Assembly (NCBI RefSeq): GCF_035917455.1
Contig: NZ_CP109078.1
Location: 1,054,001 to 1,118,000 of the forward strand
Reading direction: 5' to 3'
Origin: Micromonospora sp. NBC_01796
Lineage (GTDB): Bacteria > Actinomycetota > Actinomycetes > Mycobacteriales > Micromonosporaceae
DNA length: 64,000 bases
Each line of letters starts with the position of its first letter. Positions within the stretch are counted from its first letter, which is position 1. Made by a program: the position numbers and the translations under genes. Below are positions 1 to 64,000 of this stretch, piece by piece. Below the pieces are notes generated by a model that ran no database searches, was not told the origin of the DNA, and saw nothing but the letters and a program-made list of their open reading frames with translations.

Positions 1-1
1 G

Positions 2-2767
2 GTCTCCCCCGCCCCCGGCCAGGCCGCCCGGATGCCGTTCTGGAAGGGCGACAGCCTCGGCCGCCCGATCGAGCTGGGCCGGGCCATCGGCGCCCGGCTG
101 CGCACCCTGGTCAAACAGGACGACGAGACCGCCACCGCGGCACTGCGCGACGGTGGGCTGGACGCCTGGGCAGCCGGCAACCTGGTCGCGTACCTGCGCG
201 AACAGCGGGAGGCGACCCGGTCGTTGCCGGACGACCGGACCGTGGTGGTCGAGCGCTTCCGCGACGAGCTGGGTGACTGGCGGCTCGCCGTGCACTCGGT
301 CCTCGGGGCCAGGGTCAACGGCCCCTGGGCGCTCGCGATCGGCCGCCGGCTGGCCGAACGGTACGGGGTGGACGCGCAGGTCGTACCGAGCGACGACGGG
401 ATCGTGGTGCGGCTGCCGGACACCGCCGACGAACCACCCGGCGCCGACCTGGTCGGCTTCGACCCGGACGAGATCGCGCAGATCGTGCAGGAGGCGGTGG
501 GCGGCTCGGCGATGTTCGCCGCCCGGTTCCGTGAGTGCGCCGCCCGTGCCCTGCTGCTGCCCCGACGCGATCCCCGGCGCCGGCAACCGCTCTGGCAGCA
601 GCGGCAACGGGCCGCCCAACTGCTCGACGTGGCCCGCGAGTACGCCGACTTCCCGATCACCCTGGAAGCGGCCCGCGAGTGCCTCCAGGACGTTTTCGAC
701 GTACCGGCGCTGGTCGGGCTGATGCGCGATCTCGCCGCCCGGAAGATCCGGCTGGTCGAGGTGGAGACCAACCAGCCGTCGCCGTTCGCCCGGTCGCTGC
801 TGTTCGGCTACGTCGGCGCCTTCCTCTACGAGGGCGACGCCCCGCTGGCCGAACGCCGGGCCGCCGCGCTCGCTCTCGACTCGGCCCTGCTCGGTGAGCT
901 GCTCGGCCGGGTCGACCTGCGTGAACTGCTCGATCCGGCGGTGGTCGCCGAGACCGAGCGGCAGTTGCAGTGGCTGACCGAGCAGCGCCGGCCCCGCGAC
1001 GGCGAGGACGTGGTCGAGCTGCTCCGGCTGCTCGGCGACCAGACCGAGGCGGAGCTGGTCGAACGCGGTGCCCGACCGGAGTGGCTGACCGAGTTGGAGG
1101 CGACCCGCCGGATCCTGCGGGTACGGATCGCCGGACAGGAGCGCTGGATCGGGGTCGAGGACGCCGGCCGGTTCTCCGACGCGCTCGGGGTCGCCCTGCC
1201 GGTCGGCATCGCGCAGGCGTACCTGGAGCCGGTGACGGACCCGCTCGGTGACCTGGTCGCCCGCTACGCCCGTACGCACGCGCCGTTCCCGGCGGCCACC
1301 TGCGCGGCCCGGTTCGGGCTCGGGGTGTTCGTGGTGGAGCAGGCACTGCGCCGGCTCGCCGCGACCGGTCAGGTGGTGTCGGGCGAGTTCTCACCGGCCG
1401 GCACCGGCACCGAGTGGTGCGGTGCCGAGGTCCTGCGGCTGCTCCGCCGCCGTTCCCTCGCCGCCCTGCGCCGGGAGATCGAGCCCGTCCCGCCGCGTAC
1501 GCTCGCCACCTTCCTGCCCCGCTGGCAGCAGGTCGGCGGCAACGCGAGAGGCGTCGAGGCGGTCGCCGCGGCGATCGAACAGCTCCAGGGCGTGGCGGTG
1601 CCCGCATCGGCGCTGGAGAGCCTGATCCTCCCGGCACGGGTGGCGGACTACTCCCCCGCGTATCTGGACGAGCTCTGCGCCAGCGGCGAGGTGACCTGGG
1701 CCGGTACGGGCGCGATCGGCGCCGCCGACGGCTGGGTCAGCCTCGCGTACGCCGACTCCGCCCCGCTCCTGCTCCCGCCGCCCGATCCGGCGCTCGCCCT
1801 GACCCCGCTGCACCAGTCGATACTGGACGCGCTCGGCGACGGGCAGGCGCTCTTCTTCCGGGCGTTGGCCGACCGGGTCGGTTCGACCGACGACGATCCC
1901 CTGGTCGCCGCCGTCTGGGAGCTGACCTGGGGCGGTTGGTTGACCAATGACACCATCGCCCCGCTGCGTGCGCTGCTCGGCGGACGGGGCGCACACCGGG
2001 CCCGCCCGGGAGCACCGCGTACCCGCTACCGGCGTCCCGGTCGCCCGGCACTGCCGGCCCGGGGTGGCCCACCGGCCGTCGCCGGCCGCTGGTCCCGGCT
2101 GCCCGATCGGGACACCGACCCGACCCGACGGGCCGCCGCCCTGGCGGATCTGCTGCTGGAACGGCACGGACTGGTCACCCGGGGCGCGGTCGCCGCCGAG
2201 GGGATCGTCGGCGGGTTCGCGGGCGTCTACCCGGTGCTGGTGGCGATGGAGGAACGCGGTGCCGCCCGACGGGGGTACTTCGTCGAGGGACTGGGCGCGG
2301 CGCAGTTCGCCGTACCGGGGGCGGTGGACCGGCTCCGCGCGCTGGCCGAACCGGACGACGGCCGTCGGCGTACGGGCAGCGCCCTGGTGCTCGCCGCCAC
2401 CGACCCGGCGAATCCGTACGGTGCCGCCCTGCCCTGGCCGGAGCGGGTGGTCGACTCCGGTGACGGTGAACGCGGGGTGAGCGGGCACCGGGCCGGTCGC
2501 AAGGCCGGTGCCCTGGTGATCCTGGTAGCCGGCGACCTGGCCCTGTACGTCGAGCGGGGCGGCCGTACCCTACTGTCCTTCGTGGACGACAACGACGCCC
2601 TGGTCCTGGCCGCAAAAGCACTGGCCGACGCCGTCCACTCCGGCGCCCTCGGCCCCCTGTCGGTAGAACGCGCCGACGGCGACTCCGTCCAGTCCAGTCC
2701 CCTGGCGGCGGCCCTAACCGCAGCCGGCTTCCGCCCCACCCCCCGAGCCCTCCGCCTCCGCACCTGA
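2..2767 (+). CDS. lhr: Lhr-type ATP-dependent helicase, C-terminal part (5' end outside window)
   Basis: The frame is open from the first bases of the window, so these are the last 921 residues of a larger protein and the ATG at 32 is internal. PFWKGDSLGRP near the start, a DEAD/H-associated region around visible residues 470-620 (LLRRRSLAALRREIEPV) and the late segments LAATDPANPYG and LLSFVDDND are typical of Lhr-family large helicases, about 1,500 residues in actinobacteria. Members translocate 3'-5' on DNA and are linked to DNA-damage responses in mycobacteria. The two RecA-like motor domains with Walker A and DEAH motifs must lie upstream of the window. The stop codon is 10 bp before a long palindrome that may end the transcript. 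No frameshift is visible. Confidence 0.93.
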   Translation, partial: VSPAPGQAARMPFWKGDSLGRPIELGRAIGARLRTLVKQDDETATAALRDGGLDAWAAGNLVAYLREQREATRSLPDDRTVVVERFRDELGDWRLAVHSVLGARVNGPWALAIGRRLAERYGVDAQVVPSDDGIVVRLPDTADEPPGADLVGFDPDEIAQIVQEAVGGSAMFAARFRECAARALLLPRRDPRRRQPLWQQRQRAAQLLDVAREYADFPITLEAARECLQDVFDVPALVGLMRDLAARKIRLVEVETNQPSPFARSLLFGYVGAFLYEGDAPLAERRAAALALDSALLGELLGRVDLRELLDPAVVAETERQLQWLTEQRRPRDGEDVVELLRLLGDQTEAELVERGARPEWLTELEATRRILRVRIAGQERWIGVEDAGRFSDALGVALPVGIAQAYLEPVTDPLGDLVARYARTHAPFPAATCAARFGLGVFVVEQALRRLAATGQVVSGEFSPAGTGTEWCGAEVLRLLRRRSLAALRREIEPVPPRTLATFLPRWQQVGGNARGVEAVAAAIEQLQGVAVPASALESLILPARVADYSPAYLDELCASGEVTWAGTGAIGAADGWVSLAYADSAPLLLPPPDPALALTPLHQSILDALGDGQALFFRALADRVGSTDDDPLVAAVWELTWGGWLTNDTIAPLRALLGGRGAHRARPGAPRTRYRRPGRPALPARGGPPAVAGRWSRLPDRDTDPTRRAAALADLLLERHGLVTRGAVAAEGIVGGFAGVYPVLVAMEERGAARRGYFVEGLGAAQFAVPGAVDRLRALAEPDDGRRRTGSALVLAATDPANPYGAALPWPERVVDSGDGERGVSGHRAGRKAGALVILVAGDLALYVERGGRTLLSFVDDNDALVLAAKALADAVHSGALGPLSVERADGDSVQSSPLAAALTAAGFRPTPRALRLRT

Positions 2768-2777
2768 CCCCCAGGTT

Positions 2778-2843
2778 CGCGTTGATCATGAAGTTAGCGA
2801 CGGATTTTCGCTCTCAGGGCGCGCTAACTTCATGATCAACGCG
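2778..2843. repeat. Dispersed palindromic element, copy 1
   Basis: Perfect inverted repeat with 22-bp arms at 2778-2799 and 2822-2843 and a 22-bp loop; the arm core is GTTGATCATGAAGTTAGCG. The same arm, with a different loop, recurs at 44063-44125, so this is a dispersed element rather than a private terminator. It lies just after the lhr stop and exactly where a truncated VOC gene loses homology. No flanking T-run and no transposase are present. Confidence 0.9.
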
Positions 2844-2984
2844 ACAGCCGAGTCCGATCCGGAAGAAGATGATCTCACCGGGTACGTCGAGTGTCGGACG
2901 CCAACCGAGCCCGTCGACATGGAACCGCCGGGCGGCATCAAGATCGGCCATCGCCACCGTCACGAAGTGCACCTGTTGCTCCAT
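2814..2984 (-). pseudogene. VOC/glyoxalase-family gene, truncated N-terminal remnant
   Basis: From the ATG at 2984 the protein begins MEQQVHFVTVAMADLDAARR and continues through GLGWRPTLDVPGEIIFFRIG. This is the first beta-alpha-beta-beta unit of a vicinal-oxygen-chelate (glyoxalase/bleomycin-resistance) protein. Family members are about 120-140 residues, whereas this frame stops after about 56. The last dozen residues are translated from the palindromic element, and the stop lies in its loop. The rest of the gene is not found nearby. I infer a deletion or insertion at the palindrome boundary, so the product is probably not functional. A VOC gene of different sequence starts about 95 bp away on the other strand. 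Confidence 0.7.
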
Positions 2985-3079
2985 GGTGATCCATTCTGCA
3001 GAGCGGCGGCACCCCGCTGGGCTGCTGACACGCCTGATCGTCTTGCCGGGCTCGACCATTCGTGCCTATGGTCACGGGC

Positions 3080-3595
3080 ATGGCGGTTGCGTTCCGTGAT
3101 CCCTTTCCGATCATTCTGAGCGACGATCCGGCACGACTCACCGCGTTCTATCGGGAGCGCCTCGGATTCACCGAGTCCTACCGCTTTCCGCCGGAGCAGG
3201 ACAGCGAGCCGGAGTTTGTCGTACTCACGCTCGGTGGGGCCCAGTTCGCTTTCGGTCGGGCGGACGACACCGGGCTGCACGGCATTCCTCGGGGTGCGGA
3301 CAACGGCCGGCGTACGGAGGTGTGCCTCTACACCGACGACGTGGACCGCGCAGTCGAGGACCTGCGTACCGTCGGGGTTCCGGTGCTGTTCGAGCCGGCC
3401 GACCAGCCGTGGCGGGAGCGGGCCGCGTACGTCGCGGACCCCGACGGCAACCCGATCCTGATCGTCGCACCACTGACGACCCAAGCCACCCCGCCAGCGA
3501 CCGAACCGACCGAACCCATCGCACCGACCGCACCGACCGCACCGACCGCACCGGGCAACCGGATCGCATCGGCCGAACCGGTCGCCGGGTCGTGA
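3080..3595 (+). CDS. VOC family protein (glyoxalase/bleomycin-resistance fold)
   Basis: The roughly 115-residue core has the two-module VOC pattern: FPIILSDDPARLTAFYRERL opens the first unit and TEVCLYTDDVDRAVEDLRT the second, ending in YVADPDGNPILIV. Such proteins bind a metal or a small ligand in isomerases, dioxygenases or drug-binding resistance proteins; the substrate cannot be told. Starts are possible at 3062 (GTG), 3068 and 3080 (ATG); I chose 3080 because MAVAFRDPFP matches a usual family start, although its ribosome site is weak. An unusual tail of about 40 residues is rich in Ala, Pro and Thr and is encoded partly by a 9-bp tandem repeat at 3521-3547. The stop overlaps the GTG of the next gene (GTGA), so the two are translationally coupled. 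Confidence 0.8.
   Translation: MAVAFRDPFPIILSDDPARLTAFYRERLGFTESYRFPPEQDSEPEFVVLTLGGAQFAFGRADDTGLHGIPRGADNGRRTEVCLYTDDVDRAVEDLRTVGVPVLFEPADQPWRERAAYVADPDGNPILIVAPLTTQATPPATEPTEPIAPTAPTAPTAPGNRIASAEPVAGS
3521..3550 (+). repeat. 9-bp tandem repeat inside VOC gene
   Basis: GCACCGACC occurs three times head to tail (3521-3547) and then starts to decay. It encodes the Ala-Pro-Thr tail of the VOC protein. Its unit is a multiple of three, so copy-number change would lengthen or shorten the tail without a frameshift. Confidence 0.8.
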
Positions 3596-4143
3596 CCGAA
3601 CCTGCGGACCACCCGCTCGCGGTCGAACTCGTGGCGCGGATGGATCGTGACCAGGAGGCTCGCAACGAGATATCGGGCCGCGCGACCGGCGAGGCCGCCT
3701 GGGCCCGGGTCAACGCGGTCGACGCCGAGAACACCGGTTGGCTGAAGACGGTGCTGGCAGAGAATGGCTGGCCACGCCGGAGTGTGGTCGGCGAGCAGGC
3801 CGCCCTTGCCGCCTGGCTGCTGGCCCAGCACGCCTCCCGCGACCCGGAGTTCCAGCGCGACTGCCTGGCCCTGCTCGAACAGGCGGTGCGCGACGGTGAG
3901 GCGAGCCCCGGCCATCTGGCCTACCTCACCGACCGCGTCCTCCGGGTGGAGGGAAAACCGCAGCTGTACGGCACCCAGTTCTGGTACGACCCGGAGAACG
4001 GGAATGAGCTGACCGCACAGCCGATCGAGGATCCAGCCGGGCTGGACGAGCGGCGCCGAGCGGTCGGCCTCGGACCGTTTGCCGAGTACGAGACCCTGAT
4101 GCGTCACCGCGAGACCGAGGAGCCTGAGACCGAGGACGACTGA
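3592..4143 (+). CDS. DUF6624 family protein
   Basis: 183 residues from a GTG start that overlaps the preceding stop. The signature VDAENTGWLKTVLAENGWP, then VGEQAALAAWLLAQHASRD, LTDRVLRVEGKPQLYGTQF and the ending LDERRRAVGLGPFAEYE match the DUF6624 family, whose function is unknown. No signal peptide or membrane segment is seen, so it should be cytoplasmic. The upstream frame remains open through the VOC gene, but that part has poor coding character and the GTGA junction fixes the start. It ends 12 bp from the convergent ABC permease gene. The tail is acidic (ETEEPETEDD). Confidence 0.8.
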   Translation: MTEPADHPLAVELVARMDRDQEARNEISGRATGEAAWARVNAVDAENTGWLKTVLAENGWPRRSVVGEQAALAAWLLAQHASRDPEFQRDCLALLEQAVRDGEASPGHLAYLTDRVLRVEGKPQLYGTQFWYDPENGNELTAQPIEDPAGLDERRRAVGLGPFAEYETLMRHRETEEPETEDD

Positions 4144-4155
4144 GCCGGATCGCCG

Positions 4156-4893
4156 CTATGCCCGACGGGTCATGATCCGCAGGGTGATGGTGAGGCCGAG
4201 TAGGCACCACACGCCCAGTACGGCGAACGGGAGTCCGCTTACCCCGTCCGGCGGGACGGCCAGGGTGTCGCGTACGGCTTCGGCCATGTACTGGAACGGC
4301 AGCGCCAGGTGCACGGTCTGGAGCCATTCGGGTAGCCGGTCGGCGGGAAAGTTGATCGGGGCGAACATCAGCGCCACGAAGACGATGAGCTGGGCGATGA
4401 GGCCGGTCACCGTCGGCGAGGTGGCGTACGCGATCGCGTACCCGATGGCGGTTGCGGTCACCGCGACGAGCAGGACGGCGACCACGACGAGCGGGCTGAT
4501 GTCGAGGGTGAGGTCGAACCGGATCGTTGCCGTGAGCAGCGCCAGGACCAGTCCGGGCAGTGCGGTGACCAGCCAGGTGCTGAGGTCGGCGGCGAGGATC
4601 GCGGACCGGGGCACCGGGAGGGTCCGGTTGTAGTCGAAGGTACCGGCGGTCTTGGCCTCGGCGACCAACTGCGGGGCGAGCACCATGCCGACGGTGATCA
4701 GGCCGAGGGTGGGTGCGCCGGTCGACAGGTAGAGCGCGGTGGCGGGGTCCATGGTGGGGATCAGGAACGAGAAGCCGATCACGATGCCGACCGCCAGCAT
4801 GGTCTGGATGATGACCATCAGCGGGAGGGTGTGCCTGAGCCGGATGGTGCTCCACCGCAGGAGCAGCAGGTAGCTACGCAGCCAGGATCGCAT
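4156..4893 (-). CDS. ABC-2 type transporter permease
   Basis: 245 residues with about six hydrophobic segments (roughly 20-45, 55-75, 98-120, 135-180 in two spans, and 220-240), the usual size and layout of a DrrB-like ABC-2 permease. Its start overlaps the end of the ATPase gene by 20 bp on the same strand, so the two form one exporter operon. Families of this type move drugs, lipids or polyketides out of the cell; the substrate cannot be told. The divergent TetR gene and the operator in the shared promoter suggest ligand-controlled expression. Confidence 0.88.
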   Translation of the reverse strand: MRSWLRSYLLLLRWSTIRLRHTLPLMVIIQTMLAVGIVIGFSFLIPTMDPATALYLSTGAPTLGLITVGMVLAPQLVAEAKTAGTFDYNRTLPVPRSAILAADLSTWLVTALPGLVLALLTATIRFDLTLDISPLVVVAVLLVAVTATAIGYAIAYATSPTVTGLIAQLIVFVALMFAPINFPADRLPEWLQTVHLALPFQYMAEAVRDTLAVPPDGVSGLPFAVLGVWCLLGLTITLRIMTRRA

Positions 4894-5827
4894 CGCCGGC
4901 CTCCTCCTTCGCGGTGCCGCCGGTCAGGCCGACGTAGACGTCTTCGAGGCTGACCGGGTGCAGGGCGAACTCGGTGATGGTTCCGGCGCCGCGCAGGCCG
5001 AGCGCCCAGGCGACCGCCCGTTCGGTCTGGTCGGTGCCGACGGGGAGGACGACCCGGTGGCCGGTGACACTCGCGGTGCCGGCCCAGGCCGGTGGCTCGG
5101 GTGGTGGCAGCCCCGGTGTGCAGGTGAGTTCGAGCCGCAGGTCGGCGGTGACCCGGTTGCGCAGTTCGGCGGGGGTGCCGGTGACCACCGCCCGACCGTG
5201 GTCGAGCACGACGATCCGGTCGACGCTCCGCTCGGCCTCGGCCACGTTGTGGGTGACCAGGATGACCGCGCACCCGTCCGCGGCGAGGTGGCGTACCTGC
5301 TGCCAGAGCAGGCGGCGGCGGACCGGGTCGACGTCGTTGGTGGGCTCGTCGAGCATGACCAGCCGGCCGGGTTCGACCACCGCCATGCAGAACGCGGTCA
5401 GCCGGCGGACACCCCCGGAGAGCCGTTCTCCGGGTACGTCGGCCCACTCGGCGAGGTCGAGGGCGGCCAGCAGTTCCCGGGTACGTTGCCGTACCCGTTG
5501 CCGTCTGCCGCCCCGGATCCGGCCGAGGATCTCGATCGCCTGTTTCGGCGTCACCCCGGTCAGCGGTGCCTGTGCCTGGAGTTGGACCGAGCAGACCGCA
5601 CGCGCGTACGCCGGGTCGGCGACCGGGTCGCGCCCGTCCAGCCGCAGCGTGCCGGAGGTGGGTCGGACCAGGCCGGCGACCTGGTTGAGCAGGGTGGTCT
5701 TGCCGGCGCCGTTGTGTCCGAGCAGGCCGAGTACCTCGCCGGGACGGACCACCAGGGAGAGGTTGTCGTTGGCGCGCAGCCCACCTCGGTAGATCTTCGT
5801 CAGGTGTTCGACGTGCAGCACCCGCAT
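4874..5827 (-). CDS. ABC transporter ATP-binding protein
   Basis: 317 residues from the ATG at 5827, which has GAAGGGG just upstream. A longer frame reaches 5893 but would run through the operator. Motifs are Walker A GLLGHNGAGKTTL (about residues 35-47), a signature ERLSGGVRRL in place of the usual LSGGQ, Walker B GRLVMLDEPTNDVDP and the H-loop ILVTHN. The C-terminal hundred residues resemble the accessory domain of DrrA-like exporters and end with SLEDVYVGLTGG. It energises the overlapping ABC-2 permease at the membrane. The gene is first in the operon and reads away from the TetR gene. Confidence 0.92.
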   Translation of the reverse strand: MRVLHVEHLTKIYRGGLRANDNLSLVVRPGEVLGLLGHNGAGKTTLLNQVAGLVRPTSGTLRLDGRDPVADPAYARAVCSVQLQAQAPLTGVTPKQAIEILGRIRGGRRQRVRQRTRELLAALDLAEWADVPGERLSGGVRRLTAFCMAVVEPGRLVMLDEPTNDVDPVRRRLLWQQVRHLAADGCAVILVTHNVAEAERSVDRIVVLDHGRAVVTGTPAELRNRVTADLRLELTCTPGLPPPEPPAWAGTASVTGHRVVLPVGTDQTERAVAWALGLRGAGTITEFALHPVSLEDVYVGLTGGTAKEEAGDAILAA

Positions 5828-5853
5828 CACCCCTTCACATACCGACCAGTATT

Positions 5854-5873
5854 CGGATACCAATGAGTATCCG
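5854..5873. promoter_or_regulatory. Palindromic operator, probable TetR site
   Basis: CGGATAC-CAATGA-GTATCCG is a perfect inverted repeat with 7-bp arms and a 6-bp spacer, followed by a further GGATAC half site. It lies 27 bp before the ABC ATPase start and 47 bp before the TetR start, between divergent genes, as expected for an autoregulating TetR repressor. Binding is inferred. Confidence 0.7.
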
Positions 5874-5919
5874 GATACCGATGGGAATGTCAACGCACCC
5901 GCTGTGGCAGGATCACGAC

Positions 5920-6573
5920 ATGAGCGATCGACTCACCCGTGCGCAGCAGCAACAGCGCACCCGCCAGCACCTGCTGGACGCGGCCGAGACGCTCTTCGGC
6001 GAACGGGGCATCCACCGGACCTCGCTCGACGAGGTGGCGGCCGAGGCCGGGCTGACCAAGGGCGCCATCTACGCCAACTTCGAGGGCAAGACCGGCCTGG
6101 TGGCGGCGATCCTCGAACGCAGGCTCACCGACGACCACCCGGCCTACCCCGGCACCGATGTCGACGCCGACGTCTCGTACGACGGCTGGCTGCGCCAGCT
6201 CGGCGCCGACTACGACGCCAACCTCCCCCTGCCCGAGGTACGCCGGTTCGCCATGGCCATCGTCGAGTTCTGGCTGTACGGGATGCGCACCCCGGAGGCC
6301 CGGGAGTCGATCGCGGCGTGGCTGCGGGTGGTACGGGCGAGCAACGCGAAGGAGATCGTCGAGCGGACCGGGGGCAATCCGCCGATGCCCGCCGACCAGT
6401 TGGCCGCCCTGATGACCGCGCTGGACGTCGGCGTCGCCGTACAGCACCTGATCGACCCCGACGCGGTTCCCACCGAGGTCTACGGGCGTGGCCTGCGCGC
6501 CATCCTCGGCACCGACGGGGCGTCCCGGAAGGCAGCCCAGGAGACATCCGACCCGGCGGCAGCCGAGGGGTGA
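5920..6573 (+). CDS. TetR/AcrR family transcriptional regulator
   Basis: 217 residues from the ATG at 5920. An open frame extends to 5863 but crosses the operator, while CAGGA sits 8 nt before 5920. The N-terminal helix-turn-helix is clear: RQHLLDAAETLFGERGIHRT, then SLDEVAAEAGLTKGAIYANF and EGKTGLVAAILERR. The C-terminal ligand domain is typical in length and not diagnostic. The gene is divergent from the ABC exporter, and the palindrome between them is its likely target. I infer a repressor released by the exporter's substrate. Confidence 0.9.
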   Translation: MSDRLTRAQQQQRTRQHLLDAAETLFGERGIHRTSLDEVAAEAGLTKGAIYANFEGKTGLVAAILERRLTDDHPAYPGTDVDADVSYDGWLRQLGADYDANLPLPEVRRFAMAIVEFWLYGMRTPEARESIAAWLRVVRASNAKEIVERTGGNPPMPADQLAALMTALDVGVAVQHLIDPDAVPTEVYGRGLRAILGTDGASRKAAQETSDPAAAEG

Positions 6574-6695
6574 ATCGCCGTACGGCGTTTCGGGTCTCCT
6601 GGTTCGGGTAGCAAGCGCGATCCGGTTCTGTCCCGGCGTCTGGGTCCGTCAGCCCGTCACGTGCTGCTCGGAGTCAGGCCGTGAAGGAGATCGCC

Positions 6696-7622
6696 ATGAC
6701 CAAGGTGCAATCCCGTCCGGGCACGACGAACCGGGTCCAGTCCATTCCCAGTTCCGTCGTCCACCGGAAGGCGAGCGTCGCCGGGACAGAGGTGTTCTAC
6801 CGTGAGGCGGGGACGGTCGGCGCACCGAAACTGTTGCTCCTGCACGGATATCCGGCCTCGTCGCACCAGTACCGCAACCTGATGCCGGCACTGGCGGACC
6901 GCTTTCACCTGCTCGCCCCGGACTATCCCGGCTTCGGCAACACCGGCGTCCCGGATCCGTCCGATTTCGCCTACACCTTCGACCACCTTGCCGACGTGGT
7001 CGACCAACTGGTCAACCAGGTCGACTTCATCGGGCCGATGGGCATCTACATGGAGGGGTACGGCGGCGCGATCGGGAACCGGCTGGTCGACCGACACCGG
7101 GACTGGCTCCAGTGGCAGATCATCCAGAACGCCAACTCGTACGAGGAGGGCCTGAGTCCGGCCTGGGATCCGTTCAAGGCGCTCTGGAACGACCGGAATC
7201 CGGACACCGAGCAGGCGATGATGTCGCTCATGACGCCGGACGGGGTGAAGCTCGTCTACACCCACGGCCACAAGGACCTGGAGTCGCTCAGCCCGGACAA
7301 CTGGAACATGGACTCGTTCTTCCTCGCCGGTCAGGACGCGCAACGGGCCCAGTTGGAACTGTTCTACGACTTCCGTACCAACGTCGCGTTGTTTCCGCAG
7401 TGGCAGGAGGCAGCGCGTACGCACCGGCCCGAGACGCTGATCCTCTGGGGCATGAACGACATCTTCTTCACCCCCACCGCGGGCGAGATGTACCTGCGGG
7501 ATCTGCCCAACGCCGAACTGGTGCGGCTCGACTCGGGACATTTTGTGGTGGAGGACAGCCTCGACGAAGTCGTGACCGCGATCAACAGGTTCTACGACGG
7601 GCGCGTACGCCCGGCCCGCTGA
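6696..7622 (+). CDS. Alpha/beta hydrolase, nucleophile replaced by glycine
   Basis: 308 residues from the ATG at 6696 with AAGGAGA upstream. The fold is clear: oxyanion segment LLLLHGYPASSHQYRNLMP, LLAPDYPGFGNTG, an acid in LILWGMNDIFF and a His in RLDSGHFVVED, as in dehalogenase/epoxide-hydrolase-like enzymes. At the nucleophile elbow, where relatives have YVxDYGxPxG, this protein reads IYMEGYGGAIG, with Gly121 (codon GGG) at the catalytic Asp position and Glu120 before it. It is therefore inactive by the standard mechanism, uses another residue, or carries a point mutation or sequencing error. The next gene, a VOC protein, follows after 13 bp with its own AGGAGG. Confidence 0.82.
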   Translation: MTKVQSRPGTTNRVQSIPSSVVHRKASVAGTEVFYREAGTVGAPKLLLLHGYPASSHQYRNLMPALADRFHLLAPDYPGFGNTGVPDPSDFAYTFDHLADVVDQLVNQVDFIGPMGIYMEGYGGAIGNRLVDRHRDWLQWQIIQNANSYEEGLSPAWDPFKALWNDRNPDTEQAMMSLMTPDGVKLVYTHGHKDLESLSPDNWNMDSFFLAGQDAQRAQLELFYDFRTNVALFPQWQEAARTHRPETLILWGMNDIFFTPTAGEMYLRDLPNAELVRLDSGHFVVEDSLDEVVTAINRFYDGRVRPAR

Positions 7623-7635
7623 GCAGGAGGCAACC

Positions 7636-8052
7636 ATGACAACCGATGTGGCACCCGACTATTTCAAGCCCGAGGCGGGGATCTTCCTCGCCACCCTGCT
7701 GATCGTTCGCGACATCGACCGGTCACGGGAGTTCTACGAGCGGGTGTTCGGCGCGACCTGCATCCACGACAGCAACCCGCTGATCCTCCGCTTCCACAAC
7801 AGCTACATCATCATCAACGTCGAGGGCGGCCCGACGGACGACAAGCCGACCGTGCAGGCCAAGGCGCCCGCCGACTCCGACACGTTGAGCTGTGCGATGA
7901 ACGTACGGGTCACCGACATCCGGTCGCTCTACCAGGAGTGGAAGGCGCGCGGCGCGGACTTCATCACCGAGCCGAAGGACCACGGTACGGAGATCCGCTG
8001 TTACCTGCGCGACCCCGACGGCTACCTGATCGAGGTCGGCCAGGGCCTCTGA
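7636..8052 (+). CDS. VOC family protein
   Basis: 138 residues with GCAGGAGG seven bases before the ATG. The N-terminal module contains LATLLIVRDIDRSREFYERV and the second contains MNVRVTDIRSLYQEWKARG, closing with YLRDPDGYLIEVGQ, the usual terminal strand with a Glu that can be a metal ligand. It shares an operon with the glycine-substituted hydrolase, so the pair may act on one substrate; that is inference from spacing only. It ends 6 bp from the convergent diacylglycerol-kinase-like gene. Confidence 0.85.
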   Translation: MTTDVAPDYFKPEAGIFLATLLIVRDIDRSREFYERVFGATCIHDSNPLILRFHNSYIIINVEGGPTDDKPTVQAKAPADSDTLSCAMNVRVTDIRSLYQEWKARGADFITEPKDHGTEIRCYLRDPDGYLIEVGQGL

Positions 8053-8058
8053 CCCCTT

Positions 8059-8964
8059 CTAGCCTTCGGTCGCCTGATCGCCCTCACGCTGGGCCGGTAC
8101 GCACACCGTGATGGCGGACGGCACCACCCGTACCTTCAGTCGCTTGTCGGTGCCGCACGCCCCGCCGTCGACCTCGTACGTCTGGGGCTTGCCGAACCGT
8201 ACGTCGACCTTGCGCCCCTGGGTGATCTCGATCAGCGGGGAGTTCTCGGACCGGCCGACCGCCATCCGGCCGAGCGTACGGGCCCAGTCGATCACCCCGT
8301 GCCCGGTGGCGACCCCGATCTCCAGCCGGCCGTCGTCGGGGCGGGCGTCGTCGAACGCCTCGATCCCGCCGGTGATCGTGCTGACGTTGCCGAACAGCAC
8401 GCAGCTCGCCTCGCCGTCGAACCACTTCTCCCCGTCGACCTTGATCTTCACCGGCACGACCTCGTCGCGTACGTGCCGCAGGCCGGTCCAGACGTAGGCG
8501 AGCTTGCCCATGCTGTCCTTCATCTGCCGGTCGGCGTCCGAGATCATCTCCGCGTCGAATCCGGCGCCGGCCATCACCGCGAAGTGCTGCCCGTTGACCC
8601 GACCGAGGTCGATCCGGCGACGCTCGCCGTGCAGGGCGATCCGGAGCGCCTCGTCGAGGTCCTGCGGAATGCCGAGGTTGGTGGCGAGCAGGTTGGCCGT
8701 ACCGGCCGGGAGGATCCCGGTGGCACCGTCCCAGCCGGCGAGGGTGTCCACGCAGTGCTGGACCATGCCGTCCCCGCCCCAGACCAGGATCAGCTCGGCT
8801 CCCTTGTCCAGCGCTTTCCGTACCTTCTTGGGAGCCTTGCGGCTTTTCGGCACCTCGTACCAGATCGGGTCTTTGATGCCCTCGTCGGTGAGCCGCCGAC
8901 GCAGCTCGCCGAGCCCGCCGCCGAGGGTCTTCTTGCGGTGGGCGATCACCGCGACCCTGGTCAC
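8059..8964 (-). CDS. Diacylglycerol kinase family lipid kinase
   Basis: 301 residues, GTG start. LILVWGGDGMVQHCVDTLAG and GILPAGTANLLATNLGIP are the nucleotide-binding GGDG and GTxN motifs of the DAGK catalytic domain (residues about 55-110); a C-terminal beta sandwich follows. Enzymes of this family phosphorylate diacylglycerol or related lipids, or are only NAD-kinase-like in fold; the lipid substrate is not predictable. No membrane segment is seen. It reads away from the pentapeptide-repeat gene across a 162-bp gap. Confidence 0.88.
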   Translation of the reverse strand: MTRVAVIAHRKKTLGGGLGELRRRLTDEGIKDPIWYEVPKSRKAPKKVRKALDKGAELILVWGGDGMVQHCVDTLAGWDGATGILPAGTANLLATNLGIPQDLDEALRIALHGERRRIDLGRVNGQHFAVMAGAGFDAEMISDADRQMKDSMGKLAYVWTGLRHVRDEVVPVKIKVDGEKWFDGEASCVLFGNVSTITGGIEAFDDARPDDGRLEIGVATGHGVIDWARTLGRMAVGRSENSPLIEITQGRKVDVRFGKPQTYEVDGGACGTDKRLKVRVVPSAITVCVPAQREGDQATEG

Positions 8965-9126
8965 CGGCCCACCCGGACCGCAACGAAGACGGCACGTCCG
9001 CCGCCCGACCGGGTCGGCGCAACACCAACGGAGTACGTCATGCGTCCGGTCTTACCCACCGCCCCACCCGATCTACACCCGCCCCACCGTCCCGGCGGCC
9101 CGAACCGGTTGGGCTACCGTGCGGAC

Positions 9127-9846
9127 ATGCCAGTACGCGCGGTACGCCGGGAAAGCGGTCGGTCGGCCGAGCGGGCACCGGTGGAGCCGAAACGACCCGC
9201 GTCGCTGGACCTGGCCACGGTCGAGGAGCACGACCTCGACCACGAGGCGACGTTCCGCCGGCTGGGGTTCGTGGACCTGGATCTGTCCGGCCGGTCGGCG
9301 GACGCGGTGGAGTTCGAGCAGTGCCGGTTGCGCGGCACCGACCTGAGCGGCGCAACGCTGGACGGGGCGAAGTTCAGCGACTGTCTGGTCGAGAGCTCGA
9401 ACCTGGCCAACCTGCGGGTGGAGAAGTCGACCCTGCTGCGGGTACGGGTCTCGACGGCACGGATGACCGGCGTGCACTGGGTCAACGGGTCGCTGCGCGA
9501 CGTGACGTTCTCGCAGTGCCGGCTCGACCTGGCCTCGTTCCGGTTCTCGAACTTCCGGCACGTGGTGTTCGAGGGGTGCAACCTGAGCCGGGCCGACTTC
9601 ACCAACGCCGACCTCGGCGGCGTACGGTTCACCGACTGCGACCTGACCGGTGCCCAGTTCAGCCACGCGAAGTTGCCCGGCACCCGGTTCGTCAACTGTT
9701 CCCTGGCCGGGATCGGTGGGGTGACGAGTCTGGCCGGTGCGATCGTCGCGCGGGCCGACCTGATCGCGTTGTCGTACACGCTCGCGGGTGCGCTCGGCAT
9801 CCGGATCGAGGACGAGGACGCCGATCCGGATGCCGAGCGCACCTGA
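9127..9846 (+). CDS. Pentapeptide repeat protein
   Basis: 239 residues from the ATG at 9127. The longer upstream frame is antisense to the kinase gene and not credible. From about residue 55 the sequence repeats A(D/N)Lxx-like units, such as LRGTDLSGATLDGAKFSDC, NLSRADFTNADLGGVRFTDC and DLTGAQFSHAKLPGTRF, which build a right-handed quadrilateral beta helix. Some relatives mimic DNA and protect gyrase (Qnr, MfpA), but many have no known role, and this one lacks enough specific features to call it MfpA. No signal peptide. It is convergent with the VOC gene at 9857. Confidence 0.88.
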   Translation: MPVRAVRRESGRSAERAPVEPKRPASLDLATVEEHDLDHEATFRRLGFVDLDLSGRSADAVEFEQCRLRGTDLSGATLDGAKFSDCLVESSNLANLRVEKSTLLRVRVSTARMTGVHWVNGSLRDVTFSQCRLDLASFRFSNFRHVVFEGCNLSRADFTNADLGGVRFTDCDLTGAQFSHAKLPGTRFVNCSLAGIGGVTSLAGAIVARADLIALSYTLAGALGIRIEDEDADPDAERT

Positions 9847-9856
9847 CGAGCGTCGG

Positions 9857-10279
9857 TCAGCTCACGCAGAGTTCGTTGCCCTCGGGGTCGTGCAGGGTGG
9901 TGTTGACCGGACCCCGGTCGGACGTGACCCAGGCGAGGGTGGCGCCCAACTCGACCAGTCGTTCGACCTCCGCCTTCGCCGCCTCCGGACCGACCTGGAG
10001 GTCCAGGTGCACCCTGTTCTTCGCGGTCTTCGGCTCCGGCACCCGCTGGAAGAACAGTCGGGGCCCGGTGCCGTCGGGGTCCGTGCAGGTCGCCACGTCC
10101 CGGAAGGCCCGGCGACCGTCGACCTCGATCACTTCCTGCGCCTGTAGCTGACCGCCGTCGAGCAGTTGCCCGATCAGCGCGCTGTGGTCCTCCTGCCGGT
10201 AACGCAGCGCCTCGGCCCAGAAGCGGGCCAGCGCGTGCGGGTCGGCCGCGTCGAAGGCCACCTGAATTCTCACGCCCAT
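9857..10279 (-). CDS. VOC family (glyoxalase-like domain) protein
   Basis: 140 residues from the ATG at 10279, which has GGAGG eight bases upstream; the GTG at 10294 overlaps that ribosome site and is less likely. VRIQVAFDAADPHALARFWA opens the domain and RVHLDLQVG with TTLHDPEGNELCVS closes it, the pattern of the single-domain glyoxalase-like group common in actinobacteria. Function unknown. A perfect 15-bp palindrome lies 28 bp upstream of the start. Confidence 0.85.
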   Translation of the reverse strand: MGVRIQVAFDAADPHALARFWAEALRYRQEDHSALIGQLLDGGQLQAQEVIEVDGRRAFRDVATCTDPDGTGPRLFFQRVPEPKTAKNRVHLDLQVGPEAAKAEVERLVELGATLAWVTSDRGPVNTTLHDPEGNELCVS

Positions 10280-10306
10280 GACCGTTGCCTCCACACCATC
10301 GTCGTA

Positions 10307-10321
10307 ACCGGTTAAACCGGT
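10307..10321. promoter_or_regulatory. 15-bp palindrome, possible operator
   Basis: ACCGGTT-A-AACCGGT is a perfect inverted repeat upstream of the VOC gene at 9857-10279 and 145 bp before the divergent membrane protein gene. The form fits a dimeric repressor site, but no regulator gene is adjacent. Confidence 0.45.
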
Positions 10322-10465
10322 GTCTACAGCAGACTAACAAGCTCGGCGGCTTCCGTTGCTCCCGACACCACGCGGTTGAGGTGGTCCCTCCGACCCGACC
10401 CTCCCTCGATTCGCTAACGCCCCGCGGTGGATTGACCGGCGCCCGCGCTCTGACAGGATCAGCGG

Positions 10466-11689
10466 GTGCCCATCACCGCCTCCCGCGCCCTGGTCCGGCA
10501 AGCCGAGCGCTGGTTCGTCCGCCACGGCGTGCCCCAGATGATCGCCGGGTACGACTTCGACCGGCACATCCTGCCCCGGATGCTGCCGTTCCTCGCCGTG
10601 GTCGTGGTGGCCGACCTCGCCTGGGTGATCCTCCAGGCGGCCACCGGCACCGCCCGCTGGGTACTGCTCGCGATCGTGGTCGCCGCCGGGCTGGCCGGCT
10701 GGTCCGCACTGACCCGGTTCGGCCGCCGCCTGCCCCACTTCTCCCGGCGCATGATGATCACGATCCTGGTCGCGTACGCGGTGGTGCCGGTTGTCGTACC
10801 GCCGCTCGCGCTCTGGCTGCACGACGGACAGTTGAAAATCACCGTCACCTCGATCGCCGCGTTCGCGCTGCTGTTCACCGGCTCCTGGCTGGCCACCAGC
10901 TACGGCGTGGTCCCGCTGCTGCGCCGGGCCATCCGGCACGCGGTCGACGACATGCGCAACAGCGTCCGGCTACAGGGTCGGGCCCTGCCCCTGCTGCTCT
11001 TCGTCACCCTGTTCTTCTTTTTCACCGGCGAACTGTGGCAGGCGATGAACCGGCTGCCCTGGTACCGCCTCGGCCTGGTGCTCAGCCTCTTCACCGCGGT
11101 CACCATCCTGGCCGCCGCCGGCCGGCTGCGCGACGAGATCGGCCGGGTGGAACAGGACCTGAGCGCCGAACGGCTCTCCTCGTCCTGCAAGCGCACCCCG
11201 CTGGCCAGCCTCCCGATCGAGGAGGTCGCCCCGGACGGACCACTGCAACCGGTGCCACTCAACGCCCGGCAGGTTGGCAACCTCCTGCTCATGCTCGCCA
11301 CCCGGCAACTCGTACAGGCCCTGGTGGTCGGGGTCGGGCTGTTCAGCTTCTTCCTGGTGCTGGGACTGATAGTGGTCCAGCCGGAGACCGCCGAACAGTG
11401 GATCGGTGAACCGCCGACGATGCTCGCGGGCGGGCTGCCGGTGCCGCTGGCACTGGTGGGCAACGCCACCCTCCTGGCCGGGTTCGGGAGCATGTACTTC
11501 GCGGTCACCTCGATGAGCGACGTGGAACACCGCCGCCAGTTCTTCGCCCCGATCCTGGACGAGGTCGAGCGGACCCTCGCCGTGCGCGCCGTCTACCTCT
11601 CCGTACGCGAGATCGTCCTGCCGACCCAGCCCGTACCCCTCCAGCCGGCGGAGGCTGCCATCGGTCCCGTGGTCGACGCGGGCCGGTAG
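10466..11689 (+). CDS. Polytopic membrane protein of unknown function
   Basis: 407 residues from a GTG start. About seven or eight hydrophobic spans are visible, near residues 38-58, 64-82, 97-118, 123-145, 172-192, 200-218, 282-308 and 325-350. Between spans six and seven is a cytosolic-looking stretch with a Lys/Arg-rich part and two Pro-rich parts. I recognise no transporter or enzyme motif. Many actinomycetes carry a protein of this kind. It is convergent with the AAA ATPase gene, 28 bp apart. Confidence 0.75.
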   Translation: MPITASRALVRQAERWFVRHGVPQMIAGYDFDRHILPRMLPFLAVVVVADLAWVILQAATGTARWVLLAIVVAAGLAGWSALTRFGRRLPHFSRRMMITILVAYAVVPVVVPPLALWLHDGQLKITVTSIAAFALLFTGSWLATSYGVVPLLRRAIRHAVDDMRNSVRLQGRALPLLLFVTLFFFFTGELWQAMNRLPWYRLGLVLSLFTAVTILAAAGRLRDEIGRVEQDLSAERLSSSCKRTPLASLPIEEVAPDGPLQPVPLNARQVGNLLLMLATRQLVQALVVGVGLFSFFLVLGLIVVQPETAEQWIGEPPTMLAGGLPVPLALVGNATLLAGFGSMYFAVTSMSDVEHRRQFFAPILDEVERTLAVRAVYLSVREIVLPTQPVPLQPAEAAIGPVVDAGR

Positions 11690-11717
11690 CCCGAAGCGCG
11701 AGGTGCGGTGGCCCGAG

Positions 11718-13142
11718 TTACCGGCTCTCCGTGCTCCGCCAGGCGGCCAGCAGGTCTTCCGGGCCGTATGCCGCGTCCAACCCGCCGCAGGAGACGCCAC
11801 TGCGCGACACCGCCAGGATCGGCAGCGGTTGATCGGTGAGCGCGGCCCGGTGCCGGTGCAGGACGGCAAGGTCGTGTGCGTCGAAGGTGGCCTGGTCAAG
11901 CCACTTGATCGATCCGACGAACAGCAGTTCCCGGGCGATCGGCCCACGGTCCGCGCCGACGATGTCGACCTCGACATCGTTGGCCCGGGTCCAGTAGCTG
12001 CCGACGGCCCCGGCGGCGGGTAGCGTCCCGTCCGGCAGCAGTCGGGAGAGCGCGTCCCGGACCAGGGGCTCCACCGCACGTCCCCGCCAACTGGTCCAGC
12101 CCCGCCGGATCCGGGCGAGGGTCAGGTCGCCTCGACCGCGCTCGATCTCGGCCATGTACGGGGCGATGAAGTGCAACCAGAACCGCAGGTAAGGATCTGC
12201 GATCCGGTAGCGGCGTTCCTTCGACGGCCGGGTGGACAGCGGCAGGTCACCGACCACCAGCCGCTTTTCGTTGAGTACGTCCAGCGAGCGCTGGAGCGGC
12301 GTAGCGCCGAGGCCACCGCTGGCGCGGGCGATGTTCGCGAAGGTCCGCTCGCCGGAACCGATCGCGGCGAGTACGGCACGAGCCTGGACGGCGGCGGGAA
12401 ACTCGGCGGCCAGCGAACGTTCCGCCGAGACGAGCAAGGCCGACGTCGGGTCCGCCAGCGCCGTGGTGAGGAAGTCCCATACGTCCGTGCCGGGCTGCCA
12501 TTCGGTGCAGACGAGCGGAAGACCGCCGGTGACCAGTGTGGCGTCGATGGCCTCGGCCGCATCCACCTCCAGCATGGTGCTGAGGTCCGCCGGGTTGAGC
12601 GGCCCCACGACCATCTCCCGACCCCGCTGGTGGAACGGCCGCTCGTAGCTGTTCAGCGCCTCCATCATGGACAGATCGGAGCCGATCAGGATCAGCAGCA
12701 CCGGTTTACGGGACAGCTGCCGATCCCATGCCCGTTGCAGCACGCCTTCGAAGACGTGCTCCCCATCCATCAGGTACGGCACCTCGTCGATCACCACGAC
12801 ACTCGGGCCGTCCTCCGGGAGTGCCGCGGCGAGCAGCCGCAACGCGGAGTCCCAGTCCTCGGGGTTGGCCGCGGCCAGCAACTCACGACCCGGCAGCGGC
12901 GACTCGGCGACGTCGGCGCAGAACCGCCGAACCTCTTGCGGCGTGGGGGACCCGGCGGCGGTGAAGTAGACGCTGGGCGCGTCGAGGTTCTCGACGAACT
13001 GCTCGACCAGGCGCGACTTGCCCACCCGGCGTCGTCCACGGATCAGCAGGCAACGCCCCGGGCGGCTGTCGCCGGGCGCGATCCGCTCCAACTCGGCGGC
13101 GAGCACTCGCAGCTCACGGTGCCGGCCAACGAAGGCAACCAT
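11718..13142 (-). CDS. AAA ATPase with DUF234-like C-terminal domain
   Basis: 474 residues. Walker A is RGRRRVGKSR (about residues 35-44) and Walker B is SVVVIDEVPYL (about 120). The central part has a winged-helix look (RTFANIARASGGLGATPLQR, SLDVLNEKRLVVGDLPL). The C-terminal hundred residues, with NDVEVDIVGADRG followed by LLFVGSIKW, resemble DUF234, a domain with a PD-(D/E)xK nuclease-like fold in which the usual Glu before the Lys is Ser here. Proteins of this archaeal-type ATPase group are widespread and uncharacterised. Immediately upstream is a striking four-copy operator-like array, so transcription is probably tightly controlled. Confidence 0.85.
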   Translation of the reverse strand: MVAFVGRHRELRVLAAELERIAPGDSRPGRCLLIRGRRRVGKSRLVEQFVENLDAPSVYFTAAGSPTPQEVRRFCADVAESPLPGRELLAAANPEDWDSALRLLAAALPEDGPSVVVIDEVPYLMDGEHVFEGVLQRAWDRQLSRKPVLLILIGSDLSMMEALNSYERPFHQRGREMVVGPLNPADLSTMLEVDAAEAIDATLVTGGLPLVCTEWQPGTDVWDFLTTALADPTSALLVSAERSLAAEFPAAVQARAVLAAIGSGERTFANIARASGGLGATPLQRSLDVLNEKRLVVGDLPLSTRPSKERRYRIADPYLRFWLHFIAPYMAEIERGRGDLTLARIRRGWTSWRGRAVEPLVRDALSRLLPDGTLPAAGAVGSYWTRANDVEVDIVGADRGPIARELLFVGSIKWLDQATFDAHDLAVLHRHRAALTDQPLPILAVSRSGVSCGGLDAAYGPEDLLAAWRSTESR

Positions 13143-13188
13143 GATCCATCACCACTCCCCGCTGTCCTGACCATCGACCACCCGATGC

Positions 13189-13247
13189 TAACACTGATGT
13201 TACTAACATCCATGTTACTAACACTGATGTTAGTAACATGGATGTTA
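13189..13247. promoter_or_regulatory. Four tandem TAACA-N4-TGTTA palindromes, 15-bp period
   Basis: Four 14-bp units lie at 13189-13202, 13204-13217, 13219-13232 and 13234-13247, each TAACA-N4-TGTTA with spacers CTGA, TCCA, CTGA and TGGA and one base between units. Units two to four together make a perfect inverted repeat with 22-bp arms (13202-13223 and 13228-13249) and a 4-bp centre. The AT-rich array contrasts with the GC-rich surroundings. It starts 47 bp before the ATPase gene and ends 13 bp before the stop of the oxidoreductase gene. It looks like a cooperative repressor operator; the binding protein is unknown. Confidence 0.85.
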
Positions 13248-13261
13248 GTTATCTCTGGCGG

Positions 13262-14200
13262 TCAGAGCTGAGGGGCCACCTCGGCGGCGATCAGGTCGAG
13301 CTGGTCCAGGTCGGCGAGGTCCAGGAACTGCAGGAAGAAGCGGGAAGCCCCGCCCTTGGCGTACTCGTGCAGTTGCTCGACCACCTCGTCCGGGGTGCCG
13401 ACCACACCGGGTCCGGTGCGCAGCTCGTCCAGGTCCCGGCCGATGGCGTCGGCCCGGCGGCGTACCTCGGCGTCGTTTCGCCCGCAGACCACCGTGACCG
13501 CGGCCGAGAGCGTCAGCGGCGCACGACCGGCGGCGTCCCGGCCGATCCGCTCGCAGGCCTCGACCACCGCGGCGAAGTTCTTCGCCGCCGCCTGCGCGGA
13601 CTGGAACGGGACGTTGTACTCGTCGGCGAACCTGGCGGCCAGGACCGGCGTCCGCTTCAGGCCGGTGCCGCCGACGATGACCGGTGGTCCCGGGTGCTGG
13701 ACCGGCTTCGGCATCGCGGGCGAGTCGTAGAGGTCGTAGTAACCGCCCCGGTACGTGAAGGTGTCACCCGGCGGGGTCCCCCACAGGCCGGTGATCACCT
13801 CGAGCTGCTCGGTCAACCGGTCGAACCGCTCCTTGAGCGGCGGGAACGGGATCCCGTACGCGCGGTGCTCGGCCTCGAACCAGCCGGTGCCCAGGCCCAG
13901 TTCGACCCGTCCACCGCTCATCTCGTCCACCTGCGCGACCGAGATGGCCAGCGGTCCGGGCAGCCGGAAGGTGGCCGAGGTGACCAGGGTGCCGAGCCGG
14001 ATCCGCTCGGTCTGCAGGGCGAGCCCGGCCAGGGTCAGCCAGGCGTCGGTCGGGCCCGGTTGGCCGTCCCCGTTCATGTGCAGATAGTGGTCGGACCGGA
14101 AGAAGCCGTCGAAGCCACAGTCGGACGTGTGGCGCGCCACCCGGAGCAGATCCTGGTACGTCGCGCCGTCCTGCGGCTCGGTGAAGATGACCAATCGCAT
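13262..14200 (-). CDS. LLM class F420-dependent oxidoreductase
   Basis: 312 residues from the ATG at 14200 (MRLVIFTEPQDGATY). A longer frame overlaps the divergent gene and is rejected. The bacterial-luciferase-like TIM barrel is seen in GFDGFFRSDHYLHM, ERIRLGTLVTSATFRLPGPL, ELGLGTGWFEAEHRAYGIPF and PPVIVGGTGLKRTPVLAARF. The family uses reduced F420 (some use FMN) for two-electron reductions; the substrate is unknown. It reads in the same direction as the downstream AAA ATPase gene but is separated from it by the operator-like array, so the two probably have separate promoters. Confidence 0.88.
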   Translation of the reverse strand: MRLVIFTEPQDGATYQDLLRVARHTSDCGFDGFFRSDHYLHMNGDGQPGPTDAWLTLAGLALQTERIRLGTLVTSATFRLPGPLAISVAQVDEMSGGRVELGLGTGWFEAEHRAYGIPFPPLKERFDRLTEQLEVITGLWGTPPGDTFTYRGGYYDLYDSPAMPKPVQHPGPPVIVGGTGLKRTPVLAARFADEYNVPFQSAQAAAKNFAAVVEACERIGRDAAGRAPLTLSAAVTVVCGRNDAEVRRRADAIGRDLDELRTGPGVVGTPDEVVEQLHEYAKGGASRFFLQFLDLADLDQLDLIAAEVAPQL

Positions 14201-14287
14201 GCCATCAGCTTGCCAGGTGCCACCGCCCCGACGTGCCGGCGGAGGGGTTGTCGTCACCGCGACCGTGCGACGGCTAACGTGCTGGTC

Positions 14288-15076
14288 ATGCCCGGCTATG
14301 GCTGGATCAGCCTGACCACCGACTACGGACTCTCCGACGGCTTCGTCGCCGCCTGCCACGGGGTGGTGGCCCGGCTGGCGCCCGCCGTACGGGTCCTCGA
14401 CGTGACCCACCTGGTGCCGCCTGGCGACCTCGGGCGGGGTGCGGCCGTACTCGCCCAGACGGTGGTGGACCTGCCGCCGGCGGTGCACGTGGCGGTGGTC
14501 GACCCCGGTGTCGGCACCGCTCGGCGCGGGGTGGCGCTACAGACCCCCGGCGGGCTGCTGGTCGGGCCGGACAACGGGCTGCTCTGCTGGGCGGCCGACG
14601 CCCTCGGCGGGACCGAGCGTGCGGTGGAGCTGACCAACTCGGACTGGCACGCGGCGACCGTCTCGCACACCTTCCACGGACGGGACGTCTTCGCCCCGGT
14701 CGCCGCCCGACTCGCGCTCGGCGCCGAGTTCGCCGACGCCGGGCCATCGGTCGACCCGGCCAGTCTGGTCCGGCTCCCCGATCCGGTGGTCGGTAGCGGG
14801 CCGGGCTGGCTCGCCGCCGAGGTCCTGTCGGTGGACCACTTCGGCAACGTGCAGCTCGCCGCGCCCGCGTCCGCGCTGGACGGGCTGGGGGCGGCGTTGC
14901 TGGTGGAGGGCGTTCCGGCCCGCCGGGCGGCGACTTTCGGTGACGTACCGAGCGGTGCGCTCGCGGTGCTCGCAGACTCCGCCGGGCGGGTGGCGCTGGC
15001 GGTGAACGGTGGCCGCGCGGATGCCCTACTTTCGCTGGTAACGGGGCAGGTGCTACGGATAGCGGACGCTAGCTGA
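14288..15076 (+). CDS. SAM hydrolase (adenosine-forming), DUF62/SalL-like family
   Basis: 262 residues from the ATG at 14288; the longer frame upstream is antisense to the oxidoreductase. WISLTTDYGLSDGFVAACHG, VHVAVVDPGVGTARRGVAL, GLLVGPDNGLL and SHTFHGRDVFAPVAARLA are the family's conserved blocks. The family includes fluorinase and chlorinase, but most members hydrolyse S-adenosylmethionine to adenosine and methionine using an Asp-Arg-His-activated water. No halogenase neighbours are present, so I call a hydrolase. The domain pair (N-terminal Rossmann-like, C-terminal beta barrel from about residue 175) is complete. Confidence 0.88.
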   Translation: MPGYGWISLTTDYGLSDGFVAACHGVVARLAPAVRVLDVTHLVPPGDLGRGAAVLAQTVVDLPPAVHVAVVDPGVGTARRGVALQTPGGLLVGPDNGLLCWAADALGGTERAVELTNSDWHAATVSHTFHGRDVFAPVAARLALGAEFADAGPSVDPASLVRLPDPVVGSGPGWLAAEVLSVDHFGNVQLAAPASALDGLGAALLVEGVPARRAATFGDVPSGALAVLADSAGRVALAVNGGRADALLSLVTGQVLRIADAS

Positions 15077-15137
15077 TCTACTTCCGCATCGCGGACACGG
15101 AGCTGCGATGGATGGACCATTATGGAATGCTTGACCG

Positions 15138-15386
15138 GTGGGGAAGCATTCGATCGATGTACAAGCATGTCCATGCTGCGGCTTTTTCACCGGAGAAGGT
15201 GGGACCTGTCCGGTCTGTTTCTGGACGAACGACGGCCAGCAGGGGTCGGAGGACGCCGTGGTCGAGGGCGGCCCGAACGGCGACCTGAGCCTGTCCCACG
15301 CCCGGCTCAACTTCGCCATCTACGGCGCCAGCCATCCCCGTTACCAGGACATGGTCCGCGCCCCTCGGGTCGAAGAGCAGCCCTGA
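15138..15386 (+). CDS. CPCC-type cysteine-rich zinc-ribbon protein
   Basis: 82 residues from a GTG start. ACPCCGFFTGEGGTCPVCFW has the CPCC and CPxC motifs of the Cys-rich CPCC family, expected to bind one zinc ion. Then follows NDGQQGSEDAVVEGGPNGDL and the conserved-looking LSLSHARLNFAIYGAS. Function unknown; such small proteins often sit near toxin or immunity genes, but none is seen next to it. The ribosome site is poor, and no better in-frame start exists before the zinc motif. Confidence 0.75.
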   Translation: MGKHSIDVQACPCCGFFTGEGGTCPVCFWTNDGQQGSEDAVVEGGPNGDLSLSHARLNFAIYGASHPRYQDMVRAPRVEEQP

Positions 15387-15413
15387 CCCGGCGATAGCGG
15401 GCAGGATGGAAGC

Positions 15414-16208
15414 GTGCCCGAAGGCGACACCGTCTGGAACACCGCCCGCGCGCTGCACCGCGCGCTGGCCGGTGGCCGGCTGACCGCCAGCGACTTCCGG
15501 GTGCCCCAGCTCGCCGGCACCGACCTGGTCGGCTGGACCGTCCTGGAAGCGGTCAGCCGAGGCAAGCACCTGCTGATCCGCCTCGCCGAGCCGGCCGGCG
15601 AGCGGCGCCTCAGCCTGCACTCCCACCTGCGGATGGACGGGGCCTGGCGGGTCTACCCGCCGGGTGAGCGCTGGGCCGCCCGGCCGGCGCACCTGATCCG
15701 GCTGGTGCTGCGTACGGCGGATGCCATCGCGGTCGGTTACCACCTGCACGAGGTCGCCCTGGTGCCGACCGACCGGGAGGCAGAACTGGTCGGCGGGCTC
15801 GGCCCCGACCTGCTCGGCCCGGACTGGGACCCCGCCGAGGCGGTACGCCGGCTCGGCACCCACCCCCGGACGACCATCGCCGAGGCGCTCCTCGACCAGT
15901 CCAACCTGGCCGGCGTGGGCAACCTCTACAAGTCGGAGGTGCTCTTCCTGCGGGGCGTCAACCCGTGGACACCGGTGGCGGCGGTACCCGACCTGACCGG
16001 GCTGGTGACACTCGCCCAGCGGCTGCTCTCGGCGAACCGTGGACGGTGGACGCAGAGCACCACCGGCTCCCTGCACCGGGGGCAGACCAACTACGTGTAC
16101 GGCCGACGCGCCCAACCGTGCCGTCGCTGCGGCATGCTGGTAGAGAAGGCCGAACAGGGCGACCGGGTCACGTACTGGTGCCCGCGCTGCCAGCCCGCCC
16201 CGAGCTGA
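15414..16208 (+). CDS. Fpg/Nei family DNA glycosylase (Nei2-like)
   Basis: 264 residues from a GTG start. The mature N-terminus PEGDTVWNTARALHRALAG supplies the catalytic Pro and Glu of the Nei branch (PEGDT rather than PELPE of Fpg). The helix-two-turn-helix is at ALLDQSNLAGVGNLYKSEVL, and a C-terminal zinc finger is formed by CRRCGMLV and YWCPRCQ. The enzyme would remove oxidised bases by beta,delta-elimination. Mycobacterial Nei2 is the closest type I recognise. It follows the CPCC gene by 27 bp and may be transcribed with it. Confidence 0.92.
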   Translation: MPEGDTVWNTARALHRALAGGRLTASDFRVPQLAGTDLVGWTVLEAVSRGKHLLIRLAEPAGERRLSLHSHLRMDGAWRVYPPGERWAARPAHLIRLVLRTADAIAVGYHLHEVALVPTDREAELVGGLGPDLLGPDWDPAEAVRRLGTHPRTTIAEALLDQSNLAGVGNLYKSEVLFLRGVNPWTPVAAVPDLTGLVTLAQRLLSANRGRWTQSTTGSLHRGQTNYVYGRRAQPCRRCGMLVEKAEQGDRVTYWCPRCQPAPS

Positions 16209-16374
16209 ACATCCCCACCCGCGAACCCGTGCCAAACCGACGCTGATCCAGCCGTATCCAATCGTCGCTTGACGCGGTTAGTTGCTTACGGATTGTCAGC
16301 GATGGCCGTCTGATCGGCTCGACCGAACCCCCACTGGCGGAACCTCCGGTCGAGCAGGCATCCGGGGAGGGAGC

Positions 16375-19300
16375 ATGGTCATGTTCAGGAAACTCGCGGC
16401 GCACCGCCTGGCCCGGCGCGCGAAGCAGGACACCGACAGTCGCGCCGCTTCCCCCGCCCAGGCACCGGAAGAGTCCCGGCCCGGCATTCCACAGCAGACC
16501 CAGAGTCAGGTGACAACGGCGGCGATGCTGCCCGCGCCGGACTACTTCGGCTTCGTGCCCAACTACGCGAACAGTCCCCTGCCCCGCCTCGACCCCGCCG
16601 GACAGGTGGTATCCGGCACCGGGATGCGCAAATTCGTCGACTCGCTGCCCCTGGTCGGCGACGGGCAGCGCAACGACCTCGGCAACTTCCTGCCGGTCGC
16701 CACCCCGGACACGGTCAGCTACCCCGGCTGCGACTACTACGAGATCGGGTTGGAGCAGTTCACCCAGCAACTGCACAAGGATCTCGGCCCGACCCGGTTA
16801 CGCGGCTACCGGCAGCTCAACAACGGCACCGACGCCAACGGGCGCAACACGGTCATCCCGCCGAACCGGCCGTACCATCTCGGGCCGGTCATCGTCGCGG
16901 ACCGCAACCGACCGGTACGGGTGAAGTTCGTCAACGGCCTGCCGACCGGCCCCGCCGGGCGGCTGCCGCTGCCGGTGGACCCGACCGTCCGGGGCGCCGG
17001 ACCCGGTCCCCTCGGCGGGCCGGAGCACTATCCGCAGAACCGCGCGGTGCTGCACCTGCACGGGGCGGCCACGCCCTGGATCAGCAACGGCGGCCCCGAC
17101 CAGTGGCTCACCCCGGCCGGCGAACCGACCTCCTACCCCACCGGTACGGGCCTGGTGAACGTGCCGGACATGGCAACACCGGAGCCGGGGGCGGTGACGC
17201 TGTACTACCCGAACCAGGCCGGCGCCCGGCTGCTCTGGTACCACGACCACACCCTCGGCATCGCCCGGCTGACCGTCTACTCCGGGCAGCTCGGCCTCTA
17301 CCTGCTCCGCGACGAGGTGGAACGGGAACTCGTCGCCGAGCAGGTCATCCCGGCCGACGAGATCCCCCTGGTCATCCAGGACAAGACGTTCGTGCCCGGC
17401 GACGCCCAGCTCGAAGCCCAGGACCCGACCTGGGACCGGGTCAACTGGGGCGGTCGGGGGAACCTCTGGTATCCGCACGTCTACATGCCCAACCAGAACC
17501 CGTACAACGAGTCCGGGACCAACCCGATGGGGCGCTGGGACTACGGGCCGTGGTTCTGGCCGCCGTACACGGGGACGGCGCACGGGCCGGCGGAGAACCC
17601 GCACTACGACCCGGCGGGCGCACCCTGGCAACCGCCGGTGATGCCGGGTACGCCGAACCCGTCCGTGGTCCCGGAGGCGTTCCTGGACACCCCGCTGGTC
17701 AACGGGTGCGCGTACCCGTACCTGCGGGTGGCGCCGAAGGCGTACCGGTTCCGGATCCTGAACGCCTGCAACGACCGCAGCCTCAACCTCCAGCTCTACT
17801 ACGCCGCCTCGCACGGGCCGATGTGGCACCCGGACGGGACGCTGGGCGACGGCGGGGCCGGGGAGGTGCCGATGGTCGACGCCACCGCCAACCCCGACCA
17901 CCCGCGCACCTGGCCGACCGACGGCCGGGCCGGAGGTGTGCCCGACCCGGACAGCGTCGGCCCGGACTGGATCCAGATCGGCACCGAGGGTGGACTGCTG
18001 CCCGAGGTGGCGGTGGTGCCGAACCAGCCGATCAACTACGTCTACAACCGGCGGGACATCGCCGCGCTGAACGTCTCCGAGCACTCGCTCCTGCTCGGCC
18101 CCGGCGAGCGGGCGGACGTGATCGTCGACTTCTCCTCCGTACCGCCCGGTTCGAAGATCATCCTTTACAACGACTGTCCGGCGCCGATGCCGGCCTTCGA
18201 CACCCGGTACGACTACTACACCGGTGATCCCGACCGGACCGCCGCCGGTGGTGCCCCGAGCACCCAGCCCGGCTACGGGCCGAACACCCGTACGCTGCTC
18301 CAGTTCCAGGTGGAGGGGACACCGGAGGCGCCGTACGACCTCGAGACGCTGCGTGCCCGGCTGCCCGTGGCGTACGGCGCCAGCCAGCCCCCGCCGATCG
18401 TGCCGCAGCCGGCGTACGACACCGCGTTCGGCACCCGTACGCCGAAGAACACGCACGTCCCGATCCACAGCAACACGATCACGTTCACCCCCGCCGGGCG
18501 GACCGGCCCGGTCACCGTGCCGCTGCGGGCGAAGGCGATCCAGGAACTCTTCGAACCGGAGTACGGCCGGATGAACGCCACCCTCGGGGTGGAACTGCCG
18601 AAGGTCAGCGCGCTGGTGCAGACCACCACACCGCTGTCGTACGTTGACCCGCCCACCGAGATCCTGACCGGGACCGATCCGGGCACCCCGATCGGGGCAC
18701 CGGGCGACGGCACCCAGATCTGGAAGATCACCCACAACGGGGCCGACACCCGGGCGATCCACTTCCACCACCTGGTGGTGCAGTTGATCAACCGGGTCGG
18801 GTGGGACGGCGCGATCCGCCCGCCGGACCCGAACGAGCTGGGCTGGAAGGAGACGATCCGGATGAACCCGCTGGAGGACACGATCGTCGCCATCCGGCCG
18901 ACCGTCCCGGACCCGCTCCCGTTCAAGGTCGGCGACAGCGTACGGCTGCTCGACCCCACCCGACCGGCCGGTACGACCAGCGGCTTCACCCAGGTCAATC
19001 CGCGTACGGGCGAACCGGCGGTGGTCGTCAACCAGGTCTTCAACTTCGGCTGGGAGTACGCCTGGCAGGGTCATCTGGTCGGCCACGAGGGCAGCGAGCT
19101 GAGCCGCCCGGTGGTGCTCCGGGTCTCCCCGGCGCAACCCACCGGGCTCACCTCGACGGCGGCACCCGGCTCACCGACCGTGGCACCGTCGATCGCCCTC
19201 GCCTGGACGAACAACGCGACCCGTCCGGCGGCCACGAACCATCTCGTCGAGCGGGCCACCAACGCCGCCTTCAGCGCCGGTGTCACCGCGTTCAGCCTGC

Positions 19301-20004
19301 CCCCGACGGTCAGTACGACCACCGACTCCACGGTCACGCCCGGGACGACGTACTACTACCGGGTCCGTACGGAGACCGAGGTCGGCTACTCCGGCTGGTC
19401 CAACACCGCCTCCGCGGTGGTACGCCTGATCGCCCCGAGCGGCCTGACCGCGTCCGTGGCCCCGTCCGCCCCCGTACGCGTCGACCTGGCCTGGCGCAAC
19501 CGCTCCTTCGCCACCGAGATCGAGGTGCAGCGGGCGGTGAACCCGACCTTCACCAGCGGGCTGGTCACCGCCTCCGGGCCGTTGACCGCCGCGTACACCG
19601 ACAGCACGGTGAGCCCGAACACCACCTACTACCACCGGGTGCGGACCGTCTACCTCGGCGCCCCGTCACCCTGGTCGACGGTTTCGGTGGTGACCGTGCC
19701 GACCGCACCGGCGGTGCCGCACAGCCTCTCCGCGACCATCGCCGCCGCCGCACCGGACTCGGTCAGCGTGCAGCTCAACTGGTTCGAGAGCGCGGGCAGC
19801 GTGGTCAGCGGCTTCACCCTGCAACGGGCCAACGACGACTCGTTCGGCACCGGGCTGACCAGCTTCACCATCGCCGGTACCGCCCGTTCGTTCACCAACA
19901 CCGGGCTGGCCCCCGGCACCACGTACCACTGGCGGATCCAGGCCTTCAACGCCGTCGGCACCTCCGCCTTCACCACCCCGCTCGCCGTCCAGCCCCCGGA
20001 CTAA
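16375..20004 (+). CDS. Multicopper-oxidase-like protein with three fibronectin type III domains; copper sites degenerate
   Basis: 1,209 residues from the ATG at 16375 (GGGGAGGGAG just upstream). The three cupredoxin domains of a CotA/bilirubin-oxidase-like enzyme span about residues 60-920. The first two copper motifs are intact (HLHG at 227-230, HDH at 290-292). In the third the usual leading His of HPxHxH is Arg793 (RAIHFH), and the fourth reads WQGHLVGHEGSEL instead of WHCHxxxHExxxM, so the type 1 Cys (Gly899), one type 3 His (Gln898) and the axial Met are missing. Three fibronectin III domains follow (about 920-1010, 1013-1100, 1105-1209). No Sec or Tat signal is evident. It is probably not a working oxidase and may bind or structure something. 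It is convergent with pspM, overlapping by 4 bp. Confidence 0.85.
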   Translation: MVMFRKLAAHRLARRAKQDTDSRAASPAQAPEESRPGIPQQTQSQVTTAAMLPAPDYFGFVPNYANSPLPRLDPAGQVVSGTGMRKFVDSLPLVGDGQRNDLGNFLPVATPDTVSYPGCDYYEIGLEQFTQQLHKDLGPTRLRGYRQLNNGTDANGRNTVIPPNRPYHLGPVIVADRNRPVRVKFVNGLPTGPAGRLPLPVDPTVRGAGPGPLGGPEHYPQNRAVLHLHGAATPWISNGGPDQWLTPAGEPTSYPTGTGLVNVPDMATPEPGAVTLYYPNQAGARLLWYHDHTLGIARLTVYSGQLGLYLLRDEVERELVAEQVIPADEIPLVIQDKTFVPGDAQLEAQDPTWDRVNWGGRGNLWYPHVYMPNQNPYNESGTNPMGRWDYGPWFWPPYTGTAHGPAENPHYDPAGAPWQPPVMPGTPNPSVVPEAFLDTPLVNGCAYPYLRVAPKAYRFRILNACNDRSLNLQLYYAASHGPMWHPDGTLGDGGAGEVPMVDATANPDHPRTWPTDGRAGGVPDPDSVGPDWIQIGTEGGLLPEVAVVPNQPINYVYNRRDIAALNVSEHSLLLGPGERADVIVDFSSVPPGSKIILYNDCPAPMPAFDTRYDYYTGDPDRTAAGGAPSTQPGYGPNTRTLLQFQVEGTPEAPYDLETLRARLPVAYGASQPPPIVPQPAYDTAFGTRTPKNTHVPIHSNTITFTPAGRTGPVTVPLRAKAIQELFEPEYGRMNATLGVELPKVSALVQTTTPLSYVDPPTEILTGTDPGTPIGAPGDGTQIWKITHNGADTRAIHFHHLVVQLINRVGWDGAIRPPDPNELGWKETIRMNPLEDTIVAIRPTVPDPLPFKVGDSVRLLDPTRPAGTTSGFTQVNPRTGEPAVVVNQVFNFGWEYAWQGHLVGHEGSELSRPVVLRVSPAQPTGLTSTAAPGSPTVAPSIALAWTNNATRPAATNHLVERATNAAFSAGVTAFSLPPTVSTTTDSTVTPGTTYYYRVRTETEVGYSGWSNTASAVVRLIAPSGLTASVAPSAPVRVDLAWRNRSFATEIEVQRAVNPTFTSGLVTASGPLTAAYTDSTVSPNTTYYHRVRTVYLGAPSPWSTVSVVTVPTAPAVPHSLSATIAAAAPDSVSVQLNWFESAGSVVSGFTLQRANDDSFGTGLTSFTIAGTARSFTNTGLAPGTTYHWRIQAFNAVGTSAFTTPLAVQPPD

Positions 20005-20762
20005 CGCGGAGTGCGGAGCTGGGACAGGCCGGTGGCAATGCCGTGGAGGAGGTCGGTCGCCTCGGTCAACCGGGTGGCGGCCGGGTGTTCGGTCGCGGAC
20101 CTCGTGTCCTCGGCCAGGTAGGCGGCGGCCGCGACGACCAGCGCCTCGTAGGCGGTGATGCCCCGGTCGAGCTGCCCGCACAGGTCCCGGTGCGCCGACT
20201 CCAACGCCGGGCGGGACCCGTCGGGCGCGAGCCGCATCGCCTTCTCCAGGCTGGCCACCCGGTGCGCCAGGTCGTGCAGCGAGGTCTCCGCCACGGTCGC
20301 CTCCAGCACCGCCGGCCCGGCCAGGGCGGGCAGCCGACCGGCCAGCCCGGTCATCGTGGACGAGGCCCGGGACAGTCGGTTCCACGGCTCGGCGGCGGCG
20401 GAGCCGCGCAGGGTGAACCGGGCCTTCTGCCGGCGTACCTCGGCCAGCGCCCCGGCACCGGCGGGGAGCCGCTCGACCGCGGCGATGAGTTGCGCGCGGG
20501 TCCGCTCGGCCGCCAGCGCCGGATCGGGCGGCGGTGGCGCCGGTTGCGCCGCCAGCAGGCGCAGGTCGGCCCACCGCCAGAGGGCCAACGCCGCGGTGCC
20601 GCCGGCACCGGCGACCCAGGCCGCGTCCGGCAGACCCAGTCCCTGGTACGGAGTCAGGACCACGGCGGCGCCGCCCAGCCCACCCGCCCAGACGCTCCAC
20701 CAGCGGGCGGAACGGCGCAGGGAGCGCAAACGTCGGAAGTACCGGGCTCGCTGGTCTGCCAT
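20001..20762 (-). CDS. pspM: PspM-like envelope stress membrane protein
   Basis: 253 residues, with GGAGAGG before the ATG. Two hydrophobic spans near residues 22-40 and 46-65 are followed by a long helical cytoplasmic part (RLPAGAGALAEVRRQKARFT and LHDLAHRVASLEKAMRLAP). Position and topology directly behind pspA and clgR match PspM of the actinobacterial phage-shock system, where a membrane protein recruits PspA; sequence alone would not identify it. It follows pspA by 22 bp and is clearly in its operon. Its last bases overlap the end of the multicopper-oxidase-like gene. Confidence 0.75.
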   Translation of the reverse strand: MADQRARYFRRLRSLRRSARWWSVWAGGLGGAAVVLTPYQGLGLPDAAWVAGAGGTAALALWRWADLRLLAAQPAPPPPDPALAAERTRAQLIAAVERLPAGAGALAEVRRQKARFTLRGSAAAEPWNRLSRASSTMTGLAGRLPALAGPAVLEATVAETSLHDLAHRVASLEKAMRLAPDGSRPALESAHRDLCGQLDRGITAYEALVVAAAAYLAEDTRSATEHPAATRLTEATDLLHGIATGLSQLRTPR

Positions 20763-20784
20763 CGCTGCCCTCTCCTGCCCGAAC

Positions 20785-21645
20785 TCAGCCGGCGGCGCTC
20801 TGGTCGCCGGTCGAGCGCTCCTTGGCCAGGCTCGCCCGGATCTCGTCGAGCCGGGCCACGCCCGCGTTGTCCGCCGCCCGGTTGGCCTGGTCGACCGCCG
20901 GCTGGGTCTTCCCGCCGAGCTGATCCCCGGACATGCTCGCCCGGATCTGCTCCAACCGGGCCGACCCGGCCAGGTCGAGGCTGCTCTTCTGGACCTCCAG
21001 CATCCGCCCCTCGACCGAGTTGCCGGCGAGTTCGGCGCGGCCCATGGCGGTGGCGTACCGGCGTTCGATCTTGTCCCGCACCTCGTCCAACGAGGGGGTG
21101 GTGCCCGGCGCGGCCAGCGTCGACATCGACTCCAGCGACTTCGCCACGGTTTCCTGCATCTTGGCCTGCTCGAGCTGACTCAGCAGCTTGGTCCGCTCGG
21201 CCAGCTTCTGCTGGAGGATCATCTGGTTGTTCTCGACCGCCCGACGGGCCTGCCCGGCGGCGCCGAGTGCCTGGTCGTGCAGGGCCTTGAGATCCTCGGT
21301 CGACTGCTCGGCCGAGACGAGCTGGGCGGCCAGGGTCTGCGCGGTCTGCTCGAACTTCTGCGCCTCCGCCTCGTCGCCCCCGGCACGGGCCTTGTCGGCG
21401 AGGACCAGCGCCTGACGGGTCATCCCCTGCAACCGCTCGACCTCGGACATCTGCCGGGACAGCCGCATCTCCAGCTGGTGCTGGTTGCCGATGACCGCTG
21501 CCGCCTGCTGTACGAGTGCCTGGTGCTGGCGCTGGGACTCCTCGATGGCCTGCTGTATCTGCACCTTCGGATCGGCGTGCTCATCGATCTTGGCGCCGAA
21601 CAGCGCCATCAGGTAGCGCACTCCCTTGACGAACGGGTTCGCCAT
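20785..21645 (-). CDS. pspA: PspA/IM30 family protein
   Basis: 286 residues, almost entirely helical and charged, as in PspA. The amphipathic N-terminal helix is [19 protein letters not shown]; then come [20 protein letters not shown] and a long coiled coil to about residue 215 ([20 protein letters not shown] is close to the family hallmark). PspA coats stressed inner membrane and controls its own regulator. The C-terminal part carries a 35-residue internal repeat, [10 protein letters not shown] at 229-238 and [10 protein letters not shown] at 264-273. It lies between clgR and pspM in the usual actinobacterial order, 187 bp after clgR. Confidence 0.95.
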
Positions 21646-21832
21646 CTTCGCGTAGTCCCCTCGGTGTCATCCGCTTCGGCCGGTTGCCGCCCGACCGGTG
21701 TACACCGGTCGAACACGGCATGGTCACCATCGTCCCAGGCCGGCGCCACACCGGCAGACGACCACGGGGATATCGGCCGGGAAGCACCTCTGGAACTGCC
21801 ACCCTACGCCGCAGAGGGCGCTCCGAGCAGGG

Positions 21833-22306
21833 TCAGGCGGCGCGGACGATGTCGCGACCCCGGTCGGTGGTCGACCGGACCCGACGGGTGGTGCGCAGCG
21901 TGGCCTTGAGCGGCGAGTCCTGGCGCACCGAGACGGAGACGTTCCCGTCGGTGGCGACCTGGCGTACGCCCGAATCGGTCACCGTACGCACACCGGACTC
22001 GGTGAGCACGGTGCGGGCCGGCACGTCGACCGTCGACCGTTCCTGCACCGGTGCCAGCACCCCGGACACCTGTTCGCCGAGCGCGACGGTGTCGCTGACC
22101 TCGCGCAACAGCTCGGAGAGGCGGGCGCCGAGGGCGTCACAGATGGCGGCGAGCAGCTCGCTCGACGCCTCCTTCTGGCCGCGTTCGATCTCGGAAAGGT
22201 AGCCGAGGCTGACGTTGGCGGCCGAGGAAACCTCGCGCAGGGTCCGGTGCTGACCCTGCCGGCGAGCACGCAACGCGTCACCGATCACCCGGCGTAGCAG
22301 GACCAT
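21833..22306 (-). CDS. clgR: ClgR family transcriptional regulator (XRE HTH)
   Basis: 157 residues with GGGGGAGG before the ATG. The XRE helix-turn-helix occupies residues 8-68 ([20 protein letters not shown], then [18 protein letters not shown]), almost identical in style to ClgR, the activator of clp protease and psp genes in actinobacteria. The C-terminal half has an odd Val/Thr-rich repeat ([20 protein letters not shown]). Many ClgR proteins end in Ala-Ala and are ClpP substrates; this one also ends VRAA. It heads the clgR-pspA-pspM run. Confidence 0.9.
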
Positions 22307-22488
22307 CGCACCTCCCCCTCACGTGGGACCGTAGCTCCGGCGGCAGTCAGCGCAACGCCGCGTGGAGCGACTCCGACCCCCAATCCCGACCGCTGCCGGG
22401 ACCTTCCCGCAACCGTACCCGTTGCCGGCCCGCACGACATCCCACCCCGCCGGTCCGGATTCCGGCCGGCACCCGCCGGGCGCCCCGG

Positions 22489-23010
22489 TCAGCTCCGCAC
22501 CGGGGGCGGCGGTACGCCGTGCAACCGGTCCACGAGCAGCCGCAACGCCTCGGTGACCGTGTGCGCCCTGATCTGGTCCCGGCCGCCCCCGAGGCGCAGC
22601 TCACGCACCTGCGTACCGCCAGGTCCGGCCACCGCGACGTAGACGAGCCCGACCGGACGGCCGTTCTGCGGCTCCGGACCGGCGACCCCGGTGGTTGCCA
22701 GGCACCAGTCGGCGCCGCAGCGTCGGCGACCGCCCTCGGCCAGCGCGACGGCCACGTCCGCGTCGACCGGACCCCGTGCGGCGAGCAGTTCGGCCGGTAC
22801 GCCGGCCAGGGATTCCTTCAGGTCGGTGGCGTAGACCACCAGCCCGCCCCGGAACACGCTGCTCACCCCGGCGATGTCCACGATCGTGGCGGCCAGCAGC
22901 CCGCCGGTGAGCGACTCCACCACGGCCAGGGTCTCGCCCCGCTCGGCCAGCGGGTGCACCGCCGCAGCCGCCTCGGTCGCCGCGACCCGTGCCTCGACCC
23001 CGCCCGTCAT
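22489..23010 (-). CDS. CinA C-terminal-type nicotinamide-nucleotide amidohydrolase
   Basis: 173 residues from the ATG at 23010 (GCGAGGGGGCGGG upstream); a GTG at 23043 is an alternative. AVVESLTGGLLAATIVDIAG, FRGGLVVYATDLKESLAGV, ADWCLATTGVAGPEPQNGRP and VGLVYVAVAGPGG are the conserved blocks of the stand-alone CinA C-terminal domain (PncC), which deamidates nicotinamide mononucleotide to nicotinate mononucleotide in NAD salvage. Location between pgsA and clgR is the standard actinobacterial order. Confidence 0.92.
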   Translation of the reverse strand: MTGGVEARVAATEAAAAVHPLAERGETLAVVESLTGGLLAATIVDIAGVSSVFRGGLVVYATDLKESLAGVPAELLAARGPVDADVAVALAEGGRRRCGADWCLATTGVAGPEPQNGRPVGLVYVAVAGPGGTQVRELRLGGGRDQIRAHTVTEALRLLVDRLHGVPPPPVRS

Positions 23011-23092
23011 CCCGCCCCCTCGCCATCCAACCGACCCACCCACCGACCAACCCGCGCCGGCCGGTCCCGGTGACGGAACCCTCGGGCGGCGG

Positions 23093-23689
23093 TCAGTTGG
23101 CCCGACGACGCAGGCGCAGGGCCCGTACCACGTAGTCGAGCCCGGTGATCATGGTCACCACCAGGGCCACACCCATGATCCATGGGCCGACGAAGGTGGC
23201 CGAATCCGGCACCGGCCAGAGGTACCAGACGATCGCGAGGATCTGCAGCGCGGTCTTGGCCTTGCCGCCCCGACTGGCCGCGATCACCCCGAACCGGATC
23301 ACCCAGAACCGGATCAACGTGACGCCGAACTCACGGGCCAGGATCAGCAGGGTGACCCACCAGGGCAGCAGGTCGTACCAGGAGAGCAGGACCAGGGCGG
23401 CGCCGGTCAGCGCCTTGTCGGCGATCGGGTCGGCGACCTTGCCGACCGCGGTGACCAGCTTGAACCGCCGGGCGATCCAGCCGTCGAGCAGGTCGGTCGC
23501 GGACGCCACCGCGAAGGTCAGGCAGGCGGCGATCCGCCACGCCGGATGGGTCATCTCGGAGACGACCGCCAACGCCACGAACACCGGGACCAGGACGAGC
23601 CGCAGGGCGGTGAGCGCGTTGGCCGCGTTGACGACGGGCACCGGCTCGACCATGGCGGCCGGGGCGGTGGGCTCCGACGCCTCCGTCAC
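23093..23689 (-). CDS. pgsA: CDP-diacylglycerol-glycerol-3-phosphate 3-phosphatidyltransferase
   Basis: 198 residues, GTG start four bases after the rimO stop. The CDP-alcohol phosphotransferase motif DGWIARRFKLVTAVGKVADP continuing IADKAL gives D-G-x2-A-R-x8-G-x3-D-x3-D, with both catalytic Asp residues. About five hydrophobic spans are visible. It makes phosphatidylglycerol phosphate in the cytoplasmic membrane, first committed step to phosphatidylglycerol and cardiolipin. Neighbour order rimO-pgsA-cinA supports the assignment over other members of the family. Confidence 0.92.
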   Translation of the reverse strand: MTEASEPTAPAAMVEPVPVVNAANALTALRLVLVPVFVALAVVSEMTHPAWRIAACLTFAVASATDLLDGWIARRFKLVTAVGKVADPIADKALTGAALVLLSWYDLLPWWVTLLILAREFGVTLIRFWVIRFGVIAASRGGKAKTALQILAIVWYLWPVPDSATFVGPWIMGVALVVTMITGLDYVVRALRLRRRAN

Positions 23690-23693
23690 GCCG

Positions 23694-25214
23694 TCACCTC
23701 GCGCCGCCGGGCGGGCTGGCCGCCGCGGAGACCAGTTCGACCGGTACGGCGATCAGGTCGACTCCCTCGGTTGCGGTGACGGTGGCCCGGACCAGGTCAC
23801 CGGGGCGCAGCGCGGCCAGGTCGACCCCGCCCTCCACCGGTGCCACCAGGGTCGTGGAGCCGTCGACCTCGGGCGCCTGGTGCTCGGCGCGCCCCTCGAT
23901 CTGCCCGCCGTCGACCGTGTCGACCAGGACCTCGACGGTCGAGCCGAGGCGTTCCTCGGCCCGCTGGGAGCAGAGTTCGTCGGCGAGCGCGCTCAGCCGG
24001 TCGTACCGTCGCTTGATCGTGGCCGACGCGACCTTGCCGGGCAGGCCGGCGGCCTCGGTGCCGTCCTCGTCGCTGTAGTCGAACATCCCGATCGCGTCGA
24101 GCCGGGCCTCGGAGAGGAAGCGGACCAGCTCGTCCACGTCGGCGCGGGTCTCGCCGGGGAAGCCGACGATGAAGTTGCTGCGCGCACCCGCCGCCGGGGC
24201 CAGGTCGCGGGCCGAGCCGAGCAGTTCGAGGAATCGGGCGGTGGACCCGAAACGGCGCATCCGGCGCAGGACGGGCTCGCTGGAGTGCTGGAACGACAGG
24301 TCGAAGTAGGCCGCGACCCCCGGGGTGGTGGCGATCGTCTCGACCAGGCCCGGCCGGGTCTCCGCCGGTTGCAGGTAGCTCGCCCGGACCCGGACGATCC
24401 CGGTCACGGCGGCGAGCTGCGGCAAAAGCTTCTCCAGCAGGCGCGGGTCGCCCAGGTCCTTGCCGTACGAGGTGGAGTTCTCGCTGACCAGCACCAGCTC
24501 GCGTACGCCCGTCCGGGCCAGCCATTCCGCCTCGGCCAGCAGCTCTTCCGGGGGGCGGGAGACGAAGGCGCCCCGGAACGCCGGGATGGCGCAGAACGCG
24601 CACCGCCGGTCGCAGCCGCTGGCGAGCTTGAGCGAGGCGACCGGGCCGGCGTCGAGCCGGTGGCGCAGCACCGGCCGCAGGTGCGCCGGGGTGTGCTCGT
24701 CGGTGACGAGGCCACCGCCGGCCGGACGGACGGAGGTCTGGGCGTGACCGGGGAGCACGACCCCGCTGCCGTGCCGGTCGACCGGGGTCAGCGGGAGCAG
24801 TTCCCGGCGGTCCCTGGGGGTGTGCGCGACGACCTGCTCACCGGCGAGGACGGCGTTGAGCCGGGCCGAGATGTCGGGGTAGTCGTCGAAGCTCAGTACG
24901 GCGCCGGCCTCGGGCAGGCTGTCGGCGAGTTCACGGCCGTAGCGCTCGGCCATGCACCCGGCGGCGACCACCTTGGCTCCGGTGTCGGCGGCGGCGAGCA
25001 GGGTCTCGATCGAGTCCTGCTTGGCCTTCTCGACGAAGCCGCACGTGTTGACCAGCACCACGTCGGCACCCTCGCCGTCCGTGGTCACCTGCCATCCGTC
25101 GGCGTCGAGGCGGGCCGCCAGCTCCTCCGAGTCGACCTCGTTGCGGGCACAGCCCAGGGTCAGCAGTGCGACCCGGCGGCCGGTGGTCGAGGAAGACGAA
25201 GTAGCAGACACCAT
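23694..25214 (-). CDS. rimO: Ribosomal protein S12 methylthiotransferase
   Basis: 506 residues. The N-terminal MTTase domain begins [20 protein letters not shown] and has the cluster cysteines in LGCARN, NTCGFV and AAGCMAERY. The radical-SAM loop is [20 protein letters not shown], and a C-terminal TRAM domain follows (residues about 425-500). RimO adds a methylthio group to an Asp of S12 using two 4Fe-4S clusters. About 20-50 residues between the two parts ([20 protein letters not shown]) form a linker. It is followed closely by pgsA. Confidence 0.95.
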
Positions 25215-25309
25215 CCGAGGGTACCGGGCCGCTCCGGAAGCCCGGCGAGCGCTAGGGGTGCCTGCCGGGTGCGCAACCCCCCGGCCGCGCCGCTCCCCTC
25301 ACCGCAGGG

Positions 25310-26233
25310 CTAGGCGGGCAGCGCCTCGACCCGGGCCAGCCGGTCGAGCAGGAAGACCTCCGCGCCGGCCAGCCCGACCGAGCAGAACAGGGTGACCTGG
25401 TCGGCGTCCGTCCGGCCCGGCTGTTCGCCGGTGAGCAGCGCGCCGAGGTGGCGCAGCCGGTCGGCGTACGGGGCGACGGCGGCGAGCATCGGCGGGCGGT
25501 AGTCCATCGCCTGGGCCAGCGAGTCGGTGACCAGCACCTCCGCCCGGTCGAGCAGGTCCGTACCGAACTCGGCCCGGCCCTGCTGCTTGAAGCCGACCAC
25601 GTTGACGTGGGTACCGGGCGCGAGATCCGCCGGGTCGATCACCGGTACGGGGCTGTCGGTGGCGAGGACGACCAGGTCACGGTCGCGTACCGCCTCACTG
25701 GCGCTGGTCACCGCCCGTGCGGGTACGCCCAGCTCGGCCCGTACCCGGGCGGCGAAGGCGTCCCGGACGGCCGGCGTACGGCAGTGGACGGTGACCTCGC
25801 GCAGCGGGCGTACCGCCGCGGTGGCCCAGACGTGCGCCCACGCCTGCCGTCCGGCACCGAGCACGCCGACCGTGGCGGCGTCGGGGCGGGCCAGGGTGTC
25901 GACCGCCACCGCCCCGAGGGCGCCGCTGCCGCGCGAACCGATCTCCTCGCCGACCGCTATCGCCCGGATCCGTCCCGAGCCGGCGTCGTGCAGGACGACG
26001 AGTTGCTCGGCGTCGGGGTGGCCGAAGGTGTCGTAGGAACGGAACCCGTACCACTCCTCGGTGAGCTGCCCGGCGGCCGTGACCAGGCGACCTCCGTGCA
26101 GGGCGGCGGACGCCCGGGGCGGCGCGACCAACCGCCCGGAGTACGCGGCCAGCAGCGCGGCGCGCATCGCGGCGACGGCGGTGGTGCCGTCGAGCCGTTG
26201 CGCCACCTCGTCGTCGGTGAGAAGCAGGGTCAT
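25310..26233 (-). CDS. Ornithine cyclodeaminase/mu-crystallin family protein
   Basis: 307 residues. The Rossmann motif is TVGVLGAGRQAWAHVWATAA (about residues 120-140), with the preceding segment AIAVGEEIGSRGSGALGAVA and later VLATDSPVPVIDPADLAPG and HVNVVGFKQQGRAEFGTDLL. Enzymes of this family are NAD(P)-dependent cyclodeaminases or amino-acid dehydrogenases; the Lys and Glu residues that mark true ornithine cyclodeaminase are not obvious, so the substrate is left open. It sits between rimO and ftsK, genes that are closer together in other actinomycetes. Confidence 0.85.
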   Translation of the reverse strand: MTLLLTDDEVAQRLDGTTAVAAMRAALLAAYSGRLVAPPRASAALHGGRLVTAAGQLTEEWYGFRSYDTFGHPDAEQLVVLHDAGSGRIRAIAVGEEIGSRGSGALGAVAVDTLARPDAATVGVLGAGRQAWAHVWATAAVRPLREVTVHCRTPAVRDAFAARVRAELGVPARAVTSASEAVRDRDLVVLATDSPVPVIDPADLAPGTHVNVVGFKQQGRAEFGTDLLDRAEVLVTDSLAQAMDYRPPMLAAVAPYADRLRHLGALLTGEQPGRTDADQVTLFCSVGLAGAEVFLLDRLARVEALPA

Positions 26234-26407
26234 ACGAAGATCCTGATAGTTGAACCGGACTTGAGGTCAAGTCGGACGGGTGAGGTTTACCACACAGCGG
26301 GTCGCCACCGGGGCGATGGCTAGACTGGCGGAAGGTGGACGCTTTCGCGTACGCCCCGGACGAGCGCGTGCCGTACCCGGCCAGGCAAAGACGGCGCGCA
26401 GACGGTG

Positions 26408-26680
26408 ATGAACACACACGACCTGATCGAGGTCCTCGGCGCTCTGCTGATCCTGGCCGCCTTCGCCGCCAACCAGCTCCGCCGGATGGACCCGCACTCC
26501 ATCCGCTACCTCGTCCTCAACGTCCTGGGCGCCGGCATCCTGGCGGTGATCGCCGCGACCGAACGCTCCTGGGGCTTCCTCCTCCTGGAGGGCACCTGGA
26601 CCATCGTCTCGGTGATCTCCCTCACCCAAGCCCTCCTCCACCACCGCCGCCCAGCCCCCTCCTCCCCACCCGAATCCTGA
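26408..26680 (+). CDS. CBU_0592-like small membrane protein
   Basis: 90 residues from the ATG at 26408; a GTG directly before it is the alternative. Three hydrophobic spans (DLIEVLGALLILAAFAANQL, YLVLNVLGAGILAVIAATER, FLLLEGTWTIVSVISLTQAL) in a protein of this size fit the CBU_0592 domain family of unknown function. The Pro/Ser-rich tail is short. It ends just before a long palindrome that separates it from the convergent ftsK gene. Confidence 0.75.
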   Translation: MNTHDLIEVLGALLILAAFAANQLRRMDPHSIRYLVLNVLGAGILAVIAATERSWGFLLLEGTWTIVSVISLTQALLHHRRPAPSSPPES

Positions 26681-26686
26681 CCCCCT

Positions 26687-26740
26687 CTTGTAGAGAAAGA
26701 GGGGCTATCCGACCCGCGATAGCCCCTCTTTCTCTACAAG
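26687..26740. repeat. Long palindrome between convergent genes, bidirectional terminator-like
   Basis: Perfect inverted repeat with 22-bp arms (26687-26708 and 26719-26740) and a 10-bp loop; the arm begins CTTGTAGAGAAAGAGGGG. It lies between the 3' ends of the small membrane protein gene and ftsK, so a hairpin here could end both transcripts. It is unrelated in sequence to the palindromes at 2778 and 44063 and may be a second dispersed family. Confidence 0.88.
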
Positions 26741-26772
26741 TGCGCCCTGCGGGACGAGGGCGTGGGGCTGCG

Positions 26773-29268
26773 TCAGGCGTCGGGGTCGCCCTGGAGGCTG
26801 GAGAGGACGTCGTCTAGTTCGTCGGGCTTGATGAGGACGTCGCGGGCCTTGGAGCCCTCGGAGGGGCCGACGACGCCACGGGTCTCCATCAGGTCCATCA
26901 GGCGGCCGGCCTTGGCGAAACCGACCCGCAGCTTGCGCTGGAGCATCGAGGTGGACCCGAACTGCGAGGTGACCACCAGCTCGATCGCCTGCACGAGTAC
27001 GTCCAGGTCGTCGCCGATGTCCTCGTCGACCTTCTTCTTCGTGTCCTTCGCCGGGGCGAGTACGTCGGAGCGGAACTCCGGCTCCCGCTGGTCCTTGCAG
27101 AACTTCACGATGTCGCTGATCTCGGACTCGTTGACCCAGGCGCCCTGGATGCGTACCGGCTTCGAGGCGCCCATCGGCAGGAACAGCCCGTCACCGCGAC
27201 CGATCAGCTTCTCGGCGCCGGGCTGGTCCAGGATGACCCGCGAGTCGGCCAGCGAGGACGTGGCGAACGCCAGCCGGGACGGCACGTTCGCCTTGATCAG
27301 ACCGGTCACCACGTCGACCGAGGGCCGCTGGGTGGCGAGCACCAGGTGGATGCCGGCGGCGCGGGCGAGCTGGGTGATCCGGACGACCGAGTCCTCCACG
27401 TCGCGCGGGGCGACCATCATCAGGTCCGCCAGCTCGTCCACGATCACCAGCAGGTACGGGTACGGCCGGATCTCCCGCTCGCTGCCCGGTGGCGGCTTGA
27501 TCTGTCCGGCCCGGACCTTGCGGTTGTAGTCGTCGATGTGGCGTACCCCGGCGGCGGCGAGGTCGTCGTAGCGCATGTCCATCTCGCGGACCACCCAGTC
27601 CAGCGAGTCGGCCGCCTTCTTCGGGTTGGTCACGATCGGGGTGACCAGGTGCGGGATCCCCTCGTAGCTGGTCATCTCGACCCGCTTCGGGTCGATCAGG
27701 AGCAGCCGCACCTCGTCCGGGGTGGCCCGGCTCAGGATCGACACCAGCAACGAGTTCAGGCAGGACGACTTGCCCGCACCGGTCGCGCCGGCGATCAGGA
27801 TGTGCGGCATCTTGGCCAGGTTGGCGACCACGTACCCGCCCTCGATGTCCTTGCCGAGGGCCACCAGCATCGGATGGTGGTCGCTGCCGGCGGCGCGGGA
27901 CCGGAGCACGTCACCGAGGGCCACGTCCTCCCGGTCGGTGTTCGGGATCTCCACCCCGACCGCGCTCTTGCCGGGGATCGGGCTGAGGATCCGTACGTCC
28001 GGGGACTTGACCGCGTACGCGATGTTCCGGGAGAGCTGGGTGATCCGCTCCACCTTCACCCCGTGGCCGAGTTCCACCTCGTAGCGGGTCACGGTCGGTC
28101 CCCGGGTGAACCCGGTCACCGCGGCGTCCACGTCGAACTGGTCGAAGACACCGGTGAGCGCGGCGATCACCTCGTCGTTGGCCTTGCTCCGGGTCTTCGG
28201 CGCCGTGCCGGTACGCAGCAGGTTCGCCGGTGGCAGGACGTAGTTACCGCCGAGGCCGGTGATGGCGAGCTGTTCGGCGCGGGTCGGCGCGGGCGAGTGC
28301 TCGGGCGGCTCGGCGACCTTCCGGGCGGCGGGCACCTTCGCGGGCGGTTTGCGGGGCACCGGGACCGGCTCGTCGGGGAACTCGTCGGCTCCGTACCCGT
28401 CGGTCTCGGTGGCGGACCCGACCCGGCTGCCGGTCCGGCGCCGGGACGGCCGGCGGCGGGTCGGGGTCTCCTCTTCCTCGTCGTCGGACTCGTCGGTCTC
28501 GTCGTCGGTGAGCGTGCCGCCGCCTCGACCGGTGACCGCCTCGGCGAACAGCCCGAGCCGCTCGGGAACCTTGTTGATCGGCGTCGCGGTGACCACGAGC
28601 AGGCCGAAGAGGACCAGCAGCACCAGCAGCGGTACGGCCACCCACGGGGTGACCGCGTTCTCCAGCGTCTGACCGATCCCGGCCCCGACCAGCCCACCGG
28701 CGTAGTCCCGTTCCAGGTTGTTGGCCGGGTGGTGGCCGATGTGCAGCAGCCCGCCGGTGCCCAGGATGAGCGCCGACCACCCGACCAGTCCACGGCCCCG
28801 GTGCTCCGCCTCGCTCGGTGTCCGCATCAGCCGGATCGCGCCGATCAGCAGCAGCAGCGGCAGGACCACGGAGATCGCGCCGAGGAAGAGTCGTACGGTG
28901 TCGGCCAACCGGGCGCCGAGCGGCCCGGCGGAGGAGAACCAGACCGCGACCGCGGTCAGGATGGACAGGCCGAGCACGAGCAGCCCGGCGCCGTCGCGGC
29001 GGTGTTCCGGGTCCAGCTCGCGGGCGGTGGCCGCCTGGCGGCCGGCGGCGCGGAACGCCCACCCGACACCGTGCGCCAGTCCCATCCACATCGTGTTGAC
29101 CGCGCGACCGACGTAGACCGCCGGCGGGGTGCGAACCGGTCGCCGGGTGGTCGCTCGGGCGCGGGCAGCCTGCTGGGCACGCGTGCCCTGTCGGGTACGG
29201 GAAGGTGCGGCGCCGCGCGTCGACGACCCGCTTCGGCGCCGGTTCGCCTGAGGGGTACGGCCCGCCAT
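26773..29268 (-). CDS. ftsK: DNA translocase FtsK/SpoIIIE
   Basis: 831 residues from the ATG at 29268; a frame reaching 29340 adds only poorly coding sequence. After a basic N-terminus come four membrane spans (about residues 70-240), an acidic linker (DDETDESDDEEEE) followed by an Arg-rich part, and the motor with Walker A ILIAGATGAGKSSCLNSL, Walker B YLLVIVDELADLMM and ATQRPSVDVVTGLIKANVPS. A C-terminal winged-helix gamma domain (TSMLQRKLRVGFAKAGRLMD) reads KOPS-like sites. It pumps chromosome ends through the division septum. The convergent gene is separated by a palindrome. Confidence 0.96.
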   Translation of the reverse strand: MAGRTPQANRRRSGSSTRGAAPSRTRQGTRAQQAARARATTRRPVRTPPAVYVGRAVNTMWMGLAHGVGWAFRAAGRQAATARELDPEHRRDGAGLLVLGLSILTAVAVWFSSAGPLGARLADTVRLFLGAISVVLPLLLLIGAIRLMRTPSEAEHRGRGLVGWSALILGTGGLLHIGHHPANNLERDYAGGLVGAGIGQTLENAVTPWVAVPLLVLLVLFGLLVVTATPINKVPERLGLFAEAVTGRGGGTLTDDETDESDDEEEETPTRRRPSRRRTGSRVGSATETDGYGADEFPDEPVPVPRKPPAKVPAARKVAEPPEHSPAPTRAEQLAITGLGGNYVLPPANLLRTGTAPKTRSKANDEVIAALTGVFDQFDVDAAVTGFTRGPTVTRYEVELGHGVKVERITQLSRNIAYAVKSPDVRILSPIPGKSAVGVEIPNTDREDVALGDVLRSRAAGSDHHPMLVALGKDIEGGYVVANLAKMPHILIAGATGAGKSSCLNSLLVSILSRATPDEVRLLLIDPKRVEMTSYEGIPHLVTPIVTNPKKAADSLDWVVREMDMRYDDLAAAGVRHIDDYNRKVRAGQIKPPPGSEREIRPYPYLLVIVDELADLMMVAPRDVEDSVVRITQLARAAGIHLVLATQRPSVDVVTGLIKANVPSRLAFATSSLADSRVILDQPGAEKLIGRGDGLFLPMGASKPVRIQGAWVNESEISDIVKFCKDQREPEFRSDVLAPAKDTKKKVDEDIGDDLDVLVQAIELVVTSQFGSTSMLQRKLRVGFAKAGRLMDLMETRGVVGPSEGSKARDVLIKPDELDDVLSSLQGDPDA

Positions 29269-29462
29269 AAGGTCACACGTTAGCCCTGCCGTCACGGATA
29301 TCCGCGCTTTTACCGGTCGTGTCCGCCCCCGGTCCGGCACAACGTCACAGTCGGTACGGTCGAACGAGGTGGACGGTCCGGCCGAACTATGCCGGGTCGC
29401 GTGATCCGCCTAACATCACGGGCAGACCAACCAACCCATCTCGCCGCAACGGGGGACGTCGC

Positions 29463-29933
29463 ATGTCATCGCCGGGTTTCCCGCACTCTTCCGAGGAGCC
29501 GGCCGAGGCCGGGCAGTTGCAGACGCTGCAACCGCTGACCAATGACCTCATCGCGGCGGTGCTCGGTGCCCGGGGCTTCTCCTTCTACACCGACGGCGAC
29601 GGTGACCTGGTCGGCAGGTGGGACGACAACCTGATCTACTTCTTCCGGCTCGGTCCGGAGGGTGAGCTGCTCCAGGTACGCACGATGGCCGCGACCACGT
29701 TCCCGATCGACCGGGTGCCCGAGCTGTACGCGTTCTGCAACTCCTGGAACCACGACCGGCTGTGGCCCAAGGCGTTCGTACACGTCAACGACGACGGCAG
29801 TGCCCGGGTCTGCGGCGAGGTGACGGCCGACCTGGCCCAGGGCGTGACCCTGCACCAGCTCGACCAGCTGATCAACTGTGGCATCTCGACCGGTTGCCAG
29901 CTCGCCGAGTCCGCCGCCGAACTGCGGCCCTGA
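29463..29933 (+). CDS. YbjN domain protein, first gene of the HSP90 operon
   Basis: 156 residues from the ATG at 29463, a few bases after GGGGGACG; the longer upstream frame is not credible. The YbjN fold is seen in FSFYTDGDGDLVGRWDDNL, VPELYAFCNSWNHDRLWPKA and ARVCGEVTADLAQGVTLHQL. YbjN domains resemble type III secretion chaperones and bind proteins, not DNA. The signature FCNSWNHDxLxPKAxVH recurs in the third gene of the operon, so the two are paralogous domains. HSP90 starts 15 bp downstream. Confidence 0.88.
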   Translation: MSSPGFPHSSEEPAEAGQLQTLQPLTNDLIAAVLGARGFSFYTDGDGDLVGRWDDNLIYFFRLGPEGELLQVRTMAATTFPIDRVPELYAFCNSWNHDRLWPKAFVHVNDDGSARVCGEVTADLAQGVTLHQLDQLINCGISTGCQLAESAAELRP

Positions 29934-29947
29934 GCGCGGGATCCACG

Positions 29948-31804
29948 ATGGAGCAGCGGTTCCGGGTCGACCTGCGCGGCATAGTCGACCTCCTCAGCCA
30001 ACATCTCTACAGCAGCCCCCGGGTCTACGCCCGCGAGCTGTTGCAGAACGCCGCCGACGCGATCACCGCCCGGCGGGCACTGGCCCCCGGCGCCGACCCG
30101 GCGCCCGAGCCGGGGCGGGTCGTGTTCGAGATCGACCCGGACGGCACGCTCCGGGTGCACGACAACGGCGTCGGGCTGACCGAGCCCGAGGTGCACACCT
30201 TCCTGGCCAGCGTCGGGCGTACCTCGAAACGCGACGAGTTGGGTTTCGCCCGGCAGGACTTCCTCGGCCAGTTCGGCATCGGCCTGCTCTCCTGCTTCAT
30301 GGTCGCCGACACCATCGAGGTGGCGTCCCGGTCGGTGACCGGCACCCCGGCGGTGCGGTGGACCGGGCACGCCGACGGGCGGTACACGGTCGTGGTCGAC
30401 GACGCGGCCCGGCCGGGGATCGGCACCACCGTGACCCTGCGCCCCCGCCCCGGCGGGACGCACTGGTTCGCCCCGGACCAGGTCGCGGACCTGGTCCGGG
30501 CGTACGGGCACCTGCTCGACGTGGAGGTGGTCCGGCACGCCCCGGACACGGACGAACTGCGGCTGACCGAGCCGCAGGCGCCGTGGGAGGTCGACCACGA
30601 AGACCCGGACGTACGCCGTGAGGCACTGCTCGACTACGGGGCACAACTGCTCGGCAGCCGCCCGATGGACGTGATCGACCTGCGGATGCCGGAGGCCGGT
30701 CTGGTCGGGGTCGGTTTTGTGCTGCCGACCGCGAACACGGTCCAGACCGGCGGGCACCGGGTCTACCTGAAGCGGATGCTGCTCACCGAGAACGCGGTCG
30801 GGCTGGTCCCGGAGTGGGCGTTCTTCGTCCGGTGCGTGGTCGACACGTCGGTGCTGCGCCCCACCGCCAGCCGGGAGGGTCTCTACGACGACGACCTGCT
30901 GTCCCAGGTGCAGGAGTCGCTCGGCGGGCAGATCCGGGACTGGCTGCTGGACCTGTCGGTGCACCACCCGGACCGGCTCGCCGCCTTCCTCCGGGTGCAC
31001 CACCTCGGGGTGAAGGCGCTCGCCGTACGCGACGACGAGATGCTGCGCCTGGTCGACGCCGGGCTGCCGTTCGAGACGAGCCGGGGCACGATGACCCTGC
31101 GGGCCTTCCGGCGGGGCGCCACCGTGCTGCGGTACGCCGAGACGGTGGACGAGTTCCGTGCCCTCGCCGCGATCGCCAGTGCCGCCGGCACTCCCCTGGT
31201 CAACGCCGGTTACGCGTACGACACCGAGATCCTGGAGCGGCTGCACCGGATCGACCGGTCGGTGACCGTACGGCGGTTGGATCCGGGTGAGCTGGCGGCC
31301 CGGTTGGAGCCGCTGCCGGCCGAGCAGGAGGCGGAACTGGCGACGTTCCTGGGTGTCGCCCGGGGCGTACTGGCCGAGTTCGGTTGTGTGCCGCTGATCC
31401 GCCAGTTCGACCCGGTCACCGTACCGGCGCTCTACGTGGTCAGCCGGCGGGCGCACCAGCAGGAGTCGGTCCACCGCAACCTGGCCCAGGCCGACGAGCT
31501 CTGGTCCGATGTGCTCTCCGCCTTCGCCGAGGTGGAGATCGAGCACCGCCCGGAGCTGGTGTTCAACTGGCGGCACCCGCTGATCCGGCGGATCTCCGCT
31601 GGCCCGCCGGGCGCCACCCTCCGCCACGGCATCGAGGCCCTGTACGGGCAGGCGCTGCTCGCCGGCCACCACCCCCTGCGCGCGGTCGACACCGCCGCCC
31701 TGAACCGGTCGTTTCTCGCGCTGCTCGACCGCGCCTTCTCCGGCCCGCCGGCCGGTACGGGCGCGGCTCCGGCAGCGGACCCGCCCCCCGAGGAGATCCC
31801 ATGA
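29948..31804 (+). CDS. HSP90 family molecular chaperone
   Basis: 618 residues from the ATG at 29948. The GHKL ATPase domain has the N box ARELLQNAADAI, the DNGVGLTEPEV box and GQFGIGLLSCFMVAD, all with their ATP-contacting Asn, Asp and Gly residues. The middle domain holds RVYLKRMLLTENAVGLVPEW and CVVDTSVLRPTASREGLYDD, close to HtpG. The C-terminal dimerisation region is poorly conserved, and the eukaryotic MEEVD tail is absent. It is the middle gene of a three-gene operon between YbjN-type proteins, which I take as its likely partners or clients. The stop overlaps an ATG that opens only 13 codons. Confidence 0.93.
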   Translation: MEQRFRVDLRGIVDLLSQHLYSSPRVYARELLQNAADAITARRALAPGADPAPEPGRVVFEIDPDGTLRVHDNGVGLTEPEVHTFLASVGRTSKRDELGFARQDFLGQFGIGLLSCFMVADTIEVASRSVTGTPAVRWTGHADGRYTVVVDDAARPGIGTTVTLRPRPGGTHWFAPDQVADLVRAYGHLLDVEVVRHAPDTDELRLTEPQAPWEVDHEDPDVRREALLDYGAQLLGSRPMDVIDLRMPEAGLVGVGFVLPTANTVQTGGHRVYLKRMLLTENAVGLVPEWAFFVRCVVDTSVLRPTASREGLYDDDLLSQVQESLGGQIRDWLLDLSVHHPDRLAAFLRVHHLGVKALAVRDDEMLRLVDAGLPFETSRGTMTLRAFRRGATVLRYAETVDEFRALAAIASAAGTPLVNAGYAYDTEILERLHRIDRSVTVRRLDPGELAARLEPLPAEQEAELATFLGVARGVLAEFGCVPLIRQFDPVTVPALYVVSRRAHQQESVHRNLAQADELWSDVLSAFAEVEIEHRPELVFNWRHPLIRRISAGPPGATLRHGIEALYGQALLAGHHPLRAVDTAALNRSFLALLDRAFSGPPAGTGAAPAADPPPEEIP

Positions 31805-31834
31805 ACACCCCTTCTCGTGCCGCTAGGACGCCGC

Positions 31835-33409
31835 GTGAGTGAGCAGGAAGAGCTGGTCGAGGCGCTGGAGGATGCGCGGGATCTGCCGGACGGCGACGGC
31901 AAGATCGCCGAGCTGGAACGGATCGTCGCGCACGCCGACGCGGCCGGGAACGTACGGCTCGGCTTCGACGCCCGGTTCGCCGTGATCGACGCGTACAACA
32001 ACCACACCGAACGGTGGCGGATGCTCCCGCCGTTCAGTTGGTGCCTGGCCGCCTTCGACCGGGACCCGTCGCTCTTCGACGACTGGGACGCGGAGATGCT
32101 CCGCTGGTACCACAAGTGGGCGATCGCGGCCCTGCGCAGCACGCCCAGGGTGGGGTTGGTGCAGACCCAGGCGGCCCTGGACGACCTGGAACGCCGGTTC
32201 AAGGCGGGCGGGCGCAGCCTCCAGGCGGTCTACAACCTGCGCTGCCGGGTCGCCGACCACCTCGGTGACGAGGCGGGGGCACGGGAGTGGCTGGCCAAGT
32301 GGCGTGCCGCCCGGCGGGACGAGAACAGCGACTGCGCGGGGTGCGACCCGTCCCGCCAGGCCGAACTGCTGGCCGGGTGGGGCGAGTGGGAAGCCGCGGT
32401 CGACACTGTCGAGCCGGTCCTCTCCGGTGCCCTCGGTTGCGCCGAACAGCCGGAGAAGGCCCTGGTCACGGTGCTGATCGCGTACCTGCGGCTGGGGCGG
32501 TACGACGAGGCGGCCCAGGCGCACGTGCGGGCGTACCGCCGGCACCGGCACGAGCGGGACGCGTTCCCGTTCCTCGCCGAGCACCTGCGGTTCTGCGCGC
32601 TGACCGGTCAGCACGAACGCGGGCTGGAGATCCTCGGCACCCACCTCGGCTGGCTGGACCGGCCGTACGACGAGTCCTCGGCGATGGAGTTCTCCGCCGC
32701 CGGGGCGCTGGTCTGCCGGCTGGCCTCGGAAGCCGGCGTCGACCGCAAGATCCAACGCCCGGAGTACGGCGAGCGCGCCGCCGCCGAACTGTCCCTCACG
32801 GCGCTCGGTGCCGACCTGGTGGCCACCGCGCAGGATCTCGCCGGCCGGTTCGACGCCCGCAACGGCTCCAGCCACCAGTCCGGGCGGATGGCCGCCTGGC
32901 TGGCCGAGCGGCCGGTCGACGTACCGGTGGTGCTGCCGCCGGACGAGCCGCCGGGCGACTGGGCGATGCCGTCCGCGCTGCCCCCGGAGGGGCGGCAGGA
33001 CGTGGTGGCGCCGCTGCGAATCGAGGGCATCGTCGCGGTGTTGCAGGAGCGCGGCGACCACTACCGGGTGGACGAGGACGGCACGGTCGGTGGGCGTTGG
33101 GGCACCGCCGTGATCCAGTTCCAGCAGATCGGCGAGCGGCAGGAGATCCTGCACGCGCGGGTGATCGCCGACCGGCGGCTGGACGCGGACCGGCTGGCCG
33201 AGGCGTACGAGTTCTGCAACTCGTGGAACCACGACCAGTTGCTGCCGAAGGCGTACGTGCACGACACCGGCGAGGGTGAGCTGATCATCGCCGGTGACGT
33301 CACCACCGACCTGGAACACGGCGTGAGCGGGCCGCAGTTGGCCGCCCTGATCAACGCCACCGTGGCGACCGGTGCGGCCTTCGCCGACGCGGTGACCGAC
33401 CTGCCCTGA
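31835..33409 (+). CDS. TPR-like protein with C-terminal YbjN domain
   Basis: 524 residues from the GTG at 31835 (TAGGACGCC upstream); an in-frame GTG at 31817 is possible. Residues about 5-330 are helical repeats with tetratricopeptide character (LVTVLIAYLRLGRYDEAAQA, HLRFCALTGQHERGLEIL) and a CAGC motif. A Pro-rich hinge (VVLPPDEPPGDWAMPSALPP) leads to a YbjN domain from about 395, with YEFCNSWNHDQLLPKAYVH matching the first gene of the operon. TPR domains are the classical HSP90 docking modules in eukaryotes, so an HSP90 co-chaperone role is attractive but untested. A strong terminator follows 15 bp after the stop. Confidence 0.85.
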   Translation: MSEQEELVEALEDARDLPDGDGKIAELERIVAHADAAGNVRLGFDARFAVIDAYNNHTERWRMLPPFSWCLAAFDRDPSLFDDWDAEMLRWYHKWAIAALRSTPRVGLVQTQAALDDLERRFKAGGRSLQAVYNLRCRVADHLGDEAGAREWLAKWRAARRDENSDCAGCDPSRQAELLAGWGEWEAAVDTVEPVLSGALGCAEQPEKALVTVLIAYLRLGRYDEAAQAHVRAYRRHRHERDAFPFLAEHLRFCALTGQHERGLEILGTHLGWLDRPYDESSAMEFSAAGALVCRLASEAGVDRKIQRPEYGERAAAELSLTALGADLVATAQDLAGRFDARNGSSHQSGRMAAWLAERPVDVPVVLPPDEPPGDWAMPSALPPEGRQDVVAPLRIEGIVAVLQERGDHYRVDEDGTVGGRWGTAVIQFQQIGERQEILHARVIADRRLDADRLAEAYEFCNSWNHDQLLPKAYVHDTGEGELIIAGDVTTDLEHGVSGPQLAALINATVATGAAFADAVTDLP

Positions 33410-33423
33410 CGCTTCCGGCTCGA

Positions 33424-33463
33424 CGAAACGGCAGTCCCCGCGCGGGGGCTGCCGTTTCGTTTT
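33424..33463 (+). terminator. Rho-independent terminator after the HSP90 operon
   Basis: An 18-bp near-perfect stem (33424-33459, one G-T pair) with a minimal loop at CGCG, followed by TTTT. It closes the YbjN-HSP90-TPR/YbjN transcript and lies 15 bp after the last stop codon. Confidence 0.88.
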
Positions 33464-33645
33464 CCGTCGTGGTGCGAGCCGTCCTCCCCGTTCCGTCCTC
33501 CCCCCGTTGACCGGCTGATTCAAGGCGCTCGCAAGGTTCCGTGCCAGGTCCGCACGCCATGGTTGGGCAACTGTTTCAGCGCTCCGGGGGGGAGAGTGGC
33601 ATGGCAGGACCCTCATCGCGGCATCCGGCCACGACGGTCGGATCT

Positions 33646-34026
33646 CTAGGCGCGCAGCGAGGGTCGCTGGACGCGTCGGCCGCGGAGGAAGAACCCGGTC
33701 CAGGAGGCGAACACCGTAAGGGCGAGCAGGACCTGGGCCAGGGCGGTGAGACGTTCGGGGAAGAGCACGCCCTCGACGTACCGATCGATGAAGCCCTGGG
33801 TGGTCGCGGCGCCGACCTCGCCCGCCTGACGTCTCGACCAGTGCTCGGCGTAGGTCAGCGGGCAGACCAGCTTGCCCACGACGACCGTCACCCCCCAGAC
33901 CGCGGCGGCCAGGTGCGGCCAGATCGTCCAGCGCCAGTGCCAGGCCACGAACCCGCCGAGCAGCAGGTAGGCCAGAAAGCCGAAATGCACCACCAGGATC
34001 ACCGTGGTCAACAACCGATACCCCAT
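33646..34026 (-). CDS. DUF2784 membrane protein
   Basis: 126 residues from the ATG at 34026; the longer frame upstream is antisense to other genes. Three to four hydrophobic spans (LLTTVILVVHFGFLAYLLLG, IWPHLAAAVWGVTVVVGKLV, LTALAQVLLALTVFASWTGF) and the block CPLTYAEHWSRRQAGE with FIDRYVEGVLFPE match DUF2784, whose function is unknown. The gene stands alone, between the terminator of the HSP90 operon and a divergent gene for a small secreted peptide 135 bp upstream. Confidence 0.85.
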   Translation of the reverse strand: MGYRLLTTVILVVHFGFLAYLLLGGFVAWHWRWTIWPHLAAAVWGVTVVVGKLVCPLTYAEHWSRRQAGEVGAATTQGFIDRYVEGVLFPERLTALAQVLLALTVFASWTGFFLRGRRVQRPSLRA

Positions 34027-34161
34027 GTACGCCTCCGCAGGCCAGGCTACGCAGCCACGCCCGCCGAATCCTGGGTACGCGCACTCAGGAGCACATTTCC
34101 GGCGCGGCCGGATCGATCCATCGAGTTTCCCGGCAACACACCTACAGAGGAGAGACCGACA

Positions 34162-34356
34162 ATGTTCGGCAGCACAGCACCCCGAACGATCCTGCGGACG
34201 CTGGCCGCGACGGTGGTCGCGTTCGCGGCGGTGACCGTCGCCCCGGCCCCGGCGCAGGCCGAGCCGTACTGGTGCAAGGACGCGTACTACAACAACGAAG
34301 AGCCGTCCGGCTACGGCGAGATCTGCCCCAAGGACCCTCCGGTGATCCTTCCGTGA
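34162..34356 (+). CDS. Small secreted two-cysteine peptide
   Basis: 64 residues with AGAGGAGAGA before the ATG at 34162. A typical Sec signal peptide (basic start, LRTLAATVVAFAAVTVAPA) ends at AQA, leaving a 31-residue acidic, Tyr- and Pro-rich mature peptide beginning EPYWCKDAYYNNEEPS with cysteines at mature positions 5 and 22. One disulfide is expected. I recognise no family; it could be a secreted bioactive or structural peptide. Its 3' end overlaps the end of the convergent monooxygenase gene by 46 bp. The strong ribosome site and clear signal peptide make it real despite its size. Confidence 0.75.
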   Translation: MFGSTAPRTILRTLAATVVAFAAVTVAPAPAQAEPYWCKDAYYNNEEPSGYGEICPKDPPVILP

Positions 34357-35696
34357 CGGGTCGATGGTTGGCTCCGCAGCGCGCCGCGTAGCACCCGCAG
34401 CACGATGCCCGGAGCCAGCAGGCTGGTCGGCGGGTCGATCAGGTTCAGGACCCGGAGGAACGCGGCACCGAGTACGGGGTCGGTGGTGGCCGCCCGGTGC
34501 AGCCGGTGGACGTACGCGTTGACGAACCGCACCTTCGCCGTACGCGGGCCGACCACCTCCGGGAACCGCAGGTCGGTGCCGACCGCGATCGACCAGGGCG
34601 CGTCGATCAGCCGGGCGGCGCCCCGGAAGAACCGCCGGGCCAGGTCGTCCGTCCCACCGGTGAGCAGTTGGCGCAGCAGCAGCGCCTCCAGGCTCGCCAC
34701 GGTCATGCCCTGGCCGTAGATCGGGTTGAAGCTGCACACGGCGTCGGCGACCACCAGGTAGCCGTCGGGGAACCGGCGCAGGTGCTCGTACCGTCTGCGG
34801 ATGCTCGCCGGGAAACGCATCTTGACCGGTTCGCCCGTCGGGGCGGCGGCCCGGAGCACCTCGGCGAACTCCGGTGCGACGAGCTGCCCGGCGTACGCGG
34901 CCAGACCCTCGTCGTCGGTGGGCGGCTCCTCGCCGAGCATGCCGGCGAAGGCGACCGCGAACTGGTTGTCCTCCCGGACGGCGATGATCGCCGACCGTGG
35001 CTTGCCCGGTACGGCGTTCGTCAGCACCCCCAGCAGCCCGTCGATGTGGTGCGGTTCCCGCCGGTAGGTGCGCGTCACATAGGTGACGTCGACGCGTACC
35101 TGGTCTTCGGCCGGGGGCGGGTAGCCGAGCCCCGCCAACCAGACCGGCGTACGGGAGGCGCGTCCGCCGGCGTCCACCACCAGGTCGGCGTCGATCGTGT
35201 ACGCCTCGTCCTCCCCGGCCCCGTGCGGCAGCACCCGTACGCCGGTGATCCGGCTGTGGTCCGGGGTGGCGGTGATGCCCAGCACCTCGGTCGTGGCGAG
35301 GAACTCGACGCCCGGCAGTGCCGCCACCCGTGCCCGTACGGCATGTTCCAGCAGTGGCCGTCCGATGCCGACCGCGTGCAGGGAGGACGGTTTGCGGCGC
35401 ATCAGGTAACCGTCGTTGTACCAGTTCACCTGCCCGTGCAGGTCGACCAGCGGGGCGCTGCGCGAGTGCAGTTCCTCGGTCAGGCCGGGGAACAGCTCGT
35501 CGAACGCCTCCCGACCACGGGCCAGCAGGACGTGCAACTGCCTGCCCTGCGGCACCCCGCGCCGGTTCGCCGGCTGGACCGGCAACCGGTCCCGGTCGAT
35601 GACCACGACCCTGGCGTACGTCTCACTGAGCGCGCGGGCCGCGAGCAGCCCGCCCATGCTCCCGCCGACCACCACGGCGCTGCCGGTGGATGCCAT
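34311..35696 (-). CDS. FAD-dependent monooxygenase-like oxidoreductase
   Basis: 461 residues from the ATG at 35696. The FAD-binding start is SAVVVGGSMGGLLAARALSE with GxGxxG replaced by GGSMGG, then VVVIDRDRLP; RRGVPQGRQLHVLLARGREA and LVVDAGGRASRTPVWLAGLG follow, and VVADAVCSFNPIYGQGMTVA is the second FAD motif (GD replaced by AD). This combination occurs in geranylgeranyl-reductase-like and epoxidase-like flavoproteins found in many actinomycetes with unknown substrate. There is no adjacent biosynthetic gene set. Its 3' end overlaps the secreted peptide gene. Confidence 0.85.
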   Translation of the reverse strand: MASTGSAVVVGGSMGGLLAARALSETYARVVVIDRDRLPVQPANRRGVPQGRQLHVLLARGREAFDELFPGLTEELHSRSAPLVDLHGQVNWYNDGYLMRRKPSSLHAVGIGRPLLEHAVRARVAALPGVEFLATTEVLGITATPDHSRITGVRVLPHGAGEDEAYTIDADLVVDAGGRASRTPVWLAGLGYPPPAEDQVRVDVTYVTRTYRREPHHIDGLLGVLTNAVPGKPRSAIIAVREDNQFAVAFAGMLGEEPPTDDEGLAAYAGQLVAPEFAEVLRAAAPTGEPVKMRFPASIRRRYEHLRRFPDGYLVVADAVCSFNPIYGQGMTVASLEALLLRQLLTGGTDDLARRFFRGAARLIDAPWSIAVGTDLRFPEVVGPRTAKVRFVNAYVHRLHRAATTDPVLGAAFLRVLNLIDPPTSLLAPGIVLRVLRGALRSQPSTRHGRITGGSLGQISP

Positions 35697-35710
35697 GCGC
35701 AGCACTCTAT

Positions 35711-35935
35711 GTGCCGAACCGGTCGCGTTCCGTCTTCGACGTTGCGCACTCGGCCGGGGGTGACCCTCCGTGGGTCAATAGAAGCCATGCCCTCCACCGT
35801 CAGGGTGTCGAGGCGCTGCTCACGGGTTCCCTCGGGACCGGGTGGGCGGCGCTCGTGGCGGTACTCGCCGGAAGTGCGATCGGCATCACGGTGCACGCGG
35901 CGGTCACCCATCTGCCACGCCGTACGCTCAACTGA
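35711..35935 (+). CDS. Possible small membrane protein (uncertain)
   Basis: An open frame of about 74 codons from a GTG at 35711 (or 81 from ATG 35690), ending 10 bp before the DksA-type gene. The last 40 residues contain one convincing hydrophobic span, GWAALVAVLAGSAIGITVHA, followed by a short basic tail. The first half has no clear coding character and includes the promoter region of the divergent monooxygenase. The true start may be later. Treat as a hypothetical gene. Confidence 0.3.
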   Translation: MPNRSRSVFDVAHSAGGDPPWVNRSHALHRQGVEALLTGSLGTGWAALVAVLAGSAIGITVHAAVTHLPRRTLN

Positions 35936-35945
35936 TGGAAGCGCC

Positions 35946-36299
35946 ATGAGCAGGGAAAACGCACCGATCCGTGCGGCACTGCTGCGACTACGTCAGCAGG
36001 CCGAGGCCCAGGCCACAGCGCTGGACGGCGACCTGCGGAGCCTGTTCGAGGCGTCCCGGTCGTCCAACGCCGATGACGAGCACGACCCCGAGGGCTCCAC
36101 CATCGCGTTCGAACGGGCCCAGCTCACCGCCGTAATGGACGCGGCGCGCCGGCAGATCGCCGAACTCGACGTCGCGTTACAACGGCTCGACGCCGGCACG
36201 TACGGGGTGTGCGAGGGATGCGGGCGTCCGATTCCCGCCGAGCGGCTTGCCGTACGCCCCTCGGCCCGTACCTGTGTCGCCTGCGCCGACCGGAGGTGA
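35946..36299 (+). CDS. TraR/DksA-type C4 zinc finger protein
   Basis: 117 residues from the ATG at 35946; GGAAG lies six bases upstream. A helical hairpin (ALLRLRQQAEAQATALDGDL, then FERAQLTAVMDAARRQIAEL) precedes the zinc finger GVCEGCGRPIPAERLAVRPS and CVACADRR. DksA relatives enter the RNA polymerase secondary channel; in actinobacteria most such small proteins are unstudied. It keeps an acidic stretch SSNADDEHDPEGS at the coiled-coil tip, where DksA has its active Asp residues. Confidence 0.85.
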   Translation: MSRENAPIRAALLRLRQQAEAQATALDGDLRSLFEASRSSNADDEHDPEGSTIAFERAQLTAVMDAARRQIAELDVALQRLDAGTYGVCEGCGRPIPAERLAVRPSARTCVACADRR

Positions 36300-36317
36300 C
36301 GGTGCCCTCGGGCGCGG

Positions 36318-37169
36318 TCAGAAGAGAGTCAGCGGCTCGGCCGGGATCGGCTCGGGAAGCGCCGCCAGTTCGGGTACCCGCGCCCGTACCTCGTCGTGGA
36401 AGCGACGGGCGAGCAGGGGCGCGTCGGCGTTGTCCGGGGTGTGGATGAACATGGTCGGCGAGCGCCCCTCGCGCAGCCAACCGGCGACGATCCCGACCCA
36501 GGGCTGCCACCCCTCGACCGTCCGCACCTCGGCGTCCCGGCCCAGGTAACGGACGATCGGCCGGTCGGTCAGCGCGTGGGTACGCAGCGGCAACCGCGGT
36601 TTCTTCGTCCACGCGTCCCGTTCCGCGTCGCTGGTCGGCGGACTCCGGAAGAAGGCGGTGGTGTCGAACGGGATCCATTCCGTGGCCGTCTCGGCAAGCA
36701 CCCCTTCGAGCAGCCGCGCCGAACGGGGGTCGTCGAAGAACGCGGGGTGGCGGACCTCTACGGCGTACCGGTGGGTCTCGGGAAGCCGGCGCAGGAAGCT
36801 CGCGAGGGTGGGGACCTCGGTGGGACCGAACGATCCCGGCAACTGGATCCACAGCGCATGGGTACGCGGACCGAGTGGCTCGATCGCGTCCAGGAAGATC
36901 CGGAGCGGTTCGTCGACGTCGGTCAGGCGCCGTTCGTGCGTGATGGGTTTCGGCAGCTTGAGTACGAACCGGAAGTCGGGATCGGTCTGCTGCGCCCAGG
37001 TGACCACGGTGTCCCTGGCCGGAGTCGCGTAGAAGGTGGTGTTCCCCTCGACCGCGTTGCACCAGCTCGCGTAGTGCCGCAGGCGCTCGTGGGACGGAAG
37101 TGGATGCGGCAGGACGCGCCCCTGCCATGACTTGAGACTCCACATCGCGCATCCCACGTGCAGGTGCAA
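36318..37169 (-). CDS. DUF72 family protein
   Basis: 283 residues from a TTG at 37169 preceded by GGAAGGGG; a longer frame starts at 37262 but overlaps the upstream gene. LHVGCAMWSLKSWQGRVLP, VEGNTTFYATPARDTVVTWA, FVLKLPKPITHERRLT and YAVEVRHPAFF are standard DUF72 blocks, a TIM-barrel family of unknown activity related to the AP-endonuclease-like group. The second half ends with TMFIHTPDNADAPLLARRFH. It follows the DUF1905 gene on the same strand by 82 bp. Confidence 0.87.
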   Translation of the reverse strand: MHLHVGCAMWSLKSWQGRVLPHPLPSHERLRHYASWCNAVEGNTTFYATPARDTVVTWAQQTDPDFRFVLKLPKPITHERRLTDVDEPLRIFLDAIEPLGPRTHALWIQLPGSFGPTEVPTLASFLRRLPETHRYAVEVRHPAFFDDPRSARLLEGVLAETATEWIPFDTTAFFRSPPTSDAERDAWTKKPRLPLRTHALTDRPIVRYLGRDAEVRTVEGWQPWVGIVAGWLREGRSPTMFIHTPDNADAPLLARRFHDEVRARVPELAALPEPIPAEPLTLF

Positions 37170-37251
37170 GACCCCGACCCCTTCCCTGGACCCACCGAAC
37201 CGCTCGGACCCTATCGGGCGTTGACGGATTCGTACCCCGACGGGACCCGGC

Positions 37252-37539
37252 TCAGACGTCAACGGCGAGGCGTACGGTCACCACGTCGCCCAACTCGATC
37301 GCTTCGGCCTTGCGTACCCACGCCTTGATCGGCACGAGGTAACGCCCGTCCTTCGGGAACAGCGACGTCCGCCAGCCGGTCGCGCCGATCCGAGCCGAGA
37401 CCGGGATCATGCCCCAGCCGTACGTCACCAGCGCCGAGGCCGCTTCCAGCGCACCGCACTCCTGCTCCGGCACGGTGACGAAGTGCCACGGCGACGGGCC
37501 CTTCCAGAACCACAGCTCGCCTCTGAACTCCAGGTCCAC
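37252..37539 (-). CDS. DUF1905 domain protein
   Basis: 95 residues. FRGELWFWKGPSPWHFVTVP, GWGMIPVSARIGATGWRTSL and FPKDGRYLVPIKAWVRKAEA cover the whole DUF1905 fold, a small beta barrel often fused to a YdeI-like domain, which is absent here. Function unknown. It is the middle gene of a same-strand group with Imm51 upstream and DUF72 downstream; spacings of 50 and 82 bp allow co-transcription. Confidence 0.87.
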   Translation of the reverse strand: MDLEFRGELWFWKGPSPWHFVTVPEQECGALEAASALVTYGWGMIPVSARIGATGWRTSLFPKDGRYLVPIKAWVRKAEAIELGDVVTVRLAVDV

Positions 37540-37589
37540 GAGATGAGGATAGGAGCCGGACGGTTACGGGAGTGGCCCCGAAACCCTGG

Positions 37590-37928
37590 TCAGTCGTCGA
37601 ACTCGAATCCGTTCGCCTCGGCGTCGGCGACCAACTGCCGCATGCGCTCGGGATCCGTCGCCACGGCGGTCATCCGGATCGCCAACTCCTCCAGCGCGGC
37701 CCGGTCCGTACCGTAGGCGACGAACATGCTGCCCTCCGGGTCGTACGCGAAACGCCCGCCGAGCGCCGGTGCCTCGTTGCTGACCAGCAGTTGGGCCACG
37801 CCTTCCCAGAAGTACCCGTTGGGTTCGTGACCCAGCTCCGCGATCAGGTCGTCCACGTCGGTGGAGCCGGCGTCCAGCGACAGGGAGAACTTGCCCGGGG
37901 TCAGCTCGTGCAGCCGGATCGAATCCAT
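37590..37928 (-). CDS. Imm51-like immunity protein
   Basis: 112 residues from the ATG at 37928; the longer frame belongs to antisense noise. LIAELGHEPNGYFWEGVAQL, GRFAYDPEGSMFVAYGTD and QLVADAEANGFEFDD match the Imm51 immunity family that neutralises toxins of polymorphic secretion systems. No toxin, WXG100 or type VII component is near, so it is an orphan copy or has another role. Assignment rests on remembered family motifs, not a search. Confidence 0.7.
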   Translation of the reverse strand: MDSIRLHELTPGKFSLSLDAGSTDVDDLIAELGHEPNGYFWEGVAQLLVSNEAPALGGRFAYDPEGSMFVAYGTDRAALEELAIRMTAVATDPERMRQLVADAEANGFEFDD

Positions 37929-38008
37929 CGGTGGAGCTTGCCAGCCACCGACATCCGGCGGCAACCGGAGCCGGGACCGGTCCTCGTACACGACGGGCGG
38001 GTGTCGGG

Positions 38009-40129
38009 TCAGCGGAGCACCGGGCGGCAGCCGGGGTCGGAGGTCAGAGCCGGCCGTTGGTCGCGGGCGAGCCGGTCCAGCAGGGACTGGTCCAGGAACA
38101 CGGTGAGCAGGGTGAGGTCGTACCGTTCCCGTTCGACCCGGAGGCAGGTGAGCTGCGACCGGATCTGGTCGTTGCTGAGCATCTCGATGCCACCCCGCTT
38201 CGGCAGGACCATCGTGTACCGCTCGTCGACCCCCAGGATGTGCCCGCCGACCAGACGCTCCTGCGCGTCCTGGCCGGGCTGGGCGACGGCGACCACGCTC
38301 AGCGGCAGGATCGGTGTGGTGACGATGCCGTGCAGACCGATCACTGCCAGCGCGAGTGCGAGCAGAGCCGCACCCCGGGCGAACAGGGGCACGGCCGTAC
38401 GCTGGATCGGCCGTCCGACACCGAACGCGAGCAGCAGCAGCGGGGCGGCGAGGACCACGATCGGGAACGCCTCGCCGAGCAGCAGGGCGGAGATGAGCGT
38501 GGGGGCGAGCAGGATCAGCGCCACCACCGCCGCGCCGGACACGAGCACCCGGTGCCGGGCCGGCCGGTCCTCGCGGGTCGGACCCAACGCGACGCTGTGC
38601 AGGGCGAGCGCGCACCAGGCCAGGTACATCACCGGCCAACTGATGGCGGCGAGCGCGAAACTGATCCACCGTACGTAGTTCGGGATGCGCCGGGTCCACC
38701 GGGCGAAGGCGTACCGGGCGGCGAGGGCCTCCTCGTCGGCCGGGCTGTCGGCGCTGCGCAGGATCAGGCTGCCCACCGCCAGGATCAGCACCGGCACCAT
38801 GGCGAGTTGCCAGAGCGCGGCGAAGACCATCGTGGTGAAGAAGCTGACCGGGTTGATGTTCTGCAACATCAGCAGGGTGAGCTGCATGTTGCCGCCGCTC
38901 TGGATCCACACGTGCAGCGCGGAGACCGTCACGGGGATACCGACGATCAGCGGCCACGGGCCCTGCCAGTCGAAGCCGCGCGTCGGCGTACCACCCGGCC
39001 GGTTGTCCGTGGGCGGGTCGCTCGGCGTCGGCCGGGTTGCCCGGTCGCGCGGCACCAGCCGGAGCACGGTTCGGCGTTGCCGGGGAACCGCCCGGCGTTG
39101 CCGGGGCAGCCGGGACCGGCGGCGGGTGCTCTGCCGGGCCGGGGGTACCGAGGCGTGCCGGGGCACTCGGTGCGGCGATCGGCTCCCGGCCAGCGCCTGC
39201 GGGTCGAGGTCGTCGTAGAGGTTGACGCTGGACATGACGGAGGGCTGGGTCGCCACCAGGCCGGCGCGGCCCAGCGTCCGGTCGTACGCGACCTGCCAGG
39301 GGCTGTTCTGCCGTTTCAGGTAGCTGCTCTGTAGGAAGTGCTCGATCAGCGCCTGGAGATGGATGTCCCCGAGAGGGAGGCCGATGCCGAGCAGTTCGGT
39401 GGTGTCCAGCGGCAGGTCGACCAGGCTGAGTTTGTCCTCCGACCCGTACCGGACGCTGGCGAGCAGGACGCTGGAGGCGACGAAGGCGTCGAACTGACCG
39501 TTCGTCAACCCGTCGACACAGCTCTGCGTGGTGCCGCGGGTCGCAACGGGTATGTCGAGGCGTTGCAGTTGCGACTCGCTGGTCGAGCCGCCGGTCACGC
39601 AGACCCGCCGTCCCCGCAGGTCCCCGAGTTCGCGTACGTCGTCCGCGAGGGCACTGGGCACCAACGCCTCCTGGGTGGCGACCAGGTAGGGGGCGGCGAA
39701 CCGTACCGCCTTCTGGCGCTCCTCGGTGATCGCGAACTCCGCCACGACCAGGTCGACCTTGCCCGTAGCCAGGGCGATGGCCCGCTCCTCGGGAGTCACC
39801 GGCGAGAACACGATCTGGTCGTCCGCGAAACCGAGCGAGTGCGCCAGATATCTGGCGATCTCAACGTCGAATCCGGTCAGTTCCCCCGTCGATTCCCGGT
39901 AGCCCAACAGTGGCCGGTCGACATAGACCCCGATGGTGATCTGTGCCTTACCGCTGAGAGTGGACGCTTCGAGGTAGCCGCTCACGGTCGGACCCCCGCC
40001 TCCGGGTGATCCGGCCTCACGCAGCCCGTAGAAGACGGTGAATCCGAGCAGGAGCAGCGCCAGTAGAGCGCCGATCGTGGCGCGGCTGAATGTCACCGAT
40101 CGCCGCAGGGTAGTCACCATCATCGGCAC
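38009..40129 (-). CDS. Fusion of solute-binding (SBP_bac_3) domain and multispan membrane domain
   Basis: 706 residues. After one membrane anchor (residues about 17-38) comes a complete family 3 amino-acid-type binding domain (about 60-295): ITIGVYVDRPLLGYRESTGE, LTGFDVEIARYLAHSLGF, KVDLVVAEFAITEERQKAVR and GRRVCVTGGSTSESQLQRL. A linker of about 75 residues, Arg- and Pro-rich (TRRRSRLPRQRRAVPRQRR), leads to six or seven membrane spans (about 395-620) and a soluble tail. I know of no transporter with this layout; it might be a sensor. The Arg-rich linker would lie outside the membrane, which is unusual and may mark a pair of frameshifts. Confidence 0.7.
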   Translation of the reverse strand: MPMMVTTLRRSVTFSRATIGALLALLLLGFTVFYGLREAGSPGGGGPTVSGYLEASTLSGKAQITIGVYVDRPLLGYRESTGELTGFDVEIARYLAHSLGFADDQIVFSPVTPEERAIALATGKVDLVVAEFAITEERQKAVRFAAPYLVATQEALVPSALADDVRELGDLRGRRVCVTGGSTSESQLQRLDIPVATRGTTQSCVDGLTNGQFDAFVASSVLLASVRYGSEDKLSLVDLPLDTTELLGIGLPLGDIHLQALIEHFLQSSYLKRQNSPWQVAYDRTLGRAGLVATQPSVMSSVNLYDDLDPQALAGSRSPHRVPRHASVPPARQSTRRRSRLPRQRRAVPRQRRTVLRLVPRDRATRPTPSDPPTDNRPGGTPTRGFDWQGPWPLIVGIPVTVSALHVWIQSGGNMQLTLLMLQNINPVSFFTTMVFAALWQLAMVPVLILAVGSLILRSADSPADEEALAARYAFARWTRRIPNYVRWISFALAAISWPVMYLAWCALALHSVALGPTREDRPARHRVLVSGAAVVALILLAPTLISALLLGEAFPIVVLAAPLLLLAFGVGRPIQRTAVPLFARGAALLALALAVIGLHGIVTTPILPLSVVAVAQPGQDAQERLVGGHILGVDERYTMVLPKRGGIEMLSNDQIRSQLTCLRVERERYDLTLLTVFLDQSLLDRLARDQRPALTSDPGCRPVLR

Positions 40130-40429
40130 AGTGTGTCACCGACCACAACCGGAAGGTCTACGGCTCGACGGGTGAGGCCCGCCGGTTCCAACGACCGGCA
40201 GCCGGGTCCCATCCGGTACGGGGGATTGCCCGTACATACCCGAACGCGTGCACCAAGCGGGTGCCGCGCCCTCGTCCAGTGATGTCGGACGAACGATCAT
40301 CCACGGCCGGTTACACATCGGCGCGAATCACTGACCGCGCGACCGGGACGGGTCCCCCGCCCCCGAACACATACTGGGCTCGCCAAATGCCCTCACCCAC
40401 AATTCCGGAAGCAGATACGGGAGCAGATC
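40130..40429. other. 300-bp intergenic region between divergent genes
   Basis: No gene, RNA or strong hairpin is recognised here. It must hold the promoters of the binding-protein fusion (reading left) and of the secreted/membrane protein at 40430 (reading right, with GGGAGCAG just before its ATG). Confidence 0.5.
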
Positions 40430-41206
40430 ATGTCTTCGATCCCGTCGACCGGCGCGCGTCCGACAAGGCTTCGGCGCTGCCCGCTCCCCGTACGGTTGGT
40501 GGGTCTGATGTTGGCGGCGGGGTTCGCCGCTCTCGTCGTCGCGCAGTCGCCTGCCGTGGCGGCACCCGCGTCGGCCGTGGACTCCGAAGTGGCCGGCACC
40601 TGGGAGGGCGAGTACGTCTGCCAGCAGGGGCCGACCGGACTGACGCTCACCGTGTCCGACAACGGCAGTGGTGCGGTGACGGCCACGTTCCACTTCTACC
40701 CGGTCTCCCGCAATCCCGGTGTGGCGGACGGATCCTTCGAGATGCGCGGGAGCTATTCACCGCCGCGACTCGTACTGGATCCGCACGAGTGGACGAACCA
40801 ACCACCCGACTACGGAATGGTCTCGCTCGACGCCACGTTCACCGAGGGCAGCCCGGACCGGATCAGCGGAAGAATTCCGGGAGACGGCTGCGGGGCGGTG
40901 GACCTGGTCCGTACGTCGGAACAGCCCGCCCGGTCCGTGACGTCGCTGTCTCGGTGCGACCTCGCCGCACTCCAACACTCGGTCGGTTATCTCCTCATGA
41001 TGCCGGCGGCGCTGCTCGGCCTCGCCCTGGCCCTGTTCCTGATGTTCGTCTCGCGGGGCAGGATCACCGGCCTCATCGACGCCGTCATCTGGGCGTTCGG
41101 CCACCGTGTACGGGCGATCGCCGTCAGCGTGTGCCTGCTGTCCGCCATCGTCGGCTGGCTGGTCATGGGGGCGGGCGACGAGGTCATCGCCGGTTGCCCG
41201 ACCTGA
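40430..41206 (+). CDS. Secreted/membrane protein with lipocalin-like N-terminal part
   Basis: 258 residues, ribosome site GGGAGCAG. A signal peptide (basic start, LVGLMLAAGFAALVVAQSPA, cleavage near AVA) is followed by a beta-rich extracellular part (GTWEGEYVCQQGPTGLTLTV, ATFHFYPVSRNPGVADGSFE) with cysteines at about 67 and 155, then two membrane spans near 185-210 and 225-246. The first part looks like a small lipocalin-type barrel. Function unknown. It is divergent from the binding-protein fusion; the pair may be related, but only position suggests this. Confidence 0.75.
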   Translation: MSSIPSTGARPTRLRRCPLPVRLVGLMLAAGFAALVVAQSPAVAAPASAVDSEVAGTWEGEYVCQQGPTGLTLTVSDNGSGAVTATFHFYPVSRNPGVADGSFEMRGSYSPPRLVLDPHEWTNQPPDYGMVSLDATFTEGSPDRISGRIPGDGCGAVDLVRTSEQPARSVTSLSRCDLAALQHSVGYLLMMPAALLGLALALFLMFVSRGRITGLIDAVIWAFGHRVRAIAVSVCLLSAIVGWLVMGAGDEVIAGCPT

Positions 41207-41270
41207 CCGGGGTGCCGGACCCGGACCCCATCCCCGACAGGGGAAATTCAGGATCTGCGCCGCGGAACTG

Positions 41271-41301
41271 TTGACCTCAACGTTTGTTGGGGTTCTAGCG
41301 T
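41271..41301 (+). promoter_or_regulatory. MerR-type promoter with 19-bp spacer
   Basis: TTGACC (41271-41276) and TAGCGT (41296-41301) are separated by 19 bp, longer than the usual 17. The spacer holds the inverted repeat CCTCAAC-GTTT-GTTGGGG (41275-41292, one mismatch). Over-long spacers with such repeats are the hallmark of promoters activated by MerR-family proteins; the SoxR box is CCTCAAG-N4-CTTGAGG. It would drive the ABM gene at 41336. No MerR gene is in the window. Confidence 0.7.
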
Positions 41302-41335
41302 CGACTCCGTACCCACACCTCCGAAGGAGCCGACC

Positions 41336-42016
41336 ATGCGCGTCACCGAACAGCTTCCCGACCTCACCCGTACCGATGTGGGTGTTGCCCTGTCGAGCGA
41401 GTGGGTGCTCGGCACACCCGGCCGGCAGCGAGCAGCGGCGGATGCGATCGTCGCCGCCTGGCAGGACGCCCCCTGGCCGGCCGGACTGCTGTCGTACTCG
41501 ATCTACCTGGACACGGACGGCGAGTTGGTCCGGCACTACTCCCAGTGGGCGGACGAGGCCGCGTTCGAGCGGTTCACCCACGACGGTCGGGCGGCCCGGG
41601 TCGACCGGATCGACGCCGCCGTGCCCGGCATCGAGCGGCGTGACCTGGCCCGGTACCGGATCTACCGGGGCAACCGGGCCGACGACGGCCGGGTCACGGG
41701 CGCGGTGGTGGCGGTGCGGGTCGACACCGACAGTCTCGAACGCTCGCGGGTCTGGATCGACGCGGTGTTCGAGGCGCTCGACGCGGACGGGAACCTGCCC
41801 GCCGGTGGCATCGGAGCCTTCTTCCACATCAGCGACGACGGCACCCACGTGTTGAACTACGCCGAGTGGACGAGCCCCGAGGCACACCTGGAAGCCCTGG
41901 CGGCCAACGGCAACGCCATCTCGAAGGGGCCATTGTGGGACCGCGTCCGGACCATGGAGGGCGTACGGCAGGTGAGCGTCAAGCGCTACCGCCTGCACCG
42001 GACCCTGACCGCCTGA
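41336..42016 (+). CDS. Tandem antibiotic-biosynthesis-monooxygenase (ABM) domain protein
   Basis: 226 residues with GAAGGAG before the ATG. Two ferredoxin-like ABM domains are in tandem: residues about 15-110 (GLLSYSIYLDTDGELVRHYS, QWADEAAFERFTHDGRAARV) and 118-222 (GGIGAFFHISDDGTHVLNYA, EWTSPEAHLEALAANGN). Single-domain relatives are heme-degrading or quinol monooxygenases that act as dimers, so this fusion is a covalent pseudo-dimer. The promoter looks MerR/SoxR-controlled, which would fit a redox-stress role. Confidence 0.82.
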   Translation: MRVTEQLPDLTRTDVGVALSSEWVLGTPGRQRAAADAIVAAWQDAPWPAGLLSYSIYLDTDGELVRHYSQWADEAAFERFTHDGRAARVDRIDAAVPGIERRDLARYRIYRGNRADDGRVTGAVVAVRVDTDSLERSRVWIDAVFEALDADGNLPAGGIGAFFHISDDGTHVLNYAEWTSPEAHLEALAANGNAISKGPLWDRVRTMEGVRQVSVKRYRLHRTLTA

Positions 42017-42098
42017 CCAGCACCTTCGAGCGACGATGTAACGCCACACGCGCGCCGAGCCAAGGAAGGGGTGCAACGGCAACCAGGAGGACGGACTT

Positions 42099-42668
42099 GT
42101 GAACGACTCCGGCACGCAGGAGGGCGACCTGACCACGATCGGGCACGATCCGGCGGCGTTCGAGATCTTCTACCGGGCGCACATCGACATCGTCGGCCGG
42201 TTCGTCGCCCGGAGGGTCGACGACCCCCACACCGCCGCCGATCTGACCGCCGAGGTCTTCCTCGCGGTGATCCACTCGGCGGCGGGCTACCGCGCCGACC
42301 GGGGCAGCCCGCTCGGCTGGCTCTTCGGGGTGGCCCGCAACGTGATCGCCGCCGAGCGGCGGCGGTCGTTGCGCCAGCACCAGGCGAGCGGACGGGTCGC
42401 CGGGCGGCGACTGCTGGACCCCGACGACATCGCGCGGATCGAGGAGCGGATCGACGCCGAGGCGGTGGCCCGCCGGACGTACGAGGCGCTGGGCGGGCTG
42501 CCGGAACAGACCAGGGCGCTGCTCGAACTCGTCGCCGTCGACGGTCTTTCCGTCGCCGAGGCCGCCCAGGCGTTGGGGATCTCCCCGATCGCCGCCCGGG
42601 TACGGCTGCACCGCGCACGCCGGACGGTACGCCTCCTGCTCGCCCACCCCGATCCCGCTTTCTCGTGA
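42099..42668 (+). CDS. ECF-type RNA polymerase sigma factor
   Basis: 189 residues from a GTG start with CCAGGAGG eight bases upstream. Region 2 spans about 18-90 (FEIFYRAHIDIVGRFVARRV, LTAEVFLAVIHSAAGYR, PLGWLFGVARNVIAAERRRS) and region 4 about 125-180 (LPEQTRALLELVAVDGLSVA, EAAQALGISPIAARVRLHRA). The membrane protein 10 bp downstream is its expected partner. No classical anti-sigma zinc motif is seen in that partner. Targets are unknown. Confidence 0.92.
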   Translation: MNDSGTQEGDLTTIGHDPAAFEIFYRAHIDIVGRFVARRVDDPHTAADLTAEVFLAVIHSAAGYRADRGSPLGWLFGVARNVIAAERRRSLRQHQASGRVAGRRLLDPDDIARIEERIDAEAVARRTYEALGGLPEQTRALLELVAVDGLSVAEAAQALGISPIAARVRLHRARRTVRLLLAHPDPAFS

Positions 42669-42678
42669 GGAGACGATC

Positions 42679-43635
42679 ATGACGTCGACCAGATCCGACC
42701 GGTCCGATCGGTCCACCTTCGAGGAGCGGCTGCTCGTCGAGTTGAAGGACGAGATCACGGCGCGAAACCTCGAACGGTCCGGCGCACTGTCCTCGCCCGA
42801 CACCGTCGGTCGGGGGGCTCGGCGGTCTCGCGTACCCGTCTGGCGGCTCGCCGTCGCGGCGGGGGTGGCCGGGGTGCTCGCCGCCGGCGTCCTGGTGGTG
42901 CAGGTGATCAGGGCGGACGACCTGCCGGCCGAGGCGAGCGCCGCGCAGGTCCTGCACGACGCGGCCCTGACCGCACGCCAGCAACCCGCACTCACCGCCC
43001 GGCCCGACCAGTACGTCTTCACGGAATATCTGGCCACCTACCGTGAGGAGCCGATGAGCGGGCCTTACCACACCTACCGGTTCCAGCGATGGGTGACGGC
43101 GGGCGACGGCGACCAATGGCAGGCGCGTCGGCGGCCGGAGTCCGAACCGGACGCATGGCAGAAAGCCCCGCCGCGGGCGGACACGCCCCGGCCCGCCGGC
43201 TACCTGACCGGACTGCCGACCGATCCTGACGGGATGCTGCGTTACCTGCGGGACAACCCTCCGGACCTCAACCTGCCGGCCGGCGCGGACGAGGCGGCCA
43301 TCGCGGCCGAGCCCACCGCGCCGTTCACCACGGCAAGCTGGTTTCTCGACGGCTACCTGCCGCCGGAGTCGATGGGCGCACTGTTCGAGGCGATGGCACG
43401 GGTACCGGGTGCCGTGGTGGTCCCCGGCGGTGTGAAGGACGCCGCAGGTCGGCACGGGATAGCGCTGCGTACGCCGGGCGTCTTCGGCGCGACGGACGAC
43501 GTCATCTTCGACCGCGAGACGTACGCCTACCTCGGCACCCGCATGATGCTGGTCCGCGACGGCAAGGAGTCGCTGTACCTGAGCACCGCCAGACTGCGGA
43601 CCGCGATCGTCGACCACCCCGGCCAACTCCCGTAA
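42679..43635 (+). CDS. CU044_5270 family membrane-anchored sigma-factor partner
   Basis: 318 residues, AGGAG before the ATG. A cytoplasmic N-terminus of about 55 residues (FEERLLVELKDEITARNLER) is followed by one membrane span (WRLAVAAGVAGVLAAGVLVV) and a large extracellular domain with DQYVFTEYLATYREEPMSGP and AGYLTGLPTDPDGMLRYLRD. Proteins of this actinobacterial group are regularly encoded right after an ECF sigma factor and are thought to act as anti-sigma or sensor proteins. The gene is 10 bp behind the sigma gene and is followed by a hairpin at 43644. Confidence 0.82.
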   Translation: MTSTRSDRSDRSTFEERLLVELKDEITARNLERSGALSSPDTVGRGARRSRVPVWRLAVAAGVAGVLAAGVLVVQVIRADDLPAEASAAQVLHDAALTARQQPALTARPDQYVFTEYLATYREEPMSGPYHTYRFQRWVTAGDGDQWQARRRPESEPDAWQKAPPRADTPRPAGYLTGLPTDPDGMLRYLRDNPPDLNLPAGADEAAIAAEPTAPFTTASWFLDGYLPPESMGALFEAMARVPGAVVVPGGVKDAAGRHGIALRTPGVFGATDDVIFDRETYAYLGTRMMLVRDGKESLYLSTARLRTAIVDHPGQLP

Positions 43636-43643
43636 CGCGACTG

Positions 43644-43682
43644 ATCGCCCTCCGTGCCACCGCCAACGCACCGGAGGGCGAT
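43644..43682 (+). terminator. Hairpin after the sigma factor operon
   Basis: ATCGCCCTCCG (43644-43654) and CGGAGGGCGAT (43672-43682) form a perfect 11-bp stem with a 17-nt loop, nine bases after the stop codon. No T-run follows. The identical stem recurs at 44166-44201 on the other side of the next gene. Confidence 0.7.
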
Positions 43683-43753
43683 GGATCGGATCCCGGCACC
43701 GCACCCTCGGGTACGGTGGCGCGGATCAACGCGGCGTACCCGAGGAGGGGTGG

Positions 43754-44068
43754 ATGTTTGCACTGGTGGTTCGGTTCGACCTCCGCGACGACGCGGCTGC
43801 GACGGAGTTCGACCGGCTGACCTCGGAAACCCTGCCCCTCATCGAGACCCACGAGCCCGGCACCCTCGTCTACGCCACCCACCGAGTCGAAAACGAGCCG
43901 CTCGCCCGAGTCTTCTACGAGGTCTACCGCGACCGCGAAGCGTTCGAGTCACACGAACACCAACCCCACGTCGTACGCTTCCACGCCGACAAGGAACAGT
44001 GCGTGGCATCCGTACGCGTCGAGTTCCTGGAGCCATCGGCGACGAAAGGCCCCCACATTAGTCGTTGA
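43754..44068 (+). CDS. ABM-domain monooxygenase-like protein
   Basis: 104 residues, GAGGAGG before the ATG. A single ABM domain: FALVVRFDLRDDAAATEFDR, GTLVYATHRVENEPLARVFY and EVYRDREAFESHEHQPHVVR, the His-rich strand typical of YgiN/quinol-monooxygenase relatives. The last residues and the stop codon come from the first arm of the palindromic element at 44063, so the original C-terminus may have been replaced by a few residues. The gene sits between two hairpins with identical stems. Confidence 0.85.
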   Translation: MFALVVRFDLRDDAAATEFDRLTSETLPLIETHEPGTLVYATHRVENEPLARVFYEVYRDREAFESHEHQPHVVRFHADKEQCVASVRVEFLEPSATKGPHISR

Positions 44069-44125
44069 TCATGAAGTTAGCGACGAGATTTGGCTGATTT
44101 CCGGTCGCTAACTTCATGATCAACG
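44063..44125. repeat. Dispersed palindromic element, copy 2
   Basis: Perfect inverted repeat with 22-bp arms at 44063-44084 and 44104-44125 and a 19-bp loop. The arm shares CGTTGATCATGAAGTTAGCG with the copy at 2778-2843, while the loops differ. The first arm overlaps the stop codon of the ABM gene (TGA at 44066-44068). Confidence 0.9.
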
Positions 44126-44164
44126 GCCGAGGTCACCAGGAGGGGCAGTACGGCGGGGACACAG

Positions 44165-44202
44165 CATCGCCCTCCGCGCCGATTCGGGCACGGAGGGCGA
44201 TG
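44165..44202. terminator. Hairpin sharing its stem with the one at 43644
   Basis: CATCGCCCTCCG (44165-44176) pairs perfectly with CGGAGGGCGATG (44191-44202); the loop is 14 nt. Eleven stem bases are the same as at 43644-43682. It lies between the convergent ABM and DUF397 genes and can serve either strand. Confidence 0.7.
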
Positions 44203-44213
44203 GGTGAAGTTAG

Positions 44214-44402
44214 TCAGTGTTGCTTGGCGAGGCTGACGAAGGCGCGCCACGCGTCCGGGGCGAAGCTCAGCGTGCCGCCGTCACGATCCTTGGTGTCCCG
44301 GACCAGCACCCGCCCCGGAAGGTTGTCGGCAACCTCCACACAGGCGCCACCGTTGTTGCTACTACGCGTGCTCTTCCGCCACCGTGCTCCGCTCATGTCC
44401 AT
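44214..44402 (-). CDS. DUF397 protein, copy A
   Basis: 62 residues from the ATG at 44402; a longer frame to 44474 runs into the other copy. GARWRKSTRSSNNGGACVEV and PGRVLVRDTKDRDGG give the DUF397 pattern. These small proteins are partners of Scr1/WhiJ-like HTH regulators in streptomycetes and relatives, and pairs have been compared with toxin-antitoxin modules. It differs from copy B in only five residues. Bases 44221-44344 and 44445-44568 differ at one position, so the duplication or conversion is recent. Confidence 0.88.
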   Translation of the reverse strand: MDMSGARWRKSTRSSNNGGACVEVADNLPGRVLVRDTKDRDGGTLSFAPDAWRAFVSLAKQH

Positions 44403-44437
44403 ACCCGTGTCCTCCAGACCAACGGTGTGTCCAAGAG

Positions 44438-44626
44438 TCAGTTCTGCTTGGCGAGGCTGACGAAGGCGCGCCACGCGTCCGGGGCGAAGCTCAGGGTGCC
44501 GCCGTCACGATCCTTGGTGTCCCGGACCAGCACCCGCCCCGGAAGGTTGTCGGCAACCTCCACACAGGACCCACCGTTGTTCCCACTGCGCGTGCTCTTC
44601 CGCCACCGCGCGCCGGTCACGTCCAT
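44438..44626 (-). CDS. DUF397 protein, copy B
   Basis: 62 residues beginning MDVTGARWRKSTRSGNNGGS, then the same PGRVLVRDTKDRDGG block and the ending AWRAFVSLAKQN. Its start overlaps the end of the HTH gene by 10 bp, so it is the original coupled partner, and copy A behind it is the likely duplicate. The five differences from copy A are concentrated in the first third of the protein. Function is inferred from the HTH-DUF397 pairing. Confidence 0.9.
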   Translation of the reverse strand: MDVTGARWRKSTRSGNNGGSCVEVADNLPGRVLVRDTKDRDGGTLSFAPDAWRAFVSLAKQN

Positions 44627-45417
44627 GATGTCGCCGCTTTCTTGATCAAATCGAGGGATTGGTCACCCGGGAGCGCATAGTTCCGGATCCGCTCCCACCT
44701 ACTAGCGAGCGTAGCAATCACGGTGGGCTTGTCCGTGATCTGCGCCGGCAGCTGACTGTCGGCGTGCGCGACCCGCGCGCCCTCCCGCGTCTCGGCGATG
44801 ATGAACGGCCCACCGAACCCCGGATACATTCCGACGTTGCCGGGCACTACGTGCACCTGGACGTTCGGCATCTCCGCGCAGGTCACCAGATAGTCAATCT
44901 GCTCCGTCATGAGTGGGTTGGTCTGGACAGCAAGCCGCTGGATGACGGCTTGGTCGAAGACTGCAACGAGCAGAGGCGGTCGCTCCTGTGTGAGCACGGC
45001 CTGCCGACCAATCCGCGACGCGACCAGTCGGTCCAACTCTTCGGAAGTCAGCGACTCCCCGGCCAGGGTCGCCCGCGCGTACGCCTCGGTTTGCAGGAGG
45101 CCGGGAATCCACGCCGGCTCGAACCACAGCAGTGAGGCGGCGGCCCGTTCGATCTCGATCCACTCGCGCAACCACACAGGTGCGGCATCGTCCTTGACCA
45201 TCTCCTCCCAGAGGGTCTCGAAATAGCCGCCGGTCTCCAGCGCCGTGTCGACCAACTCCAGGTGCTCCACGGTCACGGGCTTGGTGCCGGTCTCGATACC
45301 GGAGATCACCGTGTCCGAACAAAAGGTTCGCTTACCCAGCTCGATCTGCGTGAGGCCGGCGGCCTTGCGTCGGCGGCGCAGTTCGCGCAGCAGGTATTCA
45401 GAAGGTGAAATTCCCAC
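44617..45417 (-). CDS. Scr1-like HTH regulator (XRE plus DUF5753)
   Basis: 266 residues from the GTG at 45417 with GAGGAAC upstream; a longer frame to 45540 has poor coding character. The XRE helix-turn-helix covers about 8-65 (LRRRRKAAGLTQIELGKRTF, CSDTVISGIETGTKPVTVEH). The DUF5753 part begins about residue 85 (FEPAWIPGLLQTEAYARATL, LTQERPPLLVAVFDQAVIQR, MPNVQVHVVPGNVGMYPGFG). Such regulators occur in many copies in actinomycetes with DUF397 proteins and affect development and antibiotic production in Streptomyces. Confidence 0.92.
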   Translation of the reverse strand: MGISPSEYLLRELRRRRKAAGLTQIELGKRTFCSDTVISGIETGTKPVTVEHLELVDTALETGGYFETLWEEMVKDDAAPVWLREWIEIERAAASLLWFEPAWIPGLLQTEAYARATLAGESLTSEELDRLVASRIGRQAVLTQERPPLLVAVFDQAVIQRLAVQTNPLMTEQIDYLVTCAEMPNVQVHVVPGNVGMYPGFGGPFIIAETREGARVAHADSQLPAQITDKPTVIATLASRWERIRNYALPGDQSLDLIKKAATSWT

Positions 45418-45653
45418 GTGTTCCTCGTTCCTTCCCGGATTTCTCAGCCGGCCCGGCTCGATGGGCAACACCTGTGCCGCCAGCTCCCTGTTAGGTGAAT
45501 CTGCGTTCCGAACGTAGCGGTATCCACAGCAGAGTGTCATCAGCGGGACCGCTCGGAGTTACGGCAATGACCCGGGCGGAACTGTGGGGCCGCCCCGCCG
45601 TCTCCCCCACGACCACCGGGGCGGCCCCTTCCACTCAAGAGAGGAGCCGCCTC

Positions 45654-45857
45654 ATGTATGAGGACGACCATGAGCCGAGCGCATCCGGGCAGGTCGCCCC
45701 TGCGCCACGCGAGATGACGACCGATCTGCCACCCGTACGCGAAAGTCGGCAGCGGGCCCGCAACGGTGGACGGTGGCCAGCCCGGTCGGAACTCGGGCCG
45801 TCGGAACCCTTCGCGGTCGGTGTGTCCGGTCGAGCCCGGCCCGATTCCACCGACTGA
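45654..45857 (+). CDS. Small hydrophilic protein upstream of HTH-TPR gene
   Basis: 67 residues from the ATG at 45654, which has GAGAGGAG seven bases upstream; the open frame reaches 45495 but without a comparable site. The sequence (MYEDDHEPSASGQVAPAPRE onward) is rich in Pro, Arg, Ser and acidic residues, probably disordered. I recognise no family. Its stop lies 2 bp before the start of the HTH-TPR gene, which suggests coupled translation and supports it being a true gene. Confidence 0.55.
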   Translation: MYEDDHEPSASGQVAPAPREMTTDLPPVRESRQRARNGGRWPARSELGPSEPFAVGVSGRARPDSTD

Positions 45858-45859
45858 CG

Positions 45860-47077
45860 ATGGAGGAATTACCCATCGGGCGGCGAGTGGCGTACTGGCG
45901 CAACCGCCGGAAGCTGACGCTCCAGGTTCTGGCAGACAGGGTCGGAATGTCGAAGAGTTGGATGGAGAAGGTCGAGTCGGGTGCCCGCCGGCTGGACAAG
46001 TTCTCGACAATCTCCGAGGTCGCGGACGCGCTGGAGATCGACATTTCGATGTTGCTCGGCCGCAGTCCGGACGCCCGCCCGCCACGTGCTTATGCGGATC
46101 ATTGCGAGATCGGCGCGCTGCGCGACGCGTTGGGTAGATCGGCGCTGGCGTCGCGGCTCAGCCACCCGCGCCGGCCGGACCTGGGCAACCTGCGTCAGGC
46201 GACCGAGCACGCGTGGACGAGCTTCCAGTACGCCCGGTACGACGTCCTCGCCCAGGCGCTGCCCGCCCTGCTCCGCGCCGCCCAGTCCGCCGCCGACCAC
46301 CACACCGGTGACGCCGCTGAACAGGCGACCGGCCTGCTCGCGCAGGTCTACCAGGTCGCCTCCTCCACGCTGCGGAAACTCGGTGAGTACGACCTTGCCC
46401 ACCTGGCGGCCGATCGGGCCCTCGGGGCGTCCGTGCGGTGCGGTGACGACCTGCTCGCCGGGACGTCCACCACCAGGGTCGCCAACGCGCTGCTCGGGAT
46501 GGGACACGCTCGGGCAGCGTTCGAGGCGAACGTGGCGATGGCGCACCGGCTCGCTCCGGGCGACGTCAACGACACCAGCCCGGCACGACTGTCGGTCTAC
46601 GGCGTGCTGCTGCTCCAGGGCGCGATGGCGGCAGCACATCTGCGCGACAGCACCAGCGTCCGCGAACTGATCGCGGAGGCTCGGGTTGCCGCGACCGCGC
46701 TGGGTGTGGACGCGGACCACTACCGGACCAGTTTCGGCCCCACCAACGTCGAGTTGCATCGTGCGGCGGCAGCCGTCGAGCTGGGCGAGGGCCGGCAGGC
46801 GATCGCGGCCCACGACCAGCTCGATCGGGGCCGGCTGTCCGCGCTGGTCCCCGAGCGCCGGGCGCAGCACCTGCTCGACCTCGCCCGCGCGCTCGCCCAC
46901 ACCGGGGAACTCGATCGGGCCGGGGAGGTGCTGGGCGAGGCGGAGCATCTCGCCCCGGCGGAGATCCGCTCCCGTCCGGCTGCGCACGCCGTGATGACGG
47001 GCATTCTCCGGCGTACCAAAGGTTCTCCGCCCGCCCTGCTTGCCGCGCTCGCCGACCGGATGGGGGCACGGGTGTGA
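45860..47077 (+). CDS. HTH-TPR transcriptional regulator
   Basis: 405 residues from the ATG at 45860. An XRE helix-turn-helix (LPIGRRVAYWRNRRKLTLQV, GMSKSWMEKVESGARRLDKF) is followed from about residue 95 by TPR-like helices (YDLAHLAADRALGASVRCGD, LLDLARALAHTGELDRAGEV, LGEAEHLAPAEIRSRPAAHA). This is the common actinomycete layout of a regulator with a peptide- or protein-sensing repeat domain. The next small gene overlaps its stop (GTGA), and the previous one ends 2 bp before, so three genes form a unit. Confidence 0.88.
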   Translation: MEELPIGRRVAYWRNRRKLTLQVLADRVGMSKSWMEKVESGARRLDKFSTISEVADALEIDISMLLGRSPDARPPRAYADHCEIGALRDALGRSALASRLSHPRRPDLGNLRQATEHAWTSFQYARYDVLAQALPALLRAAQSAADHHTGDAAEQATGLLAQVYQVASSTLRKLGEYDLAHLAADRALGASVRCGDDLLAGTSTTRVANALLGMGHARAAFEANVAMAHRLAPGDVNDTSPARLSVYGVLLLQGAMAAAHLRDSTSVRELIAEARVAATALGVDADHYRTSFGPTNVELHRAAAAVELGEGRQAIAAHDQLDRGRLSALVPERRAQHLLDLARALAHTGELDRAGEVLGEAEHLAPAEIRSRPAAHAVMTGILRRTKGSPPALLAALADRMGARV

Positions 47078-47376
47078 ACAGACCAGAGTCAGGAGAAAAC
47101 GTGACCGACGACGAGGGCGCCGCCTTCGGTGCCCCGCACCGGCCCGGCGCCGACTGGCGCTGTCGGGACGACGGCGAGGAGTGGCCGTGCCAGGTCTTCC
47201 GTCGACGCATGTGGTCCCTTTACCGCAACGACCGGGAGCGGCTCGCCGCTTTCATGCGCCACTTCCGGGACAAGGCAACCGCCGACCTGGACGACCTGAC
47301 GGCCGAGCGGGCGCAGGCACGCTTTATCGGTTGGATAGACGACCCACCGGTACGCCGACGCCTGCGCTCGGTCTGA
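47074..47376 (+). CDS. Small protein coupled to the HTH-TPR regulator
   Basis: 100 residues from a GTG that overlaps the HTH-TPR stop. DWRCRDDGEEWPCQVFRRRM, then LYRNDRERLAAFMRHFRDKA and RFIGWIDDPPVRRRLRS. The paired cysteines and the Trp-rich WRC...WPC pattern are striking and occur in similar small proteins behind HTH-TPR genes, as far as I recall. Function unknown; possibly a ligand or modulator of the regulator. It is convergent with the cupin gene, 16 bp apart. Confidence 0.75.
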   Translation: MNRPESGENVTDDEGAAFGAPHRPGADWRCRDDGEEWPCQVFRRRMWSLYRNDRERLAAFMRHFRDKATADLDDLTAERAQARFIGWIDDPPVRRRLRSV

Positions 47377-47392
47377 CCGCGGCACCGCCGAA

Positions 47393-47800
47393 TCAGACCA
47401 CCCAGGCCGGTATGACCTTGTCGCCGTCCGGTACGGCGCAGTCGCGCGCCACCACCCCGGCGTCGAGCCGGTACGCCCGCATCCCGACCGGTGCCACCAC
47501 AACGGCGGTGAACCCGTCCGGAGCTGCGGTGATCCGGCGCGGAACGTCGGCGGGGATGACGAGGGTGTCGCCGGGCTCGATGGCGTACCCCTCATCGGCC
47601 AACTCGACGGTGGCGGCGCCGGTCAGGACGGTCCAGACCTGCTCGGTGTCGATGCCGTGCAGCGGACCGGCCTGGCCGGCACCCATGTCGACCCGCCAGA
47701 CGAGCTGGCCGGCACCGCCCTGGGTGGGCGAGGCGAGCGTGGTCATGATCGCGTTCGGGGTTTCGGTACGGCGGCTCTCGGCGTGGCGGATGACAGGCAT
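47393..47800 (-). CDS. Cupin-domain protein
   Basis: 135 residues from the ATG at 47800; a frame to 47911 runs through the operators. The single cupin barrel contains AGPLHGIDTEQVWTVLTGAA, LADEGYAIEPGDTLVIPADV and PRRITAAPDGFTAVVVAPVG. Of the usual His pair of motif 1 only His in PLHG is present (H-x-H is absent), so metal binding is doubtful. It is divergent from a MarR regulator with two operator-like repeats between them and is the likely target gene. Confidence 0.82.
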   Translation of the reverse strand: MPVIRHAESRRTETPNAIMTTLASPTQGGAGQLVWRVDMGAGQAGPLHGIDTEQVWTVLTGAATVELADEGYAIEPGDTLVIPADVPRRITAAPDGFTAVVVAPVGMRAYRLDAGVVARDCAVPDGDKVIPAWVV

Positions 47801-47819
47801 CGCGGGATCCCCTAGATTA

Positions 47820-47855
47820 GACAACGTGGTTGTCGGAATAGTTAACCAGGTTGTC
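47820..47855. promoter_or_regulatory. Two MarR-type operator repeats
   Basis: GACAAC-GTG-GTTGTC (47820-47834) is a perfect inverted repeat, and GTTAACCAGGTTGTC (47841-47855) is a second, imperfect copy 21 bp along (two helical turns). They lie between the cupin gene and the MarR gene and fit autoregulation plus cupin repression. Confidence 0.7.
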
Positions 47856-47859
47856 GATC

Positions 47860-48378
47860 GTGTCAAGTGAGTACCGGACCGAGACGCCGGCTGAGATGCC
47901 CGCCTCGACAAGCCCGGAGATGCCCGGTTACGAGGTGGCGCTGCGGCTTTTCCAGGGCTTTCGGCTCATGATCGACGAGTTGCACGCCGAGCTTGCCCGG
48001 CAGGGTCACCCCGATCTGCGACCCATGCACGGCTTCGTCTTCCAGGCGATCGGCCCCGATGGCACCACCGCAGTCGAACTCGGCCGCCGGCTCGGCGTCT
48101 CCAAGCAGGCGGCCGGCAAGACCCTCGACGGGTTGGAACGCCTCGGTTACGTCGTACGGGAGTCCGATCCGCGCGACGCCCGACGCAAGGTCGTACGCCT
48201 CACCGAACGCGGCGTCGACTCGCTCGTCCGGTCGGCACGCATCTTCGACGAGATCCGCGCCCGCTGGGCCAGCGTGCTCGGCCCCGACCGCCTCCGCGCG
48301 TTCGAGTCCGACCTGCGCACCCTCACCCCGTCGGAGATGTTCCCGCTGGACGTACCGGGCTGGTTCGGGAGCGATTGA
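47860..48378 (+). CDS. MarR family transcriptional regulator
   Basis: 172 residues if the GTG at 47860 is used; TTG 47851 and ATG 47896 are alternatives, and no strong ribosome site helps to choose. The winged helix is PDGTTAVELGRRLGVSKQAA, then KTLDGLERLGYVVRESDPRD and ARRKVVRLTERGVD, as in MarR. It is divergent from the cupin gene, with two inverted repeats in the gap that it probably binds. Ligand unknown. Confidence 0.9.
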   Translation: MSSEYRTETPAEMPASTSPEMPGYEVALRLFQGFRLMIDELHAELARQGHPDLRPMHGFVFQAIGPDGTTAVELGRRLGVSKQAAGKTLDGLERLGYVVRESDPRDARRKVVRLTERGVDSLVRSARIFDEIRARWASVLGPDRLRAFESDLRTLTPSEMFPLDVPGWFGSD

Positions 48379-48415
48379 TCATGGTGCGGCAGGTTCATGG
48401 CACTACCGTGGGGAC

Positions 48416-48979
48416 ATGGAGAACGCCGCGCGCGTAGTCGAGGTGGTGGCCCACGACCCGGCGTGGCCGGATCAATTCGAGGTCGAGCGAGGGCTGTTGG
48501 CGAAGTCACTGCCCGCTGCGCTGGGCATCGAGCACATCGGGTCTACCAGCGTCCCCGGGTTGGCTGCCAAGCCGATCATCGACATCCTCGCTGTCGTGCG
48601 AGATGTCAGTGAGGTGATCGCCGATCACGCGGCACTCGATCGACTTGGATACGTCTACCGCCCACTGGTGTTCGCCGACGACGGCGAGCACTTGTTCTTC
48701 TGCAAGGACACCGCCGGCAGGCGGACCCACCACCTGCACGTATTCGGAATGATGTCGCCAGTGCCGGACGAGAACCGGCTCTTCCGTGACTTCATCGCGG
48801 CCGACACTGATGCTGCCCGCCGATACGAGGCGGCGAAAATGCGGGCGGCAGAGTTGAACCCCGACAGTCGGGCACGGTACGGCGCAGCAAAGGATGACGC
48901 CATGGCGGGACTGATGGCCGAGGCACGACTGTGGGGCGCGGCCATGCGCCAGGCTCCGAAACCCGCCACCGTCGCCTAG
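48416..48979 (+). CDS. GrpB family protein
   Basis: 187 residues from the ATG at 48416; a longer frame overlaps the MarR gene out of its frame. VVAHDPAWPDQFEVERGLLA, ALGIEHIGSTSVPGLAAKPI and IDILAVVRD are the hallmark blocks of the GrpB/UPF0157 family, a nucleotidyltransferase fold with IGSTSVPG as the active-site loop. Members include dephospho-CoA kinase fusions; for this stand-alone type the activity is unknown. The His cluster RRTHHLHVF is conserved in the family. Confidence 0.9.
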   Translation: MENAARVVEVVAHDPAWPDQFEVERGLLAKSLPAALGIEHIGSTSVPGLAAKPIIDILAVVRDVSEVIADHAALDRLGYVYRPLVFADDGEHLFFCKDTAGRRTHHLHVFGMMSPVPDENRLFRDFIAADTDAARRYEAAKMRAAELNPDSRARYGAAKDDAMAGLMAEARLWGAAMRQAPKPATVA

Positions 48980-49013
48980 CCAGCGGGTGAGCCCGGCGTG
49001 GAATCATCAGTTG

Positions 49014-49223
49014 ATGGCGGCGCCGCGAAGACACAGCACCGGTTTAGATGATCTCGACCGGCAAATCGTGGTCGCACTCCAAGCTGACGGACGCGCTAGC
49101 TGGACCCGGATAGCCAGAACCTGTGGCACCTCGGTGCCTACCATCGCCCACCGTGGTCAGCAGTTGTTGAGGGAAGGACTCGTTCGGGAGCGCGGACCTC
49201 GTGCTCGACACAATCCGGCGTGA
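49014..49223 (+). pseudogene. Lrp/AsnC regulator remnant (DNA-binding half only)
   Basis: From the ATG at 49014 the 69 codons read LDDLDRQIVVALQADGRASW, TRIARTCGTSVPTIAHRGQQ and LLREGLVRERG, the N-terminal helix-turn-helix of an Lrp/AsnC protein. The normal protein continues for about 90 residues with the effector-binding RAM domain, which is missing; the frame ends in unrelated sequence at 49223. Probably a decayed gene, although a small DNA-binding protein cannot be excluded. Confidence 0.65.
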
Positions 49224-49311
49224 CTTCGTCGATGCCTCGCCGGCTACCACCACCTCGGTAGGTGGATGAGAGCGACCGTCCGAGCGTGGACGAGCAAGGA
49301 CCAGTCGAACG

Positions 49312-50445
49312 TCAGCGGAGGTCGGCGAAGAAGCGGCGGAGGTCGGCGGCGACCGGATCGGGCTGGTCCATGCAGACGAAGTGGTGGCCGGCGGGGTTGT
49401 CCTGCGGCCAGTGCACGATGGTGTTGTCCCGCTCGGCGAGCCGACGGAAGCCGGGCGGTCCGCTGTAGACCCCGGTCGGCACCGCCTTCTGCCCCTCCGG
49501 CCAGGCAAAACCGGTGGCGTCGTACATCGGCCAGGAGGACGAGCCGAAGCTGCCGGTGAACCAGTAGAGGCTCACGTTGGTCAGGAGCAGGTCGCGGTCG
49601 ATCACCCGGTCCGGAAGCTCACCGGTCACGGCGAACTCCTTGAACTTCTGCATCATCCAGGCCAGCGCCGCCGCCGGGGAGTCCTGCCAGCCGTACGCGA
49701 ATGTCTGCGGTGCCGCGCGCAGCAGCGCGTGGTGGTCCACCCCGTTCACCCAGTTCTGCGTCTGGAGGTCCGCGTACGCGGCCCGCTCGTCGTCGGTCAT
49801 CGTCGGCAGGTCGGCCTCGGTCGGGAAACCGAGTCCGCTGATCACGTACACGCCGACGACGTTGTCCGGAGCGAGTTTCGCCACCTCGGGGGCGACGTAC
49901 GCGCCGAGGTCGCCGCCCTGGGTGCCGTAACGGTCGTAGCCGAGGGGGCGCATCAACTCGACCCAGATCCCCGCCACCCGCGCCACCGTGAAGCCGGTCG
50001 CCTGCGGTGGCGCGGAGAACCCGAAACCGGGCACCGACGGTACGACCACGTGGAACGCCCCGGCCGGGTCGCCACCGTACGCGCCAGGGTCGGTGAGGCG
50101 GCCGATCAGTTCGGTGAACTCCACGAAGGAGTTCGGCCAGCCGTGCGTGAGCAGCAGCGGCAGCGCCCCGGCAACCTCGGACCGGACGTGCAGGAAGTGA
50201 ATGTCCTGACCGTCGATCTCGGTCATGAACTGGGGAAACTCGTTCAGCCGGGCCTCGGACCGGCGCCAGTCATAACCGTCGCGCCAGTAGCCGGCCAGGT
50301 CCCGCAGGTAGTCGACCGGCACGCCCCGACGCCACCCGTCGCCGGGCAACTGCGCGGGCCATCGAACGCGCGACAGCCGGTCGTCCAGGTCCGCCAGGTC
50401 GGCCTGCGGGATGTCGATCCGGAAGGGGCGGATCTCGGTGCTCAT
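49312..50445 (-). CDS. Epoxide hydrolase family protein
   Basis: 377 residues from the ATG at 50445 with GAGGAG upstream. An N-terminal epoxide-hydrolase lid (RIDIPQADLADLDDRLSRVR, then DGWRRGVPVDYLRDLAGYWR) precedes the alpha/beta core with LLLTHGWPNSFVEFTELIG, nucleophile GTQGGDLGAYVAPEVAKLAP and a His in DNPAGHHFVCMDQPD. Asp in GGDLG is intact, unlike the hydrolase at 6696. It resembles fungal/actinobacterial microsomal-type epoxide hydrolases that open epoxides to diols. It is divergent from a WYL regulator that may control it. Confidence 0.92.
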   Translation of the reverse strand: MSTEIRPFRIDIPQADLADLDDRLSRVRWPAQLPGDGWRRGVPVDYLRDLAGYWRDGYDWRRSEARLNEFPQFMTEIDGQDIHFLHVRSEVAGALPLLLTHGWPNSFVEFTELIGRLTDPGAYGGDPAGAFHVVVPSVPGFGFSAPPQATGFTVARVAGIWVELMRPLGYDRYGTQGGDLGAYVAPEVAKLAPDNVVGVYVISGLGFPTEADLPTMTDDERAAYADLQTQNWVNGVDHHALLRAAPQTFAYGWQDSPAAALAWMMQKFKEFAVTGELPDRVIDRDLLLTNVSLYWFTGSFGSSSWPMYDATGFAWPEGQKAVPTGVYSGPPGFRRLAERDNTIVHWPQDNPAGHHFVCMDQPDPVAADLRRFFADLR

Positions 50446-50536
50446 CGTTGCTCCTCGATAGATCGTCTTGACGAGGAGAAACAATAGAAGGGATCTAGGT
50501 CAGCTTCCGGCCTCGTTCGTCGGGCAGACTGGACCC

Positions 50537-51505
50537 ATGACCGACACCCCCGGCCGGCTGCTCAGGCTGCTGTCGCTGTTGCAGACCCCGCGCGAGTGGC
50601 CCGGCAGCGAGTTGGCCGAGCGGCTGCGGGTCGGCCCGCGTACGGTCCGGCGCGACGTCGACCGGCTACGCGAGCTGGGTTACCCCGTGCAGGCGAGTCT
50701 CGGCGTGACCGGGGGATACCGGCTCGTCGCGGGCAAGGCCATGCCGCCGCTGCTGCTGGACGACGAGGAGGCGGTGGCCATCGCCGTGGGCCTGCGGATC
50801 GCCGCCGGCAACCCGATCGACGGCATCGAGGAGGCATCCGTACGGGCGCTGACCAAGGTGACCCAGGTCCTGCCGTCGCGGCTGCGGCACCGGGTCGGTG
50901 CGCTCGGCGCGGCCACCGTACCGATGATCACAGGGAGCGGGCCGGGGGTGGACCCGCAGACCCTGACCGTGATCGCCGGGACGGTCACCGCCCACGAGCG
51001 GCTACGGTTCGGCTACCGGGCTGGTGACGGGACCAGCGGCGACCGGCTGGTGGAGCCGTACCGGCTGGTCGCGGCCGGTCGGCGCTGGTACCTGCTGGCG
51101 TACGACAACAACCGCGCCGACTGGCGGTTCTTCCGGGTCGACCGGATCCGCGATCCACAACCGACCGGGGTACGGGTGCCGCCCCGCGAACCGGACCAGG
51201 ATCCGACCGCGTTCGTCACCAGCAGGATGTACTCCCTCGCCCCCACCTACGAGGTACGGGCCACCGTGCACCTGCCCGCCGAACAGGTCGTGCAACGGCT
51301 CGGTGCGGCACCGGCGGACGTGCACGTGATCGACGAGCGGAGCTGTGAGCTGCGCGGGCACAACGACACCCTGGAGTGGTTGGCGTCGCGGCTGCTGATG
51401 CTCGGCTGCGAGTTCGAGGTGCACGAGCCGGCGGAGCTTCGCGCCTACCTGGAAGAGCTGGGCAACCGGGCCCGACGAGCCGCCGGCACCAAAAATCCGG
51501 GGTGA
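50537..51505 (+). CDS. WYL domain transcriptional regulator
   Basis: 322 residues from the ATG at 50537. The N-terminal winged helix is LLRLLSLLQTPREWPGSELA, RTVRRDVDRLRELGYPVQAS and LGVTGGYRLVAG. The WYL domain (about 140-215) contains VEPYRLVAAGRRWYLLAYDN and NRADWRFFRVDRIRD; a C-terminal WCX part follows. WYL regulators bind nucleic acids or small ligands and often control neighbouring genes, here the epoxide hydrolase 92 bp away on the other strand. The stop overlaps the stem of the rnj terminator. Confidence 0.92.
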   Translation: MTDTPGRLLRLLSLLQTPREWPGSELAERLRVGPRTVRRDVDRLRELGYPVQASLGVTGGYRLVAGKAMPPLLLDDEEAVAIAVGLRIAAGNPIDGIEEASVRALTKVTQVLPSRLRHRVGALGAATVPMITGSGPGVDPQTLTVIAGTVTAHERLRFGYRAGDGTSGDRLVEPYRLVAAGRRWYLLAYDNNRADWRFFRVDRIRDPQPTGVRVPPREPDQDPTAFVTSRMYSLAPTYEVRATVHLPAEQVVQRLGAAPADVHVIDERSCELRGHNDTLEWLASRLLMLGCEFEVHEPAELRAYLEELGNRARRAAGTKNPG

Positions 51506-51534
51506 CGCGGCAACCGTGCCACGCCACCCCGGAT
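51491..51534 (-). terminator. Rho-independent terminator of the rnj gene
   Basis: On the minus strand, ATCCGGGGTG (51525-51534) pairs with its complement at 51495-51504, with further imperfect pairing inside, and is followed by a run of T (AAAAA at 51491-51495 on the plus strand). It lies 14 bp after the rnj stop and overlaps the end of the convergent WYL gene. Confidence 0.8.
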
Positions 51535-51548
51535 GAGTTCGACTCTCG

Positions 51549-53240
51549 TCAGACCTCGACCACGTTCGGCACGATCATCGGCCGGCGGCGGTACGCGTCG
51601 TTCACCCAGCGTCCGACCGTACGGCGGACGATCTGCTGGAGCTGGTGCGGATCGGTGATGCCCTCGGTGGCGGCCCGGCTCAGCGCCTCGGTGATCAGCG
51701 GGATCACCGGGTTGAACGCGTCCGGGTCGTCGGAGAAGCCCTTTGCCGACACGGTGGGTCCGCCGACGACCTTGCCGGTCACCGAGTCGACCACCACGGT
51801 CGCGGCGATGAAACCGCCGTCGCCGAGCATCCGCCGCTCGGTGAGCAGCGACTCACCCACGTCGCCGACGGCGAGACCGTCGACGTAGACGTACCGGCTC
51901 TGCACGTGACCGACCAGGGTGGCCCGGCCCTCGACCAGGTCCACCACGTCGCCGTCCTCGGCGATCACCACCCGGTCGGCGGCGACACCGGACTCGATGC
52001 CCAGCCGGGCGTGCGCCCGCAGGTGCCGCCACTCGCCGTGCACCGGCAGCAGGTTGCTCGGCCGTACGACGTTGAGCAGGTAGAGCAGCTCACCGGCGGG
52101 GGCGTGGCCGGAGACGTGGACCTTCGCGACGTCCTTGTGGATGACGGTCGCACCGGCCCGGGACAGCCGGTTGATCACGCGGTAGACCGAGGTCTCGTTG
52201 CCCGGCACCAGGGAACTGGCCAGCACGACGGTGTCGCCGGCCGCCACGGTGATGTGCCGGTGGTCGCCGGTGGCCATCCGGCCGAGCGCGCTCATCGGCT
52301 CGCCCTGCGACCCGGTCGACATGAAGACGATCTGGTTCGGCGGAAGGGTGGTCGCCTCGTCCAGCCCGACCACCAGGCCCGGCGGGATCTGTAGCAGCCC
52401 GAGGTCGCGGGCGATGCCCATGTTGCGGACCATCGACCGGCCGATCAGGGCCACCTTGCGGTTGTATTCGGTGGCCGCGTCGAGCACCTGCTGCACCCGG
52501 TGCACGTGCGAGGCGAACGACGCCACGATGATCCGGCCGCGTGCCTTGCCGAAGATCGAGCCGAGGATCGGGCCGATCTCCCGCTCCGGCGTCACGAAAC
52601 CGGGGATCTCCGCGTTGGTCGAATCGGAGAGGAGCAGGTCGACGCCCTCGGCACCGAGCCGCGCGAACCCGGCCAGGTCGGTCAGCCGTCCGTCCAGCGG
52701 AAGTTGGTCCATCTTGAAGTCACCGGTGTGCAGCACCAGACCGGCCGGGGTACGGATGGCCACCGCGAGGGCGTCCGGGATCGAGTGGTTGACGGCGAAG
52801 AACTCGCACTCGAACGGACCCAGCCGCTCCCGCCCGCCCTCCCGCACGGTCAGCGTGTACGGCTCGATCCGCCGCTCGGCGAGCTTCGCCTCGACCAGTG
52901 CGAGGGTGAACTGCGAACCGACCAGCGGAATGTCCGGTTTGTGAGCGAGCAGGTACGGCACCGCGCCGATGTGGTCCTCGTGCCCGTGGGTCAACACGAT
53001 CGCCTGCACGTCCTCGAGCCGATCGAGGATCGGTGCGAAGTCGGGCAGGATCAGGTCGACACCCGGCTGTTCGACGTCGGGGAAGAGGACCCCGCAGTCG
53101 ACCACCAGCAGCTTGCCGTCGTACTCGAAAACGGTCATGTTGCGCCCGATGGCGCCCAGTCCGCCGAGCGGTATCACCCGCAGCCCACCTACGGGCAGCG
53201 GTGGGGGAAGTTCCAACTCGCGCGCCTGCGGCTGGCTCAT
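51549..53240 (-). CDS. rnj: Ribonuclease J
   Basis: 563 residues. The metallo-beta-lactamase/beta-CASP core has the metal site AIVLTHGHEDHIGAVPYLLA, VLHTGDFKMDQLPLDGRLTD and LLLSDSTNAEIPGFVTPERE, then VSGHAPAGELLYLLNVVRPS, LLPVHGEWRHLRAHARLGI. The C-terminal domain ends normally. RNase J has 5' exonuclease and endonuclease activities in mRNA turnover and rRNA maturation. It follows dapA by 82 bp on the same strand, the usual thyX-dapA-rnj order in actinobacteria, and ends in a clear terminator. Confidence 0.96.
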   Translation of the reverse strand: MSQPQARELELPPPLPVGGLRVIPLGGLGAIGRNMTVFEYDGKLLVVDCGVLFPDVEQPGVDLILPDFAPILDRLEDVQAIVLTHGHEDHIGAVPYLLAHKPDIPLVGSQFTLALVEAKLAERRIEPYTLTVREGGRERLGPFECEFFAVNHSIPDALAVAIRTPAGLVLHTGDFKMDQLPLDGRLTDLAGFARLGAEGVDLLLSDSTNAEIPGFVTPEREIGPILGSIFGKARGRIIVASFASHVHRVQQVLDAATEYNRKVALIGRSMVRNMGIARDLGLLQIPPGLVVGLDEATTLPPNQIVFMSTGSQGEPMSALGRMATGDHRHITVAAGDTVVLASSLVPGNETSVYRVINRLSRAGATVIHKDVAKVHVSGHAPAGELLYLLNVVRPSNLLPVHGEWRHLRAHARLGIESGVAADRVVIAEDGDVVDLVEGRATLVGHVQSRYVYVDGLAVGDVGESLLTERRMLGDGGFIAATVVVDSVTGKVVGGPTVSAKGFSDDPDAFNPVIPLITEALSRAATEGITDPHQLQQIVRRTVGRWVNDAYRRRPMIVPNVVEV

Positions 53241-53322
53241 GCCACCGCCTCGCCGCGATCGGTCGGTGCCGTCGTCCTACTGTTCAGCTTGCCCATGCCG
53301 CCGACCTTACTGATTGACCCAC

Positions 53323-54249
53323 TCATGCCGGCAACTCCAGACCCGCGTCGGCGCAGTCGGCGCGCAACTGGGCGACCTCGGCCTCGGTCGCGTCGACCAG
53401 TGGGGGACGAACCGGACCGGCGGGCAGACCCGACGCCGCGAGGCCGGCCTTGACCAGGATCGTGCCCTGGGTACGGAAGATTCCGGTGAACAACGGCAGC
53501 AGCCGCCGGTGCAGGAGCAGGGCGGTGTCGTGCTCGCCCCGCTCGTACGCCTCGATCAACTGCTTGCTGAGCGCACCGGTGAAGTGCGTGGAGGTGCCGA
53601 CCAGGCCGACCGCGCCGATCGACAGGAAGGGCAGCGTGAGCGCGTCCTCGCCGGAGTAGTACGCCAGGTCGGTGCGGCTGGTCACCCAGGAGGTGGCGAA
53701 CAGGTCGCCCTTGGCGTCCTTCACCCCGACGATCCGCTCGTGCTCGGCCAGCCGTACCAGCGTCTCGGAGTCGATCGGCACTCCGGCGCGGTGCGGGATG
53801 TCGTAGAGCATGATCGGCAGGCTGGACGCGTCGGCAACCGCGGTGAAGTGCCGCAGCAGACCGGCCTGTGGCGGCTTGTTGTAGTACGGCGTCACCACGA
53901 GGAGCCCGTGGGCGCCGGCCTTCTCCGCGGAGGCGGCCAGCTCGATCGTGTGCCGGGTGTCGTTGGTGCCGACCCCGGCCACCACCTGGGCGCGGTCACC
54001 GACCGCCTCCACCACAGCCCGGAGCAGGCGTTCCTTTTCCGCGTCGGTGGTCGTGGGCGACTCGCCGGTGGTGCCGCTGATCACAAGGGCGTCGTTGGCC
54101 TGCTCGTCCACCAGATAGGTGGCGAGGCGGGCCGCGCCGTCGAGGTCCAGCGAGCCGTCCGCGGTGAACGGCGTGACCATGGCCGTGAGCAGTCGCCCGA
54201 AGGGACGGGATACCGCCCGGTCGGCGGCGGCAGGGTGGTCGTGCGTCAT
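53323..54249 (-). CDS. dapA: 4-hydroxy-tetrahydrodipicolinate synthase
   Basis: 308 residues. GRLLTAMVTPFTADGSLDLD opens the TIM barrel, NDALVISGTTGESPTTTDAE holds the substrate-binding Thr-Thr, SLPIMLYDIPHRAGVPIDSE the catalytic Tyr, and RIVGVKDAKGDLFATSWVTS the Schiff-base Lys. It condenses pyruvate with aspartate semialdehyde in lysine and diaminopimelate synthesis. It lies 46 bp after thyX and 82 bp before rnj on the same strand. Confidence 0.96.
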   Translation of the reverse strand: MTHDHPAAADRAVSRPFGRLLTAMVTPFTADGSLDLDGAARLATYLVDEQANDALVISGTTGESPTTTDAEKERLLRAVVEAVGDRAQVVAGVGTNDTRHTIELAASAEKAGAHGLLVVTPYYNKPPQAGLLRHFTAVADASSLPIMLYDIPHRAGVPIDSETLVRLAEHERIVGVKDAKGDLFATSWVTSRTDLAYYSGEDALTLPFLSIGAVGLVGTSTHFTGALSKQLIEAYERGEHDTALLLHRRLLPLFTGIFRTQGTILVKAGLAASGLPAGPVRPPLVDATEAEVAQLRADCADAGLELPA

Positions 54250-54295
54250 ACCGCTAACCTATCGGACGCCCACCGCCCGGCCGCCGGGGAAGTGC

Positions 54296-55048
54296 TCAGG
54301 ACTGCTCGGCGTACGGGCTGGTGGCCACCTCGGTGCCATCCGGGAGGGTGCTGACGGTGAAGTCGGCGAACACGTTCGGCGCCACCTGCTGGAGCTGGCG
54401 CAGGCACTCCACGGCCAGCTCACGGATCTCGACATCCGCGTGCTCGGTGGCCCGCATCGACACGAAGTGCCGCCAGGCCCGGTAGTTGCCGCTGACCACG
54501 ATCCGGGTCTCGGTGGCGTTCGGGAGCACCGCGCGGGCCGCCTGCCGGGCCTGCTTGCGCCGCAGGGTCGGGTTCGTCACGTCGGCGAACCGCTGCTCCA
54601 GCCCCTCCAGCAACTCGTTGTACGCCCGTACGCTCGCCTCGGTCGCCTCGACGAACCGCTTGTGCAGCTCGGCGTCCTCGGCGATCACGGCCGGCTCCAC
54701 CACGGCGGCGTCGCGCTCCGGCACGTACCGCTGGGAGAGCTGCGAGTACGAGAAGTGCCGGTGCCGGATCAGCTCGTGGGTGAACGACCGGGACACCCCG
54801 GTGAAGTAGAACGTCACGCTCCCGTGCTCCAGCACGGAGAGGTGGCCGACCTCGAGGATGTGCGCGAGGTAACCGGCGTTGGTCGCGGTGGCCGGGTTCG
54901 GCTTCTTCCACGACTGGTAGCAGGCCCGTCCGGCGAACTCGGCGAGCGCCTGGCCACCGTCGGCGTCGGTCGACCAGGGCACCTCTTCGGGGGCCTGGAA
55001 CTGGGTCCACGCGATGAGCTTGACCTGCGGTGACACGATTTCCGGCAT
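54296..55048 (-). CDS. thyX: FAD-dependent thymidylate synthase
   Basis: 250 residues from the ATG at 55048; a longer frame to 55132 is not supported. The ThyX signature [19 protein letters not shown] is intact, with [20 protein letters not shown] before it and [20 protein letters not shown] after it. The enzyme methylates dUMP with methylene-tetrahydrofolate and FAD. Heading the thyX-dapA-rnj run is standard for this phylum. The first strand begins [16 protein letters not shown]. Confidence 0.96.
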
Positions 55049-55101
55049 TCCTGGGACTCTAGTGGCTCCGGCGACGGCCGCGTCGCAAGGGGTTCCCGGT
55101 G

Positions 55102-55659
55102 TCAGACGTAGAACCAGGTGAACGGTGTCCACGGCAGGTTGCGCAACACCGAGAAGGCCATCCAGGCGCCGAGGAACACCCCGATGGTGACCGGGCCGAT
55201 CGAGAGCTGCGGCAGGCGCCAGCCGAAGAGCTGCTTGCCGGCCCAGGCGGCGTAGACGTAGAGCAGGAACGGGACGGCGAAGACAAAGAGGATGTGGTGC
55301 CGGGCGGCGGCCGGCAGGTCACCGTGGAGCAGGTACCAGAACGCGCGGGTGCCGCCGCAGCCGGGACAGTCCAGCCCGGTGGTCAGCTTCAGCAGACAGG
55401 TCGGTGCCGCGTCGGGGGCGCTGCGGGTCGGGTCGGCGTAGAGCGTGTAACCGACCGCACCACCGAAACAGGCCAGGATCGCGACCGGCGCCAACCAGCG
55501 CGGGGACCGGGCCGCGATCCGGTCGAAGAACCGGGTGATCCGGTCGGGTTCGGCGGCCACCGGGTACCACTGCTGCGGGGCGTCCGGATCGGGTGTCCAC
55601 TGCGGCCCCACGACGGTCGGCAGGTCGGGCGGTGTGGTCGGTCCACCCGTGCTGGTCAT
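55102..55659 (-). CDS. DUF2752 membrane protein
   Basis: 185 residues from the ATG at 55659 (or 55665). The DUF2752 block [20 protein letters not shown] then [11 protein letters not shown] is complete, with three membrane spans ([60 protein letters not shown]). The Pro-rich N-terminus is cytosolic-looking. Function unknown; the CPGCGGTR motif suggests metal or redox chemistry at the membrane. It stands between thyX and the YcaQ-like gene on the same strand. Confidence 0.9.
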
Positions 55660-55689
55660 AGCCACCCCACTCGTCCGCGCCGGCCGCTC

Positions 55690-56919
55690 TCACCGTACAC
55701 CGGTGGTGGAAACCAGGGCGGCGGTGAGCGGGCCGGCGAGATCGCCCGCGACGGGCGGTGCGACCGCACTCAGGCCGAGCCAGCCGGCGAGCCGGCGCAG
55801 CTCGGCGGCGAGCGCCAACGCGGTGTCGGCCGGGTCCGCGCCCGGCTCCAGCCAGGCCGCCGGCACCAGCAGCAGACCCGCCTTCCGGTCGGCCTTCAGG
55901 TCCACCCGGGCGGTGAACCGCTCCCCCTGCAGGAACGGCAGGACGTAGTAGCCGTGGATCCGCTGCGGGGCCGGGACGTAGATCTCGATCCGGTAGCTGA
56001 AGTTGAACAGCCGCTCGGTCCGGGCCCGCTCCCAGACCAGCGGATCGAACGGGCTGACCAGCGTGTTCGCCCGGATCCACCGGGGCAGCCGGGCATCGAC
56101 GTGCAGGTACGCCGGCAGCCGCCAGCCCTGGACCGTCACCGGCAGGAGCTCCCCCGCCTCGACGAGTTCCGCCACCGCCGCCCGCGCCGCCGCCACCGGC
56201 AGCCGGAAGTAGTCGCGCAACTCCGGCTCGGCGGCCACCCCCAGGGACCGGGCCGCGATCGCCACCAACCGCCGGTACGCGTCCGCCGGCTCCGGGGTCG
56301 GTGTGTTCAGCACCGCCGCCGGCAGGACCCGTTCGGGCAGGTCGTAGCGGCGGGCGAAGGAGTTCGTCCGGCTGGCGGCGGCGACCTCGCCGGCCCAGAA
56401 GAGGAACTCCAGCGCCCGTTTCACCTCCGACCAGTTCCAGCCCCAGTTCCCGGTTTCGCGGGGGGCGTCGTGCTCGATCTCGGCCGCGGTCAGCGGACCC
56501 CGGTCGGCCACCTCGTCCCGGACCCAGGCGACGAGTTGCGGCTGCTCCTGGGCGATCCGGCGCATCCCGCCCCACGACTCGTCCCGGGCGGCGGCCATCC
56601 GCCAACGCAGCAGCGGTTGCAGGTCGACCGGGACCAGGGACGCCTCGTGCCCCCAGTATTCGAACAGGTCCCGCGGCGGTCGGTAGGCGGCCCGATCGAG
56701 GAGGTCGGTCGGGTACGGGCCGAGCCGGCTGTAGAGCGGCAGGTAGTGCGCCCGCTGCAACACGTTGACCGAGTCCATCTGGAGCAGCCCCACCCGGCCG
56801 AGCACCCGGCGCAGATGACGCGCGGTCGGCACGGCGGTGGGCACCGGGTCGGCGAAACCCTGGGCGGCCAGCGCCACCCGCCGGGCCTGGGCCAGCGACA
56901 AAGATTCAGAAACTCCCAT
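55690..56919 (-). CDS. Winged-helix DNA-binding protein, YcaQ/AlkZ-like crosslink glycosylase family
   Basis: 409 residues from the ATG at 56919; longer frames overlap the GNAT gene. [56 protein letters not shown] and [20 protein letters not shown] are typical of the HTH_42/YcaQ family, in which AlkZ and YcaQ unhook DNA interstrand crosslinks. The catalytic QxQ/QxD motif is read here as QMD in LLQMDSVN. A repair role is likely. Confidence 0.88.
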
Positions 56920-57024
56920 CGCCCCGCACCCTAACCGCACCCTCCGACACTCATCCGGGGTATCCGGGCCGGGGCGCGACCCGATGGGCTGGACTCGCCG
57001 CCCGGCAGGGGTTAGAACGGACAC

Positions 57025-57573
57025 GTGCTGACGATCCGACCGGAGGAACCCGCCGACGCCGAGGCGGTCGCGAGCGTGCACGTACGCACCTGGCAGGCCG
57101 GGTACGCGGGCATCATGCCGGACGAGGTGCTGGCCCGGCTGAACGTACAGGCGTGGGCGCAGCGGCGGCGCGACATCGGGACCGCCGACCCGGAGCACCC
57201 GTTCACCACCCTGCTGGCGGAACGGGACGACACCGTGATCGGGTTCACCACCTTCGGTCCGTACCGCAACAACCAGGACCGGGACGACCTCGACCACACC
57301 TACGGCGAGATCCTGACGATGTACGTCGACCCGGCGCACTGGGGCACCGGCGTCGGCCGGGACCTGATGGTCGCCGGGCTGACCGGGCTCACCGAACGCG
57401 GGTGGCGGGACATCCGACTGTGGGTGCTGGCGGAGAACGAACGGGCCCGCCGGTTCTACGAACGCGCCGGACTGGTCACCGACGGCGAGCAGTCGACGTA
57501 CGAGCTACACCGGACCGGGGGACGGCCGCCGCTCGGGCTGGTCGAGCTTCGGTACGCCGCCCGGCTCGGCTAG
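57025..57573 (+). CDS. GNAT family N-acetyltransferase
   Basis: 182 residues from a [60 protein letters not shown] and [20 protein letters not shown] give the four GNAT motifs, with the acetyl-CoA loop at [10 protein letters not shown]. The acceptor is unknown. It is divergent from the YcaQ-like gene and convergent with the GT87 gene, whose last 69 bp overlap its end. Confidence 0.92.
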
Positions 57574-58827
57574 CCGTGACGGTGCCCCGATCGGCAGCCC
57601 GACCAGCAGCGCGATGCTGACCCAGACGTAGGCGTTGCTGCCGAGGAACCCGCCCACTCCGGTGAAGTCGTGCTCCCAGGGCCAGACCAGTCGACTGCAC
57701 AGCACCGCGTACGCGACGATCGCGAAGGCGAGCAGCCAGCGCCGCCTTCGGCTGCCGGCGGGTGACCCGTACGCGTGGTCGACCAGCAGGACCAGCGCCG
57801 GGATCAGCCACACCAGGTGGTGCACCCAGGTCACCGGGCTGACCAGCGCACCCAGCACCCCGGTCAGCGCCAGCCCGGTCACCTCGTCACCGATGCGCAC
57901 AGCGGCCCGTACCCGCCAGGCCCAGATGACCACCGCGGCGCCGACCAGGATCAGCCAGGCCAGCTTGCTCGGCTGCGCCGGGTCGAGCCGGGCGACCATC
58001 CCCTGCAACGACTGGTTGGAGATGAACGCCAGCTCGCCGACCCGGTCGGTGTCCCAGAGCGCGGTGGTCCAGAACTCCCGTGAGGCGTCCGGGGCGATCG
58101 CGGCGGCGACCAGGGTCGCCACGGCCGCGGTCCCGCTGGCCGTGAGCGCCGCCCGCCACCGCCCGGTGACCAGCAGGTAGACGATGAAGATGCCCGGTGT
58201 CAGCTTGATCGCGGTGGCGAGCCCGATGCCCACCCCGGCCCAGCGTTTGTACCGGGACGGGGTCCGCAGACCGCCGGCCGGGGCCCGTCCGGGCAGGAAA
58301 CTACCGGGTACGACCTGCCCGGGTGCGGCGTAGCCGGGGCGGACCAGCCAGAGCAGGTCGGCCGCGACCAGCACCAGCAGGAGCATGTTGACCTGGCCGA
58401 AGTCGACCGTCTCGCGCATCGGCTCGAAGGCCGCCGCGAGCAGGGCCGCCACCGCCAGGGCGAACCAGCGGGTCCAGCCCACCCGGCGGGCGATCGGGTC
58501 GACCAGCCACCAGAGCAGGAGCACGCTCACCACGACGGTGGCGGAGACGCTCAGCACCATCGACACCGTGAACGGCAGGTACGCCAGCGGCAGCATGACC
58601 AGGGCGGCGAACGGCGGGTAGGTGAAGCCGTACTTGCTGTTCGGCTTGAGCCAGTCGTAGATCTCGCCGCCCTCACGGGCCCAGTAGTGCAGGGCACCGG
58701 AGTAGACCTTGAGGTCGAAGAATCCGTGCCCGACGGCCGCCACCGACAGGAACGCGGCGACCAGTACGGCCAGGGCGAGCACGAAGAGTACCTGGTACCG
58801 GGTTCGCCGGAAGGTACCCTGCGCCAC
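57505..58827 (-). CDS. Glycosyltransferase family 87 (DUF2029) membrane protein
   Basis: 440 residues from the GTG at 58827, which has GAGGGAGG upstream; an ATG at 58863 overlaps the divergent gene's start. About ten membrane spans. GFFDLKVYSGALHYWAREGG, YGFTYPPFAALVMLPLAYLP and FGQVNMLLLVLVAADLLWLV are the typical GT87 blocks, with catalytic Asp in the first loop. Mycobacterial members are polyprenyl-phosphomannose-dependent mannosyltransferases for lipoglycans; the exact acceptor here is unknown. It is convergent with the GNAT gene. Confidence 0.88.
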   Translation of the reverse strand: MAQGTFRRTRYQVLFVLALAVLVAAFLSVAAVGHGFFDLKVYSGALHYWAREGGEIYDWLKPNSKYGFTYPPFAALVMLPLAYLPFTVSMVLSVSATVVVSVLLLWWLVDPIARRVGWTRWFALAVAALLAAAFEPMRETVDFGQVNMLLLVLVAADLLWLVRPGYAAPGQVVPGSFLPGRAPAGGLRTPSRYKRWAGVGIGLATAIKLTPGIFIVYLLVTGRWRAALTASGTAAVATLVAAAIAPDASREFWTTALWDTDRVGELAFISNQSLQGMVARLDPAQPSKLAWLILVGAAVVIWAWRVRAAVRIGDEVTGLALTGVLGALVSPVTWVHHLVWLIPALVLLVDHAYGSPAGSRRRRWLLAFAIVAYAVLCSRLVWPWEHDFTGVGGFLGSNAYVWVSIALLVGLPIGAPSRLAEPGGVPKLDQPERRPSPGPV

Positions 58828-58861
58828 CGTCGCCTCCCTCGCGTCCGTACGCTCACCGTTC

Positions 58862-59506
58862 ATGGCTCTCGGGTACGTCCGCCCGGCGCGTCCGGAGGAC
58901 GCCGCCGAGATCGCACGCATTCAGCTCGCGACCTGGCGGGTCGCCTATCGCCGGCTGCTGCCCAAGCACGTGCTCGACCGGTTGGACGAGGGGTGGCTCG
59001 GCAAGCGGTGGTCCGCCGCGATCGAGGCACCACCGTCGCCCCGGCACCGCGTCCTGGTGGCGATCGAGCAGGCGGAGAAATCTTATCTGGTGGGTTTTGC
59101 CGCATCCGGACCGGCAGACGAGCAGTCACTTGCCCCGGACGAACCCGCGCAAACGCTGGTCCCGGACCTGATCGGGGTGACCGACCTGCTGGTGGAGCCG
59201 CGCTGGGGCCGCCGTGGGCACGGCAGTCGGCTGTTGGCGGCGAGCGTCGACCTGTGGCGTGAGGACGGCGCCCGTACGGCAATCGCCTGGGCCTTCGACG
59301 GCGACGAGGCGACCAGGGCGTTCCTGGCCAGCACCGGCTGGGAGCCGGACGGGGCGACCCGGGCGCTGGACGTGGACGACATGCTGGTCCCCCAGTTGCG
59401 CCTGCACGTCTCCCTGGACGCGGATTCGGCGACCGACGCCGAGCCGTCGACCGGCACCGACGCCGAGTTGTCGACCGGCACCGAGGAGCCCACGGACGCT
59501 TCGTGA
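58862..59506 (+). CDS. GNAT family N-acetyltransferase
   Basis: 214 residues from the ATG at 58862. YVRPARPEDAAEIARIQLAT, WRVAYRRLLPKHVLDRLDEG, LVEPRWGRRGHGSRLLAASV and AFDGDEATRAFLASTGWEPD carry the GNAT motifs (acetyl-CoA loop RWGRRGHGSR). The last 25 residues are a Ser/Thr/Asp/Glu-rich tail with the partial repeat STGTDAELSTGTEEP. There is no ribosome site, and the start codon overlaps an ATG of the divergent gene (CATG). Confidence 0.88.
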   Translation: MALGYVRPARPEDAAEIARIQLATWRVAYRRLLPKHVLDRLDEGWLGKRWSAAIEAPPSPRHRVLVAIEQAEKSYLVGFAASGPADEQSLAPDEPAQTLVPDLIGVTDLLVEPRWGRRGHGSRLLAASVDLWREDGARTAIAWAFDGDEATRAFLASTGWEPDGATRALDVDDMLVPQLRLHVSLDADSATDAEPSTGTDAELSTGTEEPTDAS

Positions 59507-59566
59507 GCGTGCGCGGGCTCCCCGTGCCACGGGGCCGGCCCCGGTCGGGCGCGGCCCCGGCGGGCG

Positions 59567-60508
59567 TCAGCCCTTGTCGGCGCCCTGGTTGGCGTCGCGG
59601 ACGAAGTAACGCTGGAACACCACGAAGATGATCGCCACCGGGATGGTGGCCAGCAACGCGGCGCCGAGTTTGAGCGGGTACTGCGTACCCGCGCCGAGCG
59701 AGCCGCTGACCAGGTCGGCGAGCCCACGCGGCAGGGTGAACAGGTTCGGGTCCTGGACCGCGACCAGGGAGTGCGGGAACTCGTTCCAGGAGCCCTGGAA
59801 CGACAGGATGGTCAGCGTGATCAGGGCCGGTCTGGCGGTCGGCAGGACCACCGACCAGAACGTACGGAACACCCCCGCGCCGTCGATCCGGGCCGCCTCC
59901 TCGACGCTGGGCGGCACCGACTCGAAGAACTGCTTCATGATGAAGACCCCGCTGGCGTCCACCAGCAGCGGCAGGATCAGCGCGGTGTACGTGTTGTAGA
60001 TGCCGAGCTGGTTGAGGACCAGGAACTTCGGGATCAGCAGCACCACACCGGGTACGGCCATCACCGCCACCACGGCGGCGAAGATCGCTGTCCGGCCCCG
60101 GAAGCGCAGCCGGGCCAGGGCGTACCCGGCGAGCGAGTCCAGGAACACCCGGCCGAGCGTCACCACGACCGTGACCAGCAGCGAGTTGCCGAGCCAGAGC
60201 GGGAAGTTCGTCCCCTCGAAGATCCGTTGGAAGCTGTCCAGGTCGACCGGGTTCGGCACCGGGGAGAGCGGGTTCGCCGCCGCGTCCGGCTCGGTCTTGA
60301 ACGAGCTGGCGATCTGGATCACGAACGGGTAGAGGAAGACCAGCGCGAAGAAGATCAGGATGGCGTACCCGACGAAGCTGGTCACCAGGCTGCGCGGCTC
60401 CCGCCGGTGGCCGGAGGTGGCGGCGGGCCTGGGCGTGCGTTCCGGCGGTGGCGGTGGGTCAGCGGCCGGCGCGTTTCCCCTGGTCGGGGGCTCGGTCACG
60501 ATGGACAT
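59567..60508 (-). CDS. Carbohydrate ABC transporter permease (MalG type)
   Basis: 313 residues with six membrane spans after a Pro-rich, probably cytosolic N-terminus. The EAA loop is EEAARIDGAGVFRTFWSVVL, followed by PTARPALITLTILSFQGSWN, the usual contact to the ATPase. Pairs with the MalF-type protein encoded 2 bp upstream in the same operon. It would import a sugar or oligosaccharide at the cytoplasmic membrane. No ATPase gene is present in the window. Confidence 0.95.
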   Translation of the reverse strand: MSIVTEPPTRGNAPAADPPPPPERTPRPAATSGHRREPRSLVTSFVGYAILIFFALVFLYPFVIQIASSFKTEPDAAANPLSPVPNPVDLDSFQRIFEGTNFPLWLGNSLLVTVVVTLGRVFLDSLAGYALARLRFRGRTAIFAAVVAVMAVPGVVLLIPKFLVLNQLGIYNTYTALILPLLVDASGVFIMKQFFESVPPSVEEAARIDGAGVFRTFWSVVLPTARPALITLTILSFQGSWNEFPHSLVAVQDPNLFTLPRGLADLVSGSLGAGTQYPLKLGAALLATIPVAIIFVVFQRYFVRDANQGADKG

Positions 60509-60509
60509 C

Positions 60510-61601
60510 TCACGACCTCCGCTCGGACCGGCGCCACCAGCGGTGCGAGCGGCCGGTGTCCCGGTCGCGCATCAACCGCCGCTGCGCCAGGGTCAGCACG
60601 ATGATGATCAGGAACAGGACGAACGAGATCGCCGCGCCGGCGCCGTAGTCGAAGTCGCGGAACGCGGTCCGGTAGGACAGGTACGCCGGGGTGAGCGTGG
60701 TCTTCGCCGGATTGCCCTGACTCATCACGTAGATCTGGTCGAAGACCTGCCAGGACCCGATCAGGCCGAGGGTCAGCACCAGGAAGAGGGTCGGCTTGAT
60801 CATCGGCAGGGTCAGGTAACGCAGCCGCTGCCACCGGGTCGTCCCGTCGAGCACGCTGGCCTCCTCCAGCGCCACCGGGACGTTCTGCAGCGCGGCGAGG
60901 AACATCAGCATGAAGGTGCCCGAGGTGGTCCAGATGACCAGCGCGATGATCGCCGTCATCGCCACGCTCGGCCCGGACAGCCAGTCCCACCAGCTCAGCC
61001 CGAGCGGGCCGCCGCTGCTCAACGCGGCCGGCGGCTCGTCCACCCCGAACAGGCCGAAGAACAGGTGCAGGATGCCGCGCGAGTCGGCGAACCACTGCGG
61101 CCCGTCGATCCCGAACAGGCCCAGCAGCCCGTTGATCGCCCCGGAGTTGGCGAACATGAACAGGAAGACCACGCTGATCGCGACCGAGCTGGTGACCGAC
61201 GGGAAGTAGAACGCCGTACGGAAGAACGACTTGCCCTTGAGCATCCGGTGATTGACCACCAGGGCGAGGAAGAGTGCCAGTGCGGTCTGCACCGGTACGA
61301 CGATCGCCACGTAGTAGATGTTGTTCCGGATCGAGGTCATGAAGTCGCGGCGGGCCAACCCGTCCTCGGTGAAGAGGTGGGTGTAGTTGTCCGCCCCGAC
61401 GAACGGGACCTTGCCGGTGAACGGGCTGCCCTGACCGTTCCAGGAGGTGAGGCTCACCCAGAGCGCCATCAGGATCGGCAGCAGCATGAAAACGCCGAGG
61501 ATCACCACGACCGGGGCGACGAAGACCCAGCCGGCGATCCGCTCGTTGCCGCGGATCCCACCACGTAGGCGGCGGGGAGCGGCCGGGACTCCGGAAGCCA
61601 T
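60510..61601 (-). CDS. Sugar ABC transporter permease (MalF type)
   Basis: 363 residues. The N-terminal span WVFVAPVVVILGVFMLLPIL and five more spans are seen; a long extracellular loop (about residues 185-225) is typical. The EAA motif is LEEASVLDGTTRWQRLRYLT, then LPMIKPTLFLVLTLGLIGSW. It follows the binding-protein gene by 90 bp, with a strong hairpin in the gap, and is 2 bp before the MalG-type gene. It forms the membrane channel with that protein. Confidence 0.95.
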   Translation of the reverse strand: MASGVPAAPRRLRGGIRGNERIAGWVFVAPVVVILGVFMLLPILMALWVSLTSWNGQGSPFTGKVPFVGADNYTHLFTEDGLARRDFMTSIRNNIYYVAIVVPVQTALALFLALVVNHRMLKGKSFFRTAFYFPSVTSSVAISVVFLFMFANSGAINGLLGLFGIDGPQWFADSRGILHLFFGLFGVDEPPAALSSGGPLGLSWWDWLSGPSVAMTAIIALVIWTTSGTFMLMFLAALQNVPVALEEASVLDGTTRWQRLRYLTLPMIKPTLFLVLTLGLIGSWQVFDQIYVMSQGNPAKTTLTPAYLSYRTAFRDFDYGAGAAISFVLFLIIIVLTLAQRRLMRDRDTGRSHRWWRRSERRS

Positions 61602-61651
61602 GCTTCCTCTTTTCGAGGGGGAACTTTCGAGGGGTACGGGTCGGTGCGGGT

Positions 61652-61679
61652 GGGCCCCCGGTCCGCGGACCGGGGGCCC
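61652..61679 (-). other. Intra-operon GC-rich hairpin
   Basis: GGGCCCCCGGTCC-GC-GGACCGGGGGCCC is a perfect 13-bp stem with a 2-nt centre, between the binding-protein stop and the first permease start. In the operon direction no T-run follows, so it probably stabilises the upstream transcript or attenuates the permease genes rather than ending transcription. Confidence 0.75.
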
Positions 61680-61691
61680 TTCCTCAGGAGG

Positions 61692-62939
61692 TCAGCCGCC
61701 GAGGGTGGCGGCGGTGTTCTTCTGCAGGTTCTGCAGGATCGTCTTCGGGTCGGTGCTGGCCAGCGCGGAGAGCTGGGCGTCGAAGTCGACCAGGACGCTG
61801 TCCATCTTCGGGGCGTTGACCGGGCCCTGGGCGTACTCGGCGCCGTCGATGAACGGCTTGTCGGCCGGGAACGCCTGGGTGTACTGGTCCCGGGCGGACT
61901 CGCGCGACGGCATGACACCGAACGCCTTGGCGAAGGTCATCTGCTGGTCGACGCTGGTCATCGCCTCGACGAACTTGATCGCCTGCTCCTTGTGCTGGCT
62001 CTTGGCCGCGATCCCCCAGCAGTTGGTGAAGGAGAGCGTGCCCTTGCCCTTCGGGCCGGCCGGCAGCGGGTGCACGGTGTACTTGGTGTCCGGGAAGTCG
62101 TTCTGCAGACCGCCCTTGATCCAGTTGCCCTCGATGGTCATCGCGACCTTGCCCTTGCCGAAGGCCTCACCGGCCCAGCCGGCGTCGAGCTGCTTCGGGT
62201 ACTGCGCCAGACCACCGGCGAGCAGGGTCTTGACGTACTCCAGGGCCTGGAGGTTGGCCGGGCTGTCGGCGGTGGCCTGCTTGCCGTCGGCGCTGGTGAT
62301 CCAGCCGCCGGCCTGGGCGAGGAAGGCGCCGACCCGGTCCCGGGTGTCGCCGATCGCCATCGGGGTGATGCCCTTCGCCTTGATCTTCTGGGCGGTGGTG
62401 GTGAGCTGCTCCCAGGTGGTCGGGATGTCCGCGTCGGTCAGCCCGGCCTTGGCCCACAGATCGGTGTTGATCTCAAGCGCGAGGGTGGAGAAGTCCTTCG
62501 GCGCGCAGTAGAACTTGCCGTCGTAGGTGAACGTCTGGCGCAGGCTGTCGTAGAAGTCGCCGCCGTCGGCGAGCTTGTCCCCGTACGGCTCCAGCGCGCC
62601 GACGCTGGCGTAGTCGGCGAAGCGGCCGGCGTCGACGTAGAAGACGTCCGGCGGGGTGCCGCCGGCAAGGGCCTGGCCGAGCTGCTGGGTGAGGTCCTGC
62701 GCCGGGGTGACCGTCGCGGTGTTGCCGGAGCTGCTGGCCCACGCGGTCGCCGCGTCCTGCACCGCCTTGGTCTCGGCCTCGCCGGACGAGCCGATCAGGA
62801 TCTGGATGTTGGCCGGGCCACTGTTCTGGGCGCTGTCGGCGTTGTCGTCGTCGAAGCCACCGCCACAGGCGGTGGAACCGAACAGCGCCGCCACGGCGAT
62901 GCCCGCCACAGCCGAGCGCCGGATGAAACGTCGTGCCAT
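61692..62939 (-). CDS. Extracellular sugar-binding lipoprotein (ABC transporter)
   Basis: 415 residues. A lipoprotein signal peptide (AVAGIAVAALFGSTACGGGF, lipobox before Cys25) anchors it outside the membrane. The body is a family 1 solute-binding protein: LAGGTPPDVFYVDAGRFADY, AGLTDADIPTTWEQLTTTAQ, FGKGKVAMTIEGNWIKGGLQ and SFTNCWGIAAKSQHKEQAIK. Such proteins capture oligosaccharides. It is the first gene of the importer after the LacI regulator, 81 bp apart. Confidence 0.95.
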   Translation of the reverse strand: MARRFIRRSAVAGIAVAALFGSTACGGGFDDDNADSAQNSGPANIQILIGSSGEAETKAVQDAATAWASSSGNTATVTPAQDLTQQLGQALAGGTPPDVFYVDAGRFADYASVGALEPYGDKLADGGDFYDSLRQTFTYDGKFYCAPKDFSTLALEINTDLWAKAGLTDADIPTTWEQLTTTAQKIKAKGITPMAIGDTRDRVGAFLAQAGGWITSADGKQATADSPANLQALEYVKTLLAGGLAQYPKQLDAGWAGEAFGKGKVAMTIEGNWIKGGLQNDFPDTKYTVHPLPAGPKGKGTLSFTNCWGIAAKSQHKEQAIKFVEAMTSVDQQMTFAKAFGVMPSRESARDQYTQAFPADKPFIDGAEYAQGPVNAPKMDSVLVDFDAQLSALASTDPKTILQNLQKNTAATLGG

Positions 62940-63020
62940 GTCAATCTCCTGGTGGGGGGTGGGATACCGGTGGTGCTTGGGAGGTACGAGGTATGCAGTT
63001 GGGGGTGTCCGTGCGCCCGG

Positions 63021-64000
63021 TCAGCCGGACTGGCGGAGCACCAGCGACGGCGCCAGCAGCACCTGGGCCGGTGCGCCGTCCCCGGTACGGCCGTCCCGGA
63101 TGCCGCCGCCGTCGAGCACGCCGGTCAGCAGGTCCACGCAGCTCGCCGCCGCCTGGGCCAGCGGCTGGCTCACACTGGTCAGCCCGATCGCCTGGGCGAC
63201 CGGGGTGTCGTCGAAACCGGTGACCGCCACGGTCACGCCGCGGGCCCGGACCGCCTGGAGGGCGCCCAGCGCCAGCGAGTCGCTGGCACAGACCATCGCC
63301 GTCGGCGGTTTCCGCAGACCGAGCAGTTCATCCGCCACCGCCTCACCCTGAGTAATGCCATCCGGGGTGGCCCGGTCGAGTTCGGCCGGGTCGGCGCCGG
63401 TCGCCCGGACGGTCGACGCCCAGCCGGCACGGCGGTTGTCGCCCACCCCGGAACCAACCGGCCAGCCAATGAAGGCTATCCGTTGGTGACCCTGAGTGAC
63501 CAGGTGGGCGGTGGCTGCGGCGGTGCCGACGGCACCGTCGACGTCGACCCAGGGGTAGCGCTCCGGCGCGTCCCAGGACCGACCGAAGGTGACGAAGGGC
63601 ACCTTCCGTTCGGCCAACCAGGCGGTACGGATGTCGCCGTGGTCGGTGCCGGTGAGCACGAACGCGTCCAGGTCGTACGCGCCGAGCAGGTCGTCGTAGG
63701 TGGCGATCTCGGTGGTCGGGTCCTCGGCCGTGTAGAGCATCACCCGGTAGCCGGCCTCGCCGGCCGCCTCGGTGAGCCCGTGCAGGAAACGGTCGAGGAC
63801 CGAGCCGTTGATCCCGTCCCGGGTCGGCTCGATCCGTACGGCGATCAGTTGGGATCGCCCCGTACGCATCTGCCGGGCGGCCTGGCTGGCGCGGTAACCG
63901 AGGACGGAGATGGCCTCCCGAACCCGTTCGCGGGTTTCCTCGCGGACGATCTCCGGGCTGTGGATCACGTTCGAGACGGTCTGGCGGCTGACCCCGGCAT
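63021..64000 (-). CDS. LacI family regulator, N-terminus outside window
   Basis: The frame runs to the window end, so the first part of the helix-turn-helix lies outside. What remains begins AGVSRQTVSNVIHSPEIVRE, the second half of a LacI helix-turn-helix and hinge (GYRASQAARQM), followed by a periplasmic-binding-protein-like domain (LDAFVLTGTDHGDIRTAWLA, RIAFIGWPVGSGVGDNRRAG, AMVCASDSLALGALQAVRAR, GVTVAVTGFDDTPVAQAIGL). It probably represses the sugar importer directly downstream. The GTG at 63968 is internal. Confidence 0.93.
   Translation of the reverse strand, partial: AGVSRQTVSNVIHSPEIVREETRERVREAISVLGYRASQAARQMRTGRSQLIAVRIEPTRDGINGSVLDRFLHGLTEAAGEAGYRVMLYTAEDPTTEIATYDDLLGAYDLDAFVLTGTDHGDIRTAWLAERKVPFVTFGRSWDAPERYPWVDVDGAVGTAAATAHLVTQGHQRIAFIGWPVGSGVGDNRRAGWASTVRATGADPAELDRATPDGITQGEAVADELLGLRKPPTAMVCASDSLALGALQAVRARGVTVAVTGFDDTPVAQAIGLTSVSQPLAQAAASCVDLLTGVLDGGGIRDGRTGDGAPAQVLLAPSLVLRQSG

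Follow-up and report, generated by a model that had tools for sequence, protein, structure and literature searches.

A PRK14083-type HSP90 and a TPR-like partner gene form a conserved pair in Actinomycetota and Bacillota, joined by YbjN-domain genes in one clade

In eukaryotes, the TPR co-chaperones of HSP90 include Hop, FKBP51/52, PP5 and CHIP. For bacteria, excerpts of Press et al. 2013 (PMC3708813) state that obligate Hsp90 co-chaperones have not been identified and leave hsp90B and hsp90C aside in the analysis, and excerpts of a 2021 paper (PMC8082187) report that Hop, Aha1 and p23 lack apparent orthologues in eubacteria. The consulted sections of Chen et al. 2006 (PMC1525184) describe Group C HtpG proteins in Firmicutes and Actinobacteria, with two copies in S. 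coelicolor, one of them 615 aa long, and make no mention of TPR proteins or gene neighbours. The PRK14083 lineage considered here probably corresponds to the Group C, or hsp90C, of these two studies. A second described family relevant to this locus is YbjN/AmyR; AmyR is dimeric, and its fold resembles that of type III chaperones (PMC5398634, in part). An earlier note on this locus knew of no description of a dedicated bacterial HSP90/co-chaperone set, and the literature that we searched, some of it as excerpts, likewise contains no account of an HSP90+TPR pair.

The window, a stretch of 64,000 nucleotides from Micromonospora sp. NBC_01796, carries three plus-strand genes in the order YbjN, HSP90 and TPR-like+YbjN, with intergenic gaps of 14 and 30 bp that agree with the tight same-strand spacing described earlier. 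The first gene (29463..29933) encodes a 156-aa YbjN-domain protein (PF10722, 88 bits against a cut-off of 22), the second (29948..31804) a 618-aa HSP90 family protein of PRK14083 type, and the third (31835..33409, its GTG start picked by alignment to relatives) a 524-aa protein with an N-terminal helical-repeat domain and a C-terminal YbjN domain. Where a strong terminator was proposed for the end of the set, positions 33410-33475 fold into an 18-pair hairpin of -42.1 kcal/mol (z -5.6; equalled by 0 of 200 shuffles), the terminator-like hairpin itself spanning 33422..33461 on the plus strand, and a consensus terminator scan did not list this hairpin 3' of the third gene. The signature FCNSWNHD.L.PKA.VH does occur in the YbjN domains of both outer genes, and these domains share 41% identity across 138 residues (E 5e-34).

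By its profile scores, the window HSP90 is a divergent protein of PRK14083 type and not HtpG, reaching 756 bits to NF010683/PRK14083 (cut-off 455) and only 158 bits to the HtpG equivalog NF003555 (cut-off 371). Its AlphaFold model (pLDDT 87) matches TRAP1 (VIA Z 31.2, 414 aligned), residues 6-594 match an HtpG model (VIA Z 30.9, rmsd 5.2, 537 aligned), and the predicted structure has the full HSP90 fold with N-terminal, middle and C-terminal domains. Residues E30, N34, D72, G76, G112 and R309, which we take to be the GHKL ATPase residues and the middle-domain arginine, are kept in 57-58 of 58 aligned HSP90 rows. An EEVD C-terminus, on which eukaryote-style docking would rely, was found in 0 of 111 partner-linked HSP90s; the earlier note had pointed to the docking of TPR modules on HSP90 in eukaryotes. 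The locus was also considered as an anti-phage defence system and rejected, PADLOC having matched only the N-terminal ATPase of HSP90 (best TmtA, 1.6e-8) and found no defence-protein match for the other two proteins of the window.

The TPR-like repeats claimed for the third gene appear as a helical solenoid in its AlphaFold model (mean pLDDT 92), although no Pfam TPR model exceeds its cut-off on this protein (best E 0.097). The helical-repeat domain (residues 3-356; 31841..32902, plus strand), supported by the model and by a profile of our own, is the domain common to the HSP90 partners. In structure comparison, the folds closest to that of the solenoid are those of MalT, APC5 and Rap proteins, with MalT domain III the best match (Z 21.4, rmsd 5.3, 319 aligned); Foldseek alone gave E 5e-4 at best. 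Over this domain, the scanned partners yielded no Pfam or NCBIfam match above cut-off except TPR_8 in one Listeria partner (26.1 bits against 25.7), and a paralogue of the window protein in its own genome passes TPR_12 (36.8 against 30.1). Within the domain lie a W91-x-x-K94 patch on helix 5 (32105..32116, plus strand), a candidate HSP90 contact on the basis of its conservation beside HSP90, and the near-invariant cysteines C167-x-x-C170 and C202 (32333..32440, plus strand), a possible metal site. Each cysteine is kept in 108 of 111 HSP90-adjacent and 35 of 35 other partner rows, and all are present in Paenibacillus and Listeria. The YbjN domain (residues 389-524; 32999..33406, plus strand; PF10722, 60 bits at residues 397-520) aligns with E. 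coli YbjN 6vu7 (VIA Z 15.0, rmsd 2.1, 131 aligned). This C-terminal module varies among partners: many relatives have a longer helical array, the window protein has YbjN, and the Bacillota proteins that were read have none.

In 394 class genomes, the TPR gene is the next gene downstream on the same strand at 53 of 54 PRK14083 places; 45 genomes carry both genes, one HSP90 only, four TPR only and 344 neither (Fisher p 2.5e-53, uncorrected for shared ancestry). At the exception (G325), the gene after HSP90 encodes a 240-aa protein whose TPR matches are all weak. Likewise, the partner lies beside at least 116 of the 123 PRK14083 HSP90s above cut-off in the family sample, a count that leaves out the neighbourhoods of G789, G815, G820, G755 and G837; HSP90s lacking an adjacent TPR gene occur at L132 (G783) and at L182 (G754), the latter with a weak match 4 kb on. 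Among the 12 above-cut-off HSP90s with no TPR neighbour in the tabulated matches, the partner proved to be downstream of HSP90 at L114, L185, L186 and L188 and upstream at L187, where the genes still overlap in reversed order. With gene starts as called by a simple custom script, 52 of 111 HSP90/TPR pairs have a start-stop overlap of exactly 4 bp, and a 4-bp overlap recurs in Paenibacillus (partner E 2e-62). Two tandem partners are found at L178, L179 and L185 and in Listeria (E 4e-54). HSP90 adjoins the partner homologue in six of the seven records of a plasmid collection that carry one. Among the matches listed, 39 of 150 family TPR places have no adjoining HSP90, three of these being second tandem copies, and a further genus and family survey found the partner in 11 of 58 genomes. 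No partner homologue was found at 19 control loci of confirmed HtpG identity (0.66-0.87 kb after the gene, 1.2-1.5 kb before it). Across 101 pairs, HSP90 and TPR distances are correlated (r 0.82) and 61 of 98 splits are common to both, in part because of species history. The conserved unit is HSP90+TPR, which reaches far beyond the window and is present in two phyla.

Several further matches were examined. Long open frames at L072 and L074 were checked as HSP90-TPR gene fusions and are not fusions. Pseudomonas aeruginosa and Xanthomonas encode an HSP90-like ATPase that stays below the PRK14083 cut-off (293 and 277 bits), followed by a protein of 764-774 aa; profile comparison of this protein with the partner family gave a probability of 13% (E 0.002), one C-x-x-C aligning, so that kinship is no more than possible. 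A nearby TPR protein in Pseudanabaena was rejected as a partner (weak piecewise match, profile probability 1%). One unverified faecal contig among phage records carries the HSP90+TPR pair, and the partner is matched in part by short records labelled as Listeria phage; both are probably bacterial DNA.

The earlier note had also placed YbjN genes in the set. The TPR pairing supports its proposal in the class, the family and Bacillota, but YbjN lies directly upstream of HSP90 in at least 20 of 131 family genomes (6 of 28 loci in a smaller set). YbjN-type HSP90s form one clade among 108 HSP90s (SH-aLRT 100), as do the TPR-YbjN proteins (support 100/100), showing a single origin for the YbjN-bearing form of both genes. 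YbjN flanks HSP90 in this clade only, as a local addition to the HSP90+TPR unit, and the YbjN part is not general, as shown by these counts and by the retention of YbjN and TPR-YbjN without HSP90. The ftsK gene adjoins 15 of 18 distinct HSP90-bearing YbjN loci (22 rows, four being second copies from the same genomes), the exceptions being L001, L168 and L169. HSP90 has been lost at least twice in the clade, whereas YbjN and TPR-YbjN stayed at the same ftsK-linked site, in 21 of 21 HSP90-less loci read. In 38 of the 41 YbjN loci (three were dropped for missing YbjN pieces), the median distance of the TPR domain to an HSP90-linked reference set is 0.735 at HSP90-less loci (n=21) versus 0.30 at the others (n=17), and the YbjN tail of the same proteins shifts less (0.555 versus 0.417). 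On an Actinomyces oris plasmid, a TPR partner is accompanied by a YbjN gene and by another gene whose YbjN-like match is sub-threshold, and no PRK14083 HSP90 was found on this plasmid. The retention at ftsK, the repeated HSP90 loss, the smaller change of the YbjN domains and the plasmid arrangement favor a less probable reading, compatible with the others, in which the YbjN and TPR-YbjN proteins would be the working part of the locus, with a chaperone-like or regulatory role, and could dispense with HSP90 as a mere helper. Such a unit would nevertheless concern a single clade within the family sample, and the HSP90+TPR pair is wider than YbjN.

HSP90 loss also bears on the W-x-x-K patch. Both residues are present in 105 of 111 HSP90-adjacent partners versus 14 of 35 others, and in only 4 of 21 partners from HSP90-less YbjN loci; they are absent from six HSP90-adjacent partners and lost also in L176 (G868). 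Beside HSP90, 62 positions reach a conservation of 80% or more; the 17 most diverged proteins from HSP90-less loci, a group chosen after its divergence was seen, have lost 12 of these and retain 50. An independent-pairs test of W/K loss with HSP90 loss gave 2.5 one way and 0.2 the other, which is not significant because independent loss events are too few. At L136, where HSP90 was lost separately, W/K is still in place and the rate ratio, at 0.70, is normal. Moreover, many genomes without W/K at the ftsK-linked site still carry a PRK14083 HSP90 elsewhere, and in G793 the W/K partner is present and a PRK14083 HSP90 was not found. Divergence of the TPR domain and loss of W-x-x-K after the larger HSP90 loss are as would be expected of an HSP90-binding surface.

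A rather unlikely alternative makes the TPR protein the only or principal client and HSP90 the private folding factor of one difficult solenoid protein, itself perhaps a sensor or scaffold. This would fit the finding that HSP90 is almost never present without the TPR gene, yet the TPR gene survives HSP90 loss, and that the solenoid changed fast after the larger loss, as if weaned from its chaperone. Retention of W-x-x-K from Actinomycetota to Bacillota despite a swapped tail module looks more adaptor-like, and the loci with two tandem partners also count against a sole client, although neither point is decisive. That the gene order reflects co-transcription for expression reasons, with no joint work of the proteins, is very improbable given pairing in two phyla, linkage that survives reversed order, a joint single origin, start-stop overlap and HSP90-dependent constraint. 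Most likely the TPR protein either serves PRK14083 HSP90 as a dedicated adaptor/co-chaperone or is its sole client, docking without EEVD.

Our preferred reading, to which we give a probability of roughly 0.57, is that the window carries one clade's own form of a chaperone unit made of two genes, in which the TPR protein would be a dedicated adaptor/co-chaperone of PRK14083 HSP90. HSP90 would be the ATP-driven component; the N-terminal domain of about 350 residues would bind it through a surface including W91 and K94; and the variable C-terminal module may select or present cargo. In the window, the separately encoded YbjN protein is the probable binding partner of the YbjN tail, given that AmyR/YbjN proteins form dimers. 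The odds seem to us even for a broader proposal, in which bacteria would possess a second HSP90 machine whose TPR co-chaperone is obligate and dedicated and belongs to an unnamed family. The pairing, present in Actinomycetota and Bacillota, might extend to Pseudomonas and Xanthomonas, where the partner looks different; docking would have arisen or would operate in the absence of an EEVD tail, and one clade would have turned the adaptor tail into a YbjN cargo module.

PRK14083 is a little-studied HSP90 lineage, and a conserved TPR partner would make it a simple two-protein system for HSP90 cargo choice, with the HSP90-less relatives as a natural experiment that names candidate contact residues. 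Such a partner would also let one ask whether HSP90 and TPR proteins teamed up repeatedly in evolution. Canonical HtpG (Hsp90A) shares the GHKL ATPase, the ATPase residues and the N-M-C fold with PRK14083 HSP90 but belongs to a separate NCBIfam family and has no TPR partner nearby (0 of 19 loci), and a partner protein is not described for Group C/hsp90C in the excerpts of Chen et al. 2006 and Press et al. 2013. The eukaryotic co-chaperones resemble the bacterial partner in being TPR solenoids that team with HSP90, whereas here the HSP90 lacks an EEVD tail, the solenoid is larger and sequence kinship is not apparent. Finally, the YbjN domains of the window match the YbjN/AmyR family (PF10722) in sequence and fold, but the third gene joins its YbjN domain to a TPR-like solenoid, and the two YbjN-bearing genes flank HSP90.

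Three closely spaced genes lie on the forward strand of the window and end in a strong hairpin, as the earlier note described: a YbjN protein gene (29463-29933, +), an HSP90 gene that begins 14 bp after it (29948-31804, +) and, after a further 30 bp, a gene encoding a helical repeat followed by YbjN (31835-33409, +), with the hairpin directly 3' of it; this hairpin was not among the terminators listed by a consensus scan. The domain shared by the outer two proteins was confirmed as YbjN, with 41% identity between the separate protein and the C-terminal part of the third, and the proposed likeness of YbjN to secretion chaperones agrees with PMC5398634, in which AmyR is described as dimeric, with a fold like that of type III chaperones. 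In NCBIfam the HSP90 falls in NF010683 (PRK14083, "HSP90 family protein"), outside the HtpG equivalog, its ATPase residues are conserved, and its predicted model has the parts of a complete HSP90 (VIA Z 31.2 to TRAP1, and 30.9 to HtpG over 537 residues). The third protein is predicted to form a helical solenoid (residues 3-356; nearest folds MalT domain III, Z 21.4, APC5, Z 20.9, and Rap proteins, Z 18.8), followed by a YbjN domain close to E. coli YbjN (Z 15.0, rmsd 2.1). Among the solenoid proteins scanned, hereafter TPR partners, no NCBIfam family was matched over cut-off and Pfam TPR models gave only weak or scattered matches. The 8.56 Mb genome encodes two further HSP90s, a canonical HtpG (794 bits) and a second PRK14083 protein (828 bits), the latter followed by a 984-aa TPR protein whose N-domain is 46% identical to that of the window partner; no YbjN gene was found beside this second pair, and two of the four YbjN domains in the genome are those of the window locus.

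Comparison across genomes indicated that the conserved unit is HSP90 plus TPR. The dedicated neighbour set proposed earlier was supported by gene neighbourhood for the TPR partner, which is the next gene downstream at 53 of 54 HSP90 places in the class sample, and was not general for YbjN, which occurs in only 6 of 28 genome-scan loci, all from close Micromonosporaceae; at all 28, from Microbacteriaceae to Micromonosporaceae, HSP90 has the partner as its immediate downstream neighbour. Among the 394 class-sample genomes, 46 contain the HSP90, 49 the partner and 45 both (Fisher test 2.5e-53, in which independence is overstated because the genomes are related). In the family sample of 131 genomes, the partner adjoins at least 116 of 123 over-cut-off HSP90s (111 among the matches listed and five more found by reading loci). 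Of 111 pairs measured, 52 have a stop-start distance of exactly -4; at L187, a locus with reversed gene order, the 4-bp overlap is still there. The control set comprised 19 canonical HtpG loci, all over the HtpG cut-off, from this genome and 18 others; none has a partner homologue within the 0.66-0.87 kb that follow the gene or the 1.2-1.5 kb that precede it. The pairing extends to Paenibacillus cellulosilyticus, where the partner consists of the ~350-residue domain alone (E 2e-62) and overlaps HSP90 by 4 bp, to Listeria, where two bare-domain partners follow HSP90 (E 4e-54), and to a plasmid collection, in which six of the seven records containing a partner homologue have HSP90 next to it.

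Several loci depart from this arrangement. The seventh plasmid record, from Actinomyces oris, carries YbjN, a sub-threshold YbjN-like gene and the TPR partner in a row (L202, 2319-7036), and PRK14083 was not found on that plasmid. Two tandem partner genes follow one HSP90 at L178, L179, L185 and L195 (7800-9768). Downstream of the sole class-sample HSP90 without a partner homologue (L092, 6734-9369) lies a gene for a 240-aa protein that matches TPR models weakly, below cut-off (TPR_8, E 6.6e-5), and at L184 (6091-9826) an HSP90 relative with a degenerate-looking N-domain motif precedes a protein that partly matches the partner. A partner gene without HSP90 (L095, 4025-9379, genome G743) retains the W91-x-x-K94 patch discussed below and adjoins a RecG-like gene, which a complete pair adjoins at L074; G743 has a further pair elsewhere. 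Some PRK14083 matches in G865, G817, G847, G872, G781 and G571 carry one in-frame stop codon, representing either decaying genes or assembly errors. HSP90-like ATPases of Pseudomonas (L199, 5893-10134), Xanthomonas (L201, 4959-9182) and one Micromonosporaceae genome (L183, 6911-11130) are followed by 764-784 aa proteins with weak TPR matches, the latter two sharing 63% and 33% identity with the one from Pseudomonas, and are possibly a second HSP90-partner family. A TIR-domain gene, an 877-aa HSP90-like protein, a hypothetical protein and a TPR protein stand in a row on a Pseudanabaena plasmid (L197, 5222-10804), perhaps as a variant of defence-like type.

YbjN-bearing partners form one clade (100/100), as do their HSP90s in a tree of 108 (SH-aLRT 100); this is consistent with the pair having been duplicated together and YbjN acquired afterwards. 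Within this clade, 21 of the loci read have YbjN and TPR-YbjN and lack HSP90. Since ftsK adjoins all 21 of these and 15 of the 18 distinct HSP90-bearing loci, the most likely history is loss of HSP90 in place, with at least two such losses on the tree; PRK14083 HSP90 occurs elsewhere in some of these genomes and in others is absent. At two loci (L003/L158, from one genome, and L159) the TPR and YbjN parts of the partner are encoded by two distinct genes.

Median distances to the HSP90-linked YbjN-type set showed the solenoid to be slowest at 17 loci with HSP90 (0.30; separate YbjN 0.37, YbjN tail 0.42) and fastest at the 21 without (0.735; 0.505 and 0.555, respectively). Sixty-two positions are at least 80% conserved in 111 HSP90-linked partners; of these, the 17 HSP90-less proteins with the greatest divergence keep 50 (including C167, C170, C202, D340 and R342) and have lost 12, half or fewer keeping the residue (including F67, W91, K94, M118, R161 and T257). 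W91, K94, M118 and T257 are conserved in none of the 17; the partner from Paenibacillus and the two from Listeria have W91 and K94. Both residues persist in the other four HSP90-less proteins (L135-L138), and because three of these group with three proteins lacking them, decay of the patch seems to come after HSP90 loss. The pattern is the one expected of an HSP90-binding surface that has fallen out of use, and is not proof: the 17 were picked after the divergence was seen, the events are few (a sign test of patch loss against HSP90 loss was not significant), the solenoid of L136 was not accelerated relative to its own YbjN tail, and one genome, G793, keeps the patch and yielded no PRK14083 HSP90. 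At an ftsK-linked locus (L176, 6356-7687, G868) the patch is lost and neither HSP90 nor a YbjN domain was detected. The C-x-x-C ... C cysteines (C167, C170 and C202; window 32333-32440), each conserved in 143 of 146 partner domains whether HSP90 is there or not, also in Bacillota, may form a metal site that does not depend on HSP90.

We favor, at a probability of roughly 0.57, the reading that the TPR protein is a dedicated adaptor of this HSP90, in which the partner N-domain would sit on HSP90 and an exchangeable tail would serve for cargo. The main rival is that HSP90 is the private folder of the TPR protein, which would be its client, and the same asymmetry fits this model: HSP90 hardly ever occurs without TPR, and TPR often occurs without adjoining HSP90 (39 of 150 family places among the matches listed). 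In line with the earlier note, we found no description of the pair in a literature search whose library lacked bioRxiv preprints and the majority of subscription journals, and the consulted part of Press et al. 2013 (PMC3708813), which ignores hsp90B and hsp90C, states that no obligate bacterial Hsp90 co-chaperones have been identified. Chen et al. 2006 (PMC1525184) divided HtpG into groups A-C, with two copies in S. coelicolor, and the portion consulted contains no match to 'TPR'. In a passage of PMC3534079, lmo0942, which we infer from its position to be the Listeria HSP90 of the pair, is mentioned merely as a fragment beside fri. According to the text available from PMC8082187, Hop, Aha1 and p23 have no apparent orthologues in eubacteria. 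Finally, docking here would be unlike that of the eukaryotic HSP90-TPR system to which the earlier note pointed, since the EEVD tail is absent from all 111 partner-linked HSP90s.
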